A stretch of DNA of 41,273 nucleotides from an uncultured Prevotellaceae bacterium (GTDB taxonomy: Bacteria > Bacteroidota > Bacteroidia > Bacteroidales > Bacteroidaceae): NCBI GenBank assembly GCA_900315095.1, contig OMXS01000021.1:1-41273 (forward strand), in the 5' to 3' direction. Numbering within the stretch: position 1 is the stretch's first letter; every line of letters starts with the position of its first letter. This document shows positions 1 to 41,273 of this stretch, one piece after another. A model generated the notes under the pieces. It searched no databases. It had not been told where the DNA came from and was given only the letters and a program-made list of their open reading frames with translations. Position numbers and translations under genes: made by a program.

Positions 1-27
1 GAATATAGAGATTTAAAATAGATTTGT

Positions 28-204
28 TCAAGTTTCGCATGTTAAGTAGATATAGGAAGATAAAGGGAGATAGTCGCCTGACGGCGACGGGAGATAGAGA
101 ACATCACTCTGTCTGCAATTATCACGCAGCAAAACTATTGTCTTCTAACTCCCTCTATCTGCTTTTAACTCCCTCTATCTACAGAGCAAGCGAAGCTTGC
201 GAAA
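28..204 (+). repeat. MITE-like dispersed repeat, copy A
   Basis: This stretch matches, in reverse complement, the sequence at 31661-31843 over almost its whole length. Shared blocks include the central ATCACTCTGTCTGCAATTAT and the CTCCCTCTATCTGC tracts to its right. The two ends are imperfect inverted repeats of each other, close to AAGYTTCGCTTGYT. A 61-residue open frame runs across it but has no protein-like character. No target-site duplication is obvious. It could be a miniature transposable element or another dispersed intergenic repeat. Confidence 0.7.
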
Positions 205-600
205 GTTGAATTACGTCACTTTTTAAGAAATAATGCCTTCTATTTCGCCAATGGCTAAATGGAAAGCCCCATAATGAAAGGTTTTTGCGAAGTATCCACT
301 AATTTTGCAAACGGTTAAACTATTCATGCAGAGGCATGAGGATTGTATTAAAATTATATCGACAAAAATTATAGGAAATAGATATGTTGAAGTAAATAAT
401 ATTTTCATTTTGTATCAGATTACAAATTTCATTTTGAGTAACTTTAGTTAATGTTTGTGTTAAGCAAGACTGTGAAGTTGTATGCAAGACGAAGGCTTTT
501 TTATTACTAAGCCCCTATTATTAATTATTTGTAAGATGTAGACTCCCGCTGCGTTGAGAAACACGGCGGTTTCTTTTTTCTATGAATATTTCACTCTTTT
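205..600. other. gene-free stretch
   Basis: No convincing gene was found here. Open frames are short and cross AT-rich sequence with no recognisable protein. A weak hairpin followed by T residues lies at 557-580 and is listed separately. The stretch may hold the decayed 3' side of a neighbouring locus. Confidence 0.5.
557..580 (+). terminator. weak terminator-like hairpin
   Basis: A six-base stem, AGAAAC with GTTTCT, surrounds a six-base loop and is followed by TTTTTC. The stem is short and A/T-rich, and no gene is visible just upstream, so this is a tentative call. Confidence 0.3.
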
Positions 601-602
601 AT

Positions 603-633
603 TTTGCATTATCAAAGAAAAGAGGTAACTTTG
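603..633 (+). promoter_or_regulatory. Bacteroidetes-type promoter for the serine acetyltransferase gene
   Basis: TTTG at 603-606 and TAACTTTG at 626-633 are separated by 19 bases, matching the -33/-7 consensus of the Bacteroidetes housekeeping sigma factor. The start codon lies 32 bases downstream of the -7 box. Confidence 0.75.
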
Positions 634-665
634 CACACTATTTCTATTTATTGACACACTAAGAG

Positions 666-1607
666 ATGAGCACTGACAGAATAAATCAGACTCTAACGCA
701 GGCGATAGAACAACTATCGGCGGGCGATTCGCTGCAAGGAATATTCCATCAACACCGCGAAGGAGACCCCCTGCCATCAAGCAAAGCACTCGGAGAGATT
801 ATAGAGCTCTCCCGCACTATTCTTTTCCCCGGCTATTTCGGGAAATCAACTGTTAATAGCCAAACAATAAAATACCACATCGGAGTAAATATCGAAAGGT
901 TGCACAAACTGCTTACCGACCAGATAATGGCTGGCCTTTGCTTCAACCGTTGCGACTGTAACGTGCTGGACAGCGACCAAGAGCAATGCCGTACGGCGGC
1001 GAAAAGCCTTGCAACACTTCTGATTGAGCGATTCCCCAAAATACGCAAGATTCTCGCAACTGACGTGGAGGCTGCCTATAACGGCGACCCCGCAGCAGAG
1101 AGTTTCGGAGAGATAATATCATGCTATCCCGTAATCAAGGCTCTTACCAACTATCGTGTGGCACACGAGCTGGTGGAACTGGGAGTGCCTCTCATACCGA
1201 GAATAATAACCGAGATGGCTCACTCGGAGACGGGTATCGACATCCACCCCGCCGCAACCATTGGCGACCACTTCACCATAGACCACGGTACGGGTGTTGT
1301 GATTGGTGCCACTTGTATTATTGGAAACAACGTGAAACTGTATCAGGGTGTAACTCTCGGAGCAAAGAGTTTCCCACTCGACGAGAATGGCAACCCAATA
1401 AAGGGAATCCCACGCCACCCTATCATCGAGGACAATGTGGTAATATACGCCAATGCCACCATTCTCGGCCGCATCACTATCGGCAAGAACAGCGTCGTGG
1501 GGGCAAACGTATGGGTGACACAAAACCTTGCTCCAAACACCAAGAAATACAAGCAAGTGAAGTCTGACAACATAGATTTCGAGTATCTTGACGGAGGAGG
1601 GATATAG
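666..1607 (+). CDS. cysE: serine O-acetyltransferase
   Basis: This enzyme transfers acetyl from acetyl-CoA to serine, giving O-acetylserine, the cytoplasmic precursor of cysteine. The 313-residue protein has an alpha-helical N-terminal half and, from about residue 190, a left-handed parallel beta-helix with hexapeptide-type repeats. Recognisable stretches are the segment with DIHPAATIG and DHGTGVVIGAT, then GVTLGAKSFP, IEDNVVIYANATILG and IGKNSVVGANVWVT, which are typical of the CysE/EpsC transferase core. The start at 666 is the only one that keeps the full N-terminal domain, and a good promoter lies just upstream. It stands alone, with a 147-base spacer holding a minisatellite before the next gene. 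The family assignment is firm; I see no cysteine-biosynthesis partner beside it. Confidence 0.93.
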   Translation: MSTDRINQTLTQAIEQLSAGDSLQGIFHQHREGDPLPSSKALGEIIELSRTILFPGYFGKSTVNSQTIKYHIGVNIERLHKLLTDQIMAGLCFNRCDCNVLDSDQEQCRTAAKSLATLLIERFPKIRKILATDVEAAYNGDPAAESFGEIISCYPVIKALTNYRVAHELVELGVPLIPRIITEMAHSETGIDIHPAATIGDHFTIDHGTGVVIGATCIIGNNVKLYQGVTLGAKSFPLDENGNPIKGIPRHPIIEDNVVIYANATILGRITIGKNSVVGANVWVTQNLAPNTKKYKQVKSDNIDFEYLDGGGI

Positions 1608-1610
1608 AGA

Positions 1611-1666
1611 ATTAGAATTTAGAAGTTAGAATTTAGAAGTTAGAATTTAGAAGTTAGAATTTGGAA
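1611..1666 (+). repeat. 14-bp minisatellite, four units
   Basis: Four head-to-tail copies of GTTAGAATTTAGAA, with slight changes in the first and last, follow the serine acetyltransferase gene. Related purine-rich GGAGTTA runs occur at about 30000 and 35316, always just after a stop codon. Confidence 0.8.
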
Positions 1667-1754
1667 GTTAATTTGTAGGGGCGTCCCCTGTGTGCGCCCG
1701 ACTCGAAGAGTTAAAGTTAACAATAGACATTAAACGTAAAACATATAACACAAA

Positions 1755-3362
1755 ATGAACGAGGAATTTGAACTCATTGCCAAAACATTCATGGGACTGG
1801 AACCCGTATTGGCAGAAGAGTTAACCAACATGGGCGCCAACAACGTAGAGATTGGTCGCCGTATGGTGTCATTCACCGGCAACAAGGAAATGATGTATCG
1901 TGCTAATTTCCAGTTGCATACTGCTATAAGGATACTTAAGCCAATAAAGAAATTCAAGGCACGTAGCGCCGATGATGTATATGACAAGGTGAAGGAGGTT
2001 GACTGGAGCACGCTGATGGACAACAAGATGACCTTCGCCGTTGACTCGGTGGTGTTCTCCGATGAGTTCCGCCACTCTAAGTTCGTGGCATACAAGGTGA
2101 AGGATGCCATCGTTGACCAGTTCCGCGAGAATACTGGCGTAAGACCTAACGTATCTGTAACCAATCCTGACCTTCGTCTGCACATCCATATTGCAGACGA
2201 GGACGCCACCCTGTGTCTCGACTCTTCTGGCGAGAGTCTGCACCGTCGCGGCTACCGTCAGGAATCGGTGGAGGCACCACTCAACGAGGTGCTTGCAGCA
2301 GGAATGATTCTCATGACAGGATGGAAGGGAGAGACCGACTTCATCGACCCCATGTGCGGTTCGGGCACTCTGCTCATCGAGGCAGCACTCATAGCACGCA
2401 ACATCTCTCCTGGCGTGTTCCGCAAGGAGTATGCTTTTGAGAAATGGGCTGACTTCGACAAGGAACTGTTCGACAGCATCTATAATGACGACTCACAGGA
2501 GCGCGAGTTCGAGCATCACATCTACGGCTACGACATAGACATGAAGTCGGTGAATACAGCACGCCTGAACGCTAAGGCAGCAGGTCTCACCAACGACATT
2601 ACAATAGAGCAGCAAGACTTCAAAGACTTCACACAGCCAGAACAGCCTGCAATCATCGTTACTAACCCGCCATACGGCGAGCGCATCAGCACTCCTAACC
2701 TGCTGGCAACATACAAGATGATTGGCGAGCGACTGAAGAATGCCTTCAAAGGCAACACGGCCTGGGTGCTTTCATATAGAGAGGAATGCTTCGACCAGAT
2801 AGGACTGAAACCTTCTATCAAGATTCCTGTATTCAACGGTTCCCTGGAGTGTGAGTTCCGCAAATATCAGATGTTTGAAGGCAAGTTCCGCGATTTCCGC
2901 AAGGAGGGCAACGAGATAAAGACTGAGGAGGAGAAGGCTGCTATGGCCGAGAAACGCCGCTTCAAGGAGCACCGTGAGTTCAAGAAGAGAATTGACGAGG
3001 AGGCAGAACTTGACTCTGGCGACATCCGCTCGTTCACCTTCAAGCACCACCCTGCATACGAGATTGCACAGCAACGACGTGAAAGAATTGAGCGCGAAAG
3101 AGAGCGCGAACGTCAGGCACGCGACCGAGAGAGAGAAAGAAGCAGAGACAGCAGAGGACGCCGTTCGGGATGGGATGATGACCGTCGTGATGGTAAACGT
3201 GGTGGTGGCTTCCGTCGCGGAGATGGTGATTCGCGTCGTGGAGGAGGCGACAGACCTTTCAGAGGTGGAGACAAATCTTTCCGCGGAGGCGGCAGACCAT
3301 TTAAGGGCAAAGGGAAACGCGACTTTAGAGACAGAGGAGGACGTTATGATGACGAAGATTAA
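1755..3362 (+). CDS. THUMP-domain 23S rRNA (guanine-N2) methyltransferase, RlmL N-half type
   Basis: This is probably the SAM-dependent enzyme that methylates a 23S rRNA guanine. Residues 1-160 form the ferredoxin-like plus THUMP RNA-binding part. The Rossmann methyltransferase domain follows, with the SAM-binding segment FIDPMCGSGTLLIEAALIA near residue 200 and the catalytic NPPYGERIS near residue 305. This corresponds to the N-terminal half of enterobacterial RlmL; the RlmK half is absent, as is usual in this phylum. From about residue 395 the protein becomes a highly charged tail, first rich in RERER, then in Gly-Arg and FRGG motifs, probably disordered and RNA-binding. The last 17 bases overlap the next gene. 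The family is clear; the exact target base is inferred from homology. Confidence 0.88.
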   Translation: MNEEFELIAKTFMGLEPVLAEELTNMGANNVEIGRRMVSFTGNKEMMYRANFQLHTAIRILKPIKKFKARSADDVYDKVKEVDWSTLMDNKMTFAVDSVVFSDEFRHSKFVAYKVKDAIVDQFRENTGVRPNVSVTNPDLRLHIHIADEDATLCLDSSGESLHRRGYRQESVEAPLNEVLAAGMILMTGWKGETDFIDPMCGSGTLLIEAALIARNISPGVFRKEYAFEKWADFDKELFDSIYNDDSQEREFEHHIYGYDIDMKSVNTARLNAKAAGLTNDITIEQQDFKDFTQPEQPAIIVTNPPYGERISTPNLLATYKMIGERLKNAFKGNTAWVLSYREECFDQIGLKPSIKIPVFNGSLECEFRKYQMFEGKFRDFRKEGNEIKTEEEKAAMAEKRRFKEHREFKKRIDEEAELDSGDIRSFTFKHHPAYEIAQQRRERIERERERERQARDRERERSRDSRGRRSGWDDDRRDGKRGGGFRRGDGDSRRGGGDRPFRGGDKSFRGGGRPFKGKGKRDFRDRGGRYDDED

Positions 3363-5526
3363 TAAATCGTTCTTGCTTCTTACATTCCTTTTATCAGCAA
3401 TGACAGCAATGGCACAAGACAAACTCTTCACTCTCGAAGACCTCAACTACGGCGGCACCAACTATCATAACATGACGCCAGAGAACAAGTGGTTTGAGTG
3501 GTGGGGCGATGAACTGGTGCGCCTAGACATAGAGGGTTGCTATGTAGTTGATAAAAAGACAAATAGCGAGGAACTGCTTATCGGCATAGAGGACATAAAC
3601 CAATGGGCTGGCACAACCGACTCGCTGATGTTCCGCCATTTCTATTATGCCACATTCCCTTACGGCGACAAGCCATACGTGCTGATGCAGAACGTCAACG
3701 AGCGAATGCTTATCGACTTCAAGGAGCATAAAGTGGTGTGGCGACAGTCGTGCCGCAACGAGAGCAACGAGGAATGGAACAAAGACAGCCGTGCTGTGGC
3801 ATACGTTAAGGATGACCAACTGTTTGTGCGCGATGCCGACAACAACGAGCGCCAGCTGACCACCGACGGTTCACGCGAGATAGTTTACGGACAGAGTGTT
3901 CACCGCGATGAGTTTGGCATCAACAAAGGAACGTTCTGGAGCAACGACGGTTCAAAGTTAGCGTTTTACCGCATGGACCAGTCTATGGTTACCGATTTCC
4001 CCCAAGTGAACATCGACTCAAGAATTGCTGCATATGAGCCAGACAAATACCCTATGGCTGGTGAAACATCACACAAGGTAACCGTAGGTGTCTATGATCT
4101 CAACACCAAGAACATCGTTTACCTGCAGGCAGGCGACCCTACCGACCGTTATTTCACAAACATATCATGGTCGCCAGACAACAAAACCGTTTATATCTTT
4201 GAACTGAACCGCGACCAGAACGACTGCCGTCTGGTAAGTTACGATGCCGCCACAGGCGAGCGTATTGCTGAAATCTACCGCGAGACATCAGAGAAATACG
4301 TTGAACCGCTGAACCCCATCGCGTTCCTGCCTTGGGACGACTCTAAGTTCATCATGCAGAGCCAGAAGGATGGGTATAATCATCTCTATCTCTTCGACAA
4401 GAAGGGAAAGCAGATAAAGCAACTAACCAAAGGCAACTGGGTGGTAATGGAGATGTGTGGCTTCGACAAGAAGAACAAGTCTGTTATCATCGCCGCAAAC
4501 GAGGTGAACCCCATTCAGAGAAACATATATAGCGTGAGTGTGGGCAACGGCAAGATGACTCGCCTTGACAACGGACGCGGATGGCACAATGCCGTCACCT
4601 CTGAATCAGGTGCCTGGTTCTACGACAATTACTCAGAACCCGATGTTCCAAGAGTGATAACCATCAGTCCAACATCCAACACCAAGCACCTAACACCTGC
4701 CCAACCCTACTTCACCGCAGCCAACCCTTGGAAAGGTTATCAGGTTCCTGACTATTCTTCTGGCACGATAAAAGCAGCAGACGGAGTGACAGACCTATAC
4801 TACCGCATGGTGAAACCGGCGAACTTCGACGCCACCAAGAAATACCCCACGGTAGTATATGTCTATGGAGGTCCACATGCACATAACGTTGATGCACGTT
4901 GGCATTGGTGCAGCCGTTCATGGGAAACATACATGGCACAGAAGGGCTATGTGCTCTTCATCCTCGACAATCGTGGAAGCGAGAACCGTGGACGTGACTT
5001 CGAGCAAGCCACATTCCGTCAATTAGGACAAACAGAGATGGCTGACCAGATGAAGGGCGTGGACTATCTGAAGTCTCTTCCCTTTGTTGACCAAGACCGC
5101 ATTGGTGTTCACGGATGGAGTTTCGGAGGATTCATGACCATAACACTTATGGTTAATCATCCTGAGGTGTTCAAGGTGGGCGTTGCTGGCGGTCCTGTTA
5201 TCGACTGGAAATGGTATGAGGTGATGTATGGCGAGCGTTATATGGACACCCCGCAGACCAATCCCGAGGGTTATGAGAAGACTTCTCTCATACCAAGAGC
5301 GAAAGACCTGAAGGGCAAACTACAGATAATTACTGGATATAATGACAAGACTGTGGTGCCACAACATTGTCTCTCGTTCCTGAAGGCATGTATCGAGGCA
5401 GGTACACAGCCCGACTTCTTCGTTTATCCTGGCGAGCCTCACAACATGAGAGGTCACCAGAGCGTGCACTTGCACGAGCGCATAACACAGTATTTCGAGG
5501 ATTATCTGAAATGCCTCACAGAATAG
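3346..5526 (+). CDS. secreted dipeptidyl peptidase IV, peptidase family S9
   Basis: This exopeptidase should cleave Xaa-Pro dipeptides from oligopeptides in the periplasm or at the cell surface, supporting peptide use. Translation from 3346 gives 726 residues, the usual length for DPP-IV of this phylum. A signal peptide opens the protein (KINKSFLLLTFLLSAMTAMAQ). Residues up to about 470 form the beta-propeller. The alpha/beta hydrolase domain carries the nucleophile in HGWSFGGF (Ser near 591), the acid in GYNDKTVVP (Asp near 667) and the base in GEPHNMRG (His near 699). The frame is open much further upstream, but that part only shadows the methyltransferase gene. Start codons at 3346 and 3349 are adjacent; both overlap the upstream gene and suggest translational coupling. 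Confidence 0.92.
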   Translation: MMTKINKSFLLLTFLLSAMTAMAQDKLFTLEDLNYGGTNYHNMTPENKWFEWWGDELVRLDIEGCYVVDKKTNSEELLIGIEDINQWAGTTDSLMFRHFYYATFPYGDKPYVLMQNVNERMLIDFKEHKVVWRQSCRNESNEEWNKDSRAVAYVKDDQLFVRDADNNERQLTTDGSREIVYGQSVHRDEFGINKGTFWSNDGSKLAFYRMDQSMVTDFPQVNIDSRIAAYEPDKYPMAGETSHKVTVGVYDLNTKNIVYLQAGDPTDRYFTNISWSPDNKTVYIFELNRDQNDCRLVSYDAATGERIAEIYRETSEKYVEPLNPIAFLPWDDSKFIMQSQKDGYNHLYLFDKKGKQIKQLTKGNWVVMEMCGFDKKNKSVIIAANEVNPIQRNIYSVSVGNGKMTRLDNGRGWHNAVTSESGAWFYDNYSEPDVPRVITISPTSNTKHLTPAQPYFTAANPWKGYQVPDYSSGTIKAADGVTDLYYRMVKPANFDATKKYPTVVYVYGGPHAHNVDARWHWCSRSWETYMAQKGYVLFILDNRGSENRGRDFEQATFRQLGQTEMADQMKGVDYLKSLPFVDQDRIGVHGWSFGGFMTITLMVNHPEVFKVGVAGGPVIDWKWYEVMYGERYMDTPQTNPEGYEKTSLIPRAKDLKGKLQIITGYNDKTVVPQHCLSFLKACIEAGTQPDFFVYPGEPHNMRGHQSVHLHERITQYFEDYLKCLTE

Positions 5527-6800
5527 CAGTTATAGGAGGTGGTGCGGCAGGTTTTTTCGCTGCCATAAGGGCAAAGGAAGTGAATCCCGATGCCATCGTC
5601 ACCATCTACGAGAAAGGTGAAAGGCCACTTGCAAAGGTTGCCATAACAGGTGGCGGCAGGTGTAATCTCACCAACTCTTTTGCTAATGTGAGCGACCTCA
5701 AAAGAGTTTATCCGCGTGGCGATAAATTTATGAAACGGCTATTCAAGACATTCGATTACCAAGACACTTTCCGTTGGTTCGAGAGCCACGGAGTGCCTTT
5801 GGTAACGCAAGACGACCAATGTGTTTTCCCACGTTCACAAGATGCAATGTCTATTGTCAGATGTCTCACTAACGAGGCACGGCGCTTGGGTGTGGACATC
5901 CTCACAAAGCACACATTGACAGGTATCGAAAGAAAGGACAACAGGACTATTCTTTTATTTAACGATAGTGAAAAACGTATTGAAACAGAGCGGATTATAA
6001 TCACAACGGGTGGCTATCCAAAGTCATCATCATTTGATTATCTAGCTCGTTTAGGACATGAGATTTCCGCACCCATCCCATCACTCTTCACATTCAATAT
6101 CAACGACAAAAGTCTGCGTAGTCTAATGGGTACTGTCGTGGAAAATGCCGCCATCGGTATTGTCGGAGAGAAGATGCGTAGCGAAGGACCGCTACTCATA
6201 ACACATTGGGGCATGAGCGGTCCTGCGGTACTCAAACTGTCATCCTACGCAGCACGTTTCTCACATGAACATCAATACCGCTTCAACGTTTCTGTAAACT
6301 GGATAGGCGAAAGCAACACCTCGATCATAGCAGACATTATAAGAACAACAGCAGAAGCAAATGCTTCCAAATTTGTCACTAACGCCCAACCACTCATCCA
6401 CCATAGTGTAGACAATAGAGAATGGGAAAATTCTTCCCAAAACGGGGGGATTAAGAGAGGGGTTCTCCCCACCCGACTATGGGACTATCTCATGCAGAAA
6501 ATCGGCATACCTGCTGACAAAAGATGGAATGAGACGGGAAAGAAATGGCAGAACAAAATCGTCGAGGTGCTCTCCAACGACATTTATCACGTTGAGGGAA
6601 AGAGCAGTTGGCGCGAGGAATTTGTAACCTGCGGCGGCATATCCCTCTCCTCTATCAACCCCAGCACTCTCGAGAGCAAGCACATGCCCGGTCTCTTCTT
6701 CGCTGGTGAAGTTACCGATGTCGATGCCATAACGGGCGGTTTCAATCTCCAAGCAGCATGGACTATGGGCTATGTCGCAGGTGAGAGTGCAGCACGTTAA
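5511..6800 (+). CDS. NAD(P)/FAD-dependent oxidoreductase, HI0933/YhiN family
   Basis: This is a flavoprotein of the HI0933/YhiN family; its substrate is not known. It has 429 residues when started at 5511, where the product opens with the dinucleotide-binding segment IAVIGGGAAGFFAAIRA. Other family features are VAITGGGRCNLTNS near residue 45, a second nucleotide-binding stretch RIIITTGGYP, and the C-terminal FAD contact GLFFAGEVTDVDAITGGFN. The start overlaps the end of the peptidase gene by 16 bases, so three genes in a row overlap and probably share a transcript. An open frame further upstream only shadows the peptidase gene. The family is certain, the reaction is not. Confidence 0.9.
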   Translation: MPHRIAVIGGGAAGFFAAIRAKEVNPDAIVTIYEKGERPLAKVAITGGGRCNLTNSFANVSDLKRVYPRGDKFMKRLFKTFDYQDTFRWFESHGVPLVTQDDQCVFPRSQDAMSIVRCLTNEARRLGVDILTKHTLTGIERKDNRTILLFNDSEKRIETERIIITTGGYPKSSSFDYLARLGHEISAPIPSLFTFNINDKSLRSLMGTVVENAAIGIVGEKMRSEGPLLITHWGMSGPAVLKLSSYAARFSHEHQYRFNVSVNWIGESNTSIIADIIRTTAEANASKFVTNAQPLIHHSVDNREWENSSQNGGIKRGVLPTRLWDYLMQKIGIPADKRWNETGKKWQNKIVEVLSNDIYHVEGKSSWREEFVTCGGISLSSINPSTLESKHMPGLFFAGEVTDVDAITGGFNLQAAWTMGYVAGESAAR

Positions 6801-6888
6801 AAAGGTTTGTTGTGGCTAAAAGAATTAATCTGTGAATCAGAATTTCACCTTTTTCATCCGAGATAACTTAATTTCATAGAAAAACATA

Positions 6889-6918
6889 TTGTCATTTGAA
6901 AAATAAACAGTATCTTTG
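6889..6918 (+). promoter_or_regulatory. candidate distal promoter of the WYL-led run
   Basis: TTG at 6889-6891 and TATCTTTG at 6911-6918 are separated by 19 bases, a fair match to the Bacteroidetes consensus. The inverted repeat at 6926-6964 lies just downstream, over the expected transcription start region. Confidence 0.5.
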
Positions 6919-6925
6919 TCATCAA

Positions 6926-6964
6926 AATATTTGTAATCTATCCTACTAAAATCATACAAATATT
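6926..6964. promoter_or_regulatory. 10-bp perfect inverted repeat, candidate operator
   Basis: AATATTTGTA at 6926-6935 and its exact reverse complement TACAAATATT at 6955-6964 are separated by 19 bases. The pair lies between two promoter-like sequences and upstream of a gene for a helix-turn-helix WYL regulator, a position that suits autoregulation. That role is an inference. Confidence 0.45.
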
Positions 6965-7051
6965 AATATGAAAGACCTATAGTTAACAAGATTATATAGA
7001 CTAAACACCATTTTTCTTAAACCTCTGCCACAGTTTGGCGTACCATTGGAG

Positions 7052-7059
7052 TACTTTTG
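7052..7059 (+). promoter_or_regulatory. candidate proximal -7 box for the WYL gene
   Basis: TACTTTTG fits the TAnnTTTG -7 consensus and ends 14 bases before the ATG at 7074. A possible TTTG at 7034-7037 is only 14 bases upstream, shorter than normal, so the -33 element is poor. The leader would be only a few bases long. Confidence 0.5.
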
Positions 7060-7073
7060 CAAAAAAAAAGAAC

Positions 7074-8006
7074 ATGGCTGATAATGATAGAGGACAAAGC
7101 TTGACAAGCAAATACGTCTGGGTGATTGAAACCATCCATCGCAGACGTAAGATCTCGTTCAAGGAACTGAACGAGCTGTGGCTTCGTGATGACATCAGCA
7201 GAGGTGTGGATATTCCCAAGCGCACCTTCGATAATTGGCGTTATGCCATATGGGATATGTTCGGCATCAATATCGTCAACGAGAGCCGTGGTGAATACCG
7301 CTACTACATTGAGAACGAAGAGGATATTAGCAAGAATGGACTCCGTTCTTGGTTATACAACACTTTTTGTGTGAGTAATGCCTTGGCGAACAGCCAAAGC
7401 ATTAAAGACCGTATTGTCCTAGAATATGTGCCGTCTGGCCAGCACTACTTGCAGCCCATCATCGAGGCAATGAAGGAAAACCGTGTTCTTAACATGACCT
7501 ATCATAGTTATTGGAAAGATGAGGAGAATAACTTCGATGTGCAGCCGTATTGTGTGAAACTTTTCCGTCAGCGGTGGTATTTGGTAGCCCGTAGCACCTA
7601 TTCCTATTATTATGAAAAAGGTCCTCGTATCTATGCCCTTGACCGCATCAACGATCTTCATGCAACAGACGAGGCTTTCGAGATGCCAAAGGACTGGACT
7701 GCGAAGGATTTCTTTGACGGGTGCTTTGGTATCATTGCCGATCAGCACCTTGAGCCCCAATCAGTAAAGTTAAAAGTATCGGCAGGCCAAGCCAACTATA
7801 TCCGTGACCTGAAGATGCACGAGTCGCAGGAAGAAATAGAACGCAATGAGGAATACAGTATATTCAAATTCAACCTCCGTCCCACCTTTGATTTCCAGCA
7901 GGAACTACTTTGGAACGGTGAGGACATGGAAGTGCTCGAACCTCTCTGGCTTCGTAAGGAGATTGCCGGCAAGATAAAGAGAATGTGGAACAAATATAGT
8001 AAGTAA
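7074..8006 (+). CDS. WYL-domain transcriptional regulator
   Basis: This is probably a ligand-responsive DNA-binding regulator. The 310-residue product has an N-terminal winged-helix region (about residues 10-85, with KISFKELNELW and a recognition-helix candidate PKRTFDNWRYAIWDMF). The WYL domain follows from about residue 130, with LNMTYHSYW, the RQRWYLVARS signature and RIYALDRINDL, and then a C-terminal WCX-like extension. An upstream in-frame ATG at 7035 would place the promoter inside the gene, so 7074 is preferred. WYL proteins of this build often control phage-defence or mobile genes (CapW and BrxR are examples), and nuclease-like genes follow here. Regulation of those genes, and a role for the inverted repeat upstream, are inferred. 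Confidence 0.85.
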   Translation: MADNDRGQSLTSKYVWVIETIHRRRKISFKELNELWLRDDISRGVDIPKRTFDNWRYAIWDMFGINIVNESRGEYRYYIENEEDISKNGLRSWLYNTFCVSNALANSQSIKDRIVLEYVPSGQHYLQPIIEAMKENRVLNMTYHSYWKDEENNFDVQPYCVKLFRQRWYLVARSTYSYYYEKGPRIYALDRINDLHATDEAFEMPKDWTAKDFFDGCFGIIADQHLEPQSVKLKVSAGQANYIRDLKMHESQEEIERNEEYSIFKFNLRPTFDFQQELLWNGEDMEVLEPLWLRKEIAGKIKRMWNKYSK

Positions 8007-8019
8007 AATAATAAATATT

Positions 8020-8715
8020 ATGGATATGGTAATCAGTGATGTAACCCTGAAATATCTTTGTCAAAAGTATCGTCATGACATTGGTACGGGCACAAACAAA
8101 TTCTTGCCTGGCATAAAAGTCCGATATGTCGCGGCCAACAAGAAATTCGGCTATGCCTATTTTGGCAATTTTTTCTTCTTCGATGATGACTTTTATGTTT
8201 GGGAGAAAGACGACAAATATGCGGTATATCACAATCAAGACATCGTTGAGGAAGTTTTTGACGATGAATGCAAAGGGCGTGGCTATGCCCGCAGAGTTCT
8301 TTTTGCAGGTGTTCTGACAGACTTCGTCGATGACAATGGGGAAGGGATATACACAGGCGACGTCATCAAGTTGATAAAGGAGGATGTACCTACCAAGTAT
8401 TTTGCAGTTGGAGCCTGGAGCCGTGAAGATGGGAAAGGCGAGTATTGCTTCATCTTGGACAATCATAACTGGGAATTGGAGGAGTGTATCCGGCAAAACT
8501 ATCGATTGATACGTGTCGGTACTGTGTTTTATCAGTTGGATGCAAGCGATTATACAGGTGTCAATCAGCGCACCATGGAATTTAACGGATGGAGAGATAC
8601 GGAAGAAGATAAACGTATAAAGGCCCTTATGGCAAAATACACGCCCAACTTCGATAAAGAACTATGGAAATATAAAGGACTTGAGATATTGGGAGCAGAA
8701 TTTGATTGGAGATAA
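8020..8715 (+). CDS. hypothetical protein with YopX-like region
   Basis: The 231-residue protein is not assigned to a pathway. Near its middle, FVDDNGEGIYTGDVIKLIKE resembles the core of phage YopX-like proteins (a D-x-G-x-x-I-Y-x-G-D pattern). A second part follows, with FILDNHNWELEECI and VGTVFYQLD. The N-terminal half contains an aromatic stretch with FFFFDDDFYVWEKDDKYAVY. There is no signal peptide or membrane segment. It starts 13 bases after the WYL gene, so it is probably on the same transcript. The YopX-like match suggests phage or mobile-element ancestry, but its function is unknown. The residues before the YopX part might be a separate domain. Confidence 0.65.
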   Translation: MDMVISDVTLKYLCQKYRHDIGTGTNKFLPGIKVRYVAANKKFGYAYFGNFFFFDDDFYVWEKDDKYAVYHNQDIVEEVFDDECKGRGYARRVLFAGVLTDFVDDNGEGIYTGDVIKLIKEDVPTKYFAVGAWSREDGKGEYCFILDNHNWELEECIRQNYRLIRVGTVFYQLDASDYTGVNQRTMEFNGWRDTEEDKRIKALMAKYTPNFDKELWKYKGLEILGAEFDWR

Positions 8716-8729
8716 AAACATTCAATGAT

Positions 8730-9278
8730 ATGGAAATGAATTATAGTCAAAAAGGAATTCTTGGTGAGACTATTGTCGCTTTAGAGCTAATGAATCAAGG
8801 ATGGGATGTAATTAACATCAATACTGTCTATCGCAATTACAAGAATGCAGATTTAATTTGCATGAATGCCAACAATGGTAAGAGTGTCATGATTCAAGTG
8901 AAGACAGGAACAACACATAACATATTGACGGGCTTTACATCTGAATTAGACGGGACGATACCCAATATTGAAACCTCTGTTATCGGTCCTTGGGTATTTG
9001 TATATATGCCTGATAATAATTTATCAAATATGGAGTTTTTCATTCTTACGAAAGAAGAAGTGATAGAACTAGTTACGACGAGCAACAATTGGTACGTCAA
9101 TGAATGGAATCGCCAGTTGAAGAGTAAACCGATGATTGGCGTTGAAGTAGATTGGCTTAGAGGAAACCCTTCTAAAGCTTCAAAACTAAATGCTAAGAAA
9201 CAGCATCCTGAGTATAAGAGTACGTTGTCTCAAACATCTCAGAACAAATGGGAGAAGATTACAGATTTGCTGGATTGA
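8730..9278 (+). CDS. PD-(D/E)XK nuclease-like protein
   Basis: The 182-residue product has the layout of a small restriction-endonuclease-like fold: KGILGETIVALELMNQGWDV near the start, then NADLICM (Asp near residue 41) and VMIQVKTG (Gln near 56, Lys near 58). Use of Gln in the QxK position is seen in Mrr-type members of this superfamily. The rest is not recognised. Start codons at 8706, 8730 and 8736 are in frame. The conserved part begins at MNYSQKG, so 8730 or 8736 is likely; 8706 would overlap the previous gene by 10 bases. It lies in the accessory run between a YopX-like gene and an exonuclease gene. Activity is inferred from the motif only. Confidence 0.65.
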   Translation: MEMNYSQKGILGETIVALELMNQGWDVININTVYRNYKNADLICMNANNGKSVMIQVKTGTTHNILTGFTSELDGTIPNIETSVIGPWVFVYMPDNNLSNMEFFILTKEEVIELVTTSNNWYVNEWNRQLKSKPMIGVEVDWLRGNPSKASKLNAKKQHPEYKSTLSQTSQNKWEKITDLLD

Positions 9279-9291
9279 TGTTAATGAAGAT

Positions 9292-9783
9292 ATGCGAGAT
9301 TTTGCAGCAATAGATTTTGAAACGGCTAACAATGAGCGCAGCAGCGTTTGCTCAGTAGGAATCGTGATTGTGCGTGGCGGTGAGATTGTTTATTCGTTCT
9401 ACTCACTCATTCAGCCCGAGCCGAACTATTATAACTACTGGTGCAGTCAGGTTCACGGCCTCTGTCGCGAAGACACGGAGGAAGCTCCAATGTTCCCAAA
9501 GGTCTGGGCACAGATAGAACCTTTGATAAAGGGCTTACCGCTCGTCGCCCACAACAAGCCATTTGATGAAGGGTGTCTTAAATCAGTGTTCCGTGTATAT
9601 CAGATGGATTATCCTGACTATGAGTTTTATGACACGCTGTGTGTATCTCGTCGCATTTTCCCCTATCTATCCAACCATCAGTTGCAAACCGTCGCCGCCG
9701 AATGCGGTTATCAACTTGAAAATCACCATAACGCACTTGCCGATGCAGAGGCATGTGCTTGGATAGCAAGGGAAATACTTTAG
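9292..9783 (+). CDS. DnaQ-like 3'-5' exonuclease (DEDDh)
   Basis: This is a 163-residue nuclease of the DnaQ/epsilon superfamily, which removes nucleotides from 3' ends using two metal ions. The catalytic motifs are all present: Exo I AAIDFETAN (D and E), Exo II around LVAHNKPFDEG, and Exo III HNALADAEACA (the DEDDh His and Asp). It begins 13 bases after the previous gene at the ATG at 9292. The frame extends further upstream, but that part lies over the end of the previous gene and lacks family character. It is short for DNA polymerase epsilon and more like stand-alone Bacteroidetes exonucleases. Its place beside two PD-(D/E)XK genes suggests an accessory nucleic-acid role. Confidence 0.85.
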   Translation: MRDFAAIDFETANNERSSVCSVGIVIVRGGEIVYSFYSLIQPEPNYYNYWCSQVHGLCREDTEEAPMFPKVWAQIEPLIKGLPLVAHNKPFDEGCLKSVFRVYQMDYPDYEFYDTLCVSRRIFPYLSNHQLQTVAAECGYQLENHHNALADAEACAWIAREIL

Positions 9784-9832
9784 TTATGAACTGATTCACA
9801 TTAATATCATCATCTTTACTTAAAGAATAAAT

Positions 9833-10189
9833 ATGAATATGACAGAAGAACAGAAATCATACATCAAGGATTGGATTACTAAAAACGACCATATCAGGGA
9901 TAATAAATGGTTAGAGTTTTCCGATTCTTGTATTGACCATCTCTGGGATGTTGACGAAGAATCATACCAAATGAAGAAGTATCTCAAAAACAACTTTGAC
10001 GAGGAAAACCTGTCCTCCGAGGAAAGAATACTCTACAATGAAGCATCGTCCCTCTGCTCATATATCGATGAACTGTGTGGTATAATGCTTTATGCAACCC
10101 CGTCTGACTGGGAAGCTCCGGAATACAATAGAAGATATATTAAGCCCTTTATCAACTTATTTCTAATATTGTTTGCATGTTCGCTGTGA
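9833..10189 (+). CDS. hypothetical protein, 118 residues, C-terminus possibly replaced
   Basis: This acidic, Trp-rich protein is not recognised. It opens with TEEQKSYIKDWITKND and carries an odd hydrophobic end, NLFLILFACSL. That end is encoded by the same bases that form the promoter of the next gene (TTTG at 10172-10175 is inside the frame). The body of the protein is soluble in character, so the tail may mark a recombination joint that cut the original gene. An alternative in-frame ATG is at 9839. It could be a small immunity-like or accessory protein, but nothing in the sequence shows this. Confidence 0.6.
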   Translation: MNMTEEQKSYIKDWITKNDHIRDNKWLEFSDSCIDHLWDVDEESYQMKKYLKNNFDEENLSSEERILYNEASSLCSYIDELCGIMLYATPSDWEAPEYNRRYIKPFINLFLILFACSL

Positions 10190-10203
10190 AATCGCTATTT
10201 TTG
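10172..10203 (+). promoter_or_regulatory. Bacteroidetes-type promoter for the 74-residue gene
   Basis: TTTG at 10172-10175 and TATTTTTG at 10196-10203 are separated by 20 bases. The -33 element lies inside the end of the preceding reading frame. The start codon at 10258 is 54 bases past the -7 box. Confidence 0.65.
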
Positions 10204-10257
10204 CGCAGAGAAAAAATTAAAAACAACGTATTGACAAATAACTAAAAACCTTATATT

Positions 10258-10479
10258 ATGTCAAAAGTATTTCGAATAACACCCAAACGCACAAAGCGTT
10301 CTAATGGGCAGGTGTTGACACCAGACATGTCAATCACGGTGACAACACGTTCACACACCACCACTCCATTCTACAATGGAGCAGTAGAGATTAAAGAACA
10401 GTACATGCGCATGTATCATTTTGACTACAAGAAAGCATGTTGCTCAGTGAATGATTTTGAATTTGAGAAGTTGGACTAA
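10258..10479 (+). CDS. small conserved-looking protein, 73 residues, DUF6140-like (tentative)
   Basis: The product is small, basic at its N-terminus and has no membrane segment. It starts SKVFRITPKRTKRSNGQVLT and ends with the tail DFEFEKLD. From memory it resembles short Bacteroidales proteins grouped as DUF6140, but I could not confirm this. It has its own promoter. The bases coding for its last nine codons recur twice downstream (10766-10793 and 11309-11336), before two later small genes. That makes its 3' end look like an attachment or duplication site. Function unknown. Confidence 0.65.
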   Translation: MSKVFRITPKRTKRSNGQVLTPDMSITVTTRSHTTTPFYNGAVEIKEQYMRMYHFDYKKACCSVNDFEFEKLD

Positions 10480-10480
10480 A
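10453..10480 (+). repeat. 28-bp direct repeat, copy 1 (gene 3' end)
   Basis: This copy encodes the DFEFEKLD tail and stop of the 73-residue protein. It differs from copy 3 (11309-11336) at two positions and from copy 2 (10766-10793) at a few. The most conserved part is AAGTTGGAC. Confidence 0.75.
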
Positions 10481-10515
10481 ATTATCAAATACTTAACTTT
10501 TATATAGGAATTATT

Positions 10516-10713
10516 ATGGAAAGTAAAAACAAACAACAAGAAGAGTACGAATATAGCTGCCTTATAGTGCCTGATGAAGATGGCTATGGAAATGAGTGTT
10601 ATATCGATGAACTCCTTGATTGTGCTTTGGAATGGTGCGAAAAAGAAGATAGAATCAGTTTTCTGAATGATATTATTCGTGATATAGAGCATTATAGAGA
10701 TTCTTTAGAATAA
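10516..10713 (+). CDS. small acidic hypothetical protein, 65 residues
   Basis: This acidic protein, with pieces such as SCLIVPDEDGYGNECYIDEL and LEWCEKEDRISFLNDIIRDI, is not recognised. It has no signal peptide or membrane helix and would be largely helical at its C-terminus. It begins 36 bases after the first 28-bp repeat and ends 52 bases before the second, so it looks like the only cargo of a short module. It could be a regulatory or immunity-type protein, but there is no direct evidence. Confidence 0.55.
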   Translation: MESKNKQQEEYEYSCLIVPDEDGYGNECYIDELLDCALEWCEKEDRISFLNDIIRDIEHYRDSLE

Positions 10714-10765
10714 ATATTTCAGAAGAAAAACATATAAACTTACGTGATATAATTCATCGTAAAGT

Positions 10766-10793
10766 TATTTTAAATTTGAAAAGTTGGACCAAA
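10766..10793 (+). repeat. 28-bp direct repeat, copy 2
   Basis: In the frame of copy 1 it would encode YFKFEKLDQ without a stop. No reading frame now uses it. The next start codon, at 10809, lies 15 bases downstream, and this linker resembles the one after copy 3. Confidence 0.7.
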
Positions 10794-10808
10794 TAAAACA
10801 AATTGATT

Positions 10809-11279
10809 ATGATAGACTTTGATATAATCGATATTAACGAAGCCATTGATGGATTGTCCTACGAGGAACAATTAGAATACCTTAATGACAGGGAGGACGA
10901 GATTAACGAAGCCATTGAAGAGTTGAACATTCTTTTGTCGGATGTCAAGGAAAGAAAGGACGAGATTGAAGATGAACACCAAAAGGAAATACGTGACAAA
11001 GTTCTTCTGGCCATTAACAATGCAGGCTATAATATTCCGCTCGACAAGAATGGTAACTTGTCCTTAGCTTATGAAGAAGCGACCATAACTATTCCTATGT
11101 ATTTCTCTAGTAGTATAGATTTCATCTTCAAAGTTGATAGGAATCAACTCACTTACCGCAAGATGATTTCATCATTAGTACCCGACTACAAACAGGATGG
11201 TAATTACTTCTACAAACCCGTCTCTGAAGAATCCCTATGTGAGGAGATTGTCAGTTTGGTGAAGAGGCTTAAAAAGTAG
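10809..11279 (+). CDS. hypothetical protein with N-terminal coiled coil
   Basis: The 156-residue acidic protein is not assigned. Residues 1-65 are strongly charged and helical (SYEEQLEYLNDREDEINEAI onward), probably a coiled coil. Residues 70-156 look globular, with an IPMYFSSSIDFIFKV beta-rich part and a helical end rich in Lys. The ATG at 10809 is preferred over a TTG at 10803. It sits between copies 2 and 3 of the 28-bp repeat, as a separate module. No catalytic motif is visible, and there is no signal peptide. Confidence 0.6.
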   Translation: MIDFDIIDINEAIDGLSYEEQLEYLNDREDEINEAIEELNILLSDVKERKDEIEDEHQKEIRDKVLLAINNAGYNIPLDKNGNLSLAYEEATITIPMYFSSSIDFIFKVDRNQLTYRKMISSLVPDYKQDGNYFYKPVSEESLCEEIVSLVKRLKK

Positions 11280-11308
11280 TATGGTACAATAGAAACTGCT
11301 ATGCATGT

Positions 11309-11336
11309 GATTTTGCATTTGAAAAGTTGGACTAAA
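11309..11336 (+). repeat. 28-bp direct repeat, copy 3
   Basis: In frame it encodes DFAFEKLD followed by a stop, almost the same as the true C-terminus encoded by copy 1. No gene body precedes it, because the upstream gene ends at 11279 in another frame. It looks like a stranded gene 3' end, and the next start codon follows 13 bases later. Confidence 0.75.
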
Positions 11337-11349
11337 ACAAATAGCAATT

Positions 11350-11952
11350 ATGGAACAAACTAAAAGAAATGAGACAGGTTACGGCAAAAATCAGTCCGAA
11401 CAAAGACAACGATATATGGAATTGAGCAGAAAACTTAATTCGATGTCGCGAATTAACTCAATTATTTCAAATCAAGTTGCTGACATCCTAAACCAACTTA
11501 TTCGTAATTCCTTTGTCCCACAAATGAAGGATATGCTTAAGGGGATTAATAAAGAGAGCCGTTTTGTATTAATTGATTATCCATCAGATTACGATTGGGT
11601 GAATTCTTCTTATGCAGGGTTTAGAATTGAAGTATCCAATTGGAAGTATTTTATCATAGGAATAGAATTTGAGTCAAGATGGTTAAAACAACCCATAATT
11701 GGATTTTTAAAGAAAGAGGAATATCTTAAGAAAGACATTGATTGTTGGGAAAAACTCAAAAATAAGTACAGCAAGAAAGACCCTAACAATCAATCATGGA
11801 TATATAAAAAATTTAAAGGTCCAAACGATTGGCATAGCCGTGAATCTGTTTCCAGAATAGAAAGTGGAAAGATGGTAAGCGATTTTAAAGAGATGATTCA
11901 AGAAATGCTTGCTTGCGCTGAGGATATTAAAAATGAAGGTTTTGAAATCTAG
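11350..11952 (+). CDS. hypothetical protein resembling a nuclease C-terminal domain
   Basis: The 200-residue protein has a helical, basic N-terminus and then an alpha/beta region with RFVLIDYPSDYDWVNSSYAG, WKYFIIGIEFESRWL and a Trp/Lys-rich end. The G-I-E-F segment resembles the domain that often follows the catalytic part in PDDEXK_4-type proteins. The next gene, starting four bases after this stop, encodes just such a catalytic part with a short C-terminus. The two may therefore be a split pair with reversed order, or a toxin-immunity-like couple. This match is by eye and weak; function unknown. Confidence 0.55.
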   Translation: MEQTKRNETGYGKNQSEQRQRYMELSRKLNSMSRINSIISNQVADILNQLIRNSFVPQMKDMLKGINKESRFVLIDYPSDYDWVNSSYAGFRIEVSNWKYFIIGIEFESRWLKQPIIGFLKKEEYLKKDIDCWEKLKNKYSKKDPNNQSWIYKKFKGPNDWHSRESVSRIESGKMVSDFKEMIQEMLACAEDIKNEGFEI

Positions 11953-11956
11953 TAAT

Positions 11957-12757
11957 ATGGAAGACAATCAATTAAATAGAGTAGAAAGGAGTATTCTCGC
12001 ATTTGATGAGTACCGACAAAACAGTCCTTATCATTTAAATATCATAGAAGAATTGCATGCAAACGAGAATGCCCATAGTAGAATTTTAGCAAAACTTTTT
12101 CAGTATAAAAATACTGATGGTGAATATGTTATTCTAAAAAGTTTTATTGAATACATTTTAAAAAACAACAAAGATAAAGCTTTTGATAAAATTGAAATTA
12201 AAAAACCGCGAATTACCCAAGAAGAGCAACGAATAGACATATGGATTAGAGACGACAATTATGCAATCATCATTGAGAACAAAGTGTATGAAGCAGGAGA
12301 TCAAAAAGAACAACTGGCTACATATATTAATAAAACAAAAGATAACAACTATAACGAAGAACAAATTTTTGTGATTTATATGCCAAGCGTAATTCGAGAC
12401 GCTTCTGCCCAAACATGGGGAGAGTATAAAGAATCATTTATAAGAAGATTTGCTGTAGTATCCTTCTGCGATGATATTGTTACCTGGCTTAATAAGTATA
12501 TTCTACCTAATCTGACTCTTAAAGAGGTATACCTCAAAAGTGCGATTGAGCAATACATTGACTACTTGGAAAGGTATGCAGGTTTATTTGAAAAAACAGA
12601 AAAGCAACGTGTCCTAAATATATTATACCATATATGCGAAATCAAAAACACAGATACGCCTAAGACTCAATACGAGAAACTGATGGGTTTTCATTCGGAA
12701 TTGAAACAACAGATGGATATAGTATCTGCAAAAATAGAAGAAAAAGAATTAGAGTGA
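11957..12757 (+). CDS. PD-(D/E)XK nuclease superfamily protein (PDDEXK_4 type)
   Basis: The 266-residue protein has the PDDEXK_4 layout: NIIEELHANENAHSRILAKLF near residue 29, then RIDIWIRDDNYAIIIENKV at 92-110, with Asp 94, Glu 107 and Lys 109 as the likely metal site, followed by AGDQKEQLATYI. Family members I know of are usually longer, with an extra domain after the helical region; here the product ends soon after a Lys/Glu-rich helix. The start at 11957 sits four bases after the upstream stop, so the two genes are probably co-translated. The frame extends back into the upstream gene, but that part is only overlap. Nuclease activity is inferred from the motif. Such proteins are common in accessory and defence regions. 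Confidence 0.8.
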   Translation: MEDNQLNRVERSILAFDEYRQNSPYHLNIIEELHANENAHSRILAKLFQYKNTDGEYVILKSFIEYILKNNKDKAFDKIEIKKPRITQEEQRIDIWIRDDNYAIIIENKVYEAGDQKEQLATYINKTKDNNYNEEQIFVIYMPSVIRDASAQTWGEYKESFIRRFAVVSFCDDIVTWLNKYILPNLTLKEVYLKSAIEQYIDYLERYAGLFEKTEKQRVLNILYHICEIKNTDTPKTQYEKLMGFHSELKQQMDIVSAKIEEKELE

Positions 12758-12829
12758 CAAACTACTCCGAATGTTGATTTTTCAATTTCTGCTACAAAAT
12801 AATATAGAGTTTAATTCAGATTATGGACT

Positions 12830-13270
12830 ATGCTTAAATACATCTCCAACTCTGTACATTACAAAGAAGTGCTTTCGCGTGTGACCCACGTAAAGCATTC
12901 TTTGTGGATCGGCACGGCTGATATCAAGGATTTGTATATTGAGGATGGGAAGACTACCAAGCCGTTCTTGGAGGTATTGGCAAAGTTGATAAAGAAAGGG
13001 ATTGCGGTGAGGTTGATTCATGCCAAGGAACCTGGCCCAAATTTCCGTGAGGACTTTGACAGATTTCCTATTCTGTATGATGGGCTGGAGAGAGTACTTT
13101 GCCCAAGAGTACATTTCAAGATGATAATCTTTGATGGCAAAGAGGTGTATATCGGCAGTGCCAACCTTACTGGTGCAGGTATCGGAATGAAGGCTGATAG
13201 CACCCGTAACTTTGAAGCAGGCATTCTTACAGATGACCCTGAAATCGTAGAGCAAGCATTCCCCACATGA
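12830..13270 (+). CDS. PLD-like protein, 3'-truncated
   Basis: This 146-residue product belongs to the phospholipase D superfamily, whose HKD motifs cut phosphodiester bonds in lipids or nucleic acids. A single motif is complete: HFKMIIFDGKEVYIGSANLT (H-x-K, then D, then G-S-x-N). The protein stops abruptly after PEIVEQAFPT. Relatives continue for roughly 40 residues with a conserved Cys-containing tail, so a deletion or frameshift has probably removed the end. A degraded stretch at about 13420-13480 could be part of that lost tail. A promoter-like sequence just downstream points leftward at this end. The protein may still be active if the tail is not needed. Confidence 0.7.
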   Translation: MLKYISNSVHYKEVLSRVTHVKHSLWIGTADIKDLYIEDGKTTKPFLEVLAKLIKKGIAVRLIHAKEPGPNFREDFDRFPILYDGLERVLCPRVHFKMIIFDGKEVYIGSANLTGAGIGMKADSTRNFEAGILTDDPEIVEQAFPT

Positions 13271-13336
13271 TTGAGTTCAGTATTTTTTTCATTTTATTAT
13301 TTGATTAGTAGTCATATCTTCTTCATCTTTCTTTTG

Positions 13337-13367
13337 CAAAGATATGAAACAGTTTCGAAAGTTCCAA
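13337..13367 (-). promoter_or_regulatory. promoter-like sequence pointing leftward, no gene
   Basis: On the minus strand TTG (13365-13367) and TATCTTTG (13337-13344) are separated by 20 bases. Reading leftward there are only very short frames before the end of the PLD gene. The leftward HNH gene lies on the other side, so this promoter has no visible target. Confidence 0.4.
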
Positions 13368-13478
13368 GTGAATGGGGAAGAGTTTTACGGAATTACCCTT
13401 TCACAAGGCTTGTGGAAATGATATCCACTTGAGCCAATATGTTCCTTACAATGAAGACCAGAACATTTAGCACGACCA

Positions 13479-14345
13479 CTATTTTCTTATACTGAAGCCT
13501 AAAAAATTCTCGATAAAATCATTGATAATGAAATCTGCAACAATCTTTGTTTCTTTCTGGGTATGCTCTGTAAAATAAGGGCTTTCTGCAGTAAAATAAC
13601 TTATTCTTACAACATTATCATCTAGTACATTGTGATAATCATACCATTGTTTGTCTTCTGTCTTAGCTTGCATAAAATCTGCAAAATCTAGCCCATTGAT
13701 TTTATCACACCATCTCTTCTCTTCAACTAAGGCCAATGGTCGAAATGATCCTAAATCAGTATGATCAAGTTTTGACAGATAAGGCTTTGGTCGAGTTTTT
13801 CCTATCAGCATAGTATGTCCATCTGCATTCATTTCTACAATAGGAATACCCACATCATTCAAAGAATGAACATAATGATGACATTTTTCACATAGAGTAA
13901 CTAAGCAATCATCCTGATAATCCCATAAATCATGATTTTTGTAGTAAATCTTATGATGCACATTTAATCGTGGCATTGCTAAATGAAAGTAAGGCATGAA
14001 ATCAAAGGTGATAGTCAAAATATAACCTTTAACATATATATCGTATTTACTATTGCCTGCCCAATAATAATGATGAATCGTATCATATTCTCCTTGTTTT
14101 ACATAGATAAAGCCTCCTTGCATAGGATTAAAAGCATGGCAAAGTTGACAGGTATAATTATCACGGGCTTTTATTGCATTACTCTTTTCAATCCATCGCG
14201 GGTCTTCATAACCTGTTAGTGTCTCGTCAATATCACAAATCGATTCTTTAGCCATGTCTGGCATTGTAATTTGTTCGAGACGCTCTTCCTTTACTTCAAA
14301 AGAAGGTCTATTGTATTTATAGGAATTGAATATACTTTTTATCAT
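13479..14345 (-). CDS. HNH-type zinc endonuclease domain protein
   Basis: The 288-residue protein carries an HNH/McrA-like nuclease signature: CQLC (Cys 66, Cys 69), LNVHHKI (His 130-131), then LCEKCHHYVH (Cys 152, Cys 155, His 156, 157, 160). The four cysteines should bind zinc and the paired histidines should be catalytic. About 60 residues are inserted between the first CxxC and the HH, more than usual, including HHYYWAGNSKYDIY. The C-terminal 120 residues form an unrecognised domain. It starts 12 bases after the ADP-ribosylglycohydrolase gene and is the last gene of the leftward run. Nuclease type is inferred from motifs; its target is unknown. Confidence 0.75.
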   Translation of the reverse strand: MIKSIFNSYKYNRPSFEVKEERLEQITMPDMAKESICDIDETLTGYEDPRWIEKSNAIKARDNYTCQLCHAFNPMQGGFIYVKQGEYDTIHHYYWAGNSKYDIYVKGYILTITFDFMPYFHLAMPRLNVHHKIYYKNHDLWDYQDDCLVTLCEKCHHYVHSLNDVGIPIVEMNADGHTMLIGKTRPKPYLSKLDHTDLGSFRPLALVEEKRWCDKINGLDFADFMQAKTEDKQWYDYHNVLDDNVVRISYFTAESPYFTEHTQKETKIVADFIINDFIENFLGFSIRK

Positions 14346-14357
14346 AAAAACAAATAT

Positions 14358-15167
14358 CTACATATCTTTTGGGAGGCGTTTCACCACCTTATCAAACCTC
14401 TCGCTGACATCAACCATCCAGTCAGGAAGTTTTTTCAGTGCCTGATAGATGAGAGCATCGGGCATTTCCTTATAATAGGCGTATGCCATAGGACCGGCAA
14501 TAGCAGCAAGCGTGTCGGCATCGCCACCAAGAGAAATGGCGAGTTTTATGCAGTCAACATAGTCCTTCGATTCCAAGAAACATATCATCGCAGGACCTAC
14601 GGTTCCAGCACATGTCGAATAAAACGAATATTCATCATGGAACTCATCGTATTTCTTGTTCGCCCATTCTGGATAATACTCATTCAGCACATTCTCACGA
14701 ACGAAGTCTTTGTCCTTGCCGTTCTTCAGATGGAATATAGCAAGTGCCGTTGCCACCGCTCCCTTAATACTCTCAGGGTGGTTGTGCGTTGGCATTGCCG
14801 TTTCAGTAGCCATTCTCACGCATTCCTCTTCTGTCTTCGCCAACCATCCTGCCGAAGAGCAACGCATGGCAGAGCCGTTGCCAAGACTGCGGTACGGCTG
14901 TGGTTTATGACTTGCCATCCACTCTTTAAACCTTTTGCTAAACCCTGCATGGCGATGCTCGTTAGCACATTTCCATAGGTTCATTGTCATGTCCAGACCA
15001 TCGATAAAAGCCTCAGCACAAGCAAATGTCAGCACAGTATCATCCGTAAAATGAGCATCTGCACCAAACAACTTCACCTTGTCATAATCCTTTATGCGTT
15101 TCGTTTTTCCTTCGTAAACACTCCCCGCAATATCTCCAATAGCCTCACTAATCAGATAATTTTTCAT
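14358..15167 (-). CDS. ADP-ribosylglycohydrolase family protein
   Basis: The 269-residue enzyme should remove ADP-ribose from modified proteins or related substrates using two magnesium ions. Family motifs are present in order: GDIAGSVYEG near residue 11, FTDDTVLTFA (TDDT at 41-44) and the C-terminal SLGGDADTLAAIAGPMAYAYY. The length is typical of the DraG/ARH family. It lies between a BspA-like lipoprotein gene (15-base spacing) and the HNH gene (12 bases), probably in one transcript. No ADP-ribosyltransferase partner was recognised nearby, so its substrate is open. A role in reversing toxin-made ADP-ribosylation is possible but unproven. Confidence 0.9.
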   Translation of the reverse strand: MKNYLISEAIGDIAGSVYEGKTKRIKDYDKVKLFGADAHFTDDTVLTFACAEAFIDGLDMTMNLWKCANEHRHAGFSKRFKEWMASHKPQPYRSLGNGSAMRCSSAGWLAKTEEECVRMATETAMPTHNHPESIKGAVATALAIFHLKNGKDKDFVRENVLNEYYPEWANKKYDEFHDEYSFYSTCAGTVGPAMICFLESKDYVDCIKLAISLGGDADTLAAIAGPMAYAYYKEMPDALIYQALKKLPDWMVDVSERFDKVVKRLPKDM

Positions 15168-15182
15168 AATTAAGTTGTTTAT

Positions 15183-15794
15183 CTACAAAGATACGATATT
15201 TTTGAACATCCTCCATCCGTATGCCTCTTTATATTTCTGAACGGCATCACCTGGCACATACAATACAAGAGAGTCAAGGCCTGCACTACCGAAGACTATC
15301 CGAAAACTATACATCTCGTCCTCTTCATACTCCTCAACAACAGGAGGCACCTCACTCGCAATGTGAATCTCCCTCAGTTTGTCGCAGCCATTCATAAAAC
15401 GATACGGCATAGTGTCCACCCGAGCATATAGAAACACCTGTTTCAGGTCCTCACATCCGTCAAAAGCCGCCATATCTATATGCTTCACCGTTTCAGGAAC
15501 AACCACCTTCTTCAGATTCCTGCACCCCTGAAATGCCCTTTCAAAGATGCACTTCACCGAGGCAGGAACCACATATTCGTCCACCTCAACATCATGCGGA
15601 TAACGTAATAGCGTATCCCCACTCTCCGAGAGCGTCACCTCCCTCTGGTTCTTGTCATACCAATAAGGACTCAAGGAATCCATCTCAACCTCATCACTCG
15701 TTGTCGCGACTTCCATATCCTTAGATGCTGCGTTGTCTTTACAACTCAGCAACGCAAAGAACGGCAACAACATGCAAAGTACAGTATTTTTCAT
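15183..15794 (-). CDS. BspA-type leucine-rich repeat lipoprotein
   Basis: The 203-residue product begins with a lipoprotein signal (CMLLPFFALLSCKDN, lipobox LLSC), so it should be anchored in the inner or outer membrane. Residues about 75-160 hold BspA-like repeats: VPASVKCIFERAFQGCRNLK, VVPETVKHIDMAAFDGCEDL and MPYRFMNGCDKLREIHIA. Such repeats are common in secreted proteins of Bacteroidales and treponemes and often bind host or extracellular ligands. The C-terminal part (SFRIVFGSAGLDSLVLYVPG) looks like a partial repeat. The gene begins 51 bases after the DnaB-like gene. It may be a passenger in the run rather than a functional partner. Confidence 0.85.
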   Translation of the reverse strand: MKNTVLCMLLPFFALLSCKDNAASKDMEVATTSDEVEMDSLSPYWYDKNQREVTLSESGDTLLRYPHDVEVDEYVVPASVKCIFERAFQGCRNLKKVVVPETVKHIDMAAFDGCEDLKQVFLYARVDTMPYRFMNGCDKLREIHIASEVPPVVEEYEEDEMYSFRIVFGSAGLDSLVLYVPGDAVQKYKEAYGWRMFKNIVSL

Positions 15795-15845
15795 ATCTCA
15801 CCTCTATCTATATCAATCTGTCACATCTTCCTCTTTTTTAAAACG

Positions 15846-16916
15846 TCAAAATGGTATTTCTTCTTCAAGATCAAAAGCCTTGATTAACTTTTTCACAGTT
15901 TCATTATCTGAATTCAAATCCTTCAGACTGATTGGTTTTAAAGTACTTTTACTATTCTTCCGTACGCAAACCACATCGGGTTTTATGATGTCAAAATTTT
16001 CATCATTAGTACTTTTACGTTTCTTCCGTACGCAAACTACACCCGTTTTATCATTATAGTTCAGGAAAATGCTGTTCAAAGGCTTTAAGGCATTCTTTTT
16101 CACAATGATTTCTATCCGCCCACACAGGTCTCGTCCTTTTTCATCTTGATAGAAGTGATAATACTCGGGGCGATGCACCATCAAAATAACATCAGCAAGG
16201 CCTTCGATAAAACTGGAGTTCATTAAATCCATCAACTGAGGCCGCTTGCCTTCAAACCCTTCCCGGTATTCTATTCCTCTACTCAACATAGATCCTACTA
16301 TAATAGGCACTTTGTTTAGATGAGCAAATTGCTTTAACGAAAGCATCACCTTTGCTACTCTATCAGAAGGATTATCGCCTTCATTGGCAAAATCTATCAT
16401 TTGCAGACAATCTATGAAGATGATATGTACATCCCTTTCTCTGATACAATTCCGTGCAGTTTCAGTTAATTCGTTAAGTGGCAAATCCAAACTGTCATGC
16501 ATAAAAAGCGGTGCATCAAGCAAATCACATAATCGCTTATCCAGCCTTTTCCACTCTTGGATTTCCAAATTGCCTTGAAACAAGTGCATAACTGGTATGT
16601 CACAGTACATGGCCAAAAGTCTTTGTACATAGTCAGACTTCAGGTGATTCGTAGAGAAAGCCAAGACGGGCAATTTGCTTTCTAAAATGATGTTTATCAT
16701 CATTGACAGCATGAATTCTTCCTTTCCCATGCAAGGTCTTCCACCAACCACATATACTTTTCCTTTCTCGAAGCCACCTATCAAATTGTCTAAAGGCTGA
16801 AAACCCGTGGAGATTTCCAGTACACCTGTTTTTGCAGCCCTTACCTTTACATCAGATATGCAATCACTCAACATCTCCCGCATGTCGATATAGCCGTCGT
16901 TCATCATCTCATTCAT
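15846..16916 (-). CDS. DnaB-like helicase C-terminal domain protein, altered Walker A
   Basis: The 356-residue product is the RecA-like half of DnaB without its N-terminal domain. Recognisable parts are TGFQPLDNLIGGFEKGKVYV, the P-loop region GGRPCMGKEEF (58-68), IIFIDCLQMI near 170 as Walker B, and ADVILMVHRPEYY near 250. Replicative DnaB has GKT or GKS where this protein has GKE, so the key Thr/Ser is missing and ATP hydrolysis may be impaired. In the C-terminal tail the segment VVCVRK(K/N)xKST occurs twice, 22 residues apart. The gene is in the leftward run with DUF4407 and unknown genes. Such paralogs occur in Bacteroidetes genomes; the role is not known. Confidence 0.75.
   Translation of the reverse strand: MNEMMNDGYIDMREMLSDCISDVKVRAAKTGVLEISTGFQPLDNLIGGFEKGKVYVVGGRPCMGKEEFMLSMMINIILESKLPVLAFSTNHLKSDYVQRLLAMYCDIPVMHLFQGNLEIQEWKRLDKRLCDLLDAPLFMHDSLDLPLNELTETARNCIRERDVHIIFIDCLQMIDFANEGDNPSDRVAKVMLSLKQFAHLNKVPIIVGSMLSRGIEYREGFEGKRPQLMDLMNSSFIEGLADVILMVHRPEYYHFYQDEKGRDLCGRIEIIVKKNALKPLNSIFLNYNDKTGVVCVRKKRKSTNDENFDIIKPDVVCVRKNSKSTLKPISLKDLNSDNETVKKLIKAFDLEEEIPF
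15942..16056. repeat. 66-bp-period duplication inside the DnaB-like gene
   Basis: AGTACTTTTAC followed by TCTTCCGTACGCAAAC occurs at 15942 and again at 16008 with only a few changes. The period is 66 bases, exactly 22 codons, so the reading frame is kept. The similarity extends over about 40 bases of each copy. Confidence 0.75.
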
Positions 16917-16985
16917 CTTTGCAGTTATTAGGTATCAATATATACTTCAATACAAAATCAATGGTAAAGATACGAACTTGAACCT

Positions 16986-17579
16986 TTACCTCCAAGCAAT
17001 TCCGCTCCGCAAGCCTTGCGGATTAGGCAATATACACTCCCAGAGAACATTGGCTCGTACCAGATCTATTTTTTTCGGTTCGCCACGTTTTCCAGATATT
17101 GAGTAGTACCTCGCAATACTTTTAGGTAAAATGTCAGAAAACGCTTTTCTAATTCGTGCACACTTCTCATTAACGGAGTTCAATGTTGGATTTGTAACAT
17201 CATCAATACTTTGTTGAACTCTATTGGTCATTCCGTTAGGTCGCAATAGCAGATATAGTGATGTCAACTCTTTCCGATAGTCAGGAAGACATTTCAACAC
17301 GATTCCTTCGGGATGGGAGAGGAACAACAAATATACCGCTTTTACCAAGGGCTCCATTTTCACTTCCGAATTTACGCCATCAGCCAATATTATTTTGTAG
17401 TCCTCCGTCACCACCAACTGCGGGAAGAACTCCTCTTCGTCCATCACTGCTACAATATCAGCATCATCCACGCCATAAGCCTTTAACTTACGAACTTTCT
17501 CCTTTATTTCATCCAAAAGAATGGAGCAATGGAACTGCTCCAATTCTTTTGAAATCAATTGTTTTACATGGTTCTCCAT
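16986..17579 (-). CDS. hypothetical protein, 197 residues
   Basis: This protein is not assigned. The first 45 residues are helical. The region around 70-115 has VKAVYLLFLSHPEGIVLKCL and YRKELTSLYLLLRP, followed by IDDVTNPTLNSVNEKCARIR and a basic C-terminal part with ISGKRGEPKKI. It has no signal peptide or membrane segment. It begins 11 bases after the small acidic gene, and the next gene of the run, DnaB-like, starts 69 bases further on. I recall similar HPEGI-containing proteins in Bacteroidales gene neighbourhoods, but no function. The end (LRSGIAWR) looks slightly odd and might be altered. Confidence 0.65.
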   Translation of the reverse strand: MENHVKQLISKELEQFHCSILLDEIKEKVRKLKAYGVDDADIVAVMDEEEFFPQLVVTEDYKIILADGVNSEVKMEPLVKAVYLLFLSHPEGIVLKCLPDYRKELTSLYLLLRPNGMTNRVQQSIDDVTNPTLNSVNEKCARIRKAFSDILPKSIARYYSISGKRGEPKKIDLVRANVLWECILPNPQGLRSGIAWR

Positions 17580-17590
17580 ATCTGTGCCAT

Positions 17591-17794
17591 TTAGAATCCC
17601 ATTGCGTCCATCATTGCATCGTACATCCCAGGATCGGCTGGCATATCACCATACATGCCATCTGTCAGAGCATCCCAAGAGTCTTCTTCAGTCCACTCGA
17701 AGTCTTCTTCATCATAGTTATCACATTCGTAACCATCATACTCTTCGTAAGAGTCACACTCTTCGTAAGATTTAAAATCAAAATCTCTTTCCAT
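17591..17794 (-). CDS. very acidic small protein, 67 residues
   Basis: The product is dominated by Asp, Glu and Tyr, with repeated YEE and YE motifs (for example SYEECDSYEEYDGYECDNYD), and ends in a Met-rich tail. It has no catalytic signature. It lies 29 bases after the DUF4407 gene and 11 bases before the next gene in the run. Its low complexity could suit a disordered or DNA-mimic-like role, but that is speculation. The start at 17794 and the tight spacing support it as a real gene. Confidence 0.6.
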   Translation of the reverse strand: MERDFDFKSYEECDSYEEYDGYECDNYDEEDFEWTEEDSWDALTDGMYGDMPADPGMYDAMMDAMGF

Positions 17795-17823
17795 AGTTTC
17801 TGCTGTTTAAATTATTAATACTA

Positions 17824-18804
17824 TTATTTCACTAAAATACATTTTGACGTCTGTTCCATCAGTTTTTTCTTCAGATTAAGTTGATTTTCAACTATTAACT
17901 CATAATCACATTTATTCTCACCAATCTTGATAGTAAGCACAAACAATTCAAGGAAGGTTAATAAACAGAACAAGATGATGTAGAAAGCCAGCGACACTTT
18001 GCTTTGTGATACAACCTTTAATGTCGCTTCTAATTCTTCAATAAAACCAGGAGCACGCAGATTTATTTCTTCTCTTACCTTCTCCGCTACTTTCTTTTTG
18101 TCCTGCCTAAGGTTATCTAACTGAGTGGAGTATATTTGTATTTGATCATTATTTGCTTTCAACTGTTCTGCCAATGGATTGGCTATCGTTACCGTATTTA
18201 CGATTTGGGTTCTTACTTTCCGAGGTTTCCCGTTGTTATCCACTCCCACGACCTGTTCTTGAGTAGAGACATTTGTATCCTTAATCACAGGTCTTTTCTG
18301 TAATTCTTCATTCAAGGTAATAGTCGCCATGCTTAAAGAATCCATCTCCCGAGTAATCCTTTGGATGTCACTATCGTATATTGACAACCGCTTTGTTATG
18401 GTCATACTTATTACATCTTCTCTGTGTTCCTGAATGGCTAACTGAATGTCATTGCGGAATATAATCTGATCAAAAATACAGGAACCTAGGACAGACATAC
18501 ATAATGCAAGCATCACCCTCATAATACTCATCAAGCTGGCTTTTCCTACCGTCAAGATAATCACCCTTTCTACACAGAGAACAATGAACATAAAAGCCAC
18601 CGCAACACCAATTTTAAAAATATAAGACTCAATATTAACATATCTGTCAGCGAAACAGTATCCAATCGTTCCCCATAATACCATCATTATACATATAGCA
18701 GACAAAAATATACGATACTGCCTATGACTTGCCTCGCCACATTCTTTCAAGATGTTCTTATCCCAACCTATGAGTAAACATCCAATATCCTTCATTCTTT
18801 TCAT
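17824..18804 (-). CDS. DUF4407 membrane protein
   Basis: The 326-residue protein fits DUF4407, a family of bacterial membrane proteins of unknown function. It has a short cytosolic start, paired hydrophobic segments near 30-55 and 60-85, a third near 90-115 and a last one near 270-295. Between the third and fourth lies a long charged helical region (SMTITKRLSIYDSDIQRITR onward) that probably forms a coiled coil on one side of the membrane. It belongs to the leftward run, 16 bases after the previous gene. DUF4407 genes often sit in accessory regions. The neighbours give no clear function, though a membrane-anchored assembly is plausible. Confidence 0.8.
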   Translation of the reverse strand: MKRMKDIGCLLIGWDKNILKECGEASHRQYRIFLSAICIMMVLWGTIGYCFADRYVNIESYIFKIGVAVAFMFIVLCVERVIILTVGKASLMSIMRVMLALCMSVLGSCIFDQIIFRNDIQLAIQEHREDVISMTITKRLSIYDSDIQRITREMDSLSMATITLNEELQKRPVIKDTNVSTQEQVVGVDNNGKPRKVRTQIVNTVTIANPLAEQLKANNDQIQIYSTQLDNLRQDKKKVAEKVREEINLRAPGFIEELEATLKVVSQSKVSLAFYIILFCLLTFLELFVLTIKIGENKCDYELIVENQLNLKKKLMEQTSKCILVK

Positions 18805-18820
18805 ATTATCACCTCCTTAT

Positions 18821-19384
18821 CTATTTGTTATTGATAAAATTAACGGTATTTGCTGCTATTCCTTTGAGGAATCCTCTACGATATGATTCTATCATCGTTG
18901 TCATTTTCGGATCGTTCTCTTTAAGTTGTTGCTGCATTTCTTGTATTTCAGATAGATGCTCTTCGTACGTTTCCCTAAGTGCCATCATATTAGATGCAGA
19001 CGTAAGCGCAAGCGCCTTTTGAGCATTATCAATCTTGACATCTATAATTCTTATATCATTCTTATATTTGAGAATGATGCGTTTGAACAACATCTCTAGG
19101 TCATTGCGAATAATCCTCTCTTTCGCATCCCTATAGGCAATATCACAATTTACCAGAGCATCCTGGAATCCCTCTTCTTCAAAATTCTTATGTATGAAAT
19201 TGAAGATTACATCTATAGGCATCCCCGTCCCCCAAGTGATGGTAATAATACCCTCTTCAACTTTCTTCCCGTCATTTGTGGAGTTCTCCTCTTCTTTATC
19301 TTTTTCAAGAGTGTTCTCTGATACAGCGGGAATCATCTCTACTATATCTGCTGGCTTTGAGCCAAATAACTTTAATAATGCCAT
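18821..19384 (-). CDS. hypothetical cytosolic protein with long helices
   Basis: The 187-residue protein is not assigned. After a charged linker (KDKEEENSTNDGKKVEEG) comes a compact part with IITITWGTGMPIDVIFNFIH, and then long helices with ALRETYEEHLSEIQEMQQQL that may form a coiled coil. It has no signal or membrane segment. It begins 19 bases after the preceding gene and ends 16 bases before the DUF4407 gene, so the three are probably translated from one transcript. It could contact the DUF4407 coiled coil, but this is inference. Confidence 0.65.
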   Translation of the reverse strand: MALLKLFGSKPADIVEMIPAVSENTLEKDKEEENSTNDGKKVEEGIITITWGTGMPIDVIFNFIHKNFEEEGFQDALVNCDIAYRDAKERIIRNDLEMLFKRIILKYKNDIRIIDVKIDNAQKALALTSASNMMALRETYEEHLSEIQEMQQQLKENDPKMTTMIESYRRGFLKGIAANTVNFINNK

Positions 19385-19403
19385 AATTGTATAATTTTAG
19401 ATT

Positions 19404-19943
19404 TTAACTTCTTAATTCTTCGTTTGACAGGATTACATCCTCGATGGTACCTGTTCTATAGTTTCTATAACGAAATATCATATTTCTGTTAGTTGCTATG
19501 ATACTTTGCACCTTGATACCTTTCTTGTCAATCTGGTCAAGGATATTACCCTTCACAATATTCATGTCAATTTCGCCATATCTATGCCATCTGTCGTTGA
19601 TCTCATAGTTGCAAATGAAGGAGTCTTTTGTAATTTCCGAACTAGTCCAAGTCGTTATTTCATCTACTTTGACGGGACATTCATAAGTCTGATACTTTGC
19701 CAATAAAATCAGATACTCTTCGTTATCAATGCTTTCCCCCGAGTGAATCTTTCTCCATTCTTCTTCGGTGAAATAGTCCTCCGGATTTTTGGCTTCGGTG
19801 AAATTGTTGAAGAACACCATTGAGATTATCAATGCCACCACGAATACGATTGAACACAAAAAAGGTGAAATGATACACATAATTATTAGAAGGTACCAAA
19901 GTTTACCGAACACTCTCACGATGTGCAATTTAAGATTTTCCAT
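19404..19943 (-). CDS. hypothetical membrane protein, 179 residues
   Basis: The first 50 residues hold two closely spaced hydrophobic segments (LWYLLIIMCIISPFLCSIVF and the following VALIISMVFF), so the protein is membrane-bound. The rest is a soluble domain with EDYFTEEEWRKIHSGESIDN and many aromatic residues, not recognised. It is the first gene of the leftward run and starts 118 bases from the caspase gene, back to back with it. No clear leftward promoter was identified in that short gap. Function unknown. Confidence 0.65.
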   Translation of the reverse strand: MENLKLHIVRVFGKLWYLLIIMCIISPFLCSIVFVVALIISMVFFNNFTEAKNPEDYFTEEEWRKIHSGESIDNEEYLILLAKYQTYECPVKVDEITTWTSSEITKDSFICNYEINDRWHRYGEIDMNIVKGNILDQIDKKGIKVQSIIATNRNMIFRYRNYRTGTIEDVILSNEELRS

Positions 19944-19979
19944 TTTAAATAAATTTTATAGGTTTCACAATCTTGTTAT

Positions 19980-20044
19980 TTTGCCTCTTTATACTCAAAA
20001 AAAAGAAAAGGTAACCGTGAATTCGAAAAAAAATAGTATTTTTG
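19980..20044 (+). promoter_or_regulatory. caspase operon promoter with conserved upstream element
   Basis: TATTTTTG at 20037-20044 is the -7 box. Further upstream, 19980-20017 matches the region before the CHAT gene (25987-26024, opposite strand) with few changes and one indel. The strongest block is AAGAAAAGGTAAC, ending at 20015, 21 bases before the -7 box; the CHAT copy ends 20 bases before its own -7. There is no TTTG at the normal -33 place, so this element may replace it. The start codon is 17 bases past the -7 box. Confidence 0.65.
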
Positions 20045-20061
20045 CAAAAAAATAGTTGAAT

Positions 20062-20931
20062 ATGAGATTCAGAATTGTCTTTATTATGATAACCATTCTG
20101 CTCCATTCCACAGTGCTGGCACAACGGAAACGGGCTTTCATGGTTGGAATCTCACATTATGACACAGCACTTACGGGATACCAATGGAATAATATTAATG
20201 GTGTCGAGGATGTCAATCTACTCTGTAGTGTATTAAAGAAACAAGGCTTCATTACAACAGCATTATTAGACGAACATGCATCCTATAATAATATTGTTCG
20301 TCAAATCGAACAATTTACAAGCAGAACCAAGAAAGGAGATATAGTCTATCTTCACTTCTCAACTCACGGGCAACCAGTAGAAGACATAAATGGTGACGAA
20401 GATGACGGTTGGGACGAATCCATAGTGCCAATTGATGCATATAAGTTATACAAGAAAGGTGTTTATGAGGGTAAGCACCATCTTATAGATGATCATCTGA
20501 ACAGCATGGTCAAGAAATTACGCCAAAGGATTGGACCTTCAGGCTTTCTCTATGTGATTATCGATGCTTGTCATGCAGGAACTGCTTCAAGGGCAAACGA
20601 CGATACCGTCAGAGGAACTTACGTTGGCTTCACATACAGCAATAAGGTTTTCAAACCTTCCACAAACAAAAAATCACATTACAGAATTGAGGCATCTCCT
20701 AAATTATCCAACGTGATGTTTATTGAAGCCTGTCGCCCAGACCAAGTTAATAAAGAAATCAAAGTTGGCGGAAAACGGTATGGACCACTTTCGTATAATA
20801 TCGCACAGACATTGTCAAATTATATTCTCAAAACCAATGCCAAGGGTTTTATTGAAAACTTAAAACATACTATAGTTAAAACAGGACGATGGCCCAACAA
20901 CCAGAATCTTGTAACGGAAACAAGTTACTGA
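20062..20931 (+). CDS. secreted caspase-family (C14) protease
   Basis: The 289-residue product begins with a signal peptide (RIVFIMITILLHSTVLAQ), so the protease domain should be exported. The caspase fold is seen from residue 25: KRAFMVGISHYD, then VEDVNLLCSVLKKQGF, the catalytic His in FSTHGQ (His 102) and the catalytic Cys in IDACHAG (Cys 170). A long acidic stretch (DINGDEDDGWDESIVPID) follows the His, as in other bacterial caspase homologs. A TTG at 20056 is possible, but the ATG at 20062 gives the better signal peptide. The gene is followed after one base by a sigma factor gene. Its substrate is unknown; cleavage of a regulator or of an envelope protein is a natural guess. Confidence 0.85.
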   Translation: MRFRIVFIMITILLHSTVLAQRKRAFMVGISHYDTALTGYQWNNINGVEDVNLLCSVLKKQGFITTALLDEHASYNNIVRQIEQFTSRTKKGDIVYLHFSTHGQPVEDINGDEDDGWDESIVPIDAYKLYKKGVYEGKHHLIDDHLNSMVKKLRQRIGPSGFLYVIIDACHAGTASRANDDTVRGTYVGFTYSNKVFKPSTNKKSHYRIEASPKLSNVMFIEACRPDQVNKEIKVGGKRYGPLSYNIAQTLSNYILKTNAKGFIENLKHTIVKTGRWPNNQNLVTETSY

Positions 20932-20932
20932 A

Positions 20933-21517
20933 ATGGCAGAAGAGATAAAACTGCAAAATATCGAACTGAACCGCTTTATTACTGACGAAAGAAATAAAGT
21001 GGTGAATTATCTGAGGAAAAAATATTCCATCTCAGATGATGACATAAGCGATATTTATCAAGAGTCATCCGTTGCTCTGTTCATGAATATACGCGATGGA
21101 AAACTGACAAACCTTACAAGTACTCTTTCCACTTATTTTCTTCGCATCTGCATCAACCAGACATTGAAAATTATGGGAAAGCAAAAGAAAGTGGTGCCTT
21201 TGTTCGATGAAAGCAGACTCACTAATAAAGATACTTTCCGGCCTGACAAAATTGACGAACTATACCAACTCTGCACCGAGAATGAAGAGGCTGAAAAGGT
21301 TTCGCGTTCTGAAAAAGTAGTACAGAATATCATCGAGTCTATGCCCGACACCTGTAAAAACGTTTTCCAAGGTTATTATTGGGACAATCTCACGACATCA
21401 ACCATTGCGGATATGTTTGGCTTTGCCAATGCCAACTCTGTCAAGACACAGAAGTATAAGTGCCTACAGAAATTTCGCACCAAGTATAACGAACTAATGA
21501 ATAAATTCTATGGATAA
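20933..21517 (+). CDS. ECF-type RNA polymerase sigma factor
   Basis: This 194-residue protein has the two-domain layout of an extracytoplasmic-function sigma factor. Region 2 spans VNYLRKKYSISDDDISDIYQ to YFLRICINQTLKIMG, and region 4 spans VVQNIIESMPDTCKNVFQGY to IADMFGFANANSVKTQKYKC with a helix-turn-helix. An acidic linker joins them. It starts one base after the caspase stop and ends inside the next gene (ATGGATAA overlap), a typical sigma/anti-sigma coupling. It should direct RNA polymerase to a small set of promoters, perhaps those with the shared element upstream of the caspase and CHAT genes. That link is an inference. Confidence 0.85.
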   Translation: MAEEIKLQNIELNRFITDERNKVVNYLRKKYSISDDDISDIYQESSVALFMNIRDGKLTNLTSTLSTYFLRICINQTLKIMGKQKKVVPLFDESRLTNKDTFRPDKIDELYQLCTENEEAEKVSRSEKVVQNIIESMPDTCKNVFQGYYWDNLTTSTIADMFGFANANSVKTQKYKCLQKFRTKYNELMNKFYG

Positions 21518-22178
21518 GAATGACGATATATTGATGGATGGCATCGATGAGCGAATAGAAGCATTCCTTCGTGGTGAGATGAGTGCAGATGAAGAGACGG
21601 CTTTCAAACAGGAGATTCGTCAGAATCCTGAATTGCGAAACCGTGCTATGGCTATGACCTCGCTCATCAAAGGTCTGCACGACCAGAATTCCTCCAAAGA
21701 AGCCAATATCATCAAAGAGAATACGGCAAAATCTAAAGTACGTCCTCTCCTCTGGTGGGCTTGCTCCGTTGCTGCAGTGTTCGCTATTTTCTTCGGAATC
21801 TACAAAGACCAGCGCTACCGTATGCTCGATGCGGCGGTCTCTCCATATTATACGGAATATGATATGAGCGATATTTCTCGTGGTGACGTAGATTCAGCCA
21901 CGATAGCGCATCTATATGACCTTTTCATTCAGATAAAAGGCAATAGGAACGTATCAAACATCATCAAAGAACTGGAACCCATTTACAAATCCCTTGATGA
22001 AAACTTCACTTACAACGCTTACGCCAATGACATCGCTTGGAACCTCGCTTTGGCATACGTAAAAGATGACCAAATAGATAAGGCCATCACCATTCTTCAA
22101 AAACTTAAAGCGGATAACCCAGATACACCTATTTATAATAAGGCAGACGAATTGATAAAGAAACTGCAAGATTTATAG
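21510..22178 (+). CDS. transmembrane anti-sigma-like protein with TPR region
   Basis: The 222-residue product has a cytosolic N-terminus (IDERIEAFLRGEMSADEETA, then FKQEIRQNPELRNRA) like those of single-pass anti-sigma proteins in this phylum. One membrane helix follows (LLWWACSVAAVFAIFFGIY, about residues 88-106). The periplasmic part contains two or three tetratricopeptide-like helices, with AYANDIAWNLALAYVKDDQI and KAITILQKLKADNPDTPIYN near the end. The gene overlaps the sigma gene by 8 bases. This fits a membrane-bound inhibitor that releases the sigma factor on an envelope signal. A classic zinc-finger anti-sigma motif is absent, so the role is inferred from layout. Confidence 0.7.
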   Translation: MDKNDDILMDGIDERIEAFLRGEMSADEETAFKQEIRQNPELRNRAMAMTSLIKGLHDQNSSKEANIIKENTAKSKVRPLLWWACSVAAVFAIFFGIYKDQRYRMLDAAVSPYYTEYDMSDISRGDVDSATIAHLYDLFIQIKGNRNVSNIIKELEPIYKSLDENFTYNAYANDIAWNLALAYVKDDQIDKAITILQKLKADNPDTPIYNKADELIKKLQDL

Positions 22179-22187
22179 AGTATCGAG

Positions 22188-22221
22188 AGGACAATCACAA
22201 GGTTGTCCTTTTTCTTTTTCG
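22188..22221 (+). terminator. rho-independent terminator after the sigma operon
   Basis: AGGACAA at 22188-22194 pairs with TTGTCCT at 22203-22209 across an eight-base loop, followed by a T-rich run. It lies 10 bases past the anti-sigma-like stop codon, and the reading frames after it form a separate group. Confidence 0.7.
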
Positions 22222-22273
22222 ATTACCTTGTTCCTGCATGATGTATCAAAGGTAAAAATAGATACGATACAGC

Positions 22274-22429
22274 ATGGAAGAATATATTGAGTCGATAGAG
22301 AAGTTCCTAAGGGGACAGATGAGCCAGGAAGAAGAGAACGTGTTCAAGAAATCACTAATGATAGGTGTTCATATGCGAACATGTGCTTTTATGATTGCGT
22401 TTCTTGTGAAGACACAAAAAACCGGGTAA
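22274..22429 (+). CDS. 51-residue anti-sigma-like mini-protein or fragment
   Basis: This small frame encodes EYIESIEKFLRGQMSQEEEN, clearly similar to the ERIEAFLRGEMSADEETA region of the anti-sigma-like protein upstream (shared IExFLRGxMSxxEE pattern). It ends after 51 residues, without the membrane helix and TPR part. It could be an intact short regulator that binds the same sigma factor, or the remnant of a second anti-sigma gene. A terminator lies between it and the sigma operon, so it would need its own promoter, which I could not identify. Confidence 0.6.
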   Translation: MEEYIESIEKFLRGQMSQEEENVFKKSLMIGVHMRTCAFMIAFLVKTQKTG

Positions 22430-22491
22430 ATATTTGGCGATTCCAACAATTATTACTACCTTCGCATCATGGACGAAACACGTTCATCTTC

Positions 22492-22557
22492 TGGAGAGCC
22501 ATAGAGCCATGAAGTTTTTATTAACTAAACTCCAGGAGCCATGGAGCCACGGAGCCA
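22492..22557. repeat. GAGCCAT direct repeat pair
   Basis: GAGAGCCATAGAGCCATGAAG and GGAGCCATGGAGCCACGGAGCC flank about 25 bases of AT-rich sequence. The module is built from GAGCCA units and has some inverted character. No function can be assigned. Confidence 0.55.
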
Positions 22558-22571
22558 AAACGAATTTGATT

Positions 22572-22703
22572 ATGAAAATAAATCTTATTCTAAAGGTAAA
22601 CGTGGAGTGGCATAACAAAGACAACTGTAATACAGGTGTTTTACAACTGATTGCAGCATTGTTGACCATCGTAGCATCATTGTTTACGATTTTCTGCCAC
22701 TAA
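22572..22703 (+). CDS. small membrane peptide, 43 residues
   Basis: The frame runs from ATG 22572 to the stop at 22703. The first half is polar (INLILKVNVEWHNKDNC), the second a single hydrophobic helix (GVLQLIAALLTIVASLFTIF). A longer frame from 22434 is in phase but crosses repeat sequence, so 22572 is the better start. I recall similar short peptides in Bacteroidales but cannot name a family. It lies just before the hairpin that separates it from the CHAT gene. Confidence 0.5.
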   Translation: MKINLILKVNVEWHNKDNCNTGVLQLIAALLTIVASLFTIFCH

Positions 22704-22713
22704 TTGCAATTGC

Positions 22714-22738
22714 GAGAGCGTGTCACAGACACGCTCTC
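22714..22738. terminator. perfect stem-loop between converging genes
   Basis: GAGAGCGTGTC, loop ACA, then GACACGCTCTC form an 11-bp perfect stem between the ends of the small membrane peptide gene and the CHAT gene. No long T run follows on either side, so it may be a bidirectional terminator or just an mRNA 3' hairpin. Confidence 0.6.
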
Positions 22739-22740
22739 TA

Positions 22741-25700
22741 TTAGTTTAAACCATCCAGCATAATAAACGATGCCCAATACTTAGGATCATCATACTTCCC
22801 ATTATCAAACTTGCGTAGATATTGTTGGGCGTCTTGTAATGATTGATGCTTAGTCTTGCCGTTCATCAAGTTCCTATAGAACTCAACCATCAGTATCCTT
22901 GTTGCCTCATCATCGACTTTGTCCAAACTCATAACGATTGTATTAGCACCAGCTTTTTTGAAACCACGTTGAAGGCCATAGACTCCTTCTGAGTCAATTC
23001 TGCCAAGTGCTGTTTCACATGCCGAAAGAACGACCAAATCCAAATTAGTAAAGTCAAGGTGAGAAATCTCTAAAGCCGTCAGTATCCCATCTTCGTTATC
23101 CACGGATATACTATCTCTATGAATTAAAGCATTTCCACCAGACATAACTAGGAATGAATGTGACAACGATATCTCTTCTTCATCAAAAAATTGTGCCTCG
23201 TCCAATATGATAAAACGGTAATTGTTGGCGTCCCTTATACTGTCATTGTTATCAGGAATATACATCCCGTGGGTCGAAAGGTGCAGTATTCCCATGTAGT
23301 TGCCGGACAATTCCTTTATAGATTCCTCTGTTCCTGCAGATCCAGATAAGACCACACATTCTATCTTATGCTTAGACAATGTTGATTTAATAAGTTCGAC
23401 TTCTTGCATAGATCCCATCAACAAATCAAATCCCCCTCTTTGTGTTAAAGACTCTATTGCTGAACGTGACAACCTATAGGGAATGGCTTCTTTATACTTA
23501 GGTTGCTCAACTTTATCATTATAATCCAATCCGCCATATAAGTATGCATTGTCAACAGTCATGGCGTTGCATCTCATACACAGTTCTCTGGTGGATGAAA
23601 GTCTATACAAATTAAATCTGTCATATATATATTTATTTCCAGCAATTGGCAGATATTCTATCCCAATAGTATTGAGCAAACCTGTTGTTGAAAAATAGAT
23701 GTTTCTGGTACCTACTAAAGCATCTTGTAACTTTTTATCCCCCCATAATAACATGGATAATCCTTTATAGTCTATACTATCAGTTATTAATGATTTCAAT
23801 TGGTTTTCACTGCATAGGCGAATTAACTGTGGAGATTTAGAATCACTATCTATGACGTATGCATCATAATAAATATCTTGACCATCAAGACCACGATATG
23901 ATAGTATTTCAATGGCGACATCCCCTTTCTTTAGTTGTTTTTTTATTTCCTTCCACGAATAATCTGTTCCTTTATATTGGCGACTAAAACGTGTTACCTT
24001 TTGAGACAGCAGAAACTCTTCACCTTTTATTATAGATTCCAAAGAGTCTACAGTTTGACTTCTTGAATTTTCAGAATACAATTTCTCTAGTTTGGCTAGA
24101 TTGATAGTGTATTCTCTATATAGTTCGTTCAATTCATTGTCATTACATGTCTGAATAACTCTTTTGAATTCCCTTTCCGAAGATAACAACATACCTTTAT
24201 AGAAGAGTGCTGCATCATAAGCCAATGAATTGCCAAAATCAGTATTTAGTATTCCGCTTATTGTTGGTATAAACCATGTAAACAAGCCACTATAACGATG
24301 CCAATAGTTTTTTTGTTCTTTTCTTGACATGTTAAATGCTGAATTGTTTATGTGCCTTTTAACAATTTCAGATACTTGGCTAATATAAAGTAATAAACTG
24401 TCCAGGTCTTTTTTCTCATAAAGTGATGGAATCCACAGCATCTCTACTTTTTTTATCAACATATTTGCATAACCGATAGAACTTTCGCCCACCCTTTCTT
24501 TATACACATTTATGGCCTTGTCTAAATACAGAATTGCGATATCTGGATCACTCCACATGTAAATCTCAAATAATTTGTTCAATACTCGAATATATTGCAT
24601 TATACTATAACTGTTTCCAGAAGATATAGAATCCTCTATCTCTTTTAAAACGAATTCATATTCCTGTAAAGCCCTTAATGTATCTTGCTTGTTATATAAA
24701 TAAGTTGCAGCAAGTACAAGTCTAGAATTCTGAAAAATTAGATCATGGCTATAATCTCCCCTATTTCCAGCCGAAACAGCCATTTCTAAAAATCTAATCC
24801 CCTCATCAATTTCACCTTGGTCTATTAATGCTATTCCAAGATTGTTGTATATTCCATATTTCAACCATGAATAATCGTCACATCTACCTTTGTTACTTAG
24901 TTCCAATGCTAGCCTGCCTGTATTAACAGCCTCTTCTGTCTTCCCCATACTATTATAAAGCTCAATCAAATTACCAAGGTGTGCTATATAAGCACATTCA
25001 TACTTAATTTGATTCTCATTATACTTCTTTTCGTATATATCTACAAGTTCTTTACCGTACAGGAGGGCTTTCGGGTAATTGTCTTCATAATAACTTCTTT
25101 CTGCCAGTTCCCTTAGATATTCTTCATATGTGTATACACCTACCCCTTCTTTAAGACGACGAGTTGCTAACGACAATTCCATATATTCTTCGGCAATATC
25201 TGGTTGCTTCATCAAACTATATGCTGTTCCAACATTCCCATAGGCTCTTGCAAGAACATCCAAGTATATACTATCTTGAGGTAATTCACGCAAAATATCA
25301 ATTGCTTTAAGACCACACTCAATTTCTTTATCATATTCATTAAGTTTGTAGAGAACCATCATCATATTATACAAAGAACATGCACTTGCAAATGAGCGTA
25401 TGCCTTCAACGTAGTCAGTGGCTTCAAGTTGATTCTGTGTATATTTTAATGCCGATGCCCAATCCTCTTCTTTTTCCTTCTTTTGATAAGCATCAAAATT
25501 GTAATGAATATCATCTGTGGTATATGTAGAATCGTAAGAACAGGTTAAATCAATCCCATATATATTAAATGCACTTTCATCTTCATTTTCAATAATATTA
25601 ATTCTATTTGCATAAACACACGGAAAATATAGCTTAACATCTATATCTCCTGCTTTATTAAAATGTCTCTTATCTGGGCTGAAAGGTATTCCCGTTACCT

Positions 25701-25944
25701 TAATTATAGGATATTTGGTTCCATCATTGACGTTTTCTATATATGTTTTATCTGAAATATTGGCCCAACTTCCTGCATCTGCAGAATATGAACAATAAAC
25801 ATAGGTTGTGTCATTTTTAGTTTCTATTTTTTGTACTCGGAATTCGTAAACATCAGTCCTGTCGAAAACAGGATTTTCGACAACTTGTGCATTGATGTAT
25901 CCTATGAATAAATGCAATATACAAAATAAAACTAATCTTCTCAT
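22741..25944 (-). CDS. secreted TPR-CHAT domain protease
   Basis: The 1067-residue protein opens with a signal peptide (RRLVLFCILHLFIGYINAQ), then about 120 residues of beta-rich sequence. An array of tetratricopeptide repeats runs from roughly residue 150 to 480, with YGNVGTAYSLMKQPDIAEEY and YGIYNNLGIALIDQGEIDEG as clear units. A helical linker leads to the C-terminal CHAT domain (about 690-1067), a caspase-like peptidase. Its catalytic His lies in HLSTHGMY (near 891) and its Cys in VVLSACETALG (near 974). The end has the usual RGFKKAGANTIVMSL and ASFIMLDG features. It converges on the caspase-sigma operon and shares that operon's upstream element. Substrate unknown. Confidence 0.88.
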   Translation of the reverse strand: MRRLVLFCILHLFIGYINAQVVENPVFDRTDVYEFRVQKIETKNDTTYVYCSYSADAGSWANISDKTYIENVNDGTKYPIIKVTGIPFSPDKRHFNKAGDIDVKLYFPCVYANRINIIENEDESAFNIYGIDLTCSYDSTYTTDDIHYNFDAYQKKEKEEDWASALKYTQNQLEATDYVEGIRSFASACSLYNMMMVLYKLNEYDKEIECGLKAIDILRELPQDSIYLDVLARAYGNVGTAYSLMKQPDIAEEYMELSLATRRLKEGVGVYTYEEYLRELAERSYYEDNYPKALLYGKELVDIYEKKYNENQIKYECAYIAHLGNLIELYNSMGKTEEAVNTGRLALELSNKGRCDDYSWLKYGIYNNLGIALIDQGEIDEGIRFLEMAVSAGNRGDYSHDLIFQNSRLVLAATYLYNKQDTLRALQEYEFVLKEIEDSISSGNSYSIMQYIRVLNKLFEIYMWSDPDIAILYLDKAINVYKERVGESSIGYANMLIKKVEMLWIPSLYEKKDLDSLLLYISQVSEIVKRHINNSAFNMSRKEQKNYWHRYSGLFTWFIPTISGILNTDFGNSLAYDAALFYKGMLLSSEREFKRVIQTCNDNELNELYREYTINLAKLEKLYSENSRSQTVDSLESIIKGEEFLLSQKVTRFSRQYKGTDYSWKEIKKQLKKGDVAIEILSYRGLDGQDIYYDAYVIDSDSKSPQLIRLCSENQLKSLITDSIDYKGLSMLLWGDKKLQDALVGTRNIYFSTTGLLNTIGIEYLPIAGNKYIYDRFNLYRLSSTRELCMRCNAMTVDNAYLYGGLDYNDKVEQPKYKEAIPYRLSRSAIESLTQRGGFDLLMGSMQEVELIKSTLSKHKIECVVLSGSAGTEESIKELSGNYMGILHLSTHGMYIPDNNDSIRDANNYRFIILDEAQFFDEEEISLSHSFLVMSGGNALIHRDSISVDNEDGILTALEISHLDFTNLDLVVLSACETALGRIDSEGVYGLQRGFKKAGANTIVMSLDKVDDEATRILMVEFYRNLMNGKTKHQSLQDAQQYLRKFDNGKYDDPKYWASFIMLDGLN

Positions 25945-25960
25945 AATAGATATTTTTCTA

Positions 25961-26024
25961 CAAAATTACAAATTTCCTTCAAAAGTCAGTTACCTTTTCT
26001 TACTTTTTGGTATAAAAAGACAAA
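25961..26024 (-). promoter_or_regulatory. CHAT gene promoter with conserved upstream element
   Basis: On the minus strand the -7 box TAATTTTG is at 25961-25968. The element at 25987-26024 matches that upstream of the caspase operon, with AAGAAAAGGTAAC ending 20 bases before the -7 box. The start codon is 16 bases past the -7, nearly the same geometry as at the caspase gene (17). Confidence 0.65.
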
Positions 26025-26138
26025 GAAAGCCTGAAAAAGAGTCGAAAACAAGGTTGTGAAAGGGGTTCGGCTTGGGCAAGAGAACAAGAAAAAATAATAT
26101 TACAAACAAATAGAAGTATAACTCAAAAAATCACGATT

Positions 26139-26633
26139 ATGAAAAAAATTATGATGACACTGATGGCAGTCGTATTCGCCATCGCAGCAAACGCTCAGTA
26201 CAACACCAACTACTACAACCAGTATGGTGGCAGTATCGGTTCCTCTACCACCCACTCTAACTATGGCGGCGGTTACACTACCAACTATTACGACCAGTAT
26301 GGAGGTAGCACAGGTAGCGCAACAACACGTTTCAACTATGGTGGCGGAACAACCACGAACTACTATGACCAGTATGGGGGCAGTACCGGTAGTGCCACGA
26401 CACAATCTAACTATGGTGGTGGCTACACCACTCATTATTACGACCAGTATGGTGGCAATACTGGCAGCGCCACAACTAGTTCCAACTACGGTGGCGGAAC
26501 AACCACAAACTACTATGACCAGTACGGAGGCCGCATTGGTTCTTCAACAACCCGCTCCAATTATGGAGGCGGTTATACCACAACCTACTACGACCAGTAC
26601 GGCAACAGCCTCGGGGCAAGTTACGACTGGTGA
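26139..26633 (+). CDS. secreted protein with five 25-residue YYDQYGG repeats
   Basis: The 164-residue product has a signal peptide (KKIMMTLMAVVFAIAANAQ) and then five exact-length 25-residue repeats plus a partial sixth. Each repeat has NYYDQYGG, then GS(A/S)TT, then NYGGG(Y/T)TT. It is poor in charge and rich in Gly, Thr and Tyr. The architecture equals that of the protein at 27189-27722, with 23 leader residues, five 25-residue repeats and a short end. The sequence and spacing suggest a beta-structured or adhesive surface protein. No known domain is recognised. It starts 195 bases from the CHAT start, divergent from it. A weak promoter-like TTGG and TAATATTA pair lies upstream. Confidence 0.8.
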   Translation: MKKIMMTLMAVVFAIAANAQYNTNYYNQYGGSIGSSTTHSNYGGGYTTNYYDQYGGSTGSATTRFNYGGGTTTNYYDQYGGSTGSATTQSNYGGGYTTHYYDQYGGNTGSATTSSNYGGGTTTNYYDQYGGRIGSSTTRSNYGGGYTTTYYDQYGNSLGASYDW

Positions 26634-26681
26634 TTATATTGAGACATATATTTCATTTTCACAAGCCTTGCGATTGTTTTT

Positions 26682-26715
26682 TCCTTGGATGGGTCGGAAA
26701 GAGTGGTTATTTTTG
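26682..26715 (+). promoter_or_regulatory. candidate promoter for the TPR-like gene
   Basis: TTG at 26685-26687 and TATTTTTG at 26708-26715 are separated by 20 bases. The ATG at 26741 is 25 bases past the -7 box. Confidence 0.55.
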
Positions 26716-26740
26716 CGTGCAACAAATAAACATTACGACT

Positions 26741-27160
26741 ATGAGAAAGATTATATTGACAGCGGCACTGATGTGCACGATGGTGGTGAACTGCAATGCG
26801 CAGTATTGGCAGGGACTGGAGTACCCTACGATGGACCTGTATGACACTAACCTGATGATAGCACACATTCAGGCAGTTAGGGAGACGGCAGCACAAAGGC
26901 TGGAATACTACAGATATTTCAGTAATCTTGCTATCGACGCTTATAACAACAGGAGATGGAGTGACGTGATTGACAATGTCAACAATGCGTTTAGCACTGA
27001 TTATGTCAACGGTGATTTGTATTTCATTCGGGGATACGCTTACGAGCAACTCGGCTATACATCTTATGCGAAGAAGGACTATAAAAGGGGAAGAAAAGAA
27101 GGTAGCGACTTGGCTGCAAAGGCTCTGGAAGCACTGAAGGCGAGAATGAAAAAGAAATAA
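26741..27160 (+). CDS. secreted TPR-like protein, 139 residues
   Basis: A signal peptide (RKIILTAALMCTMVVNCNAQ) is followed by a helical protein. AIDAYNNRRWSDVIDNVNNA and LYFIRGYAYEQLGYTSYAKK resemble two tetratricopeptide repeats, and the end is basic (KALEALKARMKKK). TPR proteins mediate protein contacts. It lies between the two repeat proteins, so the three may form one secreted set. An upstream in-frame ATG at 26630 only shadows the repeat gene. Function unknown; the TPR assignment is by eye. Confidence 0.75.
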   Translation: MRKIILTAALMCTMVVNCNAQYWQGLEYPTMDLYDTNLMIAHIQAVRETAAQRLEYYRYFSNLAIDAYNNRRWSDVIDNVNNAFSTDYVNGDLYFIRGYAYEQLGYTSYAKKDYKRGRKEGSDLAAKALEALKARMKKK

Positions 27161-27188
27161 TATCTGTAACATTAAAACACCCAGCATT

Positions 27189-27722
27189 ATGAAAAAAGTA
27201 ATAATGACACTCGCGGCAATACTAATTGCCATCACAGCAAACGCTCAGTACAACGTGGGAACATCCTCACTTTACACCGACAGTTATGGTAATTCTATCA
27301 GCACTCACCGTGACAGGAGCGGAATGACAACAGGAACCTCCTCATCGTACACCGACAGTTTCGGCAATACGATAACCACTCATCGCGACAGAAACGGACA
27401 GATGATAGGCACGTCAAGCACTTACACCGATAGTTTCGGGAATACTATGACAACGCATAGAGACAAGAACGGGCAAGTGACAGGTACTGCCAGTAGTCAA
27501 ACCGATAGTTTTGGCAACACCTCTACAACCTATTCTGACTATAACGGCAGGAACACAGGTTCTTCGAATACTTACACAGACAGTTTCGGAAACACGTCAA
27601 CGACTTACCGAGACAATCATGGACAAAGCATCGGGTCATCATCAAGTTACACAGACTCCTTTGGCAACACCTCAACACAACAGAACAGCAATAATCCCAA
27701 CACCAGTATATGGACATGGTGA
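27189..27722 (+). CDS. secreted protein with five 25-residue YTDSFGN repeats
   Basis: The 177-residue product has a signal peptide (KKVIMTLAAILIAITANAQ), then five 25-residue repeats and a longer partial sixth. Each repeat has G(T/S)SS, YTDSFGNT, then TT(H/Y)RD, N/SG. The Y-x-D-x-x-G-N and D-x-N-G spacing recalls YD/RHS-type repeats, though the repeats are longer and no RHS core is present. It begins 28 bases after the TPR-like gene, so the two probably share a transcript. The same architecture as the 26139 protein, but little sequence identity, suggests an old duplication or common fold. Confidence 0.8.
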   Translation: MKKVIMTLAAILIAITANAQYNVGTSSLYTDSYGNSISTHRDRSGMTTGTSSSYTDSFGNTITTHRDRNGQMIGTSSTYTDSFGNTMTTHRDKNGQVTGTASSQTDSFGNTSTTYSDYNGRNTGSSNTYTDSFGNTSTTYRDNHGQSIGSSSSYTDSFGNTSTQQNSNNPNTSIWTW

Positions 27723-28660
27723 TGGCAAACGACTGTCAGCGTGAATTAGTTCTATATTATTTGGAACATTGAACATGAAACTTGGAACTTGACGCTCGGC
27801 TTTCTTGCGTCCCTTCGGTAGCAAGCGCCACCCTTCGGGATGTCGAGCGGCCGCTTTTATAAAGCGAAGCGACTGAAAGAACCTTACCTAGGCAAGCCCT
27901 TCTCTCACTCTTCTCTCACTCTTCTCTCACTCTTCTCTCGCTCTTCTCTCGCTCTTCTCTCGCTCTAAGCATACTGTTTGGGTATGCTAGAGCGAGAGAA
28001 GAGCGAGCCTACACCTTGGGTAGAGCGAAGGAATAACTTCTGAATGATGAGACAAAGCGACCTATTTATACTTGCAAGATAACCCATACTTTGATGCTTT
28101 GTATCCAATTTCTTTGACCTAAAGGTGCAAAGCGAACAAGTTCGAGTCCTCACGTTCTTACACCTAAAAGTATAAGCGATTCTACTCGTAACGGAAAAAC
28201 CCAAATATATTTGGTTTTTCGCTCACTTAATCGTCGCTCGGCTTGCCGCTTTAGTAGTTTACGGAGATAGAACTTTTGATAACTTAGGCTGCATTTCAAC
28301 AATAAAAATAAATAACAACTTTATTTTGTATTGTCTTCAATTTAAACTAATTTTCTTCATTTCGCTTGTAAAGTTAGGCGGCATCTCCGCTCGGCGATGA
28401 AGGAGACGCTTTCTTAAGACTCGCTAGCACTCGATTAAGCGGCATAACGAAGCGGAGAAAGAACAATAAAAGAATCCTTTGCTTACGCCGTTCCCTTATC
28501 AAGGGAACTCAAATGTATTGTCCTCAATTTGCAAGAACTTTGACTACGTCGAACTTAGGCTGCACCTCGGAAATAAAAAAAGAACAAATTCTTTTTGTAT
28601 TTCGCTCGGTTTGCACTAACTTTGACTTTGTCGAAGTTTCTTACACTCGGAAACGAAAAG
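27723..28660. other. about 1 kb without genes, made of repeats
   Basis: Nothing protein-coding is convincing here; a 79-residue minus-strand frame at 27965-28204 has no family character. The stretch holds CCTTCGG-type hairpins, an 11-bp tandem repeat with a long stem-loop (27899-28001), GCTCGG/CGAAGC-type repeats and several blocks resembling the purD promoter region (listed separately). Confidence 0.6.
27899..28001. repeat. 11-bp tandem repeat leading into a long stem-loop
   Basis: Six copies of CTTCTCTC(A/G)CT, three ending CACT and three CGCT, run from 27899 to 27964. The last copy plus CTAAGCATAC pairs with 27982-28001 across the seven-base loop TGTTTGG, giving a stem of about 20 bp with one bulge. 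No T run follows. Confidence 0.75.
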
Positions 28661-28707
28661 AAAAACATGTTTTCCTTTTGCATTTCACTCGTTTATTAGT
28701 AACTTTG
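28284..28707 (+). repeat. multiplied promoter-like blocks upstream of purD
   Basis: Three imperfect copies of a block of the form TTAGGCTGCA, A-rich tract, TTTTGTATTTCGCTCG, TTTGCACTAACTTTGAC lie in front of purD. They start near 28284, 28554 and 28640. Only the last keeps the full promoter spacing. The copies look like tandem duplications of the purD promoter region that have decayed. Confidence 0.55.
28677..28707 (+). promoter_or_regulatory. purD promoter
   Basis: TTTG at 28677-28680 and TAACTTTG at 28700-28707 are separated by 19 bases, an excellent match to the Bacteroidetes consensus. Confidence 0.75.
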
Positions 28708-28730
28708 CAGGCAATTTAGAATATATGGCA

Positions 28731-29999
28731 ATGAAGATATTACTTTTAGGCTCTGGCGGACGTGAACACGCGCTGGCATGGAAAATCGCGCAAAGCGATA
28801 AGTGTGAGAAACTTTTTATTGCTCCGGGCAATGCCGGGACGAGCAATGTGGGCGAGAACGTGCCTATCGGCGTGAACGAGTTCGACAAGCTGAAGGACTT
28901 TGTTGTTGACAACGGCATCAACATGGTGGTTGTAGGTCCTGAAGACCCGCTGGTGAAAGGCATCTACGACGAGTTCCTTAACGATGAGCGCACAAAGAAC
29001 ATCCCTGTCATAGGACCATCGAAGAAGGGTGCTGTGCTGGAAGGCTCGAAGGACTTCGCCAAGGGCTTCATGCAGCGCCATAACATCCCCACCGCGAAAT
29101 ACCGCACTTTTGACGGCACGACACTTGATGAAGGTCTGAAATTCCTTGAGACGCTGAAGGCTCCGTATGTGCTGAAGGCTGACGGCCTGTGCGCCGGCAA
29201 GGGCGTGCTGATACTCCCCACGCTCGAGGAGGCTAAGAAGGAACTGAAGGAGATGCTCGACGGTATGTTCGGAAACGCCTCGGCACAGGTGGTTATCGAG
29301 GAGTTCCTCAGCGGCATCGAGTGCTCTGTGTTTGTGCTTACCGACGGCAAGAACTATAAGATTCTGCCCGAGGCAAAGGACTACAAGCGCATTGGCGAGC
29401 ATGACACGGGTCTGAACACAGGCGGCATGGGTAGCGTAACACCTGTGCCATTCGCCACAAAGGAGTGGATGAAGAAGGTGGAAGACCGCATCATCCGTCC
29501 AACGGTCGACGGTCTTGCTGCAGAGGGCATCGACTATAAGGGATTCATCTTCTTCGGACTTATCAACGTTGAGGGCGAACCGATGGTGATTGAGTATAAC
29601 TGTCGCATGGGAGACCCAGAGACAGAAAGCGTCATGCTGCGTCTGAAGAGCGATATCGTTGACCTCTTTGAGGGTGTCGCAAATGGAAATCTCAATGAGA
29701 AGACAATAGAGTTCGACGAGCGTTCGGCAGTATGTGTGATGCTCGTCAGCGGCGGTTACCCAGAGGCTTACAAGAAGGGCTACCCCATTGAGGGCATCGA
29801 CGACGTGGAGGGCAGCATTGTGTTCCATTCGGGTACTGCGCTGAAAGACGGCCAGGTGGTTACCAATGGCGGTCGAGTGATTGCCGTTTCATCATACGGA
29901 AAGGACAAGGCAGAGGCTCTCGCCAAGTCGTTCAAGGAGGCTCAGAAGATACGCTTCACCGACAAGTATTTCCGTTCGGATATTGGACAGGACCTTTAG
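28731..29999 (+). CDS. purD: phosphoribosylamine-glycine ligase (GAR synthetase)
   Basis: This ATP-grasp enzyme makes glycinamide ribonucleotide, the second step of de novo purine synthesis, in the cytoplasm. The 422-residue product has the PurD N-terminal motif [17 protein letters not shown], the ATP-grasp part with [13 protein letters not shown] and [14 protein letters not shown], the signature [14 protein letters not shown], and the metal-binding end [15 protein letters not shown]. Length matches the family. An ATG at 28725 is two codons upstream, but the one at 28731 gives the usual family start. It has its own promoter and no co-directional partner; repeats flank both sides. A long reverse-strand frame across it is a shadow. 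Confidence 0.95.
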
Positions 30000-30260
30000 A
30001 GTTAGGAGTTAGGAGTTAAGAGTTAGGAGTTCTTTTAGTCGGCTGAAGCCTTTATAAAAGCGGCGAAGCCGAGCGAGGAGTTAGGAGTTCTTTTAGTCGG
30101 CTGAAGCCTTTCTTAAGACTCGCTTCGCTTATTAAGCGGCGAAGCCGAGCGATAAAAGGGCAAAGCCGAGCAAGGAGTTAGGAGTTATTTTTCCGTTTCG
30201 CTATCAATCCCCTCCTGGCCTCCCCTTTCTAAGGGGCGGAATTGTGGGGTGAGCGAGGAA
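30000..30260. repeat. repeat-rich spacer after purD
   Basis: It contains GGAGTTA runs and two copies of a roughly 60-70-base unit with CTTTTAGTCGGCTGAAGCC and CGGCGAAGCCGAGCG, then a CCCCTCCTGGCCTCCCC-type repeat. Related TTTCTTAAGACTCGCT and GCGGC pieces occur at 28405-28445, on the other side of purD. Confidence 0.7.
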
Positions 30261-30275
30261 TTAAGAGTATAAAAT

Positions 30276-31226
30276 TTGATTAAGCGGTTTCAAAACAAAA
30301 TTACCGAGAGCAGGAAAACGCTGCCCGTAGCCGGTGCGATAGCGGCGGCTATATGGTTGTTATGTGGGCTGATACAGCAACACCTGTGGCTGCCGTTCGT
30401 ATGCTTTGCCGTTGCCACGTTCCTGATGGTGGAACTGAACAACGCCAATTCGCTGATACGAATATACAGTCGTATGATTTCGTGTGCTTTCATGGCGCTC
30501 ACATGCAGTTCTGTGTATTTGTTTCCTTCCGTAAAAGGCGGAATGATAGCGGTTTGCGCCGTTTTGTTCTACGTTTTGTTTCTGCATTCGTTTCAAGACC
30601 GCAATGCTACGGGACGAGTGTTCTATGCCTTCTTCTGCGTAGGACTTGCGAGTGTGCTTTTCGTTCAGTCGCTCTTTTATGTGCCATTGCTTTGGGTGCT
30701 TCTCGCAACAAATATGGTGGCACTTAGTTGGCGCACGTTCTTCGCTTCAATCTTCGGGCTTATACTACCCTACTGGTTCTTTGCGGGCTATTATGCTTAT
30801 ATCGGCGATTTCTCCGACTTTGCGGCCCACTTTGCCTCCATTGCCGAGTTTGGCAGGATTGCTGATATCTTCTGCGTGAACACCTACCAGATTATCACAT
30901 TTGCCTTTGTATTACTTTGCGCCCTTATCGGAACTGTTCATTTCCTGCGCAACAGCAACAAGGACAAGATACGCACGCGAATGATTTTCGAGATGTTCAT
31001 AACCGTGGACATCGCGACGGTTGTGTTCATCATTCTGCAACCGCAACATTTCGACATTCTCATACGCATTGCCATCGTGAACACCAGCCCGCTCATCGGC
31101 CATTTCATCTCACTCACAAACACGAAACTGACCAATATCACGTGTATTGTGCTTATGATTATTGCGCTGTCAATTCCTCTTGTAACTTATTTCTTAGGCC
31201 TGTGGACGCCATCGCTGACATTCTGA
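30276..31226 (+). CDS. polytopic membrane protein, DUF6427-like (tentative)
   Basis: The 316-residue product is almost wholly hydrophobic, with about nine or ten membrane helices (for example VAGAIAAAIWLLCGLI near the start and TCIVLMIIALSIPLVTYFLG near the end). I recall such proteins in Bacteroidales next to a YqaA/DedA-type gene, annotated DUF6427, but cannot confirm it. The only plausible start is a TTG at 30276, as no ATG fits and a stop lies just upstream. The 3' end overlaps the next gene by 25 bases. Function unknown; a transport or envelope role is possible. Confidence 0.7.
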   Translation: MIKRFQNKITESRKTLPVAGAIAAAIWLLCGLIQQHLWLPFVCFAVATFLMVELNNANSLIRIYSRMISCAFMALTCSSVYLFPSVKGGMIAVCAVLFYVLFLHSFQDRNATGRVFYAFFCVGLASVLFVQSLFYVPLLWVLLATNMVALSWRTFFASIFGLILPYWFFAGYYAYIGDFSDFAAHFASIAEFGRIADIFCVNTYQIITFAFVLLCALIGTVHFLRNSNKDKIRTRMIFEMFITVDIATVVFIILQPQHFDILIRIAIVNTSPLIGHFISLTNTKLTNITCIVLMIIALSIPLVTYFLGLWTPSLTF

Positions 31227-31654
31227 TAGGATACGGCTACTGGGGCATGCTCATCGCGGCATTTTTTGCGGGCAGCGTGTTCCCGTTCAGCAGCGAAGCC
31301 ATAATGTTAGCCCTGCTTGCAGCAGGTCTCGACCCTGTGCAACTGATTGTATATGGCAGCATCGGCAATGTGGCGGGCAGCATGTTCAACTATAGTGTGG
31401 GGCGCATGGGAAAGACCGAGTGGTTCACACGTTATCTGCACATCAGCGAGAAGAACATGGACCGTGCCCGAAGGTTTATGGGCAATCGCGGTGCCCTGAT
31501 GGGTTTCTTCGCCTTCCTGCCAGTACTTGGTAGCGCCATAACGGTATTGCTGGGTCTGATGCGTGCCAACATGGTGCTGTCTATCCTCAGCATCACCATT
31601 GGCAAGGTGCTTCGCTATGTGCTGCTTGTGTATGGAGCAGGATTGTTCGGTTAA
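31202..31654 (+). CDS. YqaA/DedA-type small membrane protein
   Basis: The 150-residue protein matches the YqaA branch of the DedA (SNARE-associated) family. The first helix is preceded by DAIADILIGYGYWGM. The motif AFFAGSVFPFSSEAIMLALL follows, then the glycine-rich YGSIGNVAGSMFNYSVGRMG and FFAFLPVLGSAITVLLGLMR. DedA proteins act in membrane-lipid and proton homeostasis in general, but YqaA's role is not known. The GTG at 31202 gives the usual family start, and it overlaps the previous gene by 25 bases, suggesting coupling. Confidence 0.85.
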   Translation: MDAIADILIGYGYWGMLIAAFFAGSVFPFSSEAIMLALLAAGLDPVQLIVYGSIGNVAGSMFNYSVGRMGKTEWFTRYLHISEKNMDRARRFMGNRGALMGFFAFLPVLGSAITVLLGLMRANMVLSILSITIGKVLRYVLLVYGAGLFG

Positions 31655-31660
31655 CTGATA

Positions 31661-31843
31661 TTTCGCAAGCCTCGCTTGCTCTGTAGATAGAAGGAGTTAA
31701 AAGCAGATAGAGGGAGTTAGAAGACAATAGTCATGCGTGATAATTGCAGACAGAGTGATGTCCTCTTTCTCCTTCTATCTCCTTCTATCTTCCTCTATCT
31801 CCTTTTATCTTCCTCTATCTCCTAAATAACAAGCGAAACTTGA
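31661..31843 (-). repeat. MITE-like dispersed repeat, copy B
   Basis: Inverted relative to copy A (28-204), with the same ends, the same ATCACTCTGTCTGCAATTAT core in reverse, and longer CTTCTATCTC-type tracts. It starts seven bases after the YqaA-type stop. The polypyrimidine tracts are the main length difference between the copies. Confidence 0.7.
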
Positions 31844-31928
31844 GTAATTTATAATTGATAGAGGAGTTTTTATACTTAAAAAAATAAAAAAGTATTTGCA
31901 TGATAGCCATACTCTCTATTAATTGTTG

Positions 31929-31936
31929 TACCTTTG
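31929..31936 (+). promoter_or_regulatory. candidate -7 box for the DUF2723 gene
   Basis: TACCTTTG fits TAnnTTTG and ends 29 bases before the ATG. No well-placed TTTG is seen; the nearest (31895-31898) is 30 bases upstream. Confidence 0.45.
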
Positions 31937-31965
31937 CACTTTGAAATTTAAACCTAAGCGAGTTA

Positions 31966-34900
31966 ATGAAAAAATTTAGACTGGTTGACAATGTGTTTGG
32001 TTGGGTGGCTTTTGTCATTGCAGCCATAACCTATTGTATGACCATTGAACCGACAGCCAGTTTCTGGGACTGTCCTGAGTTTATCACTACTGGATATAAA
32101 CTTGAAATCGGTCACCCGCCTGGAGCACCGTTCTTCATGCTCACCGCCAACCTCTTCTCACAGTTTGTGAGCGATGTCACACAGGTGGCTCGAATGGTGA
32201 ACACCATGAGCGCGCTGCTCTCCGCCACATGTATCCTGTTCCTCTTCTGGAGCATCACGCATCTGGTGAGGAAACTCCTTGTGACGAACATAAGCGAGAT
32301 GACGCTGGCTCAGATGATAACCATCGAGGCAAGCGGTATGGTGGGCGCACTCATCTACACTTTCAGCGACACGTTCTGGTTCTCTGCTGTCGAAGGCGAG
32401 GTTTACGCCTACTCTTCGGCATTCACGGCTATCGTGTTCTGGCTTATCCTGAAGTGGGAAGACCATGCCGACGAGCCTCACAGCGACCGCTGGCTGGTGC
32501 TCATCACATATATGACAGGACTCTCTATCGGCGTTCACCTGCTGAACCTCCTTTGTGTGCCTGCCATCGTGCTGGTTTACTATTACCGCCGTTTCCCTAA
32601 CGCCAACCTCAAAGGCTCGCTGATAGCGTTGGGCATCTCGTTTGTCATCGTGGCAGCGATACTCTACGGCGTGGTGCCAGGCATCATCACCGTTGGCGGA
32701 TGGTTCGAGCTGTTCTTCGTGAACACTCTCGGAATGCCGTTCAATTCTGGTACAATCGTTTATTTCATCCTGCTCATCGCCATCGTGCTGTGGGCTATAT
32801 GGGAGACATACACCGACCGCAGCAAGAAACGCCAAAACATTGCTTATATCGCTTCTGTCGGCATGCTCGGAATACCTTTCTATAGCTATGGCTGGAAAGC
32901 ATTCTTCATCGGTATCATTGTACTCGCTATCCTCGCCTTTGTTCTTAACATCAAGCGCGAGGGCAAGTTGTTTGTAACCACACGTTTCAAGAACACTACA
33001 CTTCTGTGCATGCTGATGCTGATGATTGGCTACAGCACATACGCAGTAATTGTAATTCGCTCGTCAGCCAACCCTCCAATGGACCAGAACTCGCCAGAGG
33101 ACATCTTCACGCTGGGTTCTTATCTTAGTCGCGACCAGTATGGCTACCGCCCGCTGTTCTACGGACAGGCATACACCTCAGAGGTGAAGCGTGACGAAAA
33201 GGGCTATGCTGTACAAAGCGACGGCGCGCCTATATATCAGCGCAAGGAAAAGGCAAATGCCGACGAGAAAGACAAGTATTTCATCGTATCGTACAAGACA
33301 AACTACTTGTTCGAGCAGAACATGTTCTTCCCGCGCATGTACGACTCAGGTCATGGTGAGGCATACGAGAGTTGGATGGGTGGCGTTGACGGCAGAATTG
33401 TTCAAGGACAATATGGCGACAACATAAAGATTCCGACACAGGCAGAGAACATTCAGTTCTTCTTGTCATATCAATGTAACTTCATGTATTGGCGCTACTT
33501 CATGTGGAACTTCGCAGGACGCCAGAACGACGTGCAGGGCAACGGAGAACTGGAACACGGCAACTGGATTACGGGTTTCAAGGCATTCGACGACATGCGT
33601 CTGGGCGACCAGAGTCTGCTGCCTGACGAGTTGAAGGCAAACAAGGGACATAATGTATACTACTGTCTGCCTCTGCTGCTTGGTCTCATCGGTCTATTCT
33701 GGCAGGCATTCTACCAGCGCAAGCGTAAGGTGACTGTTAACGGAGAGACGAAGGAGGAGGTTGACCCTGTGGGCATCCGCCAGTTCTGGGTGGTATTCTT
33801 CCTCTTCTTCATGACAGGTCTTGCCATCGTTATCTACCTTAACCAGACACCGCTGCAACCTCGTGAGCGCGACTATGCTTACGCTGGTTCGTTCTATGCC
33901 TTTGCAATATGGTGCGGCATCGGAGTTGCTGCCATCGTTGACTTGCTCGGCAGAGTGAAACTGAAGGGCATCATCCCTGCAGCCGTTGTAGGTCTCGCAT
34001 CGCTCTGCGTGCCTATTCTCATGGCATGTCAGAACTGGGACGACCACGACCGCTCTGGCCGTTACACCTGTCGCGACTTCGGTCAGAACTACCTGATGTC
34101 ACTTCAAGAGGAGAACAACCCGATTATATTCACCAACGGCGACAACGACACCTTCCCTCTGTGGTACGACCAGGAGACGGAAGGAATAAGGACTGACGCA
34201 CGCGTATGCAACCTCAGTTACCTGCAGACAGACTGGTACATCGACCAGATGAAGCGTCCTGCATACGACTCGCCTGCAGTACCTATCTCATGGTCGCGAA
34301 TCAACTATGAGAGCGGTACCAACGACTGGGTACTCATTGACCCGAACGGAAAGGAACAGATACGCGAGTTTTTCAAGAAGAATCCCGAGGCTGCACGCCA
34401 GCAACTGGGCGATGACCCATTCGATGTGAAGAACATCTTCAAGGTGTGGCTGCACAACGAAGATCCTGAAATGCGCATCATTCCTACCGACACCCTTCAC
34501 ATCAAGGTTGACAAGGAGGCTGTGCGTCGTAGCGGAATGTTCATGCCCACCGACTCTATCCCAGACGTTCTGACAATCTCACTTGCAGGAAGACGCGGTC
34601 TGTCAAAGTCTGACCTCATGATTCTTGAGATGCTGATGCAATGTAACTGGGTTCGTCCTATTTATGTTGCTACCACCGTAGGCGGAGACAACTACATGAG
34701 TCTTGGAGACAACTTCGTGCAGGAAGGTCTTACCCACCGCATCACTCCGTTCCAGACAAGAATCGGCGGAAAACCTATTGAGGGCGTGAAGGACTTCGAC
34801 ACAGAGCGCGTTTACAAGAACATCATGACACGCTTCAAGTTTGGTGGCGTCAGCCAGAAGGGCATCTATCTCGACGAGACTGTGATGCGCATGTGCTATA

Positions 34901-35316
34901 CCCATCGTCGTCTCTTCGGACAGTTGGCTGTCAACCTCATCGAGGAAGGAAAGAAAGACAAGGCAATTGAAGTGCTTGACCGCGGTGCCAAGGAACTTCC
35001 TCCATATAATGTTCCTGTGAACTACATGGGTGGCGGTTACGAGTTCGCAAGGGCTTATATCCTCGCTGGTCAACCAGCAAAGGGCAAGCCTTGGCTCGAG
35101 GAGACATTCAAGAATGCCGAGCAGTATGTCAAGTGGTATCTCTCACTCAACGACAACCGCTTCTCACAATCTGTTCAGGACTGCATGAACTACCTCTATA
35201 TAATGAGCAAGTGTATCGAAATTGCCGATGCCTATGGCGAGAAATACACTATGAACCTCGAGGAACGCTACCTGAAATATGGCGATGAGTTCAAGAAGAG
35301 GAGTGGGTATGAATAG
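31966..35316 (+). CDS. DUF2723 family membrane protein (GT-C type)
   Basis: The 1116-residue protein belongs to DUF2723, related to protein O-mannosyltransferases with the GT-C fold. The first loop carries the family segment FWDCPEFITTGYKLEIGHPP with its acidic pair, near residues 30-50. Around a dozen membrane helices fill residues up to about 690. The C-terminal 400 residues are soluble and likely periplasmic, with TPR-like helices near 1000. It probably transfers a lipid-linked sugar outside the membrane; donor and target are unknown. It stands alone with GGAGTTA repeats after it. The size and layout are typical of Bacteroidetes members. Confidence 0.9.
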   Translation: MKKFRLVDNVFGWVAFVIAAITYCMTIEPTASFWDCPEFITTGYKLEIGHPPGAPFFMLTANLFSQFVSDVTQVARMVNTMSALLSATCILFLFWSITHLVRKLLVTNISEMTLAQMITIEASGMVGALIYTFSDTFWFSAVEGEVYAYSSAFTAIVFWLILKWEDHADEPHSDRWLVLITYMTGLSIGVHLLNLLCVPAIVLVYYYRRFPNANLKGSLIALGISFVIVAAILYGVVPGIITVGGWFELFFVNTLGMPFNSGTIVYFILLIAIVLWAIWETYTDRSKKRQNIAYIASVGMLGIPFYSYGWKAFFIGIIVLAILAFVLNIKREGKLFVTTRFKNTTLLCMLMLMIGYSTYAVIVIRSSANPPMDQNSPEDIFTLGSYLSRDQYGYRPLFYGQAYTSEVKRDEKGYAVQSDGAPIYQRKEKANADEKDKYFIVSYKTNYLFEQNMFFPRMYDSGHGEAYESWMGGVDGRIVQGQYGDNIKIPTQAENIQFFLSYQCNFMYWRYFMWNFAGRQNDVQGNGELEHGNWITGFKAFDDMRLGDQSLLPDELKANKGHNVYYCLPLLLGLIGLFWQAFYQRKRKVTVNGETKEEVDPVGIRQFWVVFFLFFMTGLAIVIYLNQTPLQPRERDYAYAGSFYAFAIWCGIGVAAIVDLLGRVKLKGIIPAAVVGLASLCVPILMACQNWDDHDRSGRYTCRDFGQNYLMSLQEENNPIIFTNGDNDTFPLWYDQETEGIRTDARVCNLSYLQTDWYIDQMKRPAYDSPAVPISWSRINYESGTNDWVLIDPNGKEQIREFFKKNPEAARQQLGDDPFDVKNIFKVWLHNEDPEMRIIPTDTLHIKVDKEAVRRSGMFMPTDSIPDVLTISLAGRRGLSKSDLMILEMLMQCNWVRPIYVATTVGGDNYMSLGDNFVQEGLTHRITPFQTRIGGKPIEGVKDFDTERVYKNIMTRFKFGGVSQKGIYLDETVMRMCYTHRRLFGQLAVNLIEEGKKDKAIEVLDRGAKELPPYNVPVNYMGGGYEFARAYILAGQPAKGKPWLEETFKNAEQYVKWYLSLNDNRFSQSVQDCMNYLYIMSKCIEIADAYGEKYTMNLEERYLKYGDEFKKRSGYE

Positions 35317-35356
35317 TTAGGAGTTAGGAGTTAGGAGTTAGAAGTTAGGAGTTAAT
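35316..35356 (+). repeat. GGAGTTA minisatellite
   Basis: AGTTAGG repeats, some with GAAGTTA, run directly after the stop of the DUF2723 gene, like those at about 30000. They appear to be a family of post-gene repeats in this genome. Confidence 0.7.
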
Positions 35357-35390
35357 GCCGAGCGCATAATTCAACGTTCGTAAATAGAAT

Positions 35391-36002
35391 ATGTTCATAG
35401 AACAGCCTGCCAAGTGGCTAAGATGGCTTTATCCTAAGGCGATATGGCGAATGGAAAAGGATGTGAAGGCGGTATATCTGACCTTCGACGATGGTCCTAT
35501 ACCAGAAGCCACACCGTTTATCCTTGACACTCTCAGGGAATACGGGGCAAAGGCTACGTTCTTCATGGTGGGCGACAACGTGAAGAAACACCCAGAACTC
35601 TACGAGAGGATTGTGAGCGAGGGGCATCAGGTGGGCAACCACACGATGAACCATATTGGTGGTTTCAGGCACTGGACGACGACATACATCATCAACACAT
35701 ATCAGGCGAACGAACTGATACACGCCCACCTTTTCCGACCTCCGCACGGATGGATGCGCCACAGCCCCTACTATTGGATTAGCAAGTATTACAAGGTGGT
35801 GATGTGGGACGTCGTGACACGTGACTACTCTAAGCGACTCACCGCGGAGGAGGTGCTGCAGAACGTGATACGATACACTCGAAATGGTTCTATTATAACT
35901 TTCCACGACTCGCTGAAGAGCATCGACAAACTGCACTATGCTCTGCCAGAGGCTCTGAAGTGGCTTAAAGAACAGGGTTATGAATTCCGAACTTTCAAAT
36001 AG
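35391..36002 (+). CDS. polysaccharide deacetylase (NodB-type)
   Basis: The 203-residue enzyme belongs to carbohydrate esterase family 4, which removes acetyl groups from peptidoglycan or other sugars using a metal ion. NodB motifs appear in order: YLTFDDGPIPEAT (Asp pair, catalytic and metal), HQVGNHTMNH (metal-binding His), FRPPHGWMRHS and VMWDVVTRDYS, then IITFHDS. There is no clear signal peptide; the start is a hydrophobic, basic stretch (KWLRWLYPKAIWRMEK) that may associate with membrane. The next gene starts inside its 3' end (overlap 23 bases). Its target polymer is unknown. Confidence 0.9.
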   Translation: MFIEQPAKWLRWLYPKAIWRMEKDVKAVYLTFDDGPIPEATPFILDTLREYGAKATFFMVGDNVKKHPELYERIVSEGHQVGNHTMNHIGGFRHWTTTYIINTYQANELIHAHLFRPPHGWMRHSPYYWISKYYKVVMWDVVTRDYSKRLTAEEVLQNVIRYTRNGSIITFHDSLKSIDKLHYALPEALKWLKEQGYEFRTFK

Positions 36003-36951
36003 GATAAAAGCCGAGGCTCTAAGTCTCGGCTTTTCTGCCTGTGGGATAGCGCGCGCCGAGGCGGTGAGCCCCGACGTGGCAGAGGGATTCACAGCATGGC
36101 TTAGCAACGGAGGGCATGCCACAATGGCATACATGGAGAACCACCTGGAGAAACGGCTCGACCCGCGGCTGCTTGTTCCCGGCACGAAGAGCATCGTCAG
36201 CGTGGCACTCAATTATGCACCAGCACAACGCTTGCCTGAAGGGGAATATCAGATAGCAGCCTACGCTCTCGGACAAGACTATCACGACATAGTGAAGAAC
36301 AAACTGCGACAACTGGTTAGCAACATTCAGGCTGACGGTTCAATATTCGAAGAGGGTGCCGACATTCGTGTCTTCTCAGACAGCGCCCCTGTGCTCGAGC
36401 GATACTGGGCGGTAAGAGCAGGACTCGGTTGGATAGGACGCAACCACCAACTGATAATCCCACGTGCCGGCAGCATGTTCTTCCTCGGTGAGGTGTTCCT
36501 GCCGATAGAACTTGATTATGACACTCCTATGGAGTCGCTCTGTGGCAACTGCCACCGCTGCATCGAAGCATGCCCGACAGGTGCATTGGCAACAAAAGAG
36601 CAATCATTACCTTCAGAGGGTAACGAGGGCGGCGTTTTCATATCGTCGCGTTGTCTCTCATATCAGACAATAGAAAACCGAGGCGACATCCCCGACGATA
36701 TTGCGGAGGCAATGGGCGACACCATCTACGGATGCGACCGCTGCCAACAGGCATGTCCGTGGAACCGCTTCGCCCAGCCCACCGAAGAGCCTTTGCTGCA
36801 ACCTAAGGAGGAACTGCTCAGCATGACTCGTGAACAATGGCAGCAACTAACAGAGGACGACTTCCGCCGTCTCTTCAAAGGCAGCGCTGTGAAAAGAGCG
36901 AAATATGAAGGGTTGATGAGAAACATCAATAAAGTTAGGAGAGAGGAATGA
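35980..36951 (+). CDS. queG: epoxyqueuosine reductase
   Basis: QueG makes queuosine by reducing epoxyqueuosine in tRNA, using cobalamin and two [4Fe-4S] clusters. The 323-residue product has GFSACGIARAEA near the start, the cobalamin-binding region with SIVSVALNYAP, GLGWIGRNHQLIIPRAGSMF in the middle, and two cluster motifs, CGNCHRCIEACP (about residues 188-199) and CDRCQQACPW (about 252). The gene starts inside the deacetylase gene. Its first codons contain a terminator-like hairpin. It is followed by a small unknown gene after three bases. Confidence 0.92.
   Translation: MNSELSNRIKAEALSLGFSACGIARAEAVSPDVAEGFTAWLSNGGHATMAYMENHLEKRLDPRLLVPGTKSIVSVALNYAPAQRLPEGEYQIAAYALGQDYHDIVKNKLRQLVSNIQADGSIFEEGADIRVFSDSAPVLERYWAVRAGLGWIGRNHQLIIPRAGSMFFLGEVFLPIELDYDTPMESLCGNCHRCIEACPTGALATKEQSLPSEGNEGGVFISSRCLSYQTIENRGDIPDDIAEAMGDTIYGCDRCQQACPWNRFAQPTEEPLLQPKEELLSMTREQWQQLTEDDFRRLFKGSAVKRAKYEGLMRNINKVRREE
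36006..36034 (+). terminator. terminator-like hairpin inside the start of queG
   Basis: AAAAGCCGAG at 36006-36015 pairs perfectly with CTCGGCTTTT at 36025-36034 across a nine-base loop, ending in four T residues. It begins 4 bases after the deacetylase stop but lies within the first 19 codons of queG. It might end some transcripts after the deacetylase and attenuate queG. Confidence 0.5.
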
Positions 36952-36954
36952 ATA

Positions 36955-37293
36955 ATGACTAAAGAGCAATATATCAGGGACATCGTAAACACGTTCTTTC
37001 GTGATTACACAAAGCAGGTGACATTGGCAGAGACAGGCATGACACCCGAGCAACTGGAGCCACGTTTGCTGAAACAGGCAATGCTTGAGCATTATGAAGA
37101 GGTGGCTGCGGCATTCCATCGTGCTGTATTCCCAAAGATTGCAGAGGCAAACGGACTTTCATTCAGCGCCGTTCCCGATGACATAACACCCGAAATGATG
37201 CGTACCGTATGCGTCACCGAGTCCCTTTTCAACACAATGGTGGAAACCTACCGACAGAACTTCTTTGCCCTGCTGCAAGGCAGAATCATTTAG
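36955..37293 (+). CDS. hypothetical protein, 112 residues
   Basis: The product is all-helical and mildly acidic, with YIRDIVNTFFRDYTKQVTLA and ETYRQNFFALLQGRII at its two ends. No domain is recognised and there is no signal or membrane segment. It starts three bases after queG, so it is probably on the same transcript, and no clear terminator follows. Function unknown. Confidence 0.65.
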   Translation: MTKEQYIRDIVNTFFRDYTKQVTLAETGMTPEQLEPRLLKQAMLEHYEEVAAAFHRAVFPKIAEANGLSFSAVPDDITPEMMRTVCVTESLFNTMVETYRQNFFALLQGRII

Positions 37294-37470
37294 TATCATA
37301 TATTCTCCTTAGCATCTCACTTGTGCCTTCTGAGCACCTCACTTATATATGTTTGAGGTTGTCACTTGTATCTCCTGACAAACTCAGAAACGTCTTATGG
37401 CAACTGCCGTTCATACATCAAAGACACATACTTTATGTATTTATGTCCAACAGTCTTTATGTCTAAAAAA

Positions 37471-38112
37471 TCAAACGAGACTAAGAAGTTCTTCTGGTGA
37501 CGAGAGAAGGCGGGTGGCACCATGATTAAGAAGGAACTGACGGTCGCGGAATCCCCACAGGACGCTGGCGCAAGGCATCATAGCAGCACGTGCCGTGTCG
37601 ATATCCACATCGCTGTCGCCCACATAAATGGCCTCATCATGACTAATGCCGAGCAGTCGCAACGCCTCGTTGACGGTATCTGGCGCAGGCTTCTTCCTTA
37701 TGGCGGCACTCTCCCCTATAGCAACATCAATATACTGTGAGAAGAAATGCTGTCGCAACTCCTCTGTCGCCGCCTGCATCTTATTGCTGACAATGGCCAA
37801 CATCATTCCCTTTTCCTTGAGGCGGGCAAGCGCATCCATGATACCTGGATAAGGACAGGTGGTGTCTAGGCAATGCTGCATGTAGTGCTGACGGAATACG
37901 GAGAACGCCTCATCAAAGCGAGGGTTGCTCTCTCCGTCGGGTACCGCCCTCGTCATGAGCATGCGAACGCCATTGCCAACGAAACGACGCACATCGTCGA
38001 TGCTATGCTCAGGCATACCGCAAGAGCGCAACGCATAGTTGGTGCTTGCCGCGAGGTCCGTAAGAGTGTCGAGCAGCGTGCCGTCAAGGTCGAAAACAAT
38101 AGCCTTTGTCAT
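37471..38112 (-). CDS. HAD-superfamily phosphatase, phosphoglycolate phosphatase-like
   Basis: The 213-residue protein is a class IA HAD hydrolase that removes phosphate, probably from 2-phosphoglycolate or another small phosphomonoester. The motifs are IVFDLDGTLLDT (nucleophile Asp), IVSNKM (motif II Ser), KPAPDTVNEAL (motif III Lys) and YVGDSDVDIDTARAA (motif IV Asp pair). The cap region sits between motifs I and II. Its start is at 38112, and repeat-like AT sequence separates it from the DUF58 gene. Substrate not certain; Gph is the closest family by motif layout. Confidence 0.88.
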   Translation of the reverse strand: MTKAIVFDLDGTLLDTLTDLAASTNYALRSCGMPEHSIDDVRRFVGNGVRMLMTRAVPDGESNPRFDEAFSVFRQHYMQHCLDTTCPYPGIMDALARLKEKGMMLAIVSNKMQAATEELRQHFFSQYIDVAIGESAAIRKKPAPDTVNEALRLLGISHDEAIYVGDSDVDIDTARAAMMPCASVLWGFRDRQFLLNHGATRLLSSPEELLSLV

Positions 38113-38188
38113 AATAATTAATAATTTACAATTGATGATTGATAGTTCCTTCGGGTTAAGCGGATAATTTACAATTGAGGCAATGGGG

Positions 38189-39502
38189 TTATGATATTAT
38201 CTGTCTGGCTTTCATCTCCAGATACTTGTTTATGACATTAACAGACAGTTTATCGGGGGTTGTCAGCAGGCTATAGATTCCGTTCTGCCTTAATGTGCTT
38301 ACTATGAGTCGTTTCTCGTATGAGAATTTCTCGGCTATGACGTGGCGGTAGTAGTCCTCTACACCATGTGCCGGAGTGTCGATAAACTCCTGCTGTTCCT
38401 TGTCGATGAAGAACACCACAAGCACGACATGACGACGAGCCAACTGCTGGAGGTAGGCCATCTGGCGGCGCATAGACACCATATCCGAGAAATTGGTGTA
38501 TAACACAAGAAGACTTCTGCGGTTGATATGCTTATCTACATGCACGCAAAGCGAGAAGTAATCGGTCTCGCCAAATGATGTCTTCTGTGCGTATAGACTG
38601 TCCATGAGCGTCTCCATCTGCCCCGTCTGTTTCGATGCAGGGATGAATGTCTCGAACTGCTGGTCGAAGGTGATGAGTCCTGCCTTGTCGTCCTTGCGTA
38701 TGGCAACGTAGGAGAGCACGAGCGAGGCGTTGATGGCATAGTCGAGAAGTGTCATGCCGTCGAATGCCTGCTGCATCACGCGACCGCGGTCGATGACGTT
38801 ATAGATGTTCTGCGAACGCTCGTCTTGATAGACATTCACCATTAGCGCATGCCTTCGGGCGCTTGCTTTCCAGTTAATGGTGCGGTAGTCGTCGCCCTGC
38901 ACATACTCCTTTATCTGCTCGAAGTCGGTGTTATGTCCCACTCGGCGAATCCTCTTAATACCCAGTTCCTGCAGGTTGTTGCTCATAGCGAGCAGTTCAT
39001 ACTGTCGCAGCATGAGATAGGAAGGATAGACCTTGATGTCGCGTGCCGCCTTATCGGTAAACCGCCGGCTTACGAGTCCCAACCCGACGAATGCGAAGGT
39101 GCGTATATCGCCGAACCCATACACTCCACGCTCCTTCGGCTGCAGACGATACTCTATGGTGGTGTTTCCCTTTGCCTCCATCGATGCCTTGAAGCAAATA
39201 TCGCGTCGCTGGAATACGAAAGGTATCTCGTCGATAACCTCCACGCGCACCTTATATGGGAAGGTGTTAGCAAGATGAACCCTAACCACGTTGTCGTCGC
39301 CATTAGAGAAGCGGTCGCTGCACGAGCGTCTCGCCGTGATTCCGCGTCGCCAGTAGAGCATAGCCGTCTCGGTGAGCACGAGAGCCAGGAAGAGCGCAAG
39401 CAGCACCTTGCCCACCACGAAGAGCGGCGGAAGCCAATAGCCAGCGGCAATGACTCCGATTATAGCTATTATGACGATATAGAATCTGCGAGTTAAGAAC
39501 AT
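38189..39502 (-). CDS. DUF58 domain protein, MoxR-associated
   Basis: The 437-residue product has two membrane helices at its start (YIVIIAIIGVIAAGYWLPPL and the following segment to about residue 50), then a soluble part. The DUF58 signature is seen in GDDYRTINWKASARRHALMV and YQDERSQNIYNVIDRG, followed by a von Willebrand-A-like fold with LLVLYTNFSDMVS. DUF58 proteins sit beside MoxR ATPases and are thought to help assemble or activate partner proteins. It lies 62 bases after the MoxR gene and follows it in the leftward direction. Confidence 0.88.
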   Translation of the reverse strand: MFLTRRFYIVIIAIIGVIAAGYWLPPLFVVGKVLLALFLALVLTETAMLYWRRGITARRSCSDRFSNGDDNVVRVHLANTFPYKVRVEVIDEIPFVFQRRDICFKASMEAKGNTTIEYRLQPKERGVYGFGDIRTFAFVGLGLVSRRFTDKAARDIKVYPSYLMLRQYELLAMSNNLQELGIKRIRRVGHNTDFEQIKEYVQGDDYRTINWKASARRHALMVNVYQDERSQNIYNVIDRGRVMQQAFDGMTLLDYAINASLVLSYVAIRKDDKAGLITFDQQFETFIPASKQTGQMETLMDSLYAQKTSFGETDYFSLCVHVDKHINRRSLLVLYTNFSDMVSMRRQMAYLQQLARRHVVLVVFFIDKEQQEFIDTPAHGVEDYYRHVIAEKFSYEKRLIVSTLRQNGIYSLLTTPDKLSVNVINKYLEMKARQIIS

Positions 39503-39564
39503 AATCTAATTTTGAATTACGATGGTTGAATTACGATGGGTCGCCAAAGGCGAGTACTTCAACC

Positions 39565-40533
39565 TTATTTCGGAACCTCTACTTTGTCGATAAGGCGCTG
39601 AGTCACCTTCAGCGGAGTGAATCCCTCCATCTCTGCCTCGGCGGTTATTATCATGCGGTGCTGGAGTATGCTTGGCGTCACGAAGCGCACATCCTCAGGG
39701 ATTACGAAGTCGCGCCCTTGAAGCACGGCATACGCCTTTGCCGACTGCATCATAGCGATGGAAGCACGCGGCGAAGCACCCAGCAGCACGCGCTTGCTGG
39801 TACGTGTCTGCTGCACGATGTTCACGATATAGTTCACCAGCGTCGGGTCGATATACACCTTGTTTATATTGCGACGTAGGTAAGTCAGTTCCTCCTTCGT
39901 GATGACCGGCTCGATGTCGCTCAACTTCACGAAGTCGAGGTTGCCCTGATGCAGCTGCATTATCTGCTCCTCCTCGGTAACCGACGGGTAACCCATCGTT
40001 ATCTTCATGAGGAAGCGGTCGAGCTGAGCCTCAGGAAGCTTATATGTTCCTTCCTGCTCCACAGGGTTCTGCGTAGCGATAATGGTGAAGAGGTCGTCCA
40101 TCTTGTATGTGGTGCCGTCGATGCTCACCTGCTTTTCCTCCATCACCTCGAAGAGAGCCGCCTGCGTCTTTGCCGGCGCACGGTTTATTTCGTCAACGAG
40201 AACGATGTCAGAGAAGATGGGTCCTTCATGAAAGTGGAACTCAGAGTCTTTCATGTTGAACACCGTTGTTCCGAGCACGTCGCTCGGCATGAGGTCTGGA
40301 GTGAACTGTATACGGCTGAAGCCGGCATTCACCAGTCGCGCCACCAGTCGTGCCGTGAGTGTCTTTGCCACTCCTGGCACTCCCTCTATGAGCACATGGC
40401 CGTTGGCAAGCACAGCGGTGAGGATAAGGTCAACCGCCTGGTGCTGTCCGATAATCACTCGTCTTATCTGTTCTCTCAACTGCTGTATTTTCTCTGAAAA
40501 TGCAGTCAGGTCCATTCTTGTTTGCTCTTCCAT
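39565..40533 (-). CDS. MoxR-family AAA ATPase
   Basis: The 322-residue protein is a MoxR-type AAA+ ATPase, a chaperone for metal-enzyme or envelope complexes. Walker A is GVPGVAKT near residue 55, Walker B is [18 protein letters not shown] near 115, sensor 1 is [20 protein letters not shown], and the end has [18 protein letters not shown]. Length is standard. It starts 5 bases after the upstream gene and is followed by the DUF58 gene, the usual order in this phylum. The substrate complex is not evident. Confidence 0.92.
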
Positions 40534-40538
40534 TTATG

Positions 40539-41273
40539 TCAGTTTGTAAGTTTTTTCTCTATTTCATTCATGTAGTCGATATACATTATCATTTCGTCAA
40601 CGGTCATGTCGAGACCGCTGCGGCATGCTCTTCTCGTTGCCTTGATGCGATAGCCTATGTCCTTTGCCGACATGCCCGTATGCCTTGCAAGCATGCTGAA
40701 GTTCTCTTCGTCATCGGCATCCTCATCTACATCTATCTGCACCTCACGGCGCAGGAACTCCGTGAAGTAGGAGTATTTCTTCCTTACCAAATCACCATGC
40801 GCCCCGTCTTGATAGTAGAGCGTTCCTATCAGTTTGGTGAATTCCAACTGATGGTTCTCGGGTTTCTTCACGATAGGTATCGCCCTCTGGCGGCGCCTTG
40901 CGGTAAAGATGAAGAACAGCAGCAGGGTGAGCAACGCCAGATAGACAGCCCACCGGAGCGGCGGATTGGCTATGAAATAGCGCATCGGCGACTGGCTTAT
41001 ATGCTCCTCAGCCAACGGCTTTTCTGCTATTCTCATTATAGGATTGTCGCTCACGGTGTTCAGCACGCGATAGACAAAAGAGACGTTATCTCCGTTCATT
41101 ATGCCGTAGTTGGTGAAGAGCAGCGGTGTGGTGCAAATCACTATCTCTCCCCTGCCCCACTTGCGTTTCATCACTACGGGGTATTCCTTTTTCTTATCCA
41201 CATATTTCCACGCCAGCGGTTTCCACTCGGGACTTGTCCTGCGAATGACTTTTCGCCTTTTCGTGTTGGTATC
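40539..41273 (-). CDS. DUF4350-like protein, 5' end cut by the window
   Basis: The frame stays open to the right-hand end of the window, so at least 244 C-terminal residues are here. A GTG near 41201 is in frame, but the coding sequence continues upstream with KRRKVIRRTSPEWKPLAWKY. The visible part contains MKRKWGRGEIVICTTPLLFTNYG, one membrane helix (WAVYLALLTLLLFFIFTARR) and a cytosolic helical tail. This order fits DUF4350 proteins found beside MoxR and DUF58 genes. Its role is likely in the same complex. Confidence 0.8.
   Translation of the reverse strand, partial: DTNTKRRKVIRRTSPEWKPLAWKYVDKKKEYPVVMKRKWGRGEIVICTTPLLFTNYGIMNGDNVSFVYRVLNTVSDNPIMRIAEKPLAEEHISQSPMRYFIANPPLRWAVYLALLTLLLFFIFTARRRQRAIPIVKKPENHQLEFTKLIGTLYYQDGAHGDLVRKKYSYFTEFLRREVQIDVDEDADDEENFSMLARHTGMSAKDIGYRIKATRRACRSGLDMTVDEMIMYIDYMNEIEKKLTN

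Follow-up and report, generated by a model that had tools for sequence, protein, structure and literature searches.

In the RseA/DegS and RsiW pathways a membrane anti-sigma factor is cut on its outer side and an ECF sigma factor is released. A type III-B CRISPR locus of Haliangium ochraceum reportedly encodes a cascade of SAVED-CHAT and a prokaryotic caspase (PCaspase), and the partner genes of this pair are said to include a sigma factor and its inhibitor. According to one account (PMC11229360), SAVED-CHAT confers immunity by way of a proteolytic cascade, and one survey has it in three loci only. The Craspase of type III-E comprises the TPR-CHAT protein Csx29, Csx30 and CASP-sigma, and in it Csx29 is bound to Cas7-11, with target RNA as the trigger (PMC10028731; the RseA/DegS and RsiW envelope-stress pathways are mentioned in the same text). 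CalpL/CalpT/CalpS follows the logic of protease, anti-sigma and ECF sigma, and its protease is a Lon protease with a SAVED domain that is triggered by cA4 (PMC11417357).

The window (the whole stretch of 41,273 nucleotides that was analysed, from an uncultured Prevotellaceae bacterium) encodes a caspase, an ECF sigma factor, a putative anti-sigma factor and a CHAT protease. As in the SAVED-CHAT/PCaspase cascade, a CHAT protease is accompanied by a separate prokaryotic caspase. However, the window CHAT protein has CHAT and TPR families and no SAVED domain, both proteases appear to be exported, and the anti-sigma is predicted to span the membrane. Neither a type III CRISPR locus nor Cas7-11 nor any other cas gene was found among the window ORFs scanned. 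With Craspase the locus shares a TPR-CHAT protease whose substrate is the inhibitor of an ECF-like sigma (in the window system this cleavage is proposed), and it adds a caspase and a predicted envelope location. The general logic is also that of CalpL/CalpT/CalpS, but with other proteases than a SAVED-Lon. Compared with RseA/DegS and RsiW, the first protease would be CHAT and/or the caspase, encoded beside the sigma factor. The SAVED-CHAT/caspase and Craspase cascades would be the nearest in mechanism. The initial annotation knew of no system described so far that has this exact combination of genes. A caveat is that the type III-B cascade (reported by Steens et al. 2024) is said to pair SAVED-CHAT with a prokaryotic caspase.

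Layout and co-occurrence of the four genes

The caspase gene (20062-20931, + strand; PF00656, 9.6e-20, 71.7 bits) encodes an orthocaspase/metacaspase-type (C14) protein with the p20 fold and a His102/Cys170 dyad. It is separated by 1 base (20932) from the ECF sigma gene (20933-21517, +; TIGR02937 sigma70-ECF, 2.7e-13, 49.9 bits, cut-off 42.9), which overlaps the anti-sigma gene (21510-22178, +) by 8 bases (21510-21517). Coordinates and profile matches agree with the coupling of these three genes described initially, and the CHAT gene (22741-25944, −; PF12770, 2.2e-49, 168.9 bits, plus TPRs; His892/Cys976 dyad) faces them as stated. A 51-aa ORF (22274-22429, +) resembles the anti-sigma N-terminus and may be a remnant or a mini anti-sigma.

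The sigma factor belongs to the ECF class by the curated model; matches to Pfam sigma models of regions 2 and 4 are below their cut-offs. The anti-sigma, identified from alignments and an AF2 model, scores far below the cut-off of a curated anti-sigma model (14.5 bits, cut-off 100), and its TPR matches are weak (3.7e-4, below cut-off). In the AF2 model helices (residues 3-72) are followed by a long, membrane helix (77-113), a linker (114-128) and further helices (129-221). This fits the layout of class I membrane anti-sigmas (RseA/RsiW-like), in which a cytoplasmic helical domain, one membrane helix and an outer domain, here TPR-like, succeed each other.

Both proteases retain their catalytic residues. 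In the caspases of relatives His102, Cys170 and Asp168, which precedes the cysteine and presumably has a role in the S1 pocket, are each found in 78/78 proteins. A search against PDB profiles matched metacaspase-1 (7.5e-13), and the AF2 model (pLDDT 89.6) gave GSU0716, MCA2, MALT1 and AtMC9 as the best Foldseek matches; by this model the closest folds are a bacterial C14 protein, metacaspases and MALT1. The CHAT dyad is conserved in close relatives (H892 79/81, C976 78/81; ORFs below 430 aa were dropped and 81/84 kept) and in all 22 of a set made up of 21 wider relatives and the window (22/22 for each residue). The proposal that both proteases are secreted is supported by hydrophobic N-terminal stretches, predicted in 75/78 caspases and 74/84 CHAT ORFs of relatives and in only 1/69 sigmas and 0/70 anti-sigmas. 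The other 10/84 CHAT ORFs have no signal-peptide-like start, some of them being cut by contig ends.

Of the 49 related caspase loci flanked on each side by 8 kb or more, 45 have the complete set of four genes, and on this gene content the four form one system. Isolates with the set include Prevotella sp. P6B1 and MA2016. Absence of co-occurrence in related genomes had been named beforehand as grounds for rejecting the idea, and the opposite was found. The loci of relatives are the best 80 of 184 and include near copies and some duplicate records (e.g. L036 and L017). Four gene orders occur across 63 loci (33, 18, 9 and 3), and all four genes are also found in four other families of the order. 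The caspase, sigma and anti-sigma are together in at least 13/151 genomes of the genus, a patchy distribution; the sigma search matched 13/151 genus genomes, with four places where no caspase lies beside the sigma. Among 29 other caspase loci of the order, viewed with 1.5-kb flanks, sigma and anti-sigma were found in 4 and CHAT in 8, and most of the longer caspase fusions had neither sigma/anti-sigma nor CHAT. (The caspase family search of the source genome missed the window's own caspase.) Anti-sigma homologues occur in 89/393 genomes of the order, not all of them with CHAT.

Among 40 more distant sigma/anti-sigma loci, CHAT is nearby in 21 and a caspase in 1. For the loci flanked on each side by 8 kb or more, the count with CHAT is 14/21, against 0/20 control stretches (p 4e-6). 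CHAT, rather than the caspase, is the wider and more constant partner of sigma/anti-sigma; the caspase may have been added as a further stage. Clustering by chance or by hitch-hiking in genomic islands, with no common pathway, would account for the patchy presence and for the variable cargo beside the core, but it is highly improbable: the same members recur in different orders and in other families, and both the control stretches and the co-occurrence counts contradict it. The conserved co-localised core consists of the ECF sigma, the single-pass anti-sigma with its TPR-like outer domain and the exported TPR-CHAT protein; in this lineage it is joined by an exported metacaspase-type caspase.

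Arg124 of the anti-sigma and the candidate proteases

The most conserved column of the anti-sigma is Arg124 (109 R + 1 K of 110 homologues), encoded together with Gly125 at 21879-21884 (+). In the AF2 model it sits in the lower-confidence linker between the membrane helix and the outer domain, and in relatives the position lies 23-40 residues outside the membrane. Judging from conservation and the predicted linker, Arg124 is a likely candidate cleavage site. Anti-sigma ORFs below 180 aa, caspases below 250 aa and sigmas below 165 aa were dropped before the conservation counts, and nine weak genus matches to the anti-sigma (E >1e-10) were left out of the Arg124 count. By eye, several of these nine, among them L185, L187 and L191, lack a corresponding Arg beyond the membrane stretch, and the weak matches may represent another family. 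One caspase-side anti-sigma, with no sigma beside it, has His at this position (L203).

The model first put forward makes the caspase the site-1 protease that acts on the anti-sigma and has the sigma raise caspase and CHAT from their shared element. The tight caspase-sigma-anti-sigma unit suits this model, and orthocaspases cleave after positively charged residues (PMC6426788). However, CHAT is the commoner neighbour, and the same Arg is found in homologues without a visible caspase; the model as a whole is judged unlikely. Because those homologues keep it too, Arg124, although conserved in the caspase-side proteins (69 R + 1 K of 70), was rejected as proof of caspase cleavage and does not point to the caspase specifically. 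Since CHAT is the wider partner, it is at least an equal candidate for the first cut. The general proposal of envelope proteolysis releasing a sigma factor survives in part: the predicted topology suits anti-sigma cleavage, but the constant partner is CHAT and not the caspase.

Arg124 is also kept in 18/40 fetched loci, partly short contigs, where neither protease is seen nearby, and it could therefore be structural or serve another protease. These loci would fit an anti-sigma whose TPR-like domain binds a controlling ligand or protein, with the proteases as co-regulated effectors and Arg124 as a structural residue. A position where 110 proteins have nothing but R or K, amid variable neighbours in a predicted linker, would be unusual for a structural residue, and the close, repeated linkage of CHAT also speaks against binding control, which is judged unlikely.

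Two further arginines were considered as cleavage sites and rejected. CHAT Arg836 is conserved in the close set (79/81) but only in 8/22 of the wider set including the window, and it is also present in 1/2 orphan CHAT proteins of the same genome. The caspase pair Arg184-Gly185 (78/78) was dropped as evidence, as the AF2 model places it at a strand and not in a loop.

The shared upstream element

The caspase and CHAT genes do have a common upstream element, as first described: 36-nt copies, 83% alike, lie at 19980-20015 (+) and 25989-26024 (−). A -7-like box (TAnnTTTG) is located before the caspase gene, 21 nt past GGTAAC (20037-20044, +), and another before the CHAT gene (25961-25968, −). The pattern AAAAGGTAAC-N18-24-TAnnTTTG has 2 matches in the 3.24-Mb genome, both at this element, and 0 backwards; without AAAA (GGTAAC-N19-22-TAnnTTTG) the pattern does not stand out from its reverse (3 matches vs 4 backwards).

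A fixed -35/-10-like form of the element, E1 (GTTACCTTT-N12-GTATAA), is found on the strand pointing away from caspase and CHAT. Copy 1 (19989-20015, −) overlaps the caspase upstream region and reads toward 19943. The genes it would read encode a 179-aa membrane protein (19404-19943, −; adjoining the caspase also in L017-L019, with its protein cluster in 12 loci), a 187-aa protein (18821-19384, −) and a DUF4407 membrane protein (17824-18804, −; PF14362 2.9e-33; 75-83% identity in L016-L019). Copy 2 (25989-26015, +) overlaps the CHAT upstream region and reads toward 26139, where it would read the gene of an exported tandem-repeat protein (26139-26633, +). E1 is equally well placed for the divergently transcribed neighbours as for caspase and CHAT. 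The element is also, and perhaps mainly, a candidate promoter for these neighbours, and because the -35/-10-like form reads away from the proteases, it may be the divergent genes that the sigma raises first.

The view that the element serves only caspase and CHAT as a promoter was revised in the light of the orientation comparison and the clade 2 loci. Clade 1 keeps GGTAAC-N21-TAnnTTTG on the caspase side at 25/34 sites, which speaks for the proteases being raised from the element, and both reading directions may matter there. In clade 2, E1 reads into the caspase-sigma operon. L079 and L081 have two back-to-back E1 copies, one reading into an operon of a 192-aa gene, caspase, sigma and anti-sigma; L084 and L085 resemble this pair but have looser copies, and L085 lacks the 192-aa gene. 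In five other loci, however, E1 copies lie 186-1422 nt from CHAT and 47-55 nt from the divergent gene. The claim that the sigma raises both proteases is thus partly upheld, by the element at both genes and by clade 2, but the -35/-10-like form reads the other way.

As first searched (N11-13, GTATWA), E1 was found in 14/151 genus genomes. The window form (N12, GTATAA) occurs in 5/5 genomes with a close sigma and in 0/146 others, a count that is not independent proof of the sigma reading E1, because the pattern was narrowed afterwards and E1 lies within a conserved cassette. When 2 mismatches are allowed, E1 matches do not outnumber those of the backward control (11 vs 13). In 20 further genomes TTACCTTT-N11-13-GTATWA has 38 matches vs 7 backwards, of which 19 are in known loci by exact sequence and the others elsewhere or unplaced. 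E1 was not found in eight wider loci.

A proposed envelope switch

The favoured reading, given a probability of roughly one half, is an envelope-to-transcription switch in which CHAT and/or the caspase cut the anti-sigma after Arg124, free the sigma and cause E1 to be read. At rest the anti-sigma would keep the sigma at the membrane. CHAT and/or the caspase would be activated by a periplasmic signal, for which the TPR part of CHAT may be the sensor, and one of the two proteases would cut after Arg124; by analogy CHAT would probably come first, with the caspase as amplifier. Intramembrane and cytoplasmic proteases would complete the cleavage, and the freed sigma would read E1 and express the divergent genes beside caspase and CHAT. 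In the second clade it would, via E1, drive the caspase-sigma operon itself.

Several relatives have genes of the abortive-infection type beside the core genes, and on this ground the switch would probably respond to damage of the envelope or to phage attack. AbiH, Lit and SIR2 are among the genes beside CHAT in relatives, hinting at a phage-defence role; four loci were left out of the cargo comparison as near copies. In PADLOC the caspase alone matches, to a caspase model (3.7e-7), with no match for sigma, anti-sigma or CHAT at 0.01. A broader and rather doubtful reading is CRISPR-independent envelope immunity in Bacteroidales: exported CHAT and caspase would sense surface attack and cut the anti-sigma at the universal Arg, and the sigma would induce a private two-promoter regulon and abortive infection via interchangeable cargo genes, AbiH, Lit and SIR2 among them.

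CRISPR loci are known to encode CHAT/caspase cascades that end in a sigma factor. The present locus would follow this logic in a stand-alone cassette at the envelope, and no CRISPR genes were found among the window ORFs scanned. Bacterial caspases and TPR-CHAT proteins thereby gain a candidate substrate, in which a single cleavage residue is predicted, and a candidate promoter, and the role of free-standing bacterial caspases and CHAT proteins becomes accessible to a short experiment.

Linkage of the four core genes

The caspase (20062-20931, +), the ECF sigma factor (20933-21517, +) and the anti-sigma (21510-22178, +) are faced on the opposite strand by the TPR-CHAT protease (22741-25944). 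The genome containing the window is 3.24 Mb in 58 contigs. Among named relatives, Prevotella and its kin come nearest, chiefly ruminant-gut metagenome assemblies, with isolates including Prevotella sp. P6B1 and MA2016; judging by these names, the genus and order covered by the searches are probably Prevotella and Bacteroidales. A signal-peptide-like N-terminal stretch was found in 75/78 relatives of the caspase, 74/84 of CHAT and 1/69 of the sigma. The anti-sigma possesses a single internal membrane stretch.

These genes, which the initial annotation read as one candidate system, are one system. The loci of the 80 best among 184 caspase relatives were annotated with profiles made in this analysis. 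All four genes are present, in several orders, in 45 of the 49 loci having at least 8 kb on either side; of the others, L094 and L107 hold caspase and CHAT only, and L071 and L073 have no core gene in the ORF set. Four arrangements occur among the 63 loci with readable order: CHAT is convergent in 33, the layout of the window, stands last on the same strand in 18 and comes first in 9, and 3 loci read sigma-anti-sigma-CHAT-caspase. At least 13 of the 151 genus genomes hold caspase, sigma and anti-sigma together, and CHAT lies on the same stretch in 12 of them; in the thirteenth (G043) the genes are on a 6.5-kb contig, and the CHAT match of G097 is in pieces. CHAT genes were not found in 18 of 19 other genus genomes, hand-picked and 98-99% complete. 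The four-gene set is also present in four other families of the order (genomes G225, G200, G348 and G538). The linkage of the caspase to the other core genes fades with the distance of the relatives: 29 other caspase loci of the order (L201-L229, 1.5-kb flanks) show sigma and anti-sigma in 4 and CHAT in 8, and the majority of the long caspase fusions show neither sigma/anti-sigma nor CHAT.

CHAT, caspase and Arg124 of the anti-sigma

An anti-sigma profile matched 89 of 393 order genomes at 1e-7. Forty anti-sigma places were taken with wider flanks, mostly without those already known to have a caspase; CHAT lies at a centre-to-centre distance of no more than about 6.2 kb in 21, a caspase is near in 1, and 18 show neither. 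CHAT accompanies 14 of the 21 places having at least 8 kb on either side, and none of 20 control stretches (19 kb each, from nine of the same genomes; p 4e-6). Because CHAT is near 21/40 places versus 1/40 for the caspase and 0/20 controls, the common core is sigma, anti-sigma and CHAT, and the caspase seems to be an add-on. Pairs of caspase and CHAT without a visible sigma were seen in L094, L107 and the short stretches L204, L208, L209, L213 and L214. In G557 a sigma pair lies ~18 kb off on the same contig.

Position 124 of the anti-sigma (codons with Gly125 at 21879..21884, +) is Arg in 69 and Lys in 1 of 70 caspase-side proteins, and nine more inspected by eye have Arg in 8 and His in 1. 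The His exception, L203, has no adjoining sigma, and a sigma/anti-sigma pair at another place in that genome (L247) has Arg. In a joint alignment of 110 anti-sigmas, from which weaker genus matches (several without such an Arg) were left out, the column is top-conserved (R 109, K 1). The Arg lies 23-40 residues past the membrane stretch in relatives and, in the window protein, within linker 114-128, a lower-confidence part of the predicted structure. From alignment and model, Arg124 is best read as a candidate cleavage site, because only R/K occupies the aligned position, the linker is flexible and outside the membrane, and a clan CD protease gene is often adjacent. Separase-like proteases prefer Arg. 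Orthocaspases cleave after positively charged residues (PMC6426788). A reading of Arg124 as specific to the caspase was also considered and was dropped, since homologues without a visible caspase retain the Arg.

A 51-aa ORF at 22274-22429 (+) resembles the N-terminal part of the anti-sigma and lacks a membrane or outer domain; it may be a remnant or may act as an anti-sigma decoy. Short pieces similar to it are also found downstream in G121, G116 and G059.

The E1 element

The upstream element that the initial annotation assigned to both protease genes does exist as a common stretch of 36 nt (83% alike). Its promoter-like form, E1 (19989..20015, -, and 25989..26015, +), is oriented toward the divergent neighbours: on the strand leading outward from the two protease genes its sequence is GTTACCTTT-N12-GTATAA. 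Family-form sites number 56 in 81 sequences, versus 14 with the reversed pattern. Start codons on the outward side lie at 44-55 nt for 26 of the 56 and at 19-205 nt for 52, with ORF starts set mechanically and some sites inside ORFs or distant from genes. Sites lie as much as 1422 nt from CHAT. A pattern with N11-13 and GTATWA matches 14/151 genus genomes. The window form, narrowed post hoc, gave 8 sites, all inside the cassette, in G000, G116, G121, G059 and G131, the five genomes with a close sigma (p 1.6e-9, uncorrected for the narrowing).

As a candidate promoter, E1 would define a private regulon of the sigma. Its members in the window would be the divergent block 19943-17824, which encodes DUF4407 and two small proteins, and, at 26139, the exported repeat protein. 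The motif of a second clade is GTTTAC-. L079 and L081 carry two back-to-back copies, one leading to a 467- to 469-aa gene and the other to an operon of a 192-aa gene, caspase, sigma and anti-sigma; L084 and L085 resemble them with looser copies. The E1 region may be active in both directions, because GGTAAC-N21-TAnnTTTG is retained before clade 1 caspase genes (25/34 sites) and L051 and L059 have an additional motif copy adjoining the caspase.

Beside CHAT in L060-L063 and L065, E1 points into a gene whose product has 412 to 423 aa; of these products L063:15666-16937 was scanned, with a match to Exonuclease VII large subunit (8e-17). Palindrome-like CACAAGCCTTGTG or CAACCTTGTGAAA stands upstream of CHAT genes in L050, L053 and L055, and AACAAGRTTGTGAAA is close to both E1 copies in the window; these are possible sites of a second regulator.

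Known systems, neighbouring genes and cargo

By parts, the window set is closest to the SAVED-CHAT/PCaspase cascade as reported by Steens 2024 (on SAVED-CHAT also PMC11229360). In mechanism it would resemble Craspase (PMC10028731) and CalpL/T/S (PMC11417357), where a protease relieves an anti-sigma. The window set is not filed under any of these three: its proteases are exported, its anti-sigma is in the membrane, its CHAT shows no SAVED domain, and the scanned ORFs of the window include no cas gene. The gene set was undescribed in titles and abstract openings of the literature searched, a coverage outside which most subscription journals and all bioRxiv preprints fall.

A conserved divergent block (16986-19943, -) contains a 197-aa gene, DUF4407 and two small genes. 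It accompanies the caspase in L016-L019, with no match to the first small gene in L016. The window also has a 356-aa protein with a DnaB_C helicase domain (15846-16916, -), whose matches cover just the C-terminal part of DnaB models, and nearby an ADP-ribosylglycohydrolase gene (14358-15167). Exported tandem-repeat proteins (26139-26633 and 27189-27722, +) carry the repeats YYDQYGGS and SYTDSFGN. A simple motif count, which includes the second of these and not the first, found a tandem-repeat ORF in 16/81 sequences, each time with a CHAT gene no more than 2.8 kb off. Other families of the order, too, have window-like repeat proteins close to the caspase gene (L237 1875-2453, L212 3355-3813).

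In relatives the cargo adjoining core genes includes AbiH, SIR2-like, Lit-like (Peptidase U49), AbiGi and DUF2971, as well as DUF3800, DUF3990, RhuM and Bro-N proteins. In the window, the scanned ORFs include no cargo of this kind next to the core genes. With PADLOC, AbiH, Lit and ThsA/SIR2 each match 2/44 adjoining ORFs and 0/89 control ORFs, which belong to the same loci and lie at distances above 3 kb; counted as six distinct proteins, per Pfam and clusters, this gives p 0.001. For all PADLOC families combined the figures are 70 versus 8. At most, the cargo hints at a defence role.
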